From Candidatus Woesearchaeota archaeon CG1_02_57_44 (GTDB lineage: Archaea; Nanobdellota; Nanobdellia; Woesearchaeales; CG1-02-57-44), in contig MNWW01000058.1 in assembly GCA_001871415.1 (NCBI GenBank), forward strand, positions 76,334-130,482: a stretch of 54,149 nucleotides of DNA. Reading direction: 5' to 3'. The stretch's first letter is position 1. Each line of letters opens with the position of its first letter. A program made the position numbers and the translations under genes. Positions 1 through 54,149 of the stretch are shown one piece after another. The notes under the pieces are model-generated. The model was given only the letters and a program-made list of their open reading frames with translations. It was not told the origin of the DNA and ran no database searches.

Positions 1-51
1 ATTATGTGTTGCTGGTGATTATGTGTTGCTGGTGATTATGTGTTGCTGGTG
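1..51. repeat. 17-bp tandem repeat, 3 perfect copies (attatgtgttgctggtg)
   Basis: Read directly; reaches the window edge so copy number may be larger. Confidence 0.95.
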
Positions 52-54
52 GTC

Positions 55-1071
55 CTAGCAGAACCCTCTTGGGCCTATGGGCGTCAGCGGTGCCGCAGGC
101 GCTGCCTGCGAAGAGAAGCGGAGCTTTGCCACTTCATCACGGAGCGCATGATATTGCACTGTGGGGGGCATATCCGGGATAGAGGTCCCTTTGGGTGCTA
201 TGGCCTCATAGCCCACATCCATGTATCCAAGCACAGTCGATATCTTCGGGAACTGGCGGAATTCGCAGGCAACCATGGCGCTCTCCAACCCTTCGCTCCT
301 CATGGTTGACAGGATATTGATGGCGAGGGTGAGACCTCGTACCTCATGCAGGTGGCAGTACTGGTCGAGATGCTGGATAGTATCATGCTGGATTGTCTTG
401 ATCCGGGAGAGGTCTTCTATCGGCCATGCGCGCCCGGTCGCCTCCTGCAGGAATTGCACTGCGCCATCGTTGCCGGCGAGGCCAAGGGTCTTTTCCAGCT
501 GGCGCAAGGTGGTGTACAAGGCCTTGCTCTCCATCCCCACGATGTGTGCGTCAGGTCCGATCACCGCGGCAGAAGCCAGCGAGGTAAGCGATGCTTCATC
601 CGGCCAGTCATCCAAGTGGCGGCACAGGTATGACCAGCGCTTTGACGCGCTTGCCGGCCTGCGCAGCTCACTCATCAGCTTGTGGGCCTCTGCCACATCA
701 GTATCGGACAACAAGTACTGCCCCTGCTCAGTCATGCCTTCCATGCCCAGCAAGCGGGTGCCCTGCTCGTACGCGTCCACCATGGACTCGACCTGGGCAA
801 GGCGGTCCTGTGTGCGATGTCTGCTCTGCGGGTCGTAGAGGAATATGCCGAGGGATTCAGCAGGTGTCTGGTACTGTGAAGCAATGTATGTCGGTGATGG
901 TTCATCGAATCCTCTGAGCCAGCTGATGGCGCCCATGGATACGATGGTGGCTGCAACAGCTCCTCCGAACAAGAGATCCATCAGAGCAGTCCTGCGTGGA
1001 ACGGGGTTAGCACATTCCATGGTTTCTGCCAGAGCATCAAGACCCTCGGCCAGACCGCCCGTGTCTGTCAT
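55..1071 (-). CDS. hypothetical membrane-anchored protein (one N-terminal TM segment)
   Basis: Long ORF; start MTDTGG chosen because a TTAAATA element lies ~27 nt upstream; hydrophobic LLFGGAVAATIVSMGAISW. Confidence 0.6.
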   Translation of the reverse strand: MTDTGGLAEGLDALAETMECANPVPRRTALMDLLFGGAVAATIVSMGAISWLRGFDEPSPTYIASQYQTPAESLGIFLYDPQSRHRTQDRLAQVESMVDAYEQGTRLLGMEGMTEQGQYLLSDTDVAEAHKLMSELRRPASASKRWSYLCRHLDDWPDEASLTSLASAAVIGPDAHIVGMESKALYTTLRQLEKTLGLAGNDGAVQFLQEATGRAWPIEDLSRIKTIQHDTIQHLDQYCHLHEVRGLTLAINILSTMRSEGLESAMVACEFRQFPKISTVLGYMDVGYEAIAPKGTSIPDMPPTVQYHALRDEVAKLRFSSQAAPAAPLTPIGPRGFC

Positions 1072-1139
1072 TGGCACAAGGAATAAATTCCCGTATTTAA
1101 CCTCCACGATTATTATAGGAGCAAGCATGCCTGCTCATC

Positions 1140-1874
1140 ATGGTGTCTGTGGACAGAGGCCGGAAGCGAATGACACGGTGTGCTGATGGCGGCTGTGCTG
1201 ATGGCAAGCGGGATCTGAGCGCCCGGGTGCGCGCTGTGCTTCGCATCCTGCAGAAGTCCTATCCTGACGCTGGCACTGCGCTGCGATTCAACACGCCATT
1301 CCAGTTGCTGTGCGCGACCATCCTGTCTGCGCAGTGCACGGATGCCAGGGTGAATATCGTCACGCCCGTGCTATTCTCTCGCTATCCTGATGCCAGGACC
1401 CTTGCCGTCGCACGTCAGGCCGATGTGGAGCGCATCATCCACAGCACCGGCTTCTTCCGGGCAAAGGCGCGCCACCTCATCGGTTGTTCCAAGGCGCTGG
1501 TGGCCTATCATGCGGGGCAGGTGCCCAAGGATATGGCGTCCTTGGTCGCTCTGCCGGGTGTCGGTCGCAAGACTGCCAATGTCGTGCTCTGGAATGCGTT
1601 TGGCATGGCTTGGGGCATTGCTGTGGACACCCATGTGCAGCGCATCACGCGGTTGCTTGGATGGACGCGCAGGGCATCAGCAGAGCGCATAGAGCAGGAC
1701 CTGATGCGTCTGGTCCCCAACGAGCATTGGGGCGATATGACCCATTGGCTCATCGCACATGGCAGAGCGGTCTGTATCGCGGGCAGACCTCGCTGTGACG
1801 CCTGCCAAGTTGAAAAACATTGTCCTGGCAGCCGGAAAGGCATAATTACCATAAAAACAGGCAAAAATTTTTAA
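1140..1874 (+). CDS. nth: endonuclease III (DNA glycosylase/AP lyase)
   Basis: HhH motif LPGVGRKTANVV, catalytic-Asp region AVDTHVQRI, FeS cluster C-X6-C-X2-C-X5-C; TATA-like TATTATA ~27 nt upstream. Confidence 0.95.
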   Translation: MVSVDRGRKRMTRCADGGCADGKRDLSARVRAVLRILQKSYPDAGTALRFNTPFQLLCATILSAQCTDARVNIVTPVLFSRYPDARTLAVARQADVERIIHSTGFFRAKARHLIGCSKALVAYHAGQVPKDMASLVALPGVGRKTANVVLWNAFGMAWGIAVDTHVQRITRLLGWTRRASAERIEQDLMRLVPNEHWGDMTHWLIAHGRAVCIAGRPRCDACQVEKHCPGSRKGIITIKTGKNF

Positions 1875-1898
1875 AGAACGCCCCCGCCACAGGGTTTC

Positions 1899-2069
1899 AT
1901 GGCAGACGGCGTAATTGTAAAAAGCAAAGTGAAAGACGTAGCCGGGGACTGTAACGTGGCCTCTGACTTTATTGGAGCACTCGACGCGAAAGTCGCAGGG
2001 CTCATCAAAGAGGCATGCGAGCGGGCCAAGGCGAACAACAGGCGCACTGTGATGGCCAAGGACCTGTAA
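1899..2069 (+). CDS. small histone-fold protein (56 aa), absent from the ORF track
   Basis: MADGVIVKSKVKDVAGDCNVASDFIGALDAKVAGLIKEACERAKANNRRTVMAKDL*; resembles short archaeal histone-fold proteins (RAKANxRRTVxxxDL); TTTTTAAAG ~27 nt upstream. Confidence 0.8.
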   Translation: MADGVIVKSKVKDVAGDCNVASDFIGALDAKVAGLIKEACERAKANNRRTVMAKDL

Positions 2070-2190
2070 GGGTCTACGTAACCTGAAACACGCGTCATTT
2101 TTTGTTTCTTTTTTCTTCGTTCTCTATGGCGAGACATGAATCTACGCTTGCGCTGCCGCTGCAGCATGGGCATGGCAGGCGCCGCAGGGT

Positions 2191-3798
2191 TCACCACAAT
2201 GGCGGGGGCAGCTCGACGAATTCACTCGTGCTCATCCTCGCGATCTCTGCCTTCGCTATCGCTGCTGGCGCACTGACCGTGATGGGCACCCAACCAGATT
2301 CCGCGCCGCAGAAGGCGCCATGGGTCTTTGCTGCATGCCCCATGGCGATGATGGACTGCAGGGTCATGTGAGGCGTACCTGCCAGGTATGCGCCTTTCAC
2401 CGGCTCCTTGCGTCCATCCGGGTATATGCGGTATGCGCGCGACGGCCAGACCATATGAAGCCCCTCTTCTTCGACATCCACCTGTCCTGCCCGCGCATTC
2501 TCTAACAGCAAGCCGTAGTCCTGACCATCGCCTTCAACACGCCTGAGCAGCTCCTCGAGAAGGCATTGCCGGGTCAAGCCATTGCTCGCGCTCACCCGCA
2601 GATTCGACTGCCGTGGTATGGGTGGGGATGATGATTCAGCCCGCGCGTGGCCATTGGAGCGTCCTTGGGTAGCGGTCCTGTGCCTGAGATGGTTGGCGGT
2701 CTGTCGGCTGTGCAGATACTCGGTGAGCATCCCATCAGTCACCAGCTGAACCCTTTTTCCGGCAACGCCATCCTCATCAAGGGTATAGCCTCCGATAAGG
2801 TCCAATCGTGTCGGGTCGTCAATGATACTTATCCCCTCTGGCATGACCCTGCTGCCCATGCGTCCGAAGAAGATATTGCTCTGCTCTCCCCAAGCACCCT
2901 CGCTCAATCTGTTCGCCTCGACCGCGTGCATGAATGCCTCGTGGAAGAGCGTTCCTGTGGTGTGATGGTCCATGAGCGCGTACTGGGCGTTGCTCACATG
3001 CCAGGGCGCGTTGGCCAGGGACGCGAGATTCCTGATGAGCTTCAATCCGTCCCTTCGCAAACGCTGCGGGCTTGGCACGTCCTCAAGATTCCTGCCATGA
3101 TACGATACGAAATCCGTGTGCAGGAATCCATCGTCATCGGGCATGCCTATCAGCAAGGAGAGCGTCCACACATTGCTGCTCGTGAATGCGCGGGTCCCTT
3201 CGGTGTTCGCCAGATAGCGATTCTCCTGAGACACCTGCAGGCTCAGCATCACGGAATAGACCTTGCCTGTATGCAGCTGCTCGGTCACTGTCTCCAACTC
3301 GTCCACGGGCACCTGTGCCGGATCCAACAGGGTCTCCTGGTCCTGATGCATGATTTGCTGCTCGTGGCTGAAGAAGGTATAGCGCTCCTTCCTGCGACTG
3401 CCCCGGCGCGACAAGGCATGCACGTTCCTCCTCTCAAAATCCTCGACGCAGTCGTAATAACTGGTTTCCAGCGCGCTTCTCAGATCCCGTTCCCAGCTGT
3501 GGCCGTTCCTTCGCCGCGCCAGCTGGTCCCGGCAGTAGCTCACGCCTCCCCCCTCATCATAATCACCCATGCGTATCTCTGTGCGCAACGCGTACCTGGG
3601 CAATGTCCAATTGTCATCATGGGTGAGCAGGCCTCCGTTGAATAGCTCTATGCCCCAGGTCCTCATCTCCTTGATGGTGGATCCCACAAAGTACGGCATG
3701 TAGCTGACGTCGACCCTGTCTGGGCGCGTGTGGGTGGTGTTCATCAGGGATGCCTGGCCAAGCTGCCATTCCAGCCTGCCCATGATCTCAGGATCCAT
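2191..3798 (-). CDS. TldD/PmbA-family predicted metalloprotease
   Basis: HExxxH motif HEAFMHAVEAN; C-terminal GAYLAGTPHMTLQSIIAMG typical of TldD. Confidence 0.85.
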   Translation of the reverse strand: MDPEIMGRLEWQLGQASLMNTTHTRPDRVDVSYMPYFVGSTIKEMRTWGIELFNGGLLTHDDNWTLPRYALRTEIRMGDYDEGGGVSYCRDQLARRRNGHSWERDLRSALETSYYDCVEDFERRNVHALSRRGSRRKERYTFFSHEQQIMHQDQETLLDPAQVPVDELETVTEQLHTGKVYSVMLSLQVSQENRYLANTEGTRAFTSSNVWTLSLLIGMPDDDGFLHTDFVSYHGRNLEDVPSPQRLRRDGLKLIRNLASLANAPWHVSNAQYALMDHHTTGTLFHEAFMHAVEANRLSEGAWGEQSNIFFGRMGSRVMPEGISIIDDPTRLDLIGGYTLDEDGVAGKRVQLVTDGMLTEYLHSRQTANHLRHRTATQGRSNGHARAESSSPPIPRQSNLRVSASNGLTRQCLLEELLRRVEGDGQDYGLLLENARAGQVDVEEEGLHMVWPSRAYRIYPDGRKEPVKGAYLAGTPHMTLQSIIAMGHAAKTHGAFCGAESGWVPITVSAPAAIAKAEIARMSTSEFVELPPPLW

Positions 3799-3920
3799 GA
3801 GCCGGGGATTCGGATGGTAGTATTTGAAAGTAGTGGCATCATGGGATGCAGTGATGCGAAATCCGCAGGTCGTCTTTTTTCAGCACTAATCATAAATATG
3901 CATCTACTATCCTCCGGGTC

Positions 3921-4571
3921 ATGCAACCGCGAGATGATATCCGCCTTGGCATGCTCGCATCAGGATCTGGCTCCAGTGTGCAGTCGCTCTGCGACAGGAT
4001 ATACGCAGGAGGCCTTGATGGCTTTGCTCCTGCCGTGGTGCTCTGCAACAAAGCGCCGGGAACGGCCGGTATTTATGCGCGGGCTGAGCGGATCGGCGTG
4101 CCGGTCCTGCATGCTGAGCGCCCAGATGATCAGCTCAGTCTGTTGGATGCCTACGGCGCCCAGATGCTCCTCGGGCTGGGGCACCTGAAGCTGGTCGAGA
4201 GCTCGGTGCTTGAGCATTTCGGCTATCGGGGCGGTGACTCCTTCGCGCCATTAGCATGGAACATCCACCCTGCTGTCGATTTGCATCGCTTCGGGGGCAA
4301 GGGCATGTACGGGCATCACGTTCATGATGCTGTCATCGCGGCAGGCGAGAAAGAGAGCGGCGCCACCGTGCACATGATGGGCGAGCGGTATGATGACCCC
4401 CGAGGCATCCTGCAGCAGGTCCGGGTGCCCGTGTTCCCCACTGACACGCCAGAGACCCTGCAGCAGCGCGTGCTGCAGTTCGAGTACCCGCTCATGGCCA
4501 CGACTCTGGCCGCGTTCCGCGACAATCTCCTTCCCAACTGCCCGAATCCGTGGTATGTGCCGGACGAATGA
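3921..4571 (+). CDS. purN: phosphoribosylglycinamide formyltransferase-like protein
   Basis: LGMLASGSGSSVQSL N-terminus; NIHP, GGKGMYGHHVHDAV, ESGATVH motifs; CATAAATA 27 nt upstream. Confidence 0.85.
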   Translation: MQPRDDIRLGMLASGSGSSVQSLCDRIYAGGLDGFAPAVVLCNKAPGTAGIYARAERIGVPVLHAERPDDQLSLLDAYGAQMLLGLGHLKLVESSVLEHFGYRGGDSFAPLAWNIHPAVDLHRFGGKGMYGHHVHDAVIAAGEKESGATVHMMGERYDDPRGILQQVRVPVFPTDTPETLQQRVLQFEYPLMATTLAAFRDNLLPNCPNPWYVPDE

Positions 4572-4846
4572 GTGTCGTGTGTATGATTCCGGTCGGCTGC
4601 ATCCACATGGTCGCTGATGCGATCATCGCGTCGCGAGCAGATACTCGAAATCATCGTTGAGCCGTCTTGTCGGCACCACATAGCTGTCCCCTGAGGGTTT
4701 ACACGTTTCCATGATCTTCTCTTGCTGCCAGTCAGGGTGCTCGGCGAGGATGATGGCGCCGTAATCAGCGCAGCGCTCGGGGATTCCTGGGCCCGTACCG
4801 GGGCTGGAGCAGAATGGAAAATGACGGATTGAAATGGAACAGAAAC

Positions 4847-4931
4847 CGCCGCGGTCCGGATTTGAACCGGAAAGGCCTTGCGGCCACCAGCTCTCAAGGC
4901 TGGCGCATTAACCAGATTCTGCCACCGCGGC
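4847..4931 (-). tRNA. tRNA-Ser(TGA), 85 nt
   Basis: Acceptor GCCGCGG/CCGCGGC, anticodon loop CTTGAGA, long variable arm, T-arm CCGGTTCAAATCCGG, discriminator G. Confidence 0.92.
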
Positions 4932-5017
4932 AATGTCTCAGGGGGTTGGCGGTGGCATTAAAAAGCTTGCGGGACACGAATTGACTTCAGGGGCTTCAGA
5001 CATGGACTCTTTATTGC

Positions 5018-5539
5018 TCACATCCGGTGTTGGCCATGCAGGTAGATGTCGTGGCCTTGAATGACTATTGGCATATCATGCGTGTTGTATCCTGCCCGTC
5101 TGGCGAGCAATTCAGCGCTCGTGAGTTCCGCTAACAGGACTTCAGCTCTGGAACGATCTTCTCTTCTCTCAGCTTCCAACAAATCTGCCTCCAACGCAGG
5201 AAGCGCCGCCGCGTAGGGTCCGGGTAAATCTTCGTGGTATGTTCCCCATAGTGCCTGTGGTGATACTCTGTCGCAGACGACCTGGTGATATGCATCCGCG
5301 TTTTGCGCCAACTGTTCAAGCATCGGTATCTTCTGATTGTCTGGTACAGCGGCGCTCAATACGGTCAGACCTGCTTGAGGGAACAATCGGTGAAAGACGC
5401 CTAAGTCTTCGACGTCCATGCCGTCGTACGCATAGTGAAAAAACAGATGGCCATTGGGAAACCTTGAAGAAATGACATAAAACCCTATGCCGTTGGGCTC
5501 AAGCCCTACGGCATGGCTATCGGTTGTTACCGCGGCCAT
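5018..5539 (-). CDS. conserved hypothetical protein (173 aa)
   Basis: ORF with TTATTTAAA ~27 nt upstream of ATG. Confidence 0.6.
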   Translation of the reverse strand: MAAVTTDSHAVGLEPNGIGFYVISSRFPNGHLFFHYAYDGMDVEDLGVFHRLFPQAGLTVLSAAVPDNQKIPMLEQLAQNADAYHQVVCDRVSPQALWGTYHEDLPGPYAAALPALEADLLEAERREDRSRAEVLLAELTSAELLARRAGYNTHDMPIVIQGHDIYLHGQHRM

Positions 5540-5721
5540 GCTTCCTTTATATACAATGTGCCTTTAAATAACTTTCGTTAATATTGCAGTTTTTTGATGG
5601 TTCTTCGATTTATTTTCAAAGAATATGGCACATTTTCGTAATAATTCTACTCTTTTCGTATCACTCTATCCTGATTGGCATAATCCAAATATTCATAAAC
5701 CATGCTGCACTTTTATACGTC

Positions 5722-6066
5722 ATGTCCCTCAAGCAGGTCATCGTGACCAGGCATGATCTCAAGATGAGCAAAGGCAAGCTCGCGGCGCAGGTAGCGCACG
5801 GCAGTCTTGAGTCCGCGCTCAAGGCGAGCAAGATCGCACTGTCCACGTGGCGTCGTGACGGTGCGAAGAAGGTCGTGCTCAAGGCCGAGAATACAGAATC
5901 GCTCTACCGTCTCAAGCAGCAATGCGAAGATACTGGTGTGGTCTGTTCGCTCATCTCCGATGCAGGGCATACGGAGCTCGCTCCTGGGACCGTTACTGTG
6001 TTGGGTATCGGTCCTGACGAGGAAGAGAAGATCGACAGGCTGACGGGCATGCTGCAGATGCTGTGA
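5722..6066 (+). CDS. pth2: peptidyl-tRNA hydrolase, archaeal type Pth2
   Basis: MSLKQVIVTRHDLKMSKGKLAAQVAHGSLESA...PGTVTVLGIGPDEEEKID. Confidence 0.96.
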   Translation: MSLKQVIVTRHDLKMSKGKLAAQVAHGSLESALKASKIALSTWRRDGAKKVVLKAENTESLYRLKQQCEDTGVVCSLISDAGHTELAPGTVTVLGIGPDEEEKIDRLTGMLQML

Positions 6067-6318
6067 ATCGCCACTTCATTTTCTGCTCGTGGGTATATGG
6101 CTATATTTTCTTCTCTGCTGCAGGTGGTTGTGCGGCATCGCGCAGCGGGTCAAGGCATGGGGCTGCTGCGCATGCTGTCCTCTGCGTCGCCGATGTGAAT
6201 ATCTGTCGACGCTGCTTACGGCGCTGCGTGTGTGCTGGGCAACAGGCATTAACGGGCGTGCGGTATAGTGCGGTGCAGTGGCATCACAGGGTTTCTCGTC
6301 GAGAATGTCTGATGCTCC

Positions 6319-7359
6319 TCAATGGTCCCAGTCGATACTGACCCCCTTGCCGCCGGTCAGGAACCGGTGCGCCTCAAGACCTGCCTTTGCGCCCTCCCCG
6401 GCGCTGATGATGGTCTGCTTGAAGGGGCAGGTGGTCACATCGCCGCAGGCGAAGACGCCCTGGCATGATGTCGCGCATCTGTCGTCGACGATGATCTCCT
6501 CCTTGTCTGTCGTCTTGCAGAGTCCCTGGATGAACTGCACGTCGACGATGTGGCCCAGCTGCAGGAAGATGCCGTCGACAGGGATGCAGGCGGATTCGAG
6601 CACCAGCGCTTTGACCGCTACATCGCCGTCGACGCGAAGAGGGATCGCGTCGGTCGTCGTCGTGATGTTCTTTATCTGAGCAAGTCTATCGAGCAGCTCC
6701 TGCTTCGCGACGACCTTGGGTGTCTTGACGATGAGGTGCACCTGCTTGGCGATGCCTGCCAGTTCCAGCGCGGCGGACACGGCGCTGCTGCCGGCGCCGA
6801 ACACAGCGACGGTCTTGTTGCGGTACAGCGGCGCGTCGCAGGTGACGCAGGTGCTGATTCCCCTGCCGATGAGCGCCTGCTCGCCGGGAATGCCCATGAG
6901 CTTGGGCACCCTACCGGACGCGATGATGACGGCTCTCGCTTCGATGTGCTTACCGTCGGCGAGATGGAGTATGAATGGGGGTGTGTTGGCCTGTGGTTCC
7001 TGTTGGTCTGCTGCATTGTCTGTCTTTTCAATGCGTTGCACCTGACCTGCCAGGTGGCTGGCGCCAAATCCAATGGCCTGCTCGTAGAATCTCTGCATGA
7101 GCTCTGTGCCGGATGTCGGTCGTGTGCCTGGGTAGTTCTCGATGATGCCCGCCATATTCGTCTGGCCGCCGCAGTCCATGCTGACGACGCAGGTCTTCAA
7201 TTGCTTACGCGCCGTGTACATAGCAGCGGTCAAGCCAGCGGCTCCAGCGCCGATGATAGCGACGTGGAAGGAGTCGGGTGTGGGATCTTCGCTATGGTTC
7301 GCATTGGGGGGAGAGGGGGTTGGTGGGGATTGGTCTGATGTGTCGACTTGCTGTGCCAT
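6319..7359 (-). CDS. trxB: thioredoxin reductase / FAD-dependent disulfide oxidoreductase
   Basis: GAGAAGLTAAMYTARK, CVTC redox motif, ACGDVTTCPFKQTIISAGEGAKAG; start MAQQVDTS placed 27 nt from TATA. Confidence 0.92.
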   Translation of the reverse strand: MAQQVDTSDQSPPTPSPPNANHSEDPTPDSFHVAIIGAGAAGLTAAMYTARKQLKTCVVSMDCGGQTNMAGIIENYPGTRPTSGTELMQRFYEQAIGFGASHLAGQVQRIEKTDNAADQQEPQANTPPFILHLADGKHIEARAVIIASGRVPKLMGIPGEQALIGRGISTCVTCDAPLYRNKTVAVFGAGSSAVSAALELAGIAKQVHLIVKTPKVVAKQELLDRLAQIKNITTTTDAIPLRVDGDVAVKALVLESACIPVDGIFLQLGHIVDVQFIQGLCKTTDKEEIIVDDRCATSCQGVFACGDVTTCPFKQTIISAGEGAKAGLEAHRFLTGGKGVSIDWDH

Positions 7360-7438
7360 GCTGGCAGGGAATGCCGTGGGTGGCTTATATTGGTTTCGCG
7401 CAGAAACGCTTATATGGAAGGGCCCTGATGGGGGTATC

Positions 7439-7813
7439 ATGGCACTGCTCTGGCTGGCATTGATGGTCGCGCTGTTGCATGGCGTCGTGGTCACTATCCT
7501 GCTGTTGTTTCCTGTCCTGGCAGCAGCCGGCTGGCTCGACAAAGGGTGGTTTCGGGTCGTCGGTCTTGGAACCGCAGGGCTGACCATCGCGTCCTTCGCG
7601 CTGTTGGGCGGCTGCTTTCTCACCTATTGGGAGCAGGCATTGCGCGCGGGGACAGCAAGCGCGTATTCGGGGGGATTCCTTTCGCACTATGTCAATAAGG
7701 CACGTATCCCTCTCACCGACCAGGGTGCGTTGCTGTTGTTCATCTTCATGCTGTCGCTCGGGGTCATCATCATCGCATTGCGCCACCGGCGTGACGGTGC
7801 AGGACGGCTCTAG
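7439..7813 (+). CDS. small multi-TM membrane protein (DUF2784-like by eye)
   Basis: 124 aa with several TM segments; CTTATAT 27 nt upstream, divergent from trxB. Confidence 0.6.
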   Translation: MALLWLALMVALLHGVVVTILLLFPVLAAAGWLDKGWFRVVGLGTAGLTIASFALLGGCFLTYWEQALRAGTASAYSGGFLSHYVNKARIPLTDQGALLLFIFMLSLGVIIIALRHRRDGAGRL

Positions 7814-7894
7814 ATCCGACAGCGCCATCTTCTGGTCGTGATAGAGAAAGACTGCTGGGATGGTTCCTATGTTTAGCAGGTATCTTCGTGCTTC

Positions 7895-10800
7895 CTATGC
7901 CTTCAGGCTGACCAATCTGCTGATGTTGTTCTCGCCCATGGACACGCCGAACAAGGTATCCGCCTCCTTGATGACCGATTCATTGTGGCTGACCACGATA
8001 TACTGCGCGGTCTTGGTGTACTTGCGAACAAGCTTTGCCAGCTTCTCGGAATTGAGATTGTCAAGGGCAGCGTCCACCTCATCCATGACGTAGAATGACG
8101 CTGGCTCGAACTCCTGGATGGCGAACAAAAACGCGAGGCTTGTCAATGTCTTCTCGCCTCCTGAGAGGCTTCTGATATCCAGGAACTTGTTGCCGGTGAT
8201 GCGTACCTTGAAGGTGACTCCCTCAAGGAACGGGTCAACAGGATTCTCCACCTCCAGGAACGCCTCGCCCTTTGGGGAGAGCTCCTGGAAGAAGGCCATG
8301 AATTGACTGTTGAGTTTCTCGAACGTTCCCATAAAGAGATCTTTCTTTCGCGTCTCAATCTCGGTCATCATCTCCAGCACGGAATCCTTCTCTGAGCGCA
8401 GGGTATCCTTCTTCTCGGTCAGCTTGTTGAATTCCTGCTCAGCTTCATCATACACATCAAGAGCGCGCAGGTTGACGCTGCCGATATTGGCCATAAGCCC
8501 CTCGAATTCATTTATCTCTTTCTTGAGCTGCGTCTCAGGTTTATGCTCGTCGATCTTGACATCTTTATATTCATTGAACTGCTCTGCCAGGCCTGCGAGC
8601 GCGCCGCGAATCTGCGCCACATCCAGGCCTGCCTTGTTGATGGTCTGCTCAAACTGCCTTGACTTTTCCTCGCGCCTGAATACCTGCTCCTCGTTCTTGG
8701 TTATCTCATCCTGGATCTTCCCCTTGCGCTCAATGTTTTCCTTGAACTCCTCGTAGAACTTCTTGGCCTGGACTTCCTTTTCCTTGATCTCCTTTTCCTG
8801 GGTCTTGAGTGACTCTTTCGCGTCTTTCGCGCCTTTGGTGAAACGCCCGGTCTCTTTTTCCAGATCCTTTGCCAGATGCTCCAGGCGCACCAGCTCAGGC
8901 TTGACGACCGAGTCAAGCTGCATGCGCTTGCCTTTCGCTTCTGCTTCTGAGCCTGCTGCTGTCTCAGCCAATTCCCGGCGCTTCTCCTCAAACGCAGAGA
9001 GCTCAGCGAGCACGGTCGGCTTTCTCATGGCCCCTACTTTTTCGCGCAATGATGACTTCTTGAGCTTGATCTGCGCGAGCTCGCGGTTCATGTCCGATAC
9101 CTGCTCAAGCACTGCGTCAAGCTGGGTGTCGATGTCCTTCGTATCCTTCTTGAGCAGCTCCTTTTGCCGCATGGACGCTTCCAGGTCTGAGCCTTCCAGA
9201 TGCATGGAGCGCTCCATCTTGATGACATCGCCTTCCAGCTCCGCCTTCTTGCCGCGCAGTTCCTGCACCGTCTTCTCCAGGTCCTCGCGCTCCTGCTGGA
9301 TGCGCATCTCTTCAGCTTCGGCAGCGCTGCACTCGGCGCTCACCTTGTTGAGCTCCTCAAGCACACCCTTCTCCTGGAATCCCTTGGACTCTCTTTTCCG
9401 GTAGCCGCCTATCATGGCTCCTGACGTCTCGACCAGATCGCCGTCAAGCGACACCATGCGAGCAGTGCCTATGCCAAGACGCCTCGCGGTCTCGATGCTC
9501 TTGACGACCAAGGTCGAGCCAAAGACGTACTCAAAGACTTTCTTGAATTTCGCGTCATAATCAATGAGGTCAACAGCCCTGCCGATGACCCCGTCAGCTT
9601 TCCTGTGCTTGCCTTCGTCATCGTCCTTTCTTGGCCGTATCTTGTTCATGGGGATGAAGGACGCGACACCCAATTGCTCGGAGCGCAGGTACTTGATGCA
9701 CTTTGCGGCCACAGCGTCATCCTTGACGACGATGCTCTTGATGCGCGAACCTGCCGCGACGCTCAACGCGGTGCTGTACTGCGCGTCCACATGGCCGATG
9801 TCTGATACTGTACCATAGACGTCACCTAAAGATCTGTTCTCCAGAATAGCCCTTACTGCCCGGTCTCCTGCCTGTCGCTCGCGCATGGACGCCGCCCTTA
9901 TCTCCAGGCGGCCTTTCTCCTCGTGCATTTTTTGCGCGCTCTCGCGAACGCCTCGCAGTCTTGCGAGCAGAGATGAGTCCTCGCTGAGCAGGCGATTAAG
10001 CTCCAAGGTCAGGCGCTTGAATTCTGTCTTTTTCTCACGCAGCCCATCTAGCTGGGTCTTCTGCTCTTTCTCTATCTCTGAGACTTTCGCTATCTGCTCA
10101 TCCTGCTGTTGCACCCGGAGCTCAAGCCTGTCCTTCTCGCGCATGAGCTGTTGCTGCTGCTCGCGCAGCTTTCCTATCTCCTCTTGTTTCTGCTCTGCCT
10201 GACGGTCCAGCTCCTCCATATCATTGTCAATCTCATGCTGGCTGTCAAGGCCATGCTTCTTGCGAAACTCAGTAATCTTTGTCTGCATGGACTCGAGCTC
10301 TTTTTTCGCCTGCTCCTTGGACCGCTCCTGGTCCTTGAGCTCTTTCTCCAGCGAAGCCTGGCGCTCCTTGTTCTCCTTCATCTGGGCTGTGAGCTGTTCG
10401 TTGCGCTCCTTGATCTTACTGGACTCGCGCTCATGCTCTTCCAGGCGGTTCTTGTTGAGTGCTATCTGCACCTTGAGCTCCTCAATCTGATGGTTGAGGT
10501 CAAGCTGCTCTTTTTGCCCTTTCTCTTCGATGTCCTGGACAATTTTTCTGATTTCAGTTTTTTTGTCCTCGTTTTGCTTGCGCAGCGTCTCAATCTCTGA
10601 GCGCAGTTTCGTTATCTTCTCCTGGTTCTCACCCAGGAGCTTGTCATACTGCGCCTGCTCCGCGTGCTTGCCTTTTATCTGACGCCAGAGGAAACTCGCC
10701 TTGTTGACCTTGATCTTCTCTGAGAGCTCCTTGTACTTCATGGCCTGATCCCTGTCAGCCTTGAGCTCTTTGAGGTGCTTTGACTTCTCCGCAAGGATAA

Positions 10801-11638
10801 TCTCCGCTTCGCGCAATCGCTCTTCTACCCTATCCAGCTCGCGGGCCGCTTTCTCTTTTTTCTCCTCGTAGACGCCGATGCCTGCGATATCCTCGATTAT
10901 TTTACGACGCTCTGTTGTGGTGCTGTTGACAAATCCCTGGATATCCCCCTGCAGCACGATGTTGAATCCATCCGGGTCGATGTTGGCCCGGCTCATCAGG
11001 TCCAGCACTTCCTGGCGCGAACGGGTCTGGTCATTTATCTTGTACTTGGACTGGCCGTCCTGGCGCACCAGACGCGTGATCTTTATCTCATCGCCCTGGA
11101 TCGGAAACGCTTTTTTCTCATTGTCAAAGAAGATGGAAACCTCTGCCTGCTTGTGCGGCTGCCTGGCCCGGCCGCCGTTGTAGATAAGATTGGCAGACTT
11201 TTCAGCCCGCATGCTCTTGGCTGATGACTTGCCCAGCACAAAGCATACCGCGTCAAAGACATTGGACTTGCCAGAGCCATTCGGGCCGAGAATGACATTG
11301 TAATCCGGGCTGAATAGAAGCTCTGTCCTGTCAGCGAAGCTTTTGAAGCCATGCAGGACCATGCGCGTGATACGCGTCGCCATGACGGGTTGGCGCTCGC
11401 CGAGATGCACGGCGGGGAGCTTGGGCGCTGGGGGTTCCCCAACGGGCTCGGTCTGCGCTGGTTCTTCTACGGTATCGGGCTTGTCCTGCTGCTTGATCGC
11501 CTTGTCCTTTCCGGAGCGTGGTTTACTGCTTGTGTGCGGCTTTATTTCTTGTTCCACTGATGCATCTGCGGCTGCCTGCTCCTCTGCAGGGGTATTGTCC
11601 TCATCCAACGACGCTTGTTGCAGAACTGGCTCAGGCAT
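7895..11638 (-). CDS. smc: chromosome segregation protein SMC with ~85-aa N-terminal extension
   Basis: Walker A GPNGSGKSN, signature LSGGEKTL, Walker B FYVMDEVDAALD, long coiled coils and hinge; TATTTAA 26 nt upstream of the first ATG. Confidence 0.97.
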   Translation of the reverse strand: MPEPVLQQASLDEDNTPAEEQAAADASVEQEIKPHTSSKPRSGKDKAIKQQDKPDTVEEPAQTEPVGEPPAPKLPAVHLGERQPVMATRITRMVLHGFKSFADRTELLFSPDYNVILGPNGSGKSNVFDAVCFVLGKSSAKSMRAEKSANLIYNGGRARQPHKQAEVSIFFDNEKKAFPIQGDEIKITRLVRQDGQSKYKINDQTRSRQEVLDLMSRANIDPDGFNIVLQGDIQGFVNSTTTERRKIIEDIAGIGVYEEKKEKAARELDRVEERLREAEIILAEKSKHLKELKADRDQAMKYKELSEKIKVNKASFLWRQIKGKHAEQAQYDKLLGENQEKITKLRSEIETLRKQNEDKKTEIRKIVQDIEEKGQKEQLDLNHQIEELKVQIALNKNRLEEHERESSKIKERNEQLTAQMKENKERQASLEKELKDQERSKEQAKKELESMQTKITEFRKKHGLDSQHEIDNDMEELDRQAEQKQEEIGKLREQQQQLMREKDRLELRVQQQDEQIAKVSEIEKEQKTQLDGLREKKTEFKRLTLELNRLLSEDSSLLARLRGVRESAQKMHEEKGRLEIRAASMRERQAGDRAVRAILENRSLGDVYGTVSDIGHVDAQYSTALSVAAGSRIKSIVVKDDAVAAKCIKYLRSEQLGVASFIPMNKIRPRKDDDEGKHRKADGVIGRAVDLIDYDAKFKKVFEYVFGSTLVVKSIETARRLGIGTARMVSLDGDLVETSGAMIGGYRKRESKGFQEKGVLEELNKVSAECSAAEAEEMRIQQEREDLEKTVQELRGKKAELEGDVIKMERSMHLEGSDLEASMRQKELLKKDTKDIDTQLDAVLEQVSDMNRELAQIKLKKSSLREKVGAMRKPTVLAELSAFEEKRRELAETAAGSEAEAKGKRMQLDSVVKPELVRLEHLAKDLEKETGRFTKGAKDAKESLKTQEKEIKEKEVQAKKFYEEFKENIERKGKIQDEITKNEEQVFRREEKSRQFEQTINKAGLDVAQIRGALAGLAEQFNEYKDVKIDEHKPETQLKKEINEFEGLMANIGSVNLRALDVYDEAEQEFNKLTEKKDTLRSEKDSVLEMMTEIETRKKDLFMGTFEKLNSQFMAFFQELSPKGEAFLEVENPVDPFLEGVTFKVRITGNKFLDIRSLSGGEKTLTSLAFLFAIQEFEPASFYVMDEVDAALDNLNSEKLAKLVRKYTKTAQYIVVSHNESVIKEADTLFGVSMGENNISRLVSLKA

Positions 11639-11751
11639 ACAATAGCCCAGGACAACTGCGTATTTAACCTTTTCGGCAGGAACTTAGCAAGACCTGCTAA
11701 ATTTCCCTTGAACAAAAAGCATATAAATCAGCGGGTAGCTGAATTGGGCAT

Positions 11752-12579
11752 ATGCTTTCCGTCACGCTTCTCGCTTCAGGCAGTTCCGGCAATTGCGCGG
11801 TCGTTAAAACAGATGATGCCCAGGTGCTTGTTGACGCTGGTACTCCCTACAAGACCTTGGCGGCACGCATGGCCTACCTCGGCCTTGAGCCTGCTGACAC
11901 TGCCGCTATCCTTGTCACGCATGAGCACACCGACCACGTCTCAGGCCTTCGCGTCGCGGCGCGTAGACTTGACATTCCTGTGTATCTGAGCAAGGGCACG
12001 GACCGAAAGACGGCTTTCACTGGTGACTCTCACGTTGTCGGGGCTGATGATCCCTTCACGGTACGGGATCTGCATGTGCAGCCCCTCGCAGCGAGCCACG
12101 ACGCTGAGGAGCCATTGGCATTCGCATTCAGGTCAGGGGATTCCCGGGCTGCCATCCTCACGGACACGGGCATCGCGACACCAGCCATGCACAAGGTCGT
12201 CCGCAAAGCGCAGTTCCTCGCGCTTGAGGCCAACCATGACGAGCAGGTGCTCATGGCCGGCAGGTATCCTGCCTACCTGAAGCAGCGCATCCTCAGCGAT
12301 GAAGGGCATCTGAGCAACGCTCAGGCCGGTTGCCTGCTCATGGAATCTGCCAGCGACGCACTCTCCGGCGTCACGCTCGCGCATCTCTCAGAGCAGAACA
12401 ATACGGTTCAGCTGGCACGCGAGACCATATCGCACATGATATCCCACAGAAATGATGTGTCCCTTGAACTGGATGTCGGGCAGCGGCACGCGGTATCGCG
12501 CACCGCAGTCATTGAAGACGGGTGCTTTTCTTGGCAAGGCGCCTTAAGAACTTTGCCTTTTTTAATCAACAGGGCGTAG
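11752..12579 (+). CDS. MBL-fold metallohydrolase, YycJ/WalJ-like
   Basis: LLASGSSGNCAVV, THEHTDHVSG, HLSEQNNT; CATATAAATC 27 nt upstream. Confidence 0.9.
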   Translation: MLSVTLLASGSSGNCAVVKTDDAQVLVDAGTPYKTLAARMAYLGLEPADTAAILVTHEHTDHVSGLRVAARRLDIPVYLSKGTDRKTAFTGDSHVVGADDPFTVRDLHVQPLAASHDAEEPLAFAFRSGDSRAAILTDTGIATPAMHKVVRKAQFLALEANHDEQVLMAGRYPAYLKQRILSDEGHLSNAQAGCLLMESASDALSGVTLAHLSEQNNTVQLARETISHMISHRNDVSLELDVGQRHAVSRTAVIEDGCFSWQGALRTLPFLINRA

Positions 12580-12614
12580 CAAGACTTAAATTGCGGACAA
12601 AAATTGTCTGTGGT

Positions 12615-12809
12615 ATGGGACAACAGGAAGTGTACGACTTTCTACGGGATAAGCGGGGCAATTGGTTCACCACGCGCCAGATAAGCGAGGCATTGGAGGT
12701 ATCTGTCGGCTCGGTCACCAATAACATCGCCAAGCTCAAGAAGAACCGTGAAATCCTGTACAGGCAGGCAGAGCGCGCCAACCAGTATGTGTACGCGTTC
12801 AAGCACTGA
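12615..12809 (+). CDS. small winged-HTH protein (64 aa)
   Basis: FTTRQISEALEVSVGSVTNNIAKLKK HTH; start 27 nt from CTTAAAT. Confidence 0.7.
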   Translation: MGQQEVYDFLRDKRGNWFTTRQISEALEVSVGSVTNNIAKLKKNREILYRQAERANQYVYAFKH

Positions 12810-12909
12810 AGACTGTATTCTGAAATCTTGCCTCTACGGTGGCTGTGCGTTGCTTGCGTAGCTATATGATTGCTTCATGCCTGCGCGACCTTGAGTCATC
12901 GCTTCCTGG

Positions 12910-14115
12910 CTACGCGAACTGGCTCAGCTTGGCCTGCGTGCTCTGGCGCAGGAGCAGGCAATCTTTGAGGATATTGCTCACGTCAAAGCTGAATTTTCTC
13001 TGAGCTACTGCCTGCGCGTAGTTGAACAAGAGTTTTCGCTCCGTGAATCGCAGCGGGGCTGCCTGCATGGCGTTCCTCGCGGCTTCACGTACCACCCATA
13101 CACCAAGCGGCGCCTCATACTCATCGGTGATAAAACGAAGGCACAATACTCCTGCCTGATGGTTCATTGCTTTGAGCTGTTCAAGAATGGACAGGCGCGC
13201 GGCGTAGTAGCCGCCGACGGTGTTCTGGGCATAAGACTTACGACCCTCGAATGGCTCAAAGTCTGTGTTGTACTGCCCGAATCCATAGGCCTTGCTCACG
13301 GATATCTCATAGAGCTCATAGCAGAATGATCCTGGCAGCAGGAGCACCAGGTAATGGTTGCCAAGATGGCTGCCAAAGAAGGCGAGATGCTCTTTCTGGT
13401 GCTCGAGAACGCGAACGTCGTTGAGCAATTGCTTGCCCAGTGTGTCGTCCACGGCTGTGATGGACCATCTTGTCGGCACCAGCTTTCTGGCATCTCCTTT
13501 GCCTAATGTGCCAACAGACATGGCGCGGGCTATCTGCGTCTCATCGCGGCCCTTGTGCCACAGCGTCGCTATGGCATCACTTGCGAGCAGGTCTGTGTCA
13601 TAATATGCTTGCTCCAATGCTTGGTCGAGCCGCGTGTTGCCGATGTCCGCCTGTTTCCATTCCGCTGTCGGTCCCACCGGCGCTGCGAACTGGCTGAAGC
13701 TATGGCTCAGGTGTGGCTTGGCTATGGCGATATCGACTTCCGGCGGACGGAACGCGAGAGCTATCTCTTGGGCTGTCTGTAATGTCGGGCTGGGGTTTGC
13801 TGCGCCGATGTCCATGCGCTGGCGCGCGTTGACCAGCGATGTCCTGATGTTCACGACTTGGCTGATGCCGTACTGGCGTTGTGCCCATTCCCTGGGCGCG
13901 TCCAAGAGCTCTGGCGCGTCGGGCAGTGTCGGGGGAGATAAGAGACCGACATTTACCTTCGGATATCCCTGATGACCAACGAAGGGCGCTGGGGAGACAG
14001 AGTCGATGTGGTTGCTCTGCAGCGCTGTGATGAGTCCTGCGAGATTCGCTCGTGCCACAATGGGCAGGAATCTCTTGCCAAAAGGCACCTTCTCATCATC
14101 GGGCGTGCGCTGCAT
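12910..14115 (-). CDS. hypothetical protein (orphan by eye)
   Basis: Long ORF; start MQRTPDDEKV placed 26 nt from TTTATA. Confidence 0.6.
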   Translation of the reverse strand: MQRTPDDEKVPFGKRFLPIVARANLAGLITALQSNHIDSVSPAPFVGHQGYPKVNVGLLSPPTLPDAPELLDAPREWAQRQYGISQVVNIRTSLVNARQRMDIGAANPSPTLQTAQEIALAFRPPEVDIAIAKPHLSHSFSQFAAPVGPTAEWKQADIGNTRLDQALEQAYYDTDLLASDAIATLWHKGRDETQIARAMSVGTLGKGDARKLVPTRWSITAVDDTLGKQLLNDVRVLEHQKEHLAFFGSHLGNHYLVLLLPGSFCYELYEISVSKAYGFGQYNTDFEPFEGRKSYAQNTVGGYYAARLSILEQLKAMNHQAGVLCLRFITDEYEAPLGVWVVREAARNAMQAAPLRFTERKLLFNYAQAVAQRKFSFDVSNILKDCLLLRQSTQAKLSQFA

Positions 14116-14332
14116 GGGGTCCGGGTTGTTGCGTGGGTATAAAGTGTTTTGGTGCTGGCAGGGGACACACGCCTGAAGTTTCACGCACCTGTTGCAGAGC
14201 GTACTGATACAGTATTGATTTGGTTTCTGCTGCCGTACCCTGTATATTTTCGTATTCCCCTTGTTTTCAACGCTATTTGTCATCACTCTTAGGGGATATA
14301 CTTATATAGTTATATAGCAATTGCGCAATGCT

Positions 14333-15106
14333 ATGGAAACCAGCACTCTTTACCAGCAGCTTGTAGGGCTTCATGTCAACAGATCGCACGTGACGCCAGA
14401 TATCGTATTTCTCATACCTACGGTCACCCACGATATGCGGACCGGGACGCTTTATCTGACAGGCAATCCTGGTAAGCCTCTGGATGAATATATGCGTGAG
14501 CAATACCTGGCTATCCACGATCCGGTGTTGAGCAACGGCGCAAGCAAAGCGAGCCATGGATTGTTTGTTGGACGCGATATTGGGCTGCTGCTTTGCGGTC
14601 GCTATGAGTCGCTTGTGCCTGAAGGCCTTCACGCCGCGTGCGTCGACGCGGGCGATATCATCCTGGGTGAACGGGAGGCGCTTGCGGATCATCGCAATGC
14701 CCTTGCAGAGGATTTGCTGCCTGATACGGGGAACGCGCTGCACAGGCGAGACGATACCGTCCATTCAGTTATTCCACGCACGGGGTATAATCAACACGGA
14801 AGCTGGGCAGAACTTGCTTTGCAGTTCACTGGGGCGTATCACGCTCTGACGCGCATCCCTGTCGTGATGCCCTGGGACGAGCGCAATCCCGTTGCCCAAC
14901 GCAGCCATGACGGCACGGTGATGTATCTTGCTGCCCGGCAGCATGATACAGGAGCCTACCCGCATCTGCTTGATTCAGGCTTGTTCTATAGCATGCATAA
15001 TACTTTTTCACCTGATAGGGGGGTACGCCAGGCTGCTGTGCAGAGACTGGCGGCTGATGTGGATGCGCTCGTCGCTCGTCTGGTCCGGGCAGCTGCGAGC
15101 AGGTGA
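14333..15106 (+). CDS. hypothetical protein (orphan by eye)
   Basis: ORF; CTTATATAG 27 nt upstream of ATG. Confidence 0.6.
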   Translation: METSTLYQQLVGLHVNRSHVTPDIVFLIPTVTHDMRTGTLYLTGNPGKPLDEYMREQYLAIHDPVLSNGASKASHGLFVGRDIGLLLCGRYESLVPEGLHAACVDAGDIILGEREALADHRNALAEDLLPDTGNALHRRDDTVHSVIPRTGYNQHGSWAELALQFTGAYHALTRIPVVMPWDERNPVAQRSHDGTVMYLAARQHDTGAYPHLLDSGLFYSMHNTFSPDRGVRQAAVQRLAADVDALVARLVRAAASR

Positions 15107-15274
15107 CATCTGGATCAATAGTCTGCATCGACCCTCTTCGTACCATGGATTCAGTTTGATGCGCATGTCCTGCATCTGAGCGTGTCGATAAGTATCAAGG
15201 CTAATAAGAAGTGACAAGAAAAATATTGCCGCGTTTCCGCAGCATCTGTTCTTGCATGTTTCTGTTCCGCAGGC

Positions 15275-17275
15275 CTACAACAGCAGCGGCACAAAAATCA
15301 CAGCCACGATGCTCATCAGCTTGATGAGGATATTAAGGCTCGGTCCGCAGGTATCCTTGAACGGGTCACCTACCGTATCGCCGACAATAGTCGCTTTGTG
15401 CACGTCAGAGCCCTTGCCCCCGAGATTGCCCGCTTCGACATATTTCTTGGCATTGTCCCAGGCGCCTCCTGCGTTGGCCATGAAGATGGCCAGGAGCACT
15501 CCTGATGCGAGGGAACCGGCGAGCAATCCACCGAGCGCTTCTGGGCCCACGTAGACACCGATGAGGATGGGTGTCAGCACGGCAAGCAGCGCAGGAACAA
15601 TCATCTGGCTCAGGGCAGCGCTTGTGCTGATGTCGACGCAGCGCGCGTAATCCGGCCGCTTCTTGCCGCTCATGATGCCCTTGTCCTTGAACTGCCTTCG
15701 CACCTCCTCGATGATGCCATTGGCCGCTTTGCCCACCGCGCTCATGGTGAGCGCCGAGAACAGGAAGGGCAGCATCGCACCGATCAGCAGTCCGAACATG
15801 ACATGCGCCTCAGCGACATTGATGATGATATCTTTGCCAGCAGCGTGCATCGCCTGGATGTAGCTGCTGAACAACGCCAATGCGGTCAGGGCAGCTGACC
15901 CGATGGCGAATCCCTTGCCGATGGCAGCAGTCGTGTTGCCGACAGCATCAAGCTCTTCACAGACCTTGCGCACTTTCGGACCTGACTTGGCCATCTCCGC
16001 GATGCCTGCGGCGTTGTCCGCCACAGGGCCATACGCGTCAATGGCGAGCGAGATGCCCAAAGTCGAGAGCATACCGACGGCTGCGATGGCGATGCCGTAC
16101 AGGCCGCCATACGCAAAGGCACCATAAATAGCGCTCGCGATGACGATAACGGTCCAGCCTGTGCTCTTGAAACCTACAACGAGTCCCTGGATGATATTGG
16201 ACGCGGCTCCCATGCGTGACGCTTCCGCGATGCTTATCGCGTGATGGTCCTTCTCACTGGTGTACTTCTCGGTGATGCGGCCGATGAGCAGGCCGGATAC
16301 CACGCCGATGAGGATGGGTATGAAAAACGTCGGCACATAGAGTACCTTGGCCACAAGGTAGCCACCCGGCAGCAGGCTCTTGGTCGCGAAGTACGCGCCG
16401 ACTAGGGTGATGGCGGATGCCACGAGCAGGCCGCGCTCCAGGGCATTGTTCGGGCTTCTGCCCTCGCGTGTGCGCACAAACCAGGTGCCGATGACTGACG
16501 CAACAGTCCCAATGCCCGCGAGCCAGAACGCCAGGGACACTGCGGCTGGTGCGAGGTCAGGTGTAAACTGCAGCATGCCGATGGCGATTGCCGAGATGAT
16601 GGATCCGACATAGGACTCAAAGAGATCAGCTCCCATGCCAGCGACATCGCCAACATTATCACCGACATTGTCCGCGATGACCGCAGGGTTTCTGGGGTCA
16701 TCCTCTGGTATATTTGCTTCGACTTTGCCCACAAGGTCTGCGCCGACATCCGCGGCCTTGGTGTAGATACCGCCGCCGACACGGGCGAACAAGGCGATGC
16801 TTGACGCGCCGAATGCGAAGCCGAAGATGATCTGCGGGTCGTGGAAGATGTCAAAGAGCATGGTGACACCCAGCAGGCCCAAGCCCACGACGGAAAGTCC
16901 CATGACACTGCCGCTGGAGAACGCGACGCGAAGCGCGCTGTTCATGCCTGTCTTGGCGGCTTCTGTGGTGCGCACGTTCGCGGTTGTCGCGATGCTCATG
17001 CCGATATAGCCTGCGAGAGCTGAGAAAAACGCGCCCAGGCCAAAGCTCACAGCCGTCTGCCAGTTGATGAACCTGGCCAGGACATAGAACACGATGATGG
17101 CGTAGATGATGATTATCTTATACTCGCGGCGCAGGAATGCTTTTGCGCCTTCCTTAATCGCTCCAGCTATCTCCACCATCTTCTTTGTGCCGCTGCTCTT
17201 GGTCTTCAGGACCATGGCAGTCAAAAGGGCCCAGACAATCGCAAGGCCTGCAGCGCCGTATGCGAACATGCTCAT
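15275..17275 (-). CDS. hppA: membrane-bound ion-translocating pyrophosphatase, K+-dependent type
   Basis: [54 protein letters not shown] signatures. Confidence 0.97.
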
Positions 17276-17310
17276 TATTCCACCCCGTTCATCATTTGTT
17301 CAATATTAGA

Positions 17311-17402
17311 CTATCTCTGACCATGGTATGTCTTACCTTTCATTTTTCTTGACTTCTGGCAGGTTTTCCCCGGGCTATCTCAGACCCTCGTATGTCTTAC
17401 CT
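17311..17402. repeat. 28-bp imperfect direct repeat pair (17311-17338 and 17375-17402)
   Basis: CTATCTCTGACCATGGTATGTCTTACCT vs CTATCTCAGACCCTCGTATGTCTTACCT, 25/28 identical. Confidence 0.9.
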
Positions 17403-17471
17403 GGTTTTCTGTCCCGAATCTGCTGCGCATTTTAACTTTTGTGGTCATTTACCGATGCTTATCGATCAAAC

Positions 17472-17501
17472 TCACTGTTATGTCCGTCACTGTTATGTCC
17501 G
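17472..17501. repeat. 15-bp perfect tandem duplication TCACTGTTATGTCCG x2
   Basis: Read directly. Confidence 0.95.
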
Positions 17502-18182
17502 TATGATGATGTTGCCTCTTCCTTTACGTATCTTCCTTATCTTGCCGTCTTGCTCCAGCTCGGATATGCACATGCTTACCTTGGCCTCTGAATACGGCAG
17601 TCCTGCGCGCAGCTCCTTCTGCGTGGCCCTGCCGCCATGCTTGTCCAGCTGGCTGAGGATTTCTCCAGGCAGCCCCTTCTCCGGATCCTGCAGCTTCTTG
17701 GGCCGCAACGCCCAGGCGATGGCGACCAGGAGTATTGCGGCCGCCAGGCCGACGGCAGCCCATGGTCGCGGCAAGGCAGGAGGTTCATCGAATTGCAGAT
17801 TCCATACTGGTAAGGACTCCATATCTTCAAGGTCGGGAAGCAGTATCAGGTCTATGTGGAACACACCATCATTGTCGATCCTGACCATCTGGCTGTCTGT
17901 GCCGTCATTGCTCCTTGCCACGAGCAGATAATCCCCCTGTGGCGCATAGAACTCATAATTGCCATCGTCAGTCACCAGGCGCTGCATTGGTGTAGTATTG
18001 AGCGTGAGGATGGCCACGGCGCGTTCCATGCCTGGCGTGAAGACCGAACCTTTGACTACTGCGGCTGATGCTGAGGGCCATGTCATAGACGTCGCAAAGA
18101 ATAGCGCGGTGAAGGCCAGGGCCATCAGCAGAGCTGTCCGCCCTGATGGGGCATTCGGCATCATCCGCCTTCTTCTGTCCAT
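17493..18182 (-). CDS. membrane-anchored protein with extracytoplasmic domain, TM and C-terminal winged HTH
   Basis: Signal-like N-terminus, beta-rich domain, TM WAAVGLAAAILLVAIAWALR, wHTH GLPGEILSQLDKHGGRATQKELRAGLPYSEAKVSMCISELEQDGKIRKIRKGRGNIIIRT. Confidence 0.75.
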   Translation of the reverse strand: MDRRRRMMPNAPSGRTALLMALAFTALFFATSMTWPSASAAVVKGSVFTPGMERAVAILTLNTTPMQRLVTDDGNYEFYAPQGDYLLVARSNDGTDSQMVRIDNDGVFHIDLILLPDLEDMESLPVWNLQFDEPPALPRPWAAVGLAAAILLVAIAWALRPKKLQDPEKGLPGEILSQLDKHGGRATQKELRAGLPYSEAKVSMCISELEQDGKIRKIRKGRGNIIIRT

Positions 18183-18377
18183 GGCCGGCTTGGAACAGTG
18201 GGGACTTTAAATGTTTTATCCAGTATGCTGGCCACGTGGTTCTATTTTTTTCCGAATGAATTGTTATGTATTCACAATTATCTATTTGAAGTATTATAAT
18301 CTGTTTTTTTCTTATCTGAAGTGATGGTCTTGAGACTTTGGCAAGTGTGCTTATAAACAAGATTTGCTACTGAATCC

Positions 18378-18422
18378 CTATCGCATTGGCCCTTATCGCA
18401 TGGGTCTTTATCGCATTGGCGA
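18378..18422. repeat. 15-bp tandem repeat x3 (ctatcgcattggccc / ttatcgcatgggtct / ttatcgcattggcga)
   Basis: Read directly, between TATA (about 18354) and SD-led gene at 18465. Confidence 0.9.
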
Positions 18423-18464
18423 AACGCGACTGAGCATCGGATGGATATGAATGGAGGTGAGCGC

Positions 18465-19847
18465 ATGAAACAGGCATTGAAACACATCGGTTCATTGCAA
18501 CACACAGGTTCCTTGACGGACAGCACGAAGCGCAGCAGGGGTCGCGAAGGTTGTTACCATCCCTTCTTCGGGCTGCTCTTGGCCATGCTTGTGCTGGCAG
18601 CAGTCCCGGCAGGTCTCTCTGATGGGGCTCAGACACAGACCACGGCGACCGTGCAGGCAAGCGCAAGCATCGGCGCATCGAGCGATGGGAGCGGGGACAA
18701 TGATTCTTCGGATAAGGGCGGTTCCTCCGTTGATGTGAGTGCCAGTGCTTCCTCAGACGCGGATACGGGGTCTGATGGCGGATCTGATGATTCATTCACC
18801 AGCTCATCAGGGTCAGCAGACTCTTCAGTGAGCAGTGAAGCTGACACGGGCGCTGATGACGCATCATCCGGGAGCGCGGACGCTGAGAACACCATGTCTG
18901 CGGGATCAGATGGTGGGTCGCCAGCAGAGGATGCTCGTGCATCACTTCGCGCGCGGACCCGTGACCAGATACGTATGCGCATCGTGGCGCAAAACGAGAA
19001 GCTGGACGCGATGGACGCCAGGGACCGTATGCGTGTCCAGGTACAGGCGCTTGTGGAGGCGAGAAAAGCCATCGCTGCGCGCGCTGAGGCGCTCGACCAG
19101 CATCGTGAGGACTATGAACAGTCACGCGCGCGATACCAGGCCACGCTCGCGGAGGCCCGGGAGTGCAATGGCACAGCATGCGCCCAGGCGCGAGCAGACG
19201 TGCTTGTCCAGGCCAAGGATGTCCTGACCAGCGCAGCCGACCGGATTCTGGCGCTGTTGGCAAAGACCGCTGAGCGCGTGGAGGCAAGTGATTTCGACGC
19301 GGACGTGAAGGCGGATATACTGGCGCAGATAGAGCTTGACACCGCTGATATCAACGCACTGGTCGTCCAGATAGACGCGGCGCAGACCCGCCAGGAAATA
19401 ATCAGATTAAGCAAGGAGCTTCGCGTGAAGCTCGTGTCAGCGCAGCGCAATGCGCAGCATCATCTGCAGCGCCGGGCTGTTGTCCTGATGGGACGTGTGC
19501 AGGAGGGCTTTGCGCAGATTGAAGACTCACTGGATGCGCAGATACAGGCGCTCGCGCAGGCAGGCGTGGACACCACGGCGCTCTCGGCGAAGCTGCAGGT
19601 CTATGCGCAGCTGGTCGCTGATTCGCAGGTGAGCTTCGCGTCGGCAAAATCACTGGTGGCGCAGGCGCAAGACGCCACGGGAGACGCGAAGGTCGCATTG
19701 CTCCAACAGGCGCAGGACGCGGTACAGGCAAGCAATGACGTGCTCAAGCAGGCACATGCGTCCCTCAAGGAGCTCCGTGAGGATGTCCGTACGGCCCAGC
19801 TGGGCGTAGGGGCTGATGGTGGCGCGGAAGCACAGGCCACGGCATAG
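18465..19847 (+). CDS. secreted Ser/Asp-rich plus Ala-rich coiled-coil protein
   Basis: SD GGAGGTGA before ATG 18465; hydrophobic signal FFGLLLAMLVLAAVPAGLSDGAQ; S/D/G-rich segment then long helical region. Confidence 0.75.
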   Translation: MKQALKHIGSLQHTGSLTDSTKRSRGREGCYHPFFGLLLAMLVLAAVPAGLSDGAQTQTTATVQASASIGASSDGSGDNDSSDKGGSSVDVSASASSDADTGSDGGSDDSFTSSSGSADSSVSSEADTGADDASSGSADAENTMSAGSDGGSPAEDARASLRARTRDQIRMRIVAQNEKLDAMDARDRMRVQVQALVEARKAIAARAEALDQHREDYEQSRARYQATLAEARECNGTACAQARADVLVQAKDVLTSAADRILALLAKTAERVEASDFDADVKADILAQIELDTADINALVVQIDAAQTRQEIIRLSKELRVKLVSAQRNAQHHLQRRAVVLMGRVQEGFAQIEDSLDAQIQALAQAGVDTTALSAKLQVYAQLVADSQVSFASAKSLVAQAQDATGDAKVALLQQAQDAVQASNDVLKQAHASLKELREDVRTAQLGVGADGGAEAQATA

Positions 19848-19939
19848 GATTGATGGGGGATTATCCCCTTTTTTTCCATATTTATTTATATTGATCCAGA
19901 TACAAGGACATATCAAACACTTTACCGAGAGGTGATCCC

Positions 19940-20191
19940 ATGAGAGCACAATACCTGATACCGGTCATCCTGGCATTGCTGATGCTGAGCGCGTGCAATG
20001 GTGTGAAGAAGACGACACCGGTTGTCCCTGATGGTCAGGGGACTGATTCGGCCACTGCGACAGACGCTGCTGGCGTCGACTCACAGGTAGCGAGCATGGA
20101 CGATGTCCTGGCTGACATGAACGAGGCCACGGACAATACCACCAGCGCGGATCTGGACCAGATGCAGCAGGACCTGCAAGGATTGGAGTGA
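19940..20191 (+). CDS. putative small lipoprotein (83 aa)
   Basis: SD gagaggtga; signal plus lipobox LMLSAC; acidic mature part. Confidence 0.7.
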   Translation: MRAQYLIPVILALLMLSACNGVKKTTPVVPDGQGTDSATATDAAGVDSQVASMDDVLADMNEATDNTTSADLDQMQQDLQGLE

Positions 20192-20242
20192 ACGGGCAGC
20201 ATCCAGCTTGATCAGGCACCTGCCTTGTGTTTCTCTTCTTCT

Positions 20243-21709
20243 CTACCCTTTCAGGTTGCCGATTGGGACCATCCTCGCGACAGCGGTTGAGATGCCTGCA
20301 TCCTGCAGCGATGCGATGACCATGTCGATGTCCTTATAGGCGAACCCAGCTTCTTCTGCGAGTCCTGACATGCTCGCCGCCTTGATGACGATACCGCGCT
20401 GCTCCATGCGCGCCTTCACGTCCTGCCCGCGCACTTCATCCTTCGCCCTGGTGCGGCTCATGGTCCGTCCCGCGCCGTGGGCAGTGCTGCCGAAGGACAT
20501 GCGCATGGCGTCAGCGGTCCCGGTCAGCAGATAGCTGCCAGTCTCCATGGAACCGCCGATGAGCACAGGCTGGCCAGTCTCCTTGAACATGCTCGCCAGC
20601 TCAGGATGGCCTGGCGGAAATGCCCGGGTCGCGCCCTTGCGATGCACGAGCACCTTGCGCGTCTGAGGTCTCTCTTCTGGTCTGCTGTCATCGGTCGATG
20701 GCACCTGATGCTCCTCTATCTTCGCGATATTATGCGCCACGTCGTAGATGAGGTCCATGCCTTTGCTTGTTCCCATGATGTCTGCGAATGCCTTTCTCAC
20801 GAAATGCGTGATGATCTGGCGATTGGCGAAGGCCATGTTGGCCGCGCATGCCATCGCGGCGTAGTAGTGCTGGCCCTCATCGCTCTGGAACGGCGCGCAG
20901 GAGAGCTGGCGGTCCTTGACATGGATACGATACTTGCGCATGGCCAGATCGAAGTCTTTCAGGTAATCGGTCGCCACCTGATGACCGAAGCCACGGCTGC
21001 CGCAATGCACCATGATGACGACTTGTCCCTGTTGTATGCCCAGGGCTTGCGCTTGTTCTGGGTTGAGGATGCGCTCGACCACCTGGATCTCCAGGTAATG
21101 ATTGCCTGACCCGAGTGTTCCCAATTGGCCGATGCCACGGCTGATGGCGCGCGTCGACACTTTTGACGGGTCTGCCTGTCGTATCCTGCCATGCTCCTCG
21201 ATGCGCTCGATATCCTCTCTACTGGCATAACCATTGTCTAGGCACCATTGTGCGCCGTAGGTGGTGATGTCATTGAACTGACCTCTGGTAAGGGAGACGC
21301 TACCTTCACCGCCGACACCAGCAGGAACGTACTTCGCTATGGTCTGGATGAGCTCCCTGAGCTTCGGCCTGACATCCGCTTCTGTCCAATCGGTCCTGAT
21401 GAGGCGCACGCCACAGTTGATGTCAAAGCCGATGCCGCCGGGACTTATCACGCCAGTGTCCAGGTCGAAGGCCGCGACGCCGCCCACCGGGAAGCCGTAG
21501 CCCCAATGGCCATCAGGCATGCACAGCGCTGGCGCGAGGATGCCGGGCATGCAGGCGACATTGGTCACCTGATCGATGACGCCATCGTCCATGGCGTCCA
21601 GGATGTCTTTGCCGGCGACGATGTGCGCTGGCACCAGCATGCCCTGCTTGAAACTGGCCGGGATCTCCCAGATATTCTTCGCTACTTCCTTCATGGGGGG
21701 GATGGTCAT
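20243..21709 (-). CDS. rtcB: RNA-splicing ligase RtcB
   Basis: CMPDGHWGYGFPVGGVAAF, GGIGFDINCGVRLIRT, GTLGSGNHYLEIQ, HCGSRGFGHQV, AHNIAKIEEH, HRKGATRAFPPGHP. Confidence 0.98.
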   Translation of the reverse strand: MTIPPMKEVAKNIWEIPASFKQGMLVPAHIVAGKDILDAMDDGVIDQVTNVACMPGILAPALCMPDGHWGYGFPVGGVAAFDLDTGVISPGGIGFDINCGVRLIRTDWTEADVRPKLRELIQTIAKYVPAGVGGEGSVSLTRGQFNDITTYGAQWCLDNGYASREDIERIEEHGRIRQADPSKVSTRAISRGIGQLGTLGSGNHYLEIQVVERILNPEQAQALGIQQGQVVIMVHCGSRGFGHQVATDYLKDFDLAMRKYRIHVKDRQLSCAPFQSDEGQHYYAAMACAANMAFANRQIITHFVRKAFADIMGTSKGMDLIYDVAHNIAKIEEHQVPSTDDSRPEERPQTRKVLVHRKGATRAFPPGHPELASMFKETGQPVLIGGSMETGSYLLTGTADAMRMSFGSTAHGAGRTMSRTRAKDEVRGQDVKARMEQRGIVIKAASMSGLAEEAGFAYKDIDMVIASLQDAGISTAVARMVPIGNLKG

Positions 21710-21767
21710 GGCGTGGGAAAGGCCTGTGCAGTATAAAAAAGTGCGGTTTGGGAAACTTGCGGGCTGC

Positions 21768-22268
21768 TCAGATATCAAAGACCACGCGCGCCCTCGTCGG
21801 CTCAGCGTGGAAGTCATGGAAGGTCACTGCTTTGATCTCAACCTTCAGCTTGTGGCGCTTGTGGTCGATGGGCTCACCGCGGACCTCAGCGTGCAGTGAC
21901 CAGAGCGTCGTGTCTGATGGGTCCTGCATGACCTCGCAGTCAGCGTCGATGGACAGGAACTGCTCGGCGTCACGCAGGTAAATGAGCTCCTCGAGGAACT
22001 CGAACAGGAGCAGGTCGAACGGGCGCTTCTCGATGCAGAGCGTGCGCGACTGCGCAGGAACTACTGAATCAGGGTCCATGGTGATTTGCGCGAGCGCCCT
22101 GCACGCCTCAGCGAACAGGCCGCCGGGCGCGTCTGCCTCGATATCGACGCCCACGTCAGCGGTGTAGTGGTCCAGGATGCGAAACATTAGCTTTCGGGGT
22201 TCTGCGCCGTTCATATAGGTTTGGGTGCAGACCGATGGTGATGTTGGCGCGATTCTGATCCGTTTCAT
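21768..22268 (-). CDS. archease
   Basis: FRILDHYTADVGVDIEA...FLEELIYLRDAE...GEPIDHKRHKLKVEIKAVTFHDF. Confidence 0.93.
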   Translation of the reverse strand: MKRIRIAPTSPSVCTQTYMNGAEPRKLMFRILDHYTADVGVDIEADAPGGLFAEACRALAQITMDPDSVVPAQSRTLCIEKRPFDLLLFEFLEELIYLRDAEQFLSIDADCEVMQDPSDTTLWSLHAEVRGEPIDHKRHKLKVEIKAVTFHDFHAEPTRARVVFDI

Positions 22269-22336
22269 GGCATAAAGCTTAAAAGGCGAGCGTTTCTTTT
22301 CGGCAACAAGCCGGAAGTGAGTCTCTTTATCACTCT

Positions 22337-22348
22337 GCCCCGCTAGTG
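22337..22348. repeat. 12-nt copy of the tRNA-Glu 5' end (GCCCCGCTAGTG)
   Basis: Identical to 22491-22502; AGTCC also recurs just downstream. Confidence 0.9.
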
Positions 22349-22490
22349 CAAAGTCCTAAGGGTTAACACCCTAAAGGTACCCGTAGTGCGGCTTCGCCTG
22401 ACGGCTCAGCCCCACGGTCTGCGAGCATGCGCTGCAGGCCAAGCAAACCACATGCTGCGCAATATTACGCAACCACACACGACAACAACC

Positions 22491-22607
22491 GCCCCGCTAG
22501 TGTAGTCCGGCCAATCATGCGGCCCTCTCGATACGAGAAATCCAGAGGATTTCTGGATGTCTCCAAGGAGACAGGCCGCGACACGGGTTCGAATCCCGTG
22601 CGGGGCA
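22491..22607 (+). tRNA. tRNA-Glu(CTC) with a 42-nt intron at the canonical 37/38 position (intron 22531-22572)
   Basis: Acceptor GCCCCGC/GCGGGGC, D-arm GTGTAGTCCGGCCAATCAT, stem CGGCC/GGCCG, spliced loop CTCTCGA, T-arm ACGGGTTCGAATCCCGT; AATATTA 27 nt upstream. Confidence 0.9.
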
Positions 22608-22618
22608 GTTTTTCACAT

Positions 22619-22666
22619 CGTAAGGATATTCGCAAGGATATTCATAGGGATCTTCGTAAGGATATC
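22619..22666. repeat. 12-bp imperfect tandem repeat x4 (cgtaaggatatt)
   Basis: Read directly, just 3' of tRNA-Glu. Confidence 0.9.
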
Positions 22667-22843
22667 AAATCATTGGGGGTGCAGCGCGGACAGTTTCTGG
22701 TCATGGCCGGAGTCGGCATCGCGGTCGCGCTGGACCAATACCTCGTCGCGGTCGTGGCGACACTCATCATCGTGCTGGTCAATCGGGCGCTGTGGCAGGT
22801 TGATGTGCGACTGCACGGGCATCCCTAGTCAGGATATGGCCGG

Positions 22844-23731
22844 TTGGCGTGTATTGCGCGCAAGATTCTTATTGACGGGCACTATTCCAATCTCATGAAA
22901 TATGTGGAGCATCCCACATTCATCACGGCCCGGCGCTTCCACAGCCTTGCTACTGTTGTCTCATTGCCGCCGAACAAGGATGGCGATGCTCCTGTCGCGT
23001 TGCTGGAGGATCATGAGCGAGCGGCCAGCAAGAGGATGGTGCATATCCTGACAGAAGACCGACGCGAGCACGCAAGTGTCAGCAATGCGCTGCTTGACGC
23101 ATTGCAGGACGGCGTCACCTCAGTCGTCGATGTCCGCGGCAAGTACCTTGATGGCTCCTACGGCGGCCCCCTCCTGGCTGATGATACTCCCCTGACCTGG
23201 TCGGACGCGACAGCCCTGTTCGACTATCATCCCTACGTGCTTCGCGCGCGCATGACCCGGACAGCTGACAAAGGCAGTCCCGTGGTACGCGCGTACAGCC
23301 GGCCATTCCAGATGGAGCATGGGTATCTCATCGCCAGCAAGGACGTATCAAAGCATCAGGAGGCATCTGAAGAGCGCGTCATCTCATCATTGCAACAAGG
23401 GGACTATGCGCTTGTCAGGCGGGTGCCGCTCAGACGTGTCAAGGGCATGGCGTTCTACGCTCCTGTACTAAGCCTGTCAGATTCATTGGGTGTGCATCTG
23501 AACGGCAGGCAGGTCCATACAGGCATCAGCGGACCGTGGGTCATGGACGTGCCGGTGGTCAGTCTGCAGGATGGCATAGGTGTCGGGTATCTGCCCAATG
23601 ACGCTGGACTTATTCCTGTCTTCTTGAATGGCACATCGCGGGATGACCTGGGCAGCATCGTCAATGCGCGCGTGAGGTGGCAAAGGCCGACTTTTATCCA
23701 TGCCGTCGTCAGTTCCCCGCGCTCCAGCTAG
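22844..23731 (+). CDS. hypothetical protein (start may be internal, e.g. 22892)
   Basis: Long ORF between tRNA and corA. Confidence 0.6.
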   Translation: MACIARKILIDGHYSNLMKYVEHPTFITARRFHSLATVVSLPPNKDGDAPVALLEDHERAASKRMVHILTEDRREHASVSNALLDALQDGVTSVVDVRGKYLDGSYGGPLLADDTPLTWSDATALFDYHPYVLRARMTRTADKGSPVVRAYSRPFQMEHGYLIASKDVSKHQEASEERVISSLQQGDYALVRRVPLRRVKGMAFYAPVLSLSDSLGVHLNGRQVHTGISGPWVMDVPVVSLQDGIGVGYLPNDAGLIPVFLNGTSRDDLGSIVNARVRWQRPTFIHAVVSSPRSS

Positions 23732-24654
23732 AACCATCCACGCTTCCTGAAGAAGAGCAGCATGCCCACGACCATGGCGACCATGCCGATGAGCATGACC
23801 CAGAATCCGTTGGGTATGGCTGCTCCGGGGAGGTTCGAGAAATTCGTGCCATAGATGCCGGAAATGACCGTCAGGGGCAGCGCTATGGTCGCGATGACAC
23901 TGAGTACCTTCATCACCTCATTCATATTATTGCTGATGGTCGACAGGTAGACATCAAAGGCATTCGCCACTGCCTCGCGCGCGCTCTCCGCCATATCCGC
24001 GACCCGGATCGCATGATCATAGACGTCGCGGAAATAGGGCACTGCCTTCTTGGTGATGAGCGGCTGCTCGCTCTTGGCGAGTGTGGAGATCTTCTCGCGC
24101 TGCGCTAGCGTAATCTTGCGGATGCGCACGACCCGTCGCTTATGTTCCAGTATCCTGGACAGCAGTGCGGGCTCTGGCCTGCTGATGGCCTCATCTTCCA
24201 GACCTTCGATGGCTGTCTCCAGGGCCTCAAGCGCCGGGAAGAAATTATCCACTTCCATATCCAGTATGCGATGGAACAAGAAATCATGCCCCTTTCGCAG
24301 CAATGGTTCCAGCCGGGAGGGGTCTGCGAGGAGTACGGACAGGCTATCGACGCTCCCCCGATGGTTGCTGATGGCCCCTTTCTCGTGCAGGATGATGTCC
24401 AGCTCCACCAGCTGTTCCTTGCGCAGGATATAGAACACGCAGAACAGGTACTGAGGAAACGCCTCCACCTTGATACGTGTCCTCGCATTGAGCAGGTCCT
24501 CGATGGTAAGTGGGTGAAGGTCAAATGTCTCCTGCAGAGTTGCTGCCTCTTTATCCGTGATGTCCGTTGCGTCTATCCATAGTGGTCTCCCTGCACATGC
24601 CTTGGCATCGCTGCCCGATTTGATGGTCTCCTCAAGGTATCGGATATCGAGCAT
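23728..24654 (-). CDS. corA: CorA-family divalent metal ion channel
   Basis: C-terminal two TM with IYGTNF (GMN variant) and basic tail. Confidence 0.9.
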   Translation of the reverse strand: MLDIRYLEETIKSGSDAKACAGRPLWIDATDITDKEAATLQETFDLHPLTIEDLLNARTRIKVEAFPQYLFCVFYILRKEQLVELDIILHEKGAISNHRGSVDSLSVLLADPSRLEPLLRKGHDFLFHRILDMEVDNFFPALEALETAIEGLEDEAISRPEPALLSRILEHKRRVVRIRKITLAQREKISTLAKSEQPLITKKAVPYFRDVYDHAIRVADMAESAREAVANAFDVYLSTISNNMNEVMKVLSVIATIALPLTVISGIYGTNFSNLPGAAIPNGFWVMLIGMVAMVVGMLLFFRKRGWF

Positions 24655-24740
24655 TTTTTTTATTCCTCTTCCTGCTATGCTATTGAATCGTCTTTTGCGC
24701 TATCGTGAACCACGAGGGCGCATCGTATCAGACTCCTGCA

Positions 24741-24956
24741 TCACTGCTGGATCGCTGAACCTATCATGCTGGCAGCTGATACTATCCCCGCGGTCAGCAC
24801 GAAGGTGCCTGACTCGACGCCGGACAATCCGACCCACGCGCTTGACACCTTGATAATCCAGAGCGTCACCATGAAATAGATGAGCCCCAGCACGATGAGC
24901 ATCGCTGATGCGATGGCCGTGACTGTCAGTCCTGCGATTCCTCCTACAATCCCCAT
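24741..24956 (-). CDS. small two-TM membrane protein
   Basis: 71 aa, hydrophobic helices; ggtgat upstream. Confidence 0.5.
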   Translation of the reverse strand: MGIVGGIAGLTVTAIASAMLIVLGLIYFMVTLWIIKVSSAWVGLSGVESGTFVLTAGIVSAASMIGSAIQQ

Positions 24957-25112
24957 AATATCACCTCGTTGTCTGGTGATGGTCGCGTTGTTTAAAATGC
25001 TTTGGTGGTGTGTTGCTGTGCGGTCTGCATAGGGTAGGACAACGAAGCAGGAGCGCTTCTGAGCATAAGCGGGAACAAAGCAGTTATACAGGCACGTTAT
25101 CTCCTAATGTCC

Positions 25113-25517
25113 ATGCTCAAGCCATTCAGTAAGGTCGTCTTATCCAGTGAGACCGCAGAGGATATCGCTGTCCTCGCAGCGGAAGCCGCACCCCGGGAGT
25201 TCTTCTCCTTTGTCGGCGGCAAAGTCCGCGACGGCGTGCTGCGTCTTGATGGGCTCTATTATCAGCAATACTACGCGTCAGAGCAGTTCGCGACCGTATT
25301 CCATAACCTGCCAATGCTCAATGATTGCCAGGCGACGGTGCATAGTCACCCTGGCATCGCCAGGCCCAGCGCTGCTGATCTGCATACCTTTGGCAAGCAC
25401 GGGCTCGTGCACTTCATCATCGCAAAGCCCTATCGCATCGTTGATCTGCGTTGCTTTGACAAGCAGGGTGTGCCATTGGCATTCTCCATCGAGCGGCCCC
25501 TGCGCAAGGCGTATTAA
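25113..25517 (+). CDS. JAB/MPN (JAMM) domain metalloprotease-like protein
   Basis: TVHSHPGIARPSAADL JAMM motif; start MLKPF 27 nt from GTTATACAG. Confidence 0.8.
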   Translation: MLKPFSKVVLSSETAEDIAVLAAEAAPREFFSFVGGKVRDGVLRLDGLYYQQYYASEQFATVFHNLPMLNDCQATVHSHPGIARPSAADLHTFGKHGLVHFIIAKPYRIVDLRCFDKQGVPLAFSIERPLRKAY

Positions 25518-25553
25518 GAAGACGTATTAAGCAAAGGTGTTCTCTGTTGCGTC

Positions 25554-25862
25554 ATGGATCCGTATCTGCTCTCCCGACGCCAGCACATCGCTGAGCGACT
25601 GCAGCAAGGCGCGCTGAGCGCGCAGCAGCTATCTTATGAGCTTACCCTGGATCTGAGAGAAGTGCTTGACGACCTGCGCCACATTGCGCGTTCGGTGAAA
25701 TCGGAGGGCAAGACACTACTGATGCATCCTGCCTGCTGCAAAAAGTGCGGGTATGTGTTCAAGGAGCGCTCACGAGTGAAATCCCCGACCAAATGCCCTT
25801 GTTGCAGGTCTGAATGGATACAGCAACCCTTGTTTGCCATGGTTGGCATGCAATGCAGGTGA
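25554..25862 (+). CDS. predicted transcriptional regulator, HTH plus C-terminal zinc ribbon
   Basis: HTH-like N-terminus; CKKCGYVF...CPCC zinc ribbon; TATTAAG 27 nt upstream. Confidence 0.8.
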   Translation: MDPYLLSRRQHIAERLQQGALSAQQLSYELTLDLREVLDDLRHIARSVKSEGKTLLMHPACCKKCGYVFKERSRVKSPTKCPCCRSEWIQQPLFAMVGMQCR

Positions 25863-25924
25863 TGTGTTCTGCGTGTGTAGAAGCTCCAAAGCTTATGGTG
25901 AAAAAAATATGAACCTCTCTCTTT

Positions 25925-26419
25925 CTACCAATATCTACGATTGCGCTGCTCGCGCTCGCCCATGCTCTCCAGGTTTTTGAGCCGCTGCGAAAGACTATCA
26001 AGGGTGCTCTGGATGGCGTCCAGCTTGCTGCTGACGACCTCGACTTCCTTGCGAAGGACTATCAGGTCTGTGGGGCTGGAGTTGCTTCCATAGGCGCTCT
26101 GCTGCGCTCCAGGGCCCTGTCCACTGCTCGGCGCTGAGCTGAAAAAGGAATTATCCTGGTGGCCCAGGTAGGATGGTGACGGCTCGCGGCCCTGTGAGTG
26201 CTGAGGGTATGATGAGTTTCCAAGCGACGATCCGCTGGAGGAAGGGGGCATGGACATGGATGGTAGCGCCCCTGCTCCTGGGGGTGCCAAAGGGTCGTTG
26301 CCTGTATCCCAGGAATGGCGCATCGGATCGTCATGCAACGGTTTGAGCGAGTCACTTGGCAATTCCAAGCTCCTGAGCTCATCGTCAATGCTGGGTTTTT
26401 TCCAGAATGCGAGTTTCAT
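25925..26419 (-). CDS. low-complexity linker plus C-terminal coiled-coil protein
   Basis: VVSSKLDAIQSTLDSLSQRLKNLE; SD gaggtga upstream. Confidence 0.6.
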   Translation of the reverse strand: MKLAFWKKPSIDDELRSLELPSDSLKPLHDDPMRHSWDTGNDPLAPPGAGALPSMSMPPSSSGSSLGNSSYPQHSQGREPSPSYLGHQDNSFFSSAPSSGQGPGAQQSAYGSNSSPTDLIVLRKEVEVVSSKLDAIQSTLDSLSQRLKNLESMGEREQRNRRYW

Positions 26420-26501
26420 TCAATGTTCACCTCAACTTGCGTTCTGTCCAGCAGTATCCGTGGATTGTTCTCCTGCATGCGCTGTGCTGCTCTCTTCATT
26501 A

Positions 26502-29012
26502 TCATGCATCCTGCCTTCGCCAGTTTATAATCTTTTTGAAAAAGCTCACCAGCTTCTGCCAGAATCCAGGTTCTTCCTGTATGATGAGGACCGGGGCTTC
26601 ATCGGTCATGGCTGATTGCCCTTGCTCACTGTTCGCATCGCTCTGGTTTGCCTGGGGGTTCTCTGCGATCAGCAAGGTGTTTTTTGGTGGCTGCTTGACG
26701 GTAATGGTCACTGGTTCTGAAAATTCGATATATGATGTTTCGCTCATTGTGTACTGGGCGGAAGCGCTGCCGAGTTTATAGGTGCCTTCTGGCAGGATGA
26801 GTTCCGAACGCAGGATAGCCTCAGCATCAGGGTCCACCGAAAGCACGGTCCACTGGCTGTCGCCATCGGCCACACTGACATTCTCTAAGGGCGTGCCGCC
26901 GATATTGCGCACGCGTAGTGTGACAACGACTGGCGCGCCGGAATGGTCCTGTGATGCCTGCTTGACCAGATGCAGGATAGGCTCGTTGCTAAAGCCCTTG
27001 ACCACATTCACGCTCAGGGTGTTTGTGGTCGCATTAAACACATTGCCATGCACATCGGTGAACGTGATGACTGTTTCCGGAATGGCATATGATCCTGGCG
27101 CTGTTCCCCTGATCATGTCCACGTCCTGGATGGATATGCTCTCTTTTGGCATGATCACGGCCACCAGGGTATCATTACGCTGCGCGACCTCCAGTCCTGC
27201 TATAGGCACAAGCGGTATGCGAATCTGATACGCTGCATCCTTGTCATTGTTTGTCAGGCGGTAATCAACGCTCGCCGTGCCTCCTGAGGGCGTGCTGTAG
27301 GAGCTCATACTTTTCTGCGCCGCGACCAGGATGCGCTTGGGTGTTATCGTGATTGGCGTTAGCGTCCCAAAACGATATTCTTTTCCAGAGTAATTATACA
27401 TCACGGTCGTGTTGGCGTAGTAGGTGGTCGCATGCGTCACGTCCGGCGCGGGCACGGTGTAGATATAGGCGGTCGCGCTCGCGCCGCTGGACAAGGACAT
27501 GCGGTTCTGCCTGATGCCTCTGGTCGACAGCTCCAGTTCATCGGTCACCATAATGCCGTCCAGGTCCACATCGCGGGGATTCGTGATATCGACCCGTACC
27601 GTCGCCTCCTCGCCTGCTGTGATGCGGTCGGGACTAGCGCTCGCCTGGATGGTGAGGCCAGGTGCTTCCTTGAGCTGCAAGGACTTGGTTGCCGTTACAT
27701 TCAGGCGATCCCCGTATGCAGTCTCATAGAAGATGGTGTACTCGTTCTGGTATACCATGTCCTTGACATTCTCCGGGCCTTGTATCCTGGCTATCTCGAT
27801 GACCTCTTGCTGACTTGCGTTCAGCTCGTCCACGCGCCGGGTCTTGTTTCCGAACAGCGGCGAATTCTGCAGGATGTAAATGTTCTTGAGCGCGGCCTGC
27901 GTATTCGGATTGCGGATATAGACATATAATGTTTTTAGTTCACCTGTCTCAATGACTTCGGTATCAAAATTGGTCATGACCTCCAGGTCCTTGGCCGTCG
28001 TGGCATAGGTCATGGTCGCAGGCTCGCCTGTGTACCAGGTTCCCGCTTTGCGATACCACGTGGATATCCTCGCGGTTCCTTGGCCAAGACGCGTCGCCTG
28101 CAGGATCAGGGTGAAACTCTGCGTCTTATTCTTGCCCAGGGAAAATGTGGCGTTGAGCATAGGGTCCTGTCGCACCAGCGTGCCTTTGCGCACGCTCCAG
28201 TCCACGGTTCCGGGCAGCTCCACGCGCATGATGACCTCATCTATGCTGGATGCATTGCGGTTGGATATGTTGATAGTCAGGTTAGTTTTGCTACCCAGCA
28301 GGAGGCTTTGGGTATCGGTGAACAGTGAGACCGTCACCTGAGGTGATGCGTCCAACCAAACCGGGTCAAGATTCATGGTCGTCTCCAGGGGCGCGTTATA
28401 GGTGATTGTCCCTCCGATGGACCTGTCCTGTGGCGTGGTCGTGGTCAGTCGGACGGAACAGGACACGCTCTGGTCAGGGTTGAGGACCGTGCTGAGCAGG
28501 ATACTGTTGCCCTCCCGCATGCAGCCGTCGGTCTCCAGCAGGATGATATCATCCGGCAGTTGCTGGACAAACCGCAATGGCGTCGCCATGCCCCCGCTGT
28601 TATTCACCTCCAGGGTTATCACTGCCGGCTCACCGAGGATGATAGGCGACGGGCTGCTTAGTTTCGCGTTGATGACCGGCAGAAGCGAGTAGATGGTCAC
28701 GGACGCTTTTTCCGCTATGGCGCTCTCATCGAAACTGATGCGGTTCAGGCACCATTTGGTGCTGTTGATGAGGTTGCACGTATTATTGTTCACATACCAG
28801 CTGCGACCCTGGTTCTCCACCCGGACGCGCTCGGTCTGCACGAACACCTGAAATGACTGGTCATTGACGACGATGCTCTCGCTATCAAAGAACTCCTTGG
28901 TCGTGAATTCTTCCAGCGCGATAGCAGCGGGTAGCATGCAGATGATGAGGGCCAGGATGAGAAGGCTCACCTGTTGTCTGCTGCTGGTTCTTATCCGCGT
29001 CTGTCGTCTCAT
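26502..29012 (-). CDS. secreted/membrane-anchored surface protein with repeated Ig-like (NEW3/CARDB-like) domains
   Basis: N-terminal signal SLLILALIICMLPAAIA; repeated VxLxVxNxGGxxLxNVxV patterns; overlaps upstream gene by 4 nt. Confidence 0.75.
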   Translation of the reverse strand: MRRQTRIRTSSRQQVSLLILALIICMLPAAIALEEFTTKEFFDSESIVVNDQSFQVFVQTERVRVENQGRSWYVNNNTCNLINSTKWCLNRISFDESAIAEKASVTIYSLLPVINAKLSSPSPIILGEPAVITLEVNNSGGMATPLRFVQQLPDDIILLETDGCMREGNSILLSTVLNPDQSVSCSVRLTTTTPQDRSIGGTITYNAPLETTMNLDPVWLDASPQVTVSLFTDTQSLLLGSKTNLTINISNRNASSIDEVIMRVELPGTVDWSVRKGTLVRQDPMLNATFSLGKNKTQSFTLILQATRLGQGTARISTWYRKAGTWYTGEPATMTYATTAKDLEVMTNFDTEVIETGELKTLYVYIRNPNTQAALKNIYILQNSPLFGNKTRRVDELNASQQEVIEIARIQGPENVKDMVYQNEYTIFYETAYGDRLNVTATKSLQLKEAPGLTIQASASPDRITAGEEATVRVDITNPRDVDLDGIMVTDELELSTRGIRQNRMSLSSGASATAYIYTVPAPDVTHATTYYANTTVMYNYSGKEYRFGTLTPITITPKRILVAAQKSMSSYSTPSGGTASVDYRLTNNDKDAAYQIRIPLVPIAGLEVAQRNDTLVAVIMPKESISIQDVDMIRGTAPGSYAIPETVITFTDVHGNVFNATTNTLSVNVVKGFSNEPILHLVKQASQDHSGAPVVVTLRVRNIGGTPLENVSVADGDSQWTVLSVDPDAEAILRSELILPEGTYKLGSASAQYTMSETSYIEFSEPVTITVKQPPKNTLLIAENPQANQSDANSEQGQSAMTDEAPVLIIQEEPGFWQKLVSFFKKIINWRRQDA

Positions 29013-29719
29013 CTCACTATCACCCTTTCCATCAGACGCTGGGGCAGCAGGCGGATGACCTTGAAGACGGCAGTCTCCGGGTAGACGATGATCTCATTGT
29101 CGCGCAACCCTGCCGCGAGCAGCAATGGTTGCTTCTGGGCGACATTGAGCACCAGCATCTGGAATAGCATGCTCCTGAATTCAGCGTCTCCTGGCGTATT
29201 CTTCATCATCTCAAGCGCGTTCTGTCTCTTGTTGGTGGGCATCAGCTCCATGAAGGTTGACTTGGGGTTCTGGCTCTTTAGGATGTCGATGATGTCTGAC
29301 GCTGACAGCGCAATAGTCTCTGTCAGGATACCAGGAGCATCCGCGAACGCTGCGGGGCTGAAGAGCGCTATCTTATAGATGCCCTGAGCGGCAAGAGCAT
29401 CGGGATCCTGGCTTGTTGCCAAATCTGCCATGGTGCTCATTTGCTGCTCACTCAACCAACTGGTCTGGTTCGTTCCGATCAGACTGAATCCTGCCAGGAT
29501 ATCTCCTTGGTCCTGCAACAGCAAAACGTTTGACGCCTGACCAAAGTCCTGCTGCAGGCTTCGCATGTCAGCAGCGATAAACAGTCCGGCATATATCAAT
29601 AGTGCTGCGATGATAAGTCCCGCGAACAAGAGCACTTTTAGCACTTTCTTGGTCAGTTCAAATAAGAGCGCGACGCCGATGATGAACAATAAACCAAGTA
29701 TCCAAAGCTCGACCGCCAT
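29009..29719 (-). CDS. membrane protein, first gene of surface operon
   Basis: N-terminal TM segments; TATTTAAAT 27 nt upstream of ATG. Confidence 0.7.
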   Translation of the reverse strand: MAVELWILGLLFIIGVALLFELTKKVLKVLLFAGLIIAALLIYAGLFIAADMRSLQQDFGQASNVLLLQDQGDILAGFSLIGTNQTSWLSEQQMSTMADLATSQDPDALAAQGIYKIALFSPAAFADAPGILTETIALSASDIIDILKSQNPKSTFMELMPTNKRQNALEMMKNTPGDAEFRSMLFQMLVLNVAQKQPLLLAAGLRDNEIIVYPETAVFKVIRLLPQRLMERVIVR

Positions 29720-29829
29720 GGTGCGATTGCGTCTGCGGGAGTATTTAAATGTTTAGGGCTCTGTGGTTGAAGCTTCTGGCTGAGTGGTTTGGAAAATAAT
29801 ATAAAGCAGCGCAGAGTGAGGCTTTGCGT

Positions 29830-30225
29830 ATGGAAATTCCTGACAGCATGGATGAGTTGGTCTATTTCACGAACCGTGGCATTGCCGGTGGACATGTCAC
29901 AGCGTGGGCCAGGCGGCAGGAGTGTCCGCAGTGCCATGGCGCGCTCATGGGCAAGCCCAAGGACAAGAAAGGCTCTATCAAGATCCGCGCAAGTGAGTAT
30001 GTCTGCCCTGAGTGCGGGCACACGGTGGAAAAGCAGGCATACGAGGAATCGCTGACTGCGGAGATCGTCTACACCTGTCCTCACTGCGCCAAGAAAGGTG
30101 ATGCGGCTGTCCCCTTCAAACGAAAAAAGGTCGCCGGCGTCGATGTGCTGCGCTTTCCCTGCGGTTTTTGCAGCACGCCCATTGACATCACTAAGAAGAT
30201 GAAGGAGAAAAAGGAGAAGAAGTGA
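29830..30225 (+). CDS. zinc-ribbon protein with four CxxC knuckles
   Basis: CPQC, CPEC, CPHC, CGFC; ATAATATAAAG 27 nt upstream. Confidence 0.75.
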   Translation: MEIPDSMDELVYFTNRGIAGGHVTAWARRQECPQCHGALMGKPKDKKGSIKIRASEYVCPECGHTVEKQAYEESLTAEIVYTCPHCAKKGDAAVPFKRKKVAGVDVLRFPCGFCSTPIDITKKMKEKKEKK

Positions 30226-30463
30226 GGCCTACGCATCCCTGTCACTGCGCGGCCGGCCCTCAGCGTGGTTGTCTTAGTGCCCTTGATTTGTCTCTGGAAC
30301 TGCTTTGCTATCTGCTGTTGATGCGCCAGTGGTATGATGCCGTCCTTCTCAGCCAGGATGATGCGCGCGCTTTCGCATTGCATCGTGGAGATGAGTCTCT
30401 CCGGTTCGATTGGTTTGTAAGCTCACCGGTATAAATATATAGTCGCCGGGCTTCGCCTTTTTC

Positions 30464-32137
30464 ATGCGATCCGACGAAGTCAAGAAGGGAACTGAACGTG
30501 CTCCTCACCGCTCACTGCTGCGCGCTACAGGCTGCATCAAGGACGAGGCAGATTTCGGCAAGCCTTTCATCGCCATCGCCAACAGCTACACGGATTTCGT
30601 GCCTGGCCACGTGCACCTGGAAAAGGTCGGCAAGATGGTCAAGGAAGCAGTTCGCGAGGCTGGCGGGATACCCTTTGAATTTCACACCATGGCCATTGAT
30701 GACGGCATAGCCATGGGTCACATCGGCATGAAATACTCGCTGCCCAGCAGGGAACTTATCGCAGATTGCGTCGAGAGCATGTGCGAGGCGCATCGCGTCG
30801 ATGGCTTGGTCTGCATCAGCAACTGCGATAAGATCACGCCAGGTATGCTGCTCGCCTCCATGCGTCTGAATATTCCCACTATCTTTGTGTCCGGCGGGCC
30901 CATGAAAGCGGGCAAGACCAAATCCGGCAAGAGCACTGATCTGATCTCCGTGTTCATCGGTGTGGGCGAGCTTGCCACGGGCAAGATAACGTCTGAGGGG
31001 CTCCAGGAGCTCGAAGAAGTCTCTTGCCCCACCTGCGGCAGCTGCTCTGGCATGTTCACGGCCAACAGCATGAACTGCCTGAATGAAGCCATCGGTATGG
31101 CCTTGCCAGGCAACGGCACGATACTTGCTATCGATTCCCGTCGGGATGCTCTGTATAAGGAAGCAGGAAAGCGCATCGTCGCCATGGTCAAGGACAACGG
31201 GCCGCTGCCTCGCCATATCGTCACGACCAAGAGCATCGACAATGCCTTCGCGCTGGACATGGCCATGGGGGGCAGCACGAACACGGTCCTGCACACGCTC
31301 GCGATGGCGCATGAGGCTGGTGTCGAGTATCCGCTCAAGCGCATCAACAATGTGGCTGACAAGGTCTCCTACATCTGCAAGGTCAGCCCCGCGGATCTGG
31401 ACGTCCATGTCGAGGATGTCGACAGGGCTGGCGGTATCATGGCCATCCTGCACGAGCTGGACAAGAAGGGCCTCGTGCACCGGGATTGCCTGACGGTCTC
31501 GGGCAAAAGGATCGCGGACCAGTACGCAGGAGCTGATGTCAAGGACCACAAGGTCGTGCGCAGCATTGACGCACCGTTCACGGAAAAGGGAGGCCTGACT
31601 ATATTGTCTGGTAACCTCGCTCCTGACGGGGCTGTCGTGAAGTCAGGCGCGGTGGATGCGGAGATGATGGTGCATACGGGCCCTGCGCGCGTCTTCGACA
31701 CAGAGGAAGACGCCAATGAAGCGATACTGGGAGGCAAGATCGTCGAGGGCGATGTCGTCGTCATCCGCTATGAAGGGCCTGCCGGCGGTCCTGGCATGAA
31801 AGAGATGTTGGCTCCTACGTCGAATATCGTCGGCCTGGGCCTTGGCAAGAGCGTCGCGCTCATCACCGATGGCAGGTTCTCCGGAGGGACCCGCGGCGCC
31901 TGCGTCGGGCATGTGTCTCCGGAAGCAGCGGCGCGTGGTCCTATCGCAGCGCTCTCCGATGGTGACATCGTCACTGTCGATATCCCTGCGCGTCGGTTGG
32001 ACGTGGACCTGACTTCAGAGGAGATCGCAGGCCGCCTCGAGAAGCTGGGCAAATTCACGCCGAAGATAACACATGGCTGGCTTGGCAGGTACGCGCGCTT
32101 TGTGACGAGCGCGGATAAGGGCGCGGTGCTGAAATAG
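30464..32137 (+). CDS. ilvD: dihydroxy-acid dehydratase
   Basis: [58 protein letters not shown] upstream. Confidence 0.98.
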
Positions 32138-32202
32138 AAACAATAGTTGATTGAGATTGTGCCTAGAGGGCGGCCAGACTTGCGTGCGTCCTGACTCTTT
32201 CG

Positions 32203-32556
32203 TCAGAAGAACAGTTTACTGATGATGACCCAGAAGAGGAAGAGCGCGACCGTGCCGATGAGAATGTCTTTCACATGGCGTTGCCATTGACCCTTTCGGT
32301 TCATGCGCATATTGTCCACCTGCTGCTTAATATAATTTATGTCTTTTTGCATGTTGTCCAACTTATTGGTGTATTCCTGCCATTCGTGATTCATTCGTTC
32401 GACCAAGTGCCAGAAACCTGCCAGAAAAATGACCGACAAGAGCAGGAACGTCCACAGGCCCAGACCTAATCGTACATCGGTTATGCTCAACAGCCCGAAT
32501 GACAGCGCGAGAGTGGTAAGGCCTTTCAACAGCTTCTGTCCCAGCGTTGTTTTCAT
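32203..32556 (-). CDS. small membrane protein with central coiled coil
   Basis: 117 aa, TM segments at both ends. Confidence 0.5.
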   Translation of the reverse strand: MKTTLGQKLLKGLTTLALSFGLLSITDVRLGLGLWTFLLLSVIFLAGFWHLVERMNHEWQEYTNKLDNMQKDINYIKQQVDNMRMNRKGQWQRHVKDILIGTVALFLFWVIISKLFF

Positions 32557-32981
32557 TGGACTGCTGTTTTTTGCACCTGGCTAATATCTGTTACCAAGAA
32601 TTTTCCGGAATATCTTTGCTGCTTGCGGAATTGGTCAATTATGAATCTACGCATTCTTCTGACCTCTTTATCACAAATGGGTCGTTTTGATATTTTGCTC
32701 TCTGTTTATGACAACACCCATATATCGCAGTACGTTCAGGCGATACTGCATGAACCTCGCACGTGATTGCCGGTGGCGGACGCACAGCATGCCGCGCGTC
32801 TCTCGATGGGTTGCATAGCAGCGGGTCTTGTGCAGTAGGTTTCTTGTCCGGTTCTGATACCTCGCTCTGGCGGCAGTGGTCCTTCTGATGGACCTGCGCA
32901 CGCGATGATGTCTGTGCCGCATGCGTAGGTGCCGCATGCGCGGCAATTGTAGATTACTGCCACACCACTGAGGTGATTGCT

Positions 32982-33692
32982 ATGAGAATGAACAGCCAGC
33001 CGAAGCTTGGTATACTTGGGGGCATAGGCCCGATATCGACAGCGTACCTGTATGTGGCCCTGGTCACGGGGCTGCAGAAGCGAGGTTATGGGATGGACAA
33101 TACGACCTACCCGCAGATAATCGTCAACAGCATCCCTGCGCCAGAGCTGGTCGGGACGCGGGTGGACAAGGAGCAGCGCAGGCCCTACGCGCTCGGCCTC
33201 AAGCAGCTTGACGCCATGGGGGTGGATCATATCACCATGGCCTGCAATACCATCCACTGCTACCTGGATGAGCTGCGCGAGCATGTGAGCGCGCCAATCG
33301 TGGATCTGCCCGCTGCGGTGGAGGGGGAGTTGCGGAGCATCGGGTCCACGCGGCCAGGGCTGCTCGGGACAGCGATGACCGTGCAGTCAGGATTGTATCG
33401 CTTCGAGGGCATGCAGCCGGTGGAACCCTCGGCTGAAGACCTGGGTGTTCTCGGCGAGGTCATCGTGGCGTACAATGCCGGGCAATGCGGTCCCCTGCAT
33501 CAGGCGGGATTTGTGCGCGTCGTTGATGGTCTTCGGGAGCGCGGTGCTGATAGCATGGTCTTCGGCTGCACGGAGCTCGCCATGCTTGGTCGGGACCTGA
33601 TGCGCGATAGGGTGCCCAAGGTCGACACGCTGGATGTGCTGGCTGAGGCGACGCTGCGGGATATGGGGTATGCATCTTCCCCTGCATCGTGA
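32982..33692 (+). CDS. aspartate/glutamate racemase family protein
   Basis: LGILGGIGPISTAYLY, MACNTIH, FGCTELAML; SD gaggtga. Confidence 0.92.
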   Translation: MRMNSQPKLGILGGIGPISTAYLYVALVTGLQKRGYGMDNTTYPQIIVNSIPAPELVGTRVDKEQRRPYALGLKQLDAMGVDHITMACNTIHCYLDELREHVSAPIVDLPAAVEGELRSIGSTRPGLLGTAMTVQSGLYRFEGMQPVEPSAEDLGVLGEVIVAYNAGQCGPLHQAGFVRVVDGLRERGADSMVFGCTELAMLGRDLMRDRVPKVDTLDVLAEATLRDMGYASSPAS

Positions 33693-33797
33693 ATCCCGTC
33701 TGCGCGCGCATGATGTGCCTGATGCCCTGCAGGTGCAAAGGCCCGCTCACCGACAACGGCCGTCATCCTCTTTTTCTTTTTTCCTCCTTCTCCCCTG

Positions 33798-34523
33798 CTA
33801 TTTCTTCTGTGCACTGGTCCACAGGACCTTAAAGAAGGAGTCATACGAACTCGCCGCCACCTTGTTGCGGATGAGGATGCCTACTGGCGTCTCGGTCCAG
33901 ATGATGATGCCGATGGTGTCATCGCGGATGATGGTCTCGGTCAACGGCTCAAAGCCAGCGCGCGTGAACTTGTAGCTGGCCTTGGAGTAGAGGTTGACAT
34001 CGCACCAGTCCCTGAGCGACTCATTGAAGATGAGCTTTGCCGTGATGCCCCTGCCCGCTCTCTTCTTATGATAGCTCTTCCAGAAGGTATCGCCCATCAT
34101 CAGCGACTCCTTCGCTGACCCGAAGGTGTGATGCTCCTTGCCTCCTGCATCGAGCAGCGCGTAGAGCAGCTCGCGGATCCCTTTTATCCCCTTAAAGGCG
34201 CTGACCTCGGATCGCTCCTTGGCCATCTCCTGCTTGAGCCGCAGCTCTGGCAGCAGCTGCTCGAACTGCTCTTTCTTCTCATCGATGTACTGGGAGATGC
34301 GTCCGGGGTCGGTCGCCTGATACTGGTTGCGCCGTCCCTCCTTGATGAATGACACGAATCCCTTGGCGATGAGCTTGTTGAGTGTCATGTGCACGACAGA
34401 GCTCTGCAGGCCGCTCTTCTCGATGATCGGGCCTGCGGTGGACTCGCCAAGCTCCAGCAGCGCCAGATAGGTACGTATCTCTGCATTGCTGAATCCCAGG
34501 TCCTCGAGGATGCGCGTGTCCAT
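33798..34523 (-). CDS. TrmB-family transcriptional regulator
   Basis: ILEDLGFSNAEIRTYLALLELGESTAGPIIEKSGLQSSVVHMTLNKLIAKGFV and C-terminal TrmB-like domain. Confidence 0.9.
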   Translation of the reverse strand: MDTRILEDLGFSNAEIRTYLALLELGESTAGPIIEKSGLQSSVVHMTLNKLIAKGFVSFIKEGRRNQYQATDPGRISQYIDEKKEQFEQLLPELRLKQEMAKERSEVSAFKGIKGIRELLYALLDAGGKEHHTFGSAKESLMMGDTFWKSYHKKRAGRGITAKLIFNESLRDWCDVNLYSKASYKFTRAGFEPLTETIIRDDTIGIIIWTETPVGILIRNKVAASSYDSFFKVLWTSAQKK

Positions 34524-34564
34524 GCTCGCTCTGTGGGCAGGGCGCTATTTGAATGTTACTGTTT

Positions 34565-34583
34565 TCTCCACCAAAACTGGAGA
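34565..34583. promoter_or_regulatory. inverted repeat TCTCCA-ccaaaac-TGGAGA, candidate operator
   Basis: Read directly; immediately upstream of CTATATATC, divergent from TrmB gene. Confidence 0.5.
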
Positions 34584-34656
34584 GTGAATCTATATATCGC
34601 GGTGTGTTACTACTGTGGTATTGTAATAAGCAAGGATCACAGAAGAGGTGAACGAG

Positions 34657-34761
34657 ATGACGAAATTTGACGGACATTCGAAAAAGACACTGGCTGATGG
34701 GCTTGAGGTGCCTATGGATACGCAAGCTATCGTGCGCTGGCGCGCCTACCAGGGGGTGTGA
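34657..34761 (+). CDS. small ORF (34 aa) with SD, coupled to the downstream secreted-protein gene
   Basis: MTKFDGHSKKTLADGLEVPMDTQAIVRWRAYQGV*; SD gaggtga. Confidence 0.5.
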   Translation: MTKFDGHSKKTLADGLEVPMDTQAIVRWRAYQGV

Positions 34762-34763
34762 GC

Positions 34764-35381
34764 ATGAGACACAAGAATCCTGCGTACATGGTGGCAGCAG
34801 GGCTGAGTATTCTGGCGGCTACTGCAGGGGCTCCTGCTGCAGATGGATGGGTTGCGCTCACTCCTGCGGTGCAGGAGGGCGGCGTGACCTTGCGGGTCGA
34901 GGAGAGCATCAGTGTGGGGCCCCTGACTGAATACGGTTTCCTTGATGTCGGTCCTGACAATGCAATCTATGGCGAATCGCGCTTCAGCTTGCCGTTGGAA
35001 CGCGTGCTGCCGGGGGTCGATGACTCCCTGCTGTCACGGCTTTCCCTTGTGGGTGAGATTGATGCGGGTTCTGGTATGCAGCCGAGATTCCGCGCAGGCA
35101 TCGGCGGCAGCTATGCTCCCTGGCAGGGCAACACCTCCGGCTTTCGCGTCATGCCCTTCTCGAGCTATGGGGCTCCCCAAGCGACGCTGTACTCCTACCA
35201 GCACCTTGGCGATGTCGACCTTGGAGGTTTTATCGACCTGGACAGGAATGGCTGCTATGGCGAGATAGAGGTGACAGTACGGATTGATCCGCACCTGAGG
35301 GTGCTCGCGCAGGCACGCGGCTGCAAAGGGAGTGCGGGCGCGGATGTGGTGCCGTTGCTTGGTCTGAGGTGGGAGCCATGA
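34764..35381 (+). CDS. secreted hypothetical protein with beta-rich mature region
   Basis: Signal-like N-terminus MVAAGLSILAATAGAPAADG; alternating beta pattern. Confidence 0.6.
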   Translation: MRHKNPAYMVAAGLSILAATAGAPAADGWVALTPAVQEGGVTLRVEESISVGPLTEYGFLDVGPDNAIYGESRFSLPLERVLPGVDDSLLSRLSLVGEIDAGSGMQPRFRAGIGGSYAPWQGNTSGFRVMPFSSYGAPQATLYSYQHLGDVDLGGFIDLDRNGCYGEIEVTVRIDPHLRVLAQARGCKGSAGADVVPLLGLRWEP

Positions 35382-35429
35382 GCGAGTCTGCTATGCATTC
35401 ATCCCCGCAGGGGATACGAGGTGATGCGC

Positions 35430-35798
35430 ATGGACACAGCACTTGAGGCGCGCCTCAACGCGCTGCTGCAGGCTGACGAGCGCGAAGCCATAGGGGCTCT
35501 CATCGCAGGACGGGACAGGGAGACACAGGTCGCGATGAACCGCCTTGCATGCGGTTATTTTCTGGAGCAGGGGCAGTATGTCGATGCTGTCTTCTGCGCG
35601 AGCCATGCGGGTGATGGAGACAGGGTATTTGAGATACTCGACATCCCGGATGCTCGTCAGCAGGCACAGGAATTCATCCCCTCGAATGTCTATATCCAGT
35701 GCTCGCATGGCACGCCGCTCGGCTTGCTGAATACCCCGTATCATGACCTATACTGGATGCTGCATTTCCACGCCGGGGCGAGAAAACCGACGACTTGA
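35430..35798 (+). CDS. hypothetical protein
   Basis: ORF with gaggtga SD upstream. Confidence 0.5.
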   Translation: MDTALEARLNALLQADEREAIGALIAGRDRETQVAMNRLACGYFLEQGQYVDAVFCASHAGDGDRVFEILDIPDARQQAQEFIPSNVYIQCSHGTPLGLLNTPYHDLYWMLHFHAGARKPTT

Positions 35799-35808
35799 TG
35801 TTCCCTTT

Positions 35809-36303
35809 CTATTCTTCTTGATTTTTTTTCTTTGCGCTCGCTGCCGGGTTTCTTCGGGATCTGGCCCTCATATCTGAAACGCATTCTTCACAGGTCCCTC
35901 GCACCTCTATCTGGAAGCTGCTTATAGTCCCGGGTATCTTCTCCTGCATGAAGTCGAGCGAGTCCACGTCGAAGTGGATGACTTCGCCTGTCTTCTCGCA
36001 CACGAAGTGGCAATGGCTCATCTTGCTGGTCGTATAGACAGTCTTTCGGTTGCAGAGGTAGGAGCGCACCTCGCCCGTCCTCTTCTTGTCCCGCAGGAAG
36101 CGGTAGACCGTGGCGATGCCCATTGATCTTGCCTGCCGTGATGCATCCTGTCTCTTACATGCGCTGGTGTCTCCGCTGGTGTCTCCTTTGACTGGGGCTG
36201 CCTCGGCAGCTATCCTCAGCTGCTCTGCTGAAAAGAATGGGGGCATCTTGCGGAGCGCGGAACCCAATGCCTTGTACTGATGTGTGGTTCTGCTACGGGG
36301 CAT
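35809..36303 (-). CDS. Fur-family metalloregulator
   Basis: GIATVYRFLRDKKRTGEVRSY, HCHFVCEKTGEVIHFD, CEEC. Confidence 0.88.
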   Translation of the reverse strand: MPRSRTTHQYKALGSALRKMPPFFSAEQLRIAAEAAPVKGDTSGDTSACKRQDASRQARSMGIATVYRFLRDKKRTGEVRSYLCNRKTVYTTSKMSHCHFVCEKTGEVIHFDVDSLDFMQEKIPGTISSFQIEVRGTCEECVSDMRARSRRNPAASAKKKNQEE

Positions 36304-36393
36304 GGTCTCACCTTCTAGGAAGATGTCTTGCTATGATTGTATTGCGTCACTGATTGTTGCTGGACACGTGTCTCCTGCCAGGTGCTCTTGTTC

Positions 36394-36416
36394 TTATTGA
36401 TATAGTAAATCAATAA
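36394..36416. promoter_or_regulatory. 23-bp palindrome TTATTGAT-atagtaa-ATCAATAA, candidate Fur/Zur operator
   Basis: Perfect 8-bp arms, adjacent to TATATATA box of the ZIP gene and divergent from fur-like gene. Confidence 0.7.
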
Positions 36417-36448
36417 GGTATATATAGGTATGGGCATTCGCAATCTCC

Positions 36449-37201
36449 ATGCTCCTGGCAATCATCCTCGCCACCGTGCTCATAAGCTGCATATCGCTCG
36501 TTGGTGTGTTCTTCGGCGACGCGCACATCCGCAAGTTCATGCACTATTTCATCAGCTTCGCGGCCGCCGTGCTCATCGCTATCACTTTCTTTGACCTGCT
36601 TCCTGAGGCGCTGGAAGAATTGGAGCTCATGGGGGTGCATCTAGAACACGCGCTGGTGTGGGTAGTCGTTGGCATCGTGCTCTTCTTTTTGGTCGAGCGA
36701 TTCATCCACTGGCATCACTGCGATAAGGATGATTGCCATGAGAGGCCGGCGGGTATGCTCGTTCTGACCGGTGATTTTGTCCACAACTTCATTGATGGCC
36801 TGCTCATCGCTGGCGCTTTTCTGCTCAACGTGCCTACGGGCATCGTGACGTCTATCAGCGTCGCTGTGCATGAGATTCCGCAGGAGATAGGTGATTACGC
36901 GGTGCTCATCCACAGTGGCTACTCCCGTGGCAGGGCGCTGTGGCTGAATTTCCTCTCGGCGCTGTCTGCGGTTATAGGGGGCGTCCTGGGCTATTATTTA
37001 TTTGATTCTTTCACGGGCATCGCGCCGTATGCCGTCCTGCTCGTCGCCGGAGGGTTCCTCTACATCGCGCTCTCTGATATCGTCCCGGCGCTGCATCGGC
37101 ATCATTCAGAACGCAAGGTGCAGTTGCTGGAGACGCTGCTGTTTGTCGGTACCATGGTGGCGGTATACTTCCTGCTCGGCGCGCTGGGGCATGGGCACTG
37201 A
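36449..37201 (+). CDS. ZIP-family metal transporter
   Basis: LVERFIHWHHCDKDDCHE, GDFVHNFIDGLLIAGAF, SVAVHEIPQEIGDYAVL. Confidence 0.93.
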   Translation: MLLAIILATVLISCISLVGVFFGDAHIRKFMHYFISFAAAVLIAITFFDLLPEALEELELMGVHLEHALVWVVVGIVLFFLVERFIHWHHCDKDDCHERPAGMLVLTGDFVHNFIDGLLIAGAFLLNVPTGIVTSISVAVHEIPQEIGDYAVLIHSGYSRGRALWLNFLSALSAVIGGVLGYYLFDSFTGIAPYAVLLVAGGFLYIALSDIVPALHRHHSERKVQLLETLLFVGTMVAVYFLLGALGHGH

Positions 37202-37309
37202 TATCAGCCACCGACATCCGCTCAAGAACCCGACGATAGCACCGCGCAGGCAACAGCGCAGGAATCATGCCTTTCGCTCTATCCCTTTCTCACTCTTCGT
37301 CCATGTGTC

Positions 37310-37987
37310 TTAGTCAGTGGCGGTTGTTGGACGCTTACCTGCTCTTGCCCACAGCGCCAGCATCGCAAGGTATGCCGCGGTGATGCTGACGGCCTGCCAG
37401 ACCTGGCTGCTGGCTACTTGCTGCCCGATGAACGGGCGCGCCAGCACAGAGATGCAGAACGCCGCTATCAGGCTCATGCCTGCCATGCGCTCCTGCTTCG
37501 CGAAACGCGGCAGCTCCGCCAGCGCGCACAGCATCAATCCCCAGGGGATGAGGTTCTCAAGCACTATGAGCAGGGTCGTCGTCAGCTCCGCGTGGCCTCC
37601 CAGAGACTGTATGAGCGCGATGAAGCTGCCCCAGGCGAAGGCAGTATTCGTCGGGGTGGGTGCTGGGTTGAAGAGCATGATCGCTGCCGCGATGCCCACC
37701 AACAGCCAGGCAGGCTTTCGCAGCTTCTCTTTGCGTGTGAGCAGCAAGACTGCTCCGATGGTCAGCAGCGTTAGGTGCAGCAGCACCCATGCGAGATATG
37801 CGAACACCTCTTTACTCTGCAGGCTGCCGATGATGAGTCTGTGCTTGAGCGCCAAGGTCACGAAGACGAACAGGATCGTCGCCTTGGCTCTGAGCGACCA
37901 AGACGAGTGCGTGTCTGCATGGTCCTGCTTCGCTGCCCTGCTCGCAGGTTTCGCTTTCCCTCTTTGCTCTTTGCTGCTCTTGTCCAT
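37310..37987 (-). CDS. multi-TM hypothetical membrane protein
   Basis: Several TM helices; start MDKSSKEQ ~30 nt from TTTATAT. Confidence 0.6.
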   Translation of the reverse strand: MDKSSKEQRGKAKPASRAAKQDHADTHSSWSLRAKATILFVFVTLALKHRLIIGSLQSKEVFAYLAWVLLHLTLLTIGAVLLLTRKEKLRKPAWLLVGIAAAIMLFNPAPTPTNTAFAWGSFIALIQSLGGHAELTTTLLIVLENLIPWGLMLCALAELPRFAKQERMAGMSLIAAFCISVLARPFIGQQVASSQVWQAVSITAAYLAMLALWARAGKRPTTATD

Positions 37988-38082
37988 GATACGATACCCC
38001 CTTGGCGATGATGGGCGGCGTGGTTTATATGGGTTTGTATGGCTTCCAAGGGGTGATGCCGTGTCTGCTTGATCCCCTATCA

Positions 38083-39498
38083 TCACCTCGCCTCCCAGTG
38101 CGCCACCCTCGTCGTGCCGTGCAGACCATCCTGCAAGGAGAGGAGGGCGTCTCTGACGACATCAGGGCTGATATCGCAATACTGCCGCACGAAGAGGTCG
38201 CTGAGCAGGATATAATCGATATTGTCTTCGCTGAGCAGGTCAGTGCCTGTCATCTGTCCGTATCGCTCCACGATTGAGGGGTTCTGCATCGCCTGCTTGA
38301 AATATGCTGAGCCGGGAAGGACCTTGAGCATGTTGATGCTCATGTCATCGACGTTTGGCATGGTGGCCAGCTGCTCGATGAGCGCTACATTCCTCTGCAA
38401 TGATCCTGCGCTCTCTCCCGGGATGCCCAGCACGAAGGATGGCATGACCGTGATGCCCTGCTCTCCCAGCAGTGCCACTTCCTCGACCAGCTTGTCGATG
38501 GTATAGGAACTTGCGTATCTTCCTTGCATATGGTCATTAGTCTGCCTGCTCTCAGCGAAGTAGCGCACGTTCTCCACGCCCATGAAGATGTTGACGAACC
38601 CTGCTCCTTTGAGCCTGCGCGCCAGGGTCTCGCCGTTCACCATGCCTGGGTGCAGGTAGCCTCGCAGTCTTGTGCCGCTCAGGTGATCCGGCCTCGTGGC
38701 GATGATGCCCTCGAGCGCCTGCACCGGGAAGATGTCAGCTGTCTCGAAGACATAGTCGATGCCATAGTCTCGGTCCAACGCATCTATCTGCTCCCAGAAT
38801 CTTTCTGGGCTCACATGGCGCCTTCCATTCACCGGGATACTGCAGTAGTCGCAGCGGTTCGTCCTGAAACATCCGCGAGCGGTGCTGACGGGAAAGGCAC
38901 TGTGCGCCGCTGCGTCTTCACCGAGCCGCTGCCAGGTATAACCCCCCACTAGCTGCTTTGGTGTCATGGGCGGGATTTCTTGCAGGTCCAGAGAATAATC
39001 CGGGGTGTTCTGGGTGATGGTTCCATCGCCCGCGCGATACGCGAGGCCAGGTATCTGCCCAAGGGGCGCGTGCTGCAGAAGCATCTGCAGGGCCTTCTCG
39101 CCATCGCCTTCAACGACATAGTCTGCTCCAGGTTGATTGCGCAGAATCCTTTCGGACATCCCGCTTGTGTTGGGGCCTCCTATGATAATCCCGGCATGCG
39201 GGTTGGTCTTCCTGACCTTCTCCACCAAACGCATTCCATCTCCGTGGCTGCTGAACCAGACGCTGATCCCTACATACGCTGCCTCTCTGGCCGCCTCCAG
39301 CATGGCGTCTTCACCATACCTTGGGCCATTGGCGTCGTAGACAGGGATGCTCTGGCCGGTCCTGCCCTCGATGTAGCTCGCGAGCGTGAGCAATCCTGTG
39401 GGCGGGATGTATCGCTGGTTGAGTGCCTGGCCGAGGGTGTGGCGAGGGTTGATGAGCAGGGCACGGGATGGCGCGCCTGCTTCGGGTCTGGCCTGCAT
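38083..39498 (-). CDS. B12-binding-domain radical SAM protein with CX5CX2C cluster motif
   Basis: GIIIGGPNTSG...YVVEGDGEKAL; CFRTNRCDYC. Confidence 0.88.
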   Translation of the reverse strand: MQARPEAGAPSRALLINPRHTLGQALNQRYIPPTGLLTLASYIEGRTGQSIPVYDANGPRYGEDAMLEAAREAAYVGISVWFSSHGDGMRLVEKVRKTNPHAGIIIGGPNTSGMSERILRNQPGADYVVEGDGEKALQMLLQHAPLGQIPGLAYRAGDGTITQNTPDYSLDLQEIPPMTPKQLVGGYTWQRLGEDAAAHSAFPVSTARGCFRTNRCDYCSIPVNGRRHVSPERFWEQIDALDRDYGIDYVFETADIFPVQALEGIIATRPDHLSGTRLRGYLHPGMVNGETLARRLKGAGFVNIFMGVENVRYFAESRQTNDHMQGRYASSYTIDKLVEEVALLGEQGITVMPSFVLGIPGESAGSLQRNVALIEQLATMPNVDDMSINMLKVLPGSAYFKQAMQNPSIVERYGQMTGTDLLSEDNIDYILLSDLFVRQYCDISPDVVRDALLSLQDGLHGTTRVAHWEAR

Positions 39499-39499
39499 C

Positions 39500-40240
39500 C
39501 TACTCGCCCTCGACCTTGCTTGTGCGCTGGCCCCTCTTTATCTCATAGATGCTGAAGTCGCCTCGCTGCAGGCCTTCGGCAGAATCGATGCGCTCCTGCT
39601 TGCTGACATGATAGCCGAACCGTTCTGCATGAGCCGCTGGATCGTTCTTCGGCCCTGCGAAATGAAAATAGGGCATGACGATGACACCACGGGGCTCCAG
39701 ATGGTCCTTCGCATCGACCAAGAACCTGTTGATGAGGTCGGTGCCGCCCAGCATGGAGGCGCCAAGACCCTTGGGGTCTTGACCCATTGCCTCGGGACGT
39801 TCAGGGAAGAACGGGTGATTGAATACGATGCATTCATAGCGTGTGTTTGGCAATGTGTCGAACAGGTCGCTCTCGTAGCAGGCCACCCTGTCCTGCAGGC
39901 CGGACAATCGGGCGTTGTATCCTGCATCGGCCACTGCCAGCGGGTTGATGTCGGCGAGGTCGACATCAGCCGCCCCGAGCATCGCCATGAGCAGGCCTTG
40001 GGTGCCCGGGCCGCAGCCCATATCAAGGCATCGTCTGCCCGCGAAGAGGTTCTGGTTCGCATGCAGGTATCGGGCCAGCAGGATGCCTGAGCTCATGATG
40101 TCAGAGCCGAACACGCCATTGCTGATGCGCAGGGGCAGCTGCAGATGCTCGCTCACAGGAACGTTGTAGGTTCCGGTCGGCCTATCGTGGCGTGCTATCT
40201 GCCCTAGGACCTGCGCTGCCTGCTCCTGTGTCAAGGTCAT
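39500..40240 (-). CDS. class I SAM-dependent methyltransferase, PrmC/N6-MTase-like
   Basis: CLDMGCGPGTQGLLMAMLGA, FNHPFF (NPPY variant); SD ggaggtga. Confidence 0.85.
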   Translation of the reverse strand: MTLTQEQAAQVLGQIARHDRPTGTYNVPVSEHLQLPLRISNGVFGSDIMSSGILLARYLHANQNLFAGRRCLDMGCGPGTQGLLMAMLGAADVDLADINPLAVADAGYNARLSGLQDRVACYESDLFDTLPNTRYECIVFNHPFFPERPEAMGQDPKGLGASMLGGTDLINRFLVDAKDHLEPRGVIVMPYFHFAGPKNDPAAHAERFGYHVSKQERIDSAEGLQRGDFSIYEIKRGQRTSKVEGE

Positions 40241-40302
40241 GTGCTCATCACCTCCATTGTTCTGAGCAATTTGTTGTTACTATGTGGTGAAATGACCGTG
40301 GG

Positions 40303-40319
40303 AGATATTAATTATATCT
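40303..40319. promoter_or_regulatory. palindrome AGATAT-taatt-ATATCT, candidate operator or promoter element
   Basis: Read directly in divergent MTase/TrmB intergenic region. Confidence 0.4.
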
Positions 40320-40481
40320 TTACCCTTGGGGGTCGTAGTTTATGTCTATCCTGGCCACTATTGCTTCTTGGCCGTCCATTTGGCTCATTCTGTGTGGGGG
40401 GCGGGGAAAAATAGTGAAAATACTGTCCCCTTTGGGGGTCTGATAGGAAGTTTTTTATGCAGCAATGCCTTGGATATCCTT

Positions 40482-41228
40482 GTGGAACCACGAATCCTTC
40501 AGGACATCGGCCTGACCGATGGAGAGGCGCGCGTGTATCTCGCGCTGCTCGCTTTGGGGGAATCAAAGACAGGACCGCTCGCCAAAGAGGCACGAGTCTC
40601 ATCATCCAAGGTGTACAAGATCCTGGACCGCCTCATGGTCAAGGGACTCACTGGCTTTGTCACCAAAGGAAAGACAAAATATTTCTCAGCAGTGGACCCC
40701 CAGCGGCTGCGCGAGTTCGTGGCGCGTCAGGAACAAGAGCTTGAGCGCAGGCGGACTGTGGTGGAGCGGCTCATCCCTGAGCTGGAGACGGCGCAGAATC
40801 TTGCCCGCAAACCAGATGCGGTGGTGTACGATGGATTCAAGGCAACCACGAACTTCTTTCGCAGCCTGCTCGAGGAGCTCGGCAATGGTGATGAGTATCG
40901 CGTGCTCGGCGGCAACTATGGCACGACACAGGGGCTTCGGCCATTCTTTCAGAACTATCATCGGCAACGTGCGGCAAAGGGCATCAAGGTGCGGATGCTC
41001 GCCAACCATGGGGTGCTCGGCAACATCGAATCCACCACCCTGCAGCAGGCTGAGGTGCGCTATCTGCCGGAACGCTTCGTGTCGAGCATGCAGGTCACCT
41101 TCTATGGCAGCAAGGCGTTCATCACCTTCTGGACCAGATCTCCGACGGGATTTCTCATCAATGACCCTGAGGCAGTCAGCAGCTTCGGCTCGTACTTTGA
41201 TGCGTTGTGGCTGATGGGCGAGAAGTGA
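40482..41228 (+). CDS. TrmB-family transcriptional regulator (GTG start)
   Basis: (V)EPRILQDIGLTDGEARVYLALLALGESKTGPLAKEARVSSSKVYKILDRLMVKGLTGF; TTTTTTATG ~27 nt upstream. Confidence 0.9.
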   Translation: MEPRILQDIGLTDGEARVYLALLALGESKTGPLAKEARVSSSKVYKILDRLMVKGLTGFVTKGKTKYFSAVDPQRLREFVARQEQELERRRTVVERLIPELETAQNLARKPDAVVYDGFKATTNFFRSLLEELGNGDEYRVLGGNYGTTQGLRPFFQNYHRQRAAKGIKVRMLANHGVLGNIESTTLQQAEVRYLPERFVSSMQVTFYGSKAFITFWTRSPTGFLINDPEAVSSFGSYFDALWLMGEK

Positions 41229-41278
41229 TGTATCCTTTTGATTATTTTTAATTATTAAAATCTGATTGGTTCTTGCGC

Positions 41279-41488
41279 ATGATCTCCTGGCGCCATTTCT
41301 TGGCACCAGGAGCGCCAATACTTTTGCCGGGGTATTCGCTCGCAGGTGAGATTAACGACCCTGCGATCCATGGACCCTCGCATGGTTATGACGTCGACAT
41401 GGTCGCTCACTGGCATGCGCCAGCGCAGATGACCTCTCCGAACCTGCAGCGTGGAGAACTCTTCCTCTATGCGTTGCGCGAGCGTTGA
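41279..41488 (+). CDS. small hypothetical protein (69 aa)
   Basis: AT-rich TATA-like region ~25 nt upstream; competing antisense ORF 41255-41494. Confidence 0.35.
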   Translation: MISWRHFLAPGAPILLPGYSLAGEINDPAIHGPSHGYDVDMVAHWHAPAQMTSPNLQRGELFLYALRER

Positions 41489-41570
41489 ACTCATGCTGTG
41501 GGGGCTGCGGTCGGCGCTCTCACCTACGCTGCTTGGGTGTCGCTTACAAGGTTGGTTGGCCTGAGGGAAT

Positions 41571-42485
41571 CTACCTTACGGGCGCAAGCCATGTCGCGTG
41601 CTCCGCGTCCTCGCCCGCGATGACCTTGCTGAAGGCTGCCTGCAGTTGCTTGGTCACCGGGCCGGGCTTGCCGGTCCCGATGGTCCTGCCATCGACCTCG
41701 CGAACAGGAGTCAATTCTGCCGCAGTCCCTGTCAGGAACATCTCATCAGCGAGATACACATCGTCGCGGGTCAGGCGCGCCTCTGCGGTCGGTATGCCAT
41801 GCTCCTTTGCCAGGACCATGACCGATTGGCGCGTGATGCCAGGCAAAAAGCTCGTGAACACAGGCGTTGTCAATATGCCATCGCGTACGATGAAGATATT
41901 CTCACCCGACCCCTCCGCAACATAGCCGTCCACGTCGAGCACCATGGCCTCATCATATCCGTTGCTCACGGCTTCGTGCTTGGCGAGCACGCTGTTGACA
42001 TAGGCGCCGCAGACCTTCGCGCGGGTCATATTGATGTTGACGTGATGTCGCGTGAAGCTGGAGGTCTTGACGCGGATGCCATTGGCGACGCCATCTTCGC
42101 CAAGATATGTTCCCCATTCCCATGCGGCTATGGCGACGTTGACCGTGCAGCCGACCGGGTTCAGGCCCATCTGTCCGTAGCCAAGATATATGATTGGTCT
42201 GATGTAGGCGGAGGGTAATTTATTCTTGGTGATGATGTCCCTGCATGCCTGTGTTATCATTTCTTTGCTGAACGGTACCTTGATCCCAAGGATGTGCGCT
42301 GAGCCGAAGAGTCTATCGACGTGCTCCTTGAGGCGAAAGACAGCTGGGCCCTGCTTTGTCGCATAGCAGCGGATGCCCTCAAAGACGCCGGTGCCATAAT
42401 GGAGCGCGTGGGTGAGCACATGCACCTGCGCGTCCTTCCATGCGACAAGCTCGCCGTCCATCCAGATGAACTTGGATTCCTTCAT
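41571..42485 (-). CDS. ilvE: branched-chain amino acid aminotransferase
   Basis: [50 protein letters not shown] 27 nt upstream. Confidence 0.97.
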
Positions 42486-42565
42486 GGGGCGAGGTGAGCA
42501 GGATGATGATTATAAATGTTTGGCGGGCGTGAAAACCTCCCGGATGGGTCTTCTTCAGCATAACC

Positions 42566-42574
42566 TTTAAATAT
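42566..42574 (+). promoter_or_regulatory. TATA box TTTAAATAT for the leu/ilv operon
   Basis: Centre ~27 nt upstream of ATG 42597. Confidence 0.8.
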
Positions 42575-42596
42575 CGCCTCCCATTCTTTGTTGCAC

Positions 42597-42671
42597 ATGC
42601 ACGACAACCATTCCATCACGGGCTCTGCCATTATCGGTAAGAGCGTCCTTCTGCTCGTGCTAGTCCTATAG
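42597..42671 (+). CDS. 24-aa Leu/Val-rich putative leader peptide MHDNHSITGSAIIGKSVLLLVLVL*
   Basis: ATG coincides with promoter-predicted TSS; codons GTC CTT CTG CTC GTG CTA GTC CTA then TAG; upstream of leuA. Confidence 0.75.
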   Translation: MHDNHSITGSAIIGKSVLLLVLVL

Positions 42672-42688
42672 CCCGGGCAATCCTGGGC
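42671..42688 (+). other. RNA hairpin GCCCGG-gcaatc-CTGGGC beginning at leader stop codon
   Basis: Manual pairing, 6 bp including one G-U. Confidence 0.5.
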
Positions 42689-42724
42689 CAGTGCATTGTC
42701 TTGAACCTTACAGGGGGTACTACC

Positions 42725-44284
42725 ATGAATACGGTAAGAATCTTTGACACAACACTTCGGGACGGAGAGCAGACACCGGGCGTCTCATTCACGCTGCAGG
42801 AGAAGCTTATGATAGCGAAGCAGCTTGAGCGCCTCGGCGTCGATATCATCGAGGCAGGTTTTCCCATCGCGAGCAAGGGGAGCTTTGATGCTGTCCATCT
42901 CATAGCCAAGGAAGTCCGCAAGCCGGTCATCTGCGGGCTCGCGAGGACGGTCGACAAGGATATCAAGGCTGCGGCCGAGGCGCTCAAGGGCGCTGAGCGC
43001 GCAAGGATACACACATTCATCGCGACCAGCGACATTCATCGCGACCACAAGCTCAAGAAGACCAAGGAGCAGGTGGCGCAGATGGCGCGCGACGCGGTCA
43101 AGCTTGCCCGGACGTTCACGGATGATGTGGAGTTCTCGCCTGAGGACGCCAGCCGGACAGACCTCGACTATATGTGCGCGGTGGTCGAGGAAGCGGTCGC
43201 GGCGGGTGCCACGACCATCAACATCCCTGACACGGTCGGCTACGCACAGCCGCAGGAATATGAAGAGCGCATCCGCTATGTCCAGGAGAAGGTGCCCAAC
43301 ATCAAGGGACTTGCCATCAGCACGCACTGCCACGACGACCTTGGCCTGAGCGTCGCCAATTCGCTCGCCGCGGTCAAGGCAGGGGCGACGCAGGTGGAAT
43401 GCACCATCAATGGCATCGGCGAGCGCGCTGGCAACACGTCCATGGAAGAGGTGGTGATGGCCATCAGGATGCGCGGGGCATACTACAGCGCCACGACCAA
43501 CATCAACACCCGCGAGCTGTTTCGCACCAGCCAGATGGTCGCGCGCTTCAGCGGCATCACGCCACAGCGCAACAAGGCCATCGTGGGCGCGAACGCGTTC
43601 GCGCACCAGGCTGGCATCCACCAGCACGGGGTCATCAGCAACAAGCGCACCTATGAGATCATGGACGCCGAAGACGTCGGCTGGGAAGGAGAGAACCTTG
43701 TCATCGGAAAGCTCTCGGGCAAGCACGCCATCAAGGAGGCACTGACCGAAGCGGGTTTTGAGCTCACGGAGGATCAGCTGCTCAGCGTCACGGAGAAGGT
43801 CAAGGACCTTGGCGATAAGCAGAAGAGCATCCATCGCGATGATGTGGTCGCTATCGCCATCGATGTCCTGTCCGCCCTGAGCCCGAAGGAGGATCGCATC
43901 AAGCTTGATGAGCTCAGTGTCTTCACGGGCAATCGGGTCACGCCGAGCAGCACGGTCGGTGTCAGCATCGACGGCCAGCGTCACATCGGCTCTGCCACCG
44001 GCGTCGGTCCGGTGGATGCTGCCGCAAAAGCCTTAAAGAGCGTCATCGGCCCGGGCTTTTTGCTCAAGGAATACAACCTGAAGGCCATCACGGGCGGTAC
44101 CGATGCGCTGGCGAATGTGGCCATCAAGATGGAGGATGAGGAGCATAATGTCTTCACCTCCGAGGCGGTCGATGAAGATGTCATCATGGCGAGCGTGAAA
44201 GCAATGATCAAGGGCGCCAACAAGGCGTACCACTTCAAGACACAGCAGGATTTGCGACAAGGTGAGCGACATGAAAGGAAGTGA
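42725..44284 (+). CDS. leuA: 2-isopropylmalate synthase
   Basis: FDTTLRDGEQTPGVSFT, STHCHDDLGLSVANSLAAVKAGA, NTSMEEVVMAI, HQAGIHQHGV; SD agggggt. Confidence 0.97.
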   Translation: MNTVRIFDTTLRDGEQTPGVSFTLQEKLMIAKQLERLGVDIIEAGFPIASKGSFDAVHLIAKEVRKPVICGLARTVDKDIKAAAEALKGAERARIHTFIATSDIHRDHKLKKTKEQVAQMARDAVKLARTFTDDVEFSPEDASRTDLDYMCAVVEEAVAAGATTINIPDTVGYAQPQEYEERIRYVQEKVPNIKGLAISTHCHDDLGLSVANSLAAVKAGATQVECTINGIGERAGNTSMEEVVMAIRMRGAYYSATTNINTRELFRTSQMVARFSGITPQRNKAIVGANAFAHQAGIHQHGVISNKRTYEIMDAEDVGWEGENLVIGKLSGKHAIKEALTEAGFELTEDQLLSVTEKVKDLGDKQKSIHRDDVVAIAIDVLSALSPKEDRIKLDELSVFTGNRVTPSSTVGVSIDGQRHIGSATGVGPVDAAAKALKSVIGPGFLLKEYNLKAITGGTDALANVAIKMEDEEHNVFTSEAVDEDVIMASVKAMIKGANKAYHFKTQQDLRQGERHERK

Positions 44285-46001
44285 GGTCATCGTCAAGTGC
44301 CTGCAGCAGCAGGGCGTGCAGGACATCTTCGGCATCACCGGAGGCGCGGTCATACCGCTCTATGATGCCCTCTACGACCATCAAGATACCATCCGCAACA
44401 TCATCTGCCGTCATGAGCAGGGGGCGGCGCACATGGCGGCCGGCTTCGCGCGCGCCAGCGGCAAGCCCGGTGTGTGCGTCGGCACGTCAGGGCCCGGAGG
44501 CAGCAACATGATTACGGGCATCATGGACGCGTTCATGGACTCGACGCCGATGGTCGCGATGGCGGGGCAGGTGCCGGTCTCTTTCATCGGCAAGGACGCG
44601 TTTCAGGAGACGGACATGATAGGGCTCACCATGCCCATCACCAAGCATAACTTCCAGGTCCGGGATCCTGAGAAGCTTGCTGAGACACTGGTCAAGGCAT
44701 TCAAGCTGTCCACAGAAGGGAGGCCGGGGCCCATCTACATCGACCTTCCCAAGGACGTGCAGAACGCCACGGTCAAGGGTAGCATCCCAAAGGATGTCAC
44801 CATCCCATCGTATCGGCCGCGTGTCAAGCCAAACCTGTACCAGATCAAGAAAGCCGTGACCGCGTTGCTCAAGGCAGAGCGCCCGCTCATCATCGCGGGC
44901 GGCGGATGCATCATCGCGGGCGCCAAGGACGCGCTCGCAGCGTTCGTCAATGCCTCGCACATCCCAGTCAATACCACGACCATGGGAAAAGGCATCTTCA
45001 ATGAGGCGCATCCGCTGGCGCTCGGTGTCATGGGCATGCATGGCACAGAGGAAGCCAACTACGCAGCGGTCCACACGGATTGCATGCTTGCCATCGGTTG
45101 TCGGTTCTCTGATCGCATCACGGGCGATACCAGCTTGTTCGCGCAGGGCGCTATTGTCATCCACGCGGACATCGACCCCAGCGAGATAGGCAAGAACGTG
45201 CGCGTCGACATCCCGGTTGTGGGGGACGCGGCAGAGACCATCAAGCTGCTCACGCAGGTCTTCCTTGAGGAGAAAGGCAAGGATAAACACAAAGGCTCCG
45301 CATGGGTCAAGGCGCTCGAAGAGCTTCGCCAGATAGGCGAGAGCCATAAGGCGCGCGATGTCAAGGGCATGACGCAATCAAACATGATAACGCAGCTGGG
45401 CAGGTTCCTCAAGCAGGAGGATATCGTCACCACGGGCGTCGGCCAGCATCAGATGTTCGGAGAGCACTACCTGCGGCGCACCCTGCCGCGCACCTGGATA
45501 ACTTCGGGCGGCGCGGGCACTATGGGCTACGGCCTGCCAGCGGCGATCGGCGCCAAAGTGGCGGTTCCTGACCGGGAGGTCTATGACCTTGATGGTGATG
45601 GCAGTTTCCAGATGACCAGCCAGGAACTCGCGACTGCCAAGCAGTTCGGCATCAAGGTGACGCCGGTCCTCATGAACAACCAGTACCTTGGCATGGTCAA
45701 GCAGTGGCTCGACCTGTTCCAGGAGAGGCGGCATTCAGGCATCCACTTCAGCGTTAACCCTGACTTCGTCAAGCTGGCTGAGGCGTATCATCTGTCCGGC
45801 ATCTCTGTCACACGGGAATCAGAGCTGGTCCCCGCGCTGCAGCAGGCGCGCAAGGCCGATGAGACCGTGCTTATCGATGTGCACGTCGACCCGGAGGATA
45901 ATATCTTCCCCATGCTGCCGCCTGGCAAAGGGCTGCAGCACATCATCGGCGGCAAGGCCTACTTCACCAAGACCTGGGACGAGGTCCGGCAGGGCAAGTA
46001 G
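44271..46001 (+). CDS. ilvB: acetolactate synthase large subunit
   Basis: FGITGGAVIPLYDAL, GTSGPGGSNMITGI, GDGSFQMTSQELATA ThPP motif; overlaps leuA end. Confidence 0.97.
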   Translation: MKGSEVIVKCLQQQGVQDIFGITGGAVIPLYDALYDHQDTIRNIICRHEQGAAHMAAGFARASGKPGVCVGTSGPGGSNMITGIMDAFMDSTPMVAMAGQVPVSFIGKDAFQETDMIGLTMPITKHNFQVRDPEKLAETLVKAFKLSTEGRPGPIYIDLPKDVQNATVKGSIPKDVTIPSYRPRVKPNLYQIKKAVTALLKAERPLIIAGGGCIIAGAKDALAAFVNASHIPVNTTTMGKGIFNEAHPLALGVMGMHGTEEANYAAVHTDCMLAIGCRFSDRITGDTSLFAQGAIVIHADIDPSEIGKNVRVDIPVVGDAAETIKLLTQVFLEEKGKDKHKGSAWVKALEELRQIGESHKARDVKGMTQSNMITQLGRFLKQEDIVTTGVGQHQMFGEHYLRRTLPRTWITSGGAGTMGYGLPAAIGAKVAVPDREVYDLDGDGSFQMTSQELATAKQFGIKVTPVLMNNQYLGMVKQWLDLFQERRHSGIHFSVNPDFVKLAEAYHLSGISVTRESELVPALQQARKADETVLIDVHVDPEDNIFPMLPPGKGLQHIIGGKAYFTKTWDEVRQGK

Positions 46002-46140
46002 CAACCACCCTGCAGCACATACGGTGCCCCTGGTGGAACGTCGGGACTGGCAGAAGAATCCCTTCGCAGCGGGGCAAGGGCGCAGGGCGACGCGTTGCGG
46101 AAATGCGTCCGACAATACCATAAACAATAAAACAGGATTC

Positions 46141-46168
46141 AATCCCACAACACGAATCCCACAGCACG
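46141..46168. repeat. 14-bp tandem repeat x2 (aatcccacaacacg / aatcccacagcacg)
   Basis: Read directly in ilvB-ilvN gap. Confidence 0.9.
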
Positions 46169-46179
46169 AGGCGATACCT

Positions 46180-46809
46180 ATGTACAGCGACAAGAAAGAA
46201 TGGCACCCATCACACAGGCATGTCATCAGCCTGATGGTGGTCGATGAGCCAGGAGTGCTCACCCGCATCAGCAACATGTTCTTCAAGCGCAACTTCAACA
46301 TCGACACTCTGACCGTCAGTCCCAGCATCATCAATGGGCAAAGCCGCATCACGCTGAGCTTCTTTGGCGACGATTCAGTCTATGAGCAGCTCATCAAGCA
46401 GCTCAACAAGCTCATCGACGTCATCAAGGTATCAGACTTGCCCAAGGGCGATACGGTCATCAGGGATTTGTGCCTGGTGCGCGTCACGGCCAAGGACGCG
46501 GCCACGCAGAACCAGCTCATCAACTACTGCCGCTTCTATCGCGCGCGCATCGTCGATGCCACGCATGATGATCTCATGGTCGAGATGGTGGGCAAGCCCG
46601 AGAAGATAGACGCGTTCCTCGAGCTTGTAGGGCCCTTGGGCATCAAGGAGGTATCGCGCACAGGCGTCACGGCGCTCGCCCGCGGCAATGGGGTGAAAGG
46701 CAATGGGATGAGGGGGAATGGCGTGAAGGGCAACGGCAGCGTGAGCGGCGCCTCCACGAGCGCGGGCAGCAAGACCGCAGGCTCTCCTGATGGAGGGGAT
46801 GTGCGATGA
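46180..46809 (+). CDS. ilvN: acetolactate synthase small subunit with repetitive C-terminal tail
   Basis: [39 protein letters not shown] domain; [18 protein letters not shown] tail. Confidence 0.95.
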
Positions 46810-48248
46810 CCAAGCACGCTGGCAAGACGCTCTATGACAAGATCTTTGACCTGCATACCGTGAGGCAGCTGCCTACTGGTCAATATCAGCTCTTCATCGG
46901 CCTGCACCTGGTGCATGAGGTGACCAGCCCCCAAGCATTCGCGATGCTCCGGGAACGTGGACTGAAGGTGGCTTATCCAGAGCGCACGTTCGCGACCGTG
47001 GATCACATTGTCCCCACGCACGACCAGAAACGCCCCTACCAGGATGCGCAGGCAGAGAAGATGATAGCGGCAATGGAATCGAACGCGAAGGAGTTCTGCT
47101 TCATGCTCTACAATACGCAGAGCGGCAAGCAGGGCGTGGTGCACATCATCGGTCCCGAGCTTGGCCTGACGCAGCCAGGCATGACCATCGCATGCGGCGA
47201 CTCGCACACCAGCACGCACGGCGCGTTCGGCGCCCTCGCGTTCGGCATCGGCACCAGCCAGGTCCGGGATGTGCTGGCCACGCAGACGCTCGCCATCAAC
47301 AGGCTCAAGGTCAGGCGCATCAATGTGACAGGCAGCCTGAAGCCAGGTGTCTACGCAAAGGATGTCGTGCTCGCCATCATCCGCAAGCTGGGCGTGAAAG
47401 GCGGCATCGGTTATGCCTATGAATACGGAGGCAGTGCCATTGAAGCACTGAGCATGGAAGGCAGGATGACGCTGTGCAACATGACAATAGAAGGGGGTGC
47501 TCTGTGCGGTTATGTCAATCCTGACAAGACGACGTTCAGCTACCTGCAGGGCCGCGAGTTCGCGCCTGGTCTTGACGCATGGGATCGCGCGGTCGCGTTC
47601 TGGAGCAGCATGGCATCGGACGCTGACGCGGTCTATGATGATGTGGTGGAAATAGACGGTTCAGTGCTCTCGCCCATGGTCACCTGGGGCATCAATCCCG
47701 GACAGGCCATAGGCATCGACGAGAACGTGCCTGACCCTGCCAGCATGATCGCTGATGAGGCGCAAGTGGCATCGCGGGCATTGGCGCACATGGGACTTGT
47801 TGCGGGACAGCCAATCACGGGAACACCGGTGGATGTGGTCTTCATCGGCAGCTGCACCAATGGCAGGCTGTCTGACCTGCGCGAGGCGGCCAGGATAGCG
47901 AAGGGGAAGAGGGTGCACGCGGGCGTGAAAGCGCTCGTCGTCCCTGGCAGCCAGCAGGTCAAGAAGACGGCGGAAGCAGAAGGCCTCGACAAGATCTTCA
48001 CTACGGCGGGCTTCGAGTGGCGCAGCGCTGGGTGCAGCATGTGCCTTGCGATGAACCCAGACAAGCTGCAGGGCAACCAGCTTTCGGCGAGCAGCAGCAA
48101 CCGCAACTTCATCGGCAGGCAGGGCAGCCCCACGGGCAGGACACTGCTCATGAGCCCTGCCATGTGCGCGGCCGCGGCGATCGCAGGAAAGGTCGTGGAT
48201 GTGCGGGCGGTCGATGTGCGTGCGGCAGCTGCGCTGGAGGTGAGGTGA
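46806..48248 (+). CDS. leuC: 3-isopropylmalate dehydratase large subunit, long bacterial-like form
   Basis: [60 protein letters not shown]. Confidence 0.96.
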
Positions 48249-48908
48249 ATGGCGAAGCATATCATCGAGGTGTCTGGCAGAGGGGTCGTGGTCAGGGGCA
48301 ATGACATCGACACAGACCGCATCATCCCTGCGCGCTACATGAAGGAGATAACCTTCGACCATATGGGCGAGTACGCGTTCTATGATGAGCGCTTTACGCA
48401 GGAATTGGGTCGGGATGGCAAGCCGCAGCAGAAGGCGCATCCCTTCAATGACGTACGCTTCCGGGGTGCGTCCATCCTGCTCGTCAACAAGAACTTCGGC
48501 TGCGGCAGCTCGCGCGAGCACGCTCCCCAGGCGCTCATGCGCTGGGGCATCACCGCGATAGTTGGCGAGAGCTTCGCTGCCATCTTCGCGGGCAACTGCA
48601 CCATGCTGGGCATACCGACCCTGACAGTATCGTCGCAGGAAATCGAGGAGCTGATGCAGCAGGTAGAGGCGCATCCGCAGGAACAGCTGGTGCTGGACAT
48701 CGCGGCAGTCCGGATCGCCGCGGGCAACCTGCGGGGGGAGGCGTCCATGCCTGAATCCATCAGGAAGGCACTTACCGAAGGCACCTGGGATTCGACATCG
48801 CTGTTGCTGGACGGCAAGGACGCCATAGCGGCGCTGGCGAAGCGATTGCCGTACCTTAACACCTTCCGCGGAGGGTCGCAGGGCACAGGCGACGTCGGGA
48901 GAGCGTAG
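48249..48908 (+). CDS. leuD: 3-isopropylmalate dehydratase small subunit
   Basis: DIDTDRIIPARYMKEIT, NFGCGSSREHAPQALMRWGI, FAGNC. Confidence 0.96.
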   Translation: MAKHIIEVSGRGVVVRGNDIDTDRIIPARYMKEITFDHMGEYAFYDERFTQELGRDGKPQQKAHPFNDVRFRGASILLVNKNFGCGSSREHAPQALMRWGITAIVGESFAAIFAGNCTMLGIPTLTVSSQEIEELMQQVEAHPQEQLVLDIAAVRIAAGNLRGEASMPESIRKALTEGTWDSTSLLLDGKDAIAALAKRLPYLNTFRGGSQGTGDVGRA

Positions 48909-48956
48909 GGCATTCACGTATGTGACGAGCATTCCTGCACATAACGAGAACCATAA

Positions 48957-50072
<1,116 letters not shown>

Positions 50073-50156
50073 GATTGTCGCATGCGATGGAATGATGTGC
50101 GCGGTGGATGGTTATCCCGCGACAAACATAAATAGGAGAGGGTTATCGGAAGCACC

Positions 50157-50189
50157 ATGATTGGGGCCGCAAGGGCCCCGACGCGTTGA
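50157..50189 (+). CDS. 10-aa uORF (MIGAARAPTR*) upstream of ilvC, overlapping a GC hairpin
   Basis: ATG 27 nt downstream of ACATAAATA; contains GGGGCC-gcaag-GGCCCC (50163-50179). Confidence 0.45.
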   Translation: MIGAARAPTR

Positions 50190-50221
50190 TACAGACTTTC
50201 AATACACCATAGGTGAATACC

Positions 50222-51268
50222 ATGAAACCAATCAAGGATCCGAACGGAAAAGTCATCGCTGAACTGCTGCAGGACGAAGACGTGACGTCATCGCTTTCTG
50301 GCAAGAAGCTCGCGGTCATCGGCTATGCCTCCCAGGGACGAGGACAGAGCCTCTGCTATCGCGACAGCGGCGTCGACGTGATTGTCGGTCTGCGCAAAGG
50401 CGGCGCGAGCTGGGCCCGTGCGCTAGAAGACGGCTGGGCGCCAGGCACGACGCTGATGGAGATACCTGACGCGGTCAAGGCGGCTGACATCGTGCTGCTG
50501 CTCATCGCGGACACAGCGCAGCCAGAAGTCTATGCCAAGAGCATCGCGCCATCGCTTTCTGCTGGTAAGATGCTGGTGTTCTCGCATGGCTTCAATATCC
50601 ATTTCAAAGGGATTGCGGCGCCCAAGGATGTGGACGTCGCCATGATCGCTCCTAAAGGCCCTGGCTTCGTGGTGCGCCAGGAATACGAGAAGGGTTTCGG
50701 TGTGCCCGCGCTCGTCGCTGTGCATCAGGACGCGTCGGGTTCTGCATGGGATCTTATCCTGGCCATGGCAAAGGCCATTGGCGCGACAAAGCCAGGCGTC
50801 CTGAAGACCACGTTCAAGGACGAAGTCGAGAGCGACCTGTTCGGTGAGCAGGTGGACCTCTGCGGCGGCGTCGTGGAGATGGTCAAGCACGCGTATGAGA
50901 CGCTCATCGAGGCCGGCTACAATCCTGCGCTCGCGTACTGGGAAGTGCACCATGAATTGTACGGGCTTATCGCGCCGCTCGCCTACCAGTACGGCAACTA
51001 TGGTATGCTCTCACGCGTGTCATTGACCGCGCGTAAAGGTGCGGTTGTCTCGGGTCCAAGGGTCATGACCGCTGATGTCAAAGAGCGCATGAAGGAATGT
51101 TTGGTGGACATCCAGTCGGGCAAGTTCGCCAAGGACTGGATGGCTGAATACAAAGAGCACGGGTACGCCAAGCTGAACGCGGAGCTTGACATGCTGAAAG
51201 CGCATCAACTGGAAGTCGTAGGCAAGCAGGTACGGCGCATCATGTGGCCCAAGAAAGACGTGGAGTGA
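50222..51268 (+). CDS. ilvC: ketol-acid reductoisomerase
   Basis: KKLAVIGYASQGRGQ, SHGFNIHF, MIAPKGPG, FKDEVESDLFGEQ; SD aggtga. Confidence 0.97.
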   Translation: MKPIKDPNGKVIAELLQDEDVTSSLSGKKLAVIGYASQGRGQSLCYRDSGVDVIVGLRKGGASWARALEDGWAPGTTLMEIPDAVKAADIVLLLIADTAQPEVYAKSIAPSLSAGKMLVFSHGFNIHFKGIAAPKDVDVAMIAPKGPGFVVRQEYEKGFGVPALVAVHQDASGSAWDLILAMAKAIGATKPGVLKTTFKDEVESDLFGEQVDLCGGVVEMVKHAYETLIEAGYNPALAYWEVHHELYGLIAPLAYQYGNYGMLSRVSLTARKGAVVSGPRVMTADVKERMKECLVDIQSGKFAKDWMAEYKEHGYAKLNAELDMLKAHQLEVVGKQVRRIMWPKKDVE

Positions 51269-51331
51269 GCGGGGGCGACATTGTTTGTGGGGCTGGACGA
51301 CGCTGCGCCAGTCAGGGTTCTCCTCAAGCTC

Positions 51332-54034
51332 CTATCTGCGGCCAAACCAGTGTCCGATGGCTTCACTGATGTCCTTGTTGGTTGTCTGCTCGCAGACCGC
51401 CTCGATGGCACGCTGCGGGCTCCAGGCTGGATTCTGGATGTAGGTCAGCGGAGCGACAAGGTGGGTGAGCTGCTGGGCAGCGTAGAGTATCTGTCCGCTT
51501 ACCCTGATCCTGTCCTGGTATGCGTCCTGCACCACGGCGTGGGAAGGATCGCCGGGCCACTGCTCCGCGATGCGCTGCAATGATAATTTTCGCAGGATGT
51601 CATGCTCGCTTCTGGCCCAAGCGGAAGGCGGGTCGCTCCTATTGAACAACCCAGGTTCGACCTGGTTCTTGGAGCAGTCATAGAGGAACGCGGCGCGTGT
51701 CAGGGTCTCCACTTGCTCCTTTCCGATGATGCGTTTCTCTGCCAGACGCGTGCAGATGAGATTCGTCGCCAGGGCGCGCATGAGCGAGCCATACAGATTG
51801 CCGGTCACAGCGTCGAAGCGCGCGATATTGATGCCTGGAATATCCACCATGGTCTCGAGGGGTCCCCATATCTCACCTTCCCTTCTCGGCAATGCTCGCG
51901 CCTCGCGGTAGGGTGCATCTTCCAGATGCAACGCTGACTCGCGGATGAAGATGGCGGATTGCAGGTTCGTCTGCCAGTATTCGATCAATCGTGCCTGCAG
52001 CTTCTGTTGGCCTGCCGCGCGCGAGCTCGGGTCGACTTTGTAGGGGTTGTCGAGCACCAGATAGATGCCGGTCAGGTCATGGGCCGTGACCGGTTCTTCC
52101 AGGCCTTTTATCGATGTCGGCGCCCATTCCTGGAGTGTGAAGGAATATCTGGCAACAGCAGCAGTGGCTGGGCCGAGCATGACATGTCCTGGGACCTTGG
52201 TGACGGCGCCCTCCATACGGCTGGCGATATTCACATCATCGCCCATGACCGTGTACGCTGGTTTCTGCGGCGCACCTGATGAGCCAGATATCACGTCGCC
52301 CGAATTGATGCCGATGCGGATGCCCATTTCCCGTTTCGGTGTACCGTCCGGGTGATGGTACATCTCCCGTATGCACCATGCTGCCAGGCACATCTGTTCA
52401 ACATGCGCGTTGCTCGCCCGTTCCTGGTCAGGGGTGTCGCCGATAGGCAGTCCTCCTATCGCCATGATGGCGTCACCTTCATACTTGTCGACCCAGATGC
52501 CTAGTCCCATGAGCGCCCCGACCATTGGCGTATTGATGTCTATCATGGTCGTGTTGATTACCTGCGGCGCCTGTTCCGGTGTGCCTGCATCCAGCATGCG
52601 TTGCCTCACGCTTCTGGACCATGCCGTGAACCCTGCCGCGTCAGTGAACAACATGGTCGCCGGGTGGTGTGTGGACGTGAGCGTACCGTCCACCAGCGCC
52701 CTGCCTATGCCTCTTGGCAGCATCTGCGTGAATGCGGCAGCGTACTTGGCGGTTTGTTCAACCGCGCTTCGCAGCTGTTCCTGCGCAAGGACCACGCGCT
52801 GGGTCCTGGCTTGTTGCGCGGCAAGCGCTGCCTGCAGATCATCTATCTGACGGGAATAACCAAAGGGGCTGGCGGCCCGGGCCAACAGGTTGGGCAGGAG
52901 TCCCTGCTGGTCCCAGATGGTGTAATGTACACACGTTGGCGTCATGCCCGTCACTTCAGGCATCTGGGATTTTCCACGCGGTCTGTTATCCTGGGTTATG
53001 GTCGCCTGATGCTGTACATTGTAGAACTGGTCCTTGCGCAACACCGACCTGCCATTGACATCTACGGCATGGGTGCAGAGGAATGCGATATTGGGGTCTT
53101 CTGGCCACATGAATTCCCCGACACGGGTCATGGGAATGTAGTCTGAACGCAAGCGCTGATAATCCATGCCCTCGATGGGAGTCAGCTGATCGATTAGCTC
53201 ATCACGGCTGCGGCTCTTCTGGAAGGGCAGCAATGTCGGAGGACTGAGCATGGTCACAAATGAGCCAACAATCGCGCCATTGAAATACAGGTCAGGGCCA
53301 TTGCGATAGATGTCCGCATCAAGGTTGAACAAGTCCGCGGATTCGCGCAAGATCTGCATGACATCGCAGCCACAGTGCGTCTCGACCAGGTGCGTGTTTT
53401 CCTCCCGTTTGCCGATGGAGGGCATATAGGCGTATACGCCTGTGGTGAAATGGCAGTCCCACAGGCGTGGCGGCACCAGGTACGCACTGAAGACAAGGCC
53501 CTGCTGAGGGTCTCGCAGACCGTCATCGGTAAACGGGCGAAGCAGGTTCTGGAACTGGTGCGTATGGCTCAGCATGGCGCTGAGTACACTTGTGGTTCCT
53601 CCTAGTCTGCTGAGCGTCGCCAGGCCACTGAGGGTCGCTCCTCCCTGGTTAAGGTCATAGTAGTGGTATCCCGCGTCATAGAGCGCCAAGGGGTCCTGGA
53701 AATGGTCTACGATGGCGGTGACTACCTGACTGACCTCCTGGTAGGTTGCGCCATCATCCGGTTCCAGCGGTAATGCCGTCTTTTGCAGCCACGGCGCGGC
53801 CTCAAGGAGCCATTCCAGTACTTCCCGGTTTTTTGGGTCCTTGATGGATGGTGCGCTCATGGCCGCAGGCGGCATGCGCTTGCCATCGCGTGCTTCCAAG
53901 CTGCGCACCAGCGCGTACTGTACCACTGTCATGACATTCCTGCCAAAGACCATGGGGCTATAGCTGGAGAGCCACGAATGCGTCAGCATGTCTTCAAGCC
54001 CTAAAGGGTCTGCCATGGGCAACAGGTGTGGCAT
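51332..54034 (-). CDS. class III adenylate/guanylate cyclase-domain protein with large N-terminal region and C-terminal degenerate HD-GYP-like region
   Basis: TMLFTDAAGFTAWSR, VDKYEGDAIMAIGG, GIRIGINSGDVISG, YTVMGDDVNIASRMEGA; C-terminal AAFLYDCSKNQVEPGLFN... Confidence 0.9.
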   Translation of the reverse strand: MPHLLPMADPLGLEDMLTHSWLSSYSPMVFGRNVMTVVQYALVRSLEARDGKRMPPAAMSAPSIKDPKNREVLEWLLEAAPWLQKTALPLEPDDGATYQEVSQVVTAIVDHFQDPLALYDAGYHYYDLNQGGATLSGLATLSRLGGTTSVLSAMLSHTHQFQNLLRPFTDDGLRDPQQGLVFSAYLVPPRLWDCHFTTGVYAYMPSIGKREENTHLVETHCGCDVMQILRESADLFNLDADIYRNGPDLYFNGAIVGSFVTMLSPPTLLPFQKSRSRDELIDQLTPIEGMDYQRLRSDYIPMTRVGEFMWPEDPNIAFLCTHAVDVNGRSVLRKDQFYNVQHQATITQDNRPRGKSQMPEVTGMTPTCVHYTIWDQQGLLPNLLARAASPFGYSRQIDDLQAALAAQQARTQRVVLAQEQLRSAVEQTAKYAAAFTQMLPRGIGRALVDGTLTSTHHPATMLFTDAAGFTAWSRSVRQRMLDAGTPEQAPQVINTTMIDINTPMVGALMGLGIWVDKYEGDAIMAIGGLPIGDTPDQERASNAHVEQMCLAAWCIREMYHHPDGTPKREMGIRIGINSGDVISGSSGAPQKPAYTVMGDDVNIASRMEGAVTKVPGHVMLGPATAAVARYSFTLQEWAPTSIKGLEEPVTAHDLTGIYLVLDNPYKVDPSSRAAGQQKLQARLIEYWQTNLQSAIFIRESALHLEDAPYREARALPRREGEIWGPLETMVDIPGINIARFDAVTGNLYGSLMRALATNLICTRLAEKRIIGKEQVETLTRAAFLYDCSKNQVEPGLFNRSDPPSAWARSEHDILRKLSLQRIAEQWPGDPSHAVVQDAYQDRIRVSGQILYAAQQLTHLVAPLTYIQNPAWSPQRAIEAVCEQTTNKDISEAIGHWFGRR

Positions 54035-54149
54035 GATGGTTAATAATGTTTTTATCCTGTAGTGGTATCTAAATCCTGTTCACATGGAGGTGATTGCGTA
54101 ATTCACAGGGACTGTTCCGGTTGCCTGTACGAAATATTTAAGAAGGCCA

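Follow-up and report, generated by a model that had tools for sequence, protein, structure and literature searches.

What does a protein of a DPANN archaeon do that carries a class III nucleotidyl cyclase between two regions lacking a domain name? The question is raised by a gene on the minus strand at 51332..54034 of the window, the whole stretch of 54,149 nucleotides that was analysed. It encodes a 900-aa protein, called W in the following, whose open reading frame begins with ATG, contains no internal stop and was found exactly as called in the preliminary description; the label archaeal given there is also right, the host being a tiny, uncultured woesearchaeote. W consists of an N-terminal sensor module, a coiled-coil linker, the class III cyclase and an orphan C-terminal tail. 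It is a soluble protein without any transmembrane segment, as the highest mean hydropathy over 19 residues is only 1.35. The arrangement of sensor module, class III cyclase and tail is new, while the class III cyclase itself is of a known kind. Judged from its sequence, W is real and probably active as an archaeal sensory cyclase, and its sensor module is one that it has in common with kinases.

The catalytic domain and its probable product

The class III catalytic domain spans residues 455-650 (52085..52672, minus strand). It matches Pfam PF00211 with an E-value of 7.2e-19 and 68.5 bits (cut-off 21.9) as well as solved class III cyclases with E-values from 1e-11, which is far beyond chance. 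The best solved match is the domain of Spirulina CyaC (PDB 2w01), a class IIIb enzyme that agrees with W in the catalytic fold and in each of the six catalytic positions; compared with cyclases of the CyaC type W has a different sensor and an additional 240-aa tail. Alignment with cyclases of the same order was used to assign the catalytic hexad, which is complete: D465 and D521 bind the metals, K517 and T595 form the base-selecting pair and N602 and R606 are the transition-state residues. The same six letters, and with them the K/T pair, occur in 44 of 44 relatives, 40 of which belong to the order and 4 to other parts of the class. The peptides quoted earlier were located at 462-468 (LFTDAAG), 518-524 (YEGDAIM), 594-602 (YTVMGDDVN) and 601-608 (VNIASRME), and the PF00211 match and the hexad bear out the class III cyclase with metal Asp, Lys and Asn/Arg that had been read from them. 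The Asp in GDDVN, taken for base-selecting, was a misreading, since the base-selecting position is Thr595, the Thr of YTVMG. The K/T pair is that of many adenylyl cyclases and follows the IIIb pattern. From K517/T595 and this established knowledge ATP is predicted as the substrate, and the cyclase, apparently intact, would probably produce cAMP.

A different product, either cGMP or a cyclic pyrimidine nucleotide of the kind known from Pycsar defence, together with a role other than metabolic sensing, would be suggested by the match of residues 456-609 to the PADLOC model PycC (E 2e-15) and by the result that no CRP-type receptor was found in the genome. However, the PADLOC model fits one relative's CHASE2 cyclase far more closely (E 5e-32), so the PycC match of W reflects the shared catalytic fold, and a Pycsar identity was set aside. 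Moreover, K517/T595 are as in adenylyl cyclases, and the near neighbour of the gene is ilvC, the gene on the far side lying off the contig. We therefore regard another product as quite unlikely and keep to cAMP as the probable one. The receptor search, which the preliminary description had proposed as a check, was run with the cNMP-binding profile PF00027 and gave no match in the 82%-complete genome, while the same profile matches ten bacterial controls; as 18% of the genome is missing, this absence is no proof. A metallo-beta-lactamase-fold protein is encoded at 11752-12579 (plus strand) and matches Apyc1, an anti-Pycsar hydrolase of cyclic nucleotides, with 21.3 bits against a cut-off of 50, probably due to a shared fold only.

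Cyclases of this class are not restricted to W. At a threshold of E<=0.001, class III cyclase matches were found in 48 of the 338 genomes of the order, all of them in the catalytic region, and class III cyclases are therefore recurrent in Woesearchaeales. The earlier statement that they are uncommon in archaea thus fails for this order, but it agrees with a published survey in which they are very rare in archaea. According to a paper of 2021 (PMC8646023), class III accounts for very few archaeal cyclases, all true members of class IV are bacterial and the Sulfolobus CYTH protein acts as a phosphohydrolase. No paper on class III cyclases in Woesearchaeota was found in the open-access literature. 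Ten annotated relatives differ in their N-termini, with five carrying CHASE2, two GAF, one a weak Ig-like domain and two no recognised domain; the CHASE2, GAF or Ig-like class III cyclases of Woesearchaeales are found at L011, L013, L025, L005, L006, L016, L023 and L008. Those with CHASE2 or GAF (L011, L013, L016, L023 and others) share the order and the hexad with W, but they mostly use membrane CHASE2 or GAF sensors, have the catalytic domain at or near the C-terminus and lack the 240-aa tail. In the tree the branch of W is very long and falls outside the woesearchaeal clades, including that with CHASE2, and the placement of W is unsure; its identity to anything found is 29-39% at most. A cyclase-domain scan of viral contigs was swamped by ordinary cyclases, all equally far from W. 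cAMP has been measured in archaea, and about one in seven genomes of this DPANN order has a class III domain. With the hexad intact in every one examined, the class III cyclases of the order are concrete enzymes for testing.

The sensor module and its linker

The sensor module comprises residues 1-395 (52850..54034, minus strand) with a homologous core at about 153-342 (53009-53578). The preliminary description had called the N-terminal 430 aa or so unrecognised, and indeed neither Pfam (at E<=10) nor NCBIfam gave a match for this part of W; it is nevertheless a module that HATPase proteins from four further genomes in the order have as well. In G220, a 693-aa protein (L034) matches residues 153-341 of W with E 1.6e-6 and a 762-aa protein of G013 matches weakly. 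A profile of these three sequences finds G493 at 1.9e-87, a value partly due to its congener G220 being inside the profile, and G110 at 0.0096. All four relatives (L034, L035, L052/L134 and L053), which show 20-23% identity to W, end in a histidine-kinase-like HATPase domain, and in three of them a helix with HDIKND or a similar H-box can be seen by eye before it. Sensor module and helical linker are thus as in W, whereas the output is a HATPase of the histidine-kinase type instead of a cyclase. As the module heads HATPase proteins in the relatives, it is a sensor coupled to two kinds of output. The sensory N-terminal region proposed earlier is supported. Such a common module shows that outputs of two-component and of cyclic-nucleotide signalling were swapped within one archaeal order. 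Including W, five sequences of the module are known in all, a number that we count against our reading of W given below. Two short patterns searched against 84,980 species genomes, an approach of limited reach, found only the G493 protein, and no relative of the N-terminus outside the same archaeal order was found in plasmids, phages or viral contigs. A pattern search starting from all five modules was given up, the alignment being too diverse. AlphaFold, which had been named as a check for this region, was run with the five sequences and reached a pLDDT of 45, and Foldseek gave noise only. Beside the sensor-HATPase gene of G493 (L134:6894-7415, minus strand) lies a gene for a 173-aa protein starting MKYAILIEDNPKLL, which appears receiver-like by eye and has no Pfam match.

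A remote resemblance to V4R domains was noticed around residues 194-221. The G110 relative (L053) matches V4R with 1.4e-4 and 22.3 to 24.9 bits, which is below the curated cut-off of 31, and scores 7.2 bits (0.0017) against a further, archaeal profile that we built from V4R proteins of the order. W, itself without a V4R match in Pfam at E<=10, aligns with this profile at the same place as G110 (CHFTTGV...VETHC), not significantly (0.15). With hhalign the five-sequence sensor profile matches V4R with P 0.0044 and a probability of 8%. C221 and C223 are near the place expected for the V4R Cys cluster, and the C-terminal V4R motif is unaligned. From these alignments we consider the chances that the sensor module is V4R-like to be about even. 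Binding of hydrophobic ligands and a part in signalling are ascribed to V4R domains (PMC2253512), and the related MetOD1 is present in histidine kinases of methanogens (PMC5847659); domains of this V4R/HNOB/MetOD1 superfamily, known from archaeal and bacterial sensors, are placed before signalling outputs like the module of W (PMC5847659, PMC2253512). The possible likeness concerns the FTxG...ETxC stretch, whereas the module of W is much longer, with an extra C-terminal half, and its own match is not significant. V4R proteins of the stand-alone and the tandem type are frequent in the order, scoring above the cut-off in 18 of 208 genomes (L164-L191).

Sensor and cyclase are joined by a linker at residues 396-450 or so (52685..52849, minus strand), and the coiled coil quoted for it was located at 403-427. 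Using phmmer, residues 408-617 of W match atrial natriuretic peptide receptor 1 (NPR-A) with E 4e-11 over linker and cyclase, and as this match starts at 408 it passes through the coiled coil. A low-confidence structure model shows a helix at 393-429, in further support of the coiled-coil linker that had been described between the N-terminal region and the cyclase. In NPR-A, a receptor guanylyl cyclase, the helical linker directly before the cyclase aligns with that of W in one match, but the sensor of W is soluble and unrelated, and no kinase-homology domain was detected in W. Signalling helices are placed ahead of cyclases and histidine kinases (PMC1592074), and by its sequence the linker of W appears to resemble those of receptor cyclases. 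Hexad, sensory region and linker together support the idea of a sensory cyclase put forward in the preliminary description.

The orphan C-terminal tail

The tail comprises residues 661-900 (51335..52054, minus strand). Every other cyclase of the order ends at most about 70 residues past the catalytic domain, whereas W continues for about 240 more. No credible relative of the tail was found in 371 genomes, in plasmids or in viral and genome contigs, the contigs being searched with peptide patterns, and matches that included a HerA-like ATPase and a Streptomyces plasmid protein (E 0.03) were rejected as being at chance level. Within the tail, residues 762-884 (51383-51751) follow the layout that a catalytically dead HD-GYP domain would have. 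The quoted peptides were located from 781 on (AAFLYDCSKNQ...), at 842-860 (RIRVSGQILYAAQQLTHLV) and at 872-880 (SPQRAIEAV), and the linear layout, with His replaced by Tyr and the HH and GYP motifs missing, is present as described, if statistically weak. At the HD position the tail has Tyr785-Asp786 instead of the metal-binding dyad, and HHE and GYP motifs as well as any His-His pair are absent from it. Compared with HD-GYP phosphodiesterases, which have a similar linear layout, W lacks the HD, HHE and GYP residues and is about 20 residues shorter in the active-site part.

From this layout the tail had been read as a pseudo-phosphodiesterase, that is a true but dead HD-GYP domain, which would bind a cyclic nucleotide or dinucleotide and feed back on the cyclase, everything else in W being as we propose. 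When 13 plasmid-encoded HD-GYP domains were made into a profile, the tail scored 7.5 bits against it; residues 762-802 and 842-884 aligned as two pieces in the correct order, and the active-site part between them stayed unmatched. Few controls scored as high in HMMER, namely 2 of 20,000 shuffles, 7 of 5,000 block permutations and 1 of 796 natural windows, and these targeted tests of HD-GYP likeness gave 1e-4 to 1e-3. Realignment with hhalign covers HD-GYP positions 22-149 in one piece, so that two programs do align the order of motifs read earlier; yet the hhalign match itself has P 0.029 and a probability of 1.7%, and 12 of 400 shuffles as well as 11 of 398 natural windows came up to it. Furthermore, the family was picked after seeing the sequence and among thousands of possible ones, Pfam and NCBIfam gave nothing for the tail at E<=10 and HD_5 has no match anywhere in the host genome, which encodes three ordinary HD proteins and no HD-GYP. 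AlphaFold, also named earlier as a check for the tail, was run on the tail alone without relatives and gave a pLDDT of 39.7. The helix order of this weak model is compatible with HD-GYP, but a Foldseek search with a model of pLDDT about 40 is meaningless and returned noise, an HD-GYP structure appearing at rank 42 with E 9.9. As HMMER and hhalign differ in strength, the hypothesis is post hoc, the catalytic motifs are missing and the pLDDT is 39.7, the HD-GYP likeness is suggestive and not shown. Given its marginal significance, the post-hoc choice and the lack of a Pfam or NCBIfam match, the pseudo-phosphodiesterase module was not upheld, and we consider it rather unlikely.

Proposed mode of action and genomic setting

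Taking these parts together, we favour W, from a woesearchaeal member of DPANN, as a sensory adenylyl cyclase of the one-component type that works in the cytosol, and regard this as reasonably probable. The N-terminal module, possibly with a divergent V4R/HNOB-like pocket for small molecules, would sense an intracellular ligand, and the resulting change would be relayed along a parallel coiled coil, which in turn would fix the register of the cyclase dimer. This dimer of class III domains would turn ATP into cAMP with two metal ions, while the tail would add a domain for regulation or docking, perhaps a dead helical one of the HD type. The output domain would have been swapped in evolution, as the same sensor module fronts HATPase outputs in related species. 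One could go further and imagine a cAMP branch of DPANN archaea of their own, in which the sensor was traded between kinase and cyclase outputs, the dead HD-type tail serves as product sensor and the receiver is not of the CRP type, but this is speculative and would be improbable. The gene neighbourhood next to the contig end contains no informative genes, which also counts against the favoured reading, as do the missing PF00027 match in the 82%-complete genome and the non-significant V4R alignment of W.

The gene is separated by 115 bases from the end of its contig of 130 kb (the window ends at contig base 130482), and together with the very long branch of the cyclase outside the woesearchaeal CHASE2 clade this might point to a bacterial stretch that was mis-assembled or mis-binned at the contig end. 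On the other hand, every relative of the N-terminus that was found belongs to a genome of this archaeal order and none came from the plasmids, phages or viral contigs, the contig bears archaeal genes such as NreA, both GC (0.585) and GC3 (0.70) are like those of the neighbouring genes, and the contamination listed for the bin is 0.1%. Bacterial contamination was therefore judged unlikely, indeed very improbable, and W is taken as archaeal. No whole-protein relative was found in viral contigs, genome contigs or plasmids at 80% cover, and W is the one cyclase of the 1.53-Mb host genome (82% complete). The neighbouring ilvC is convergent to the gene of W and 63 bases apart. It belongs to a set at 30464-51268 in which genes for branched-chain amino-acid synthesis are clustered in this DPANN genome, comprising ilvD, ilvE, leuA, an ilvB-like TPP enzyme, two aconitase-family subunits, leuB and ilvC. 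At 20243-21817 (minus strand) the window also encodes an RtcB RNA ligase, for which the nearest NCBIfam model is the intein-containing form, matched only from model position 578.
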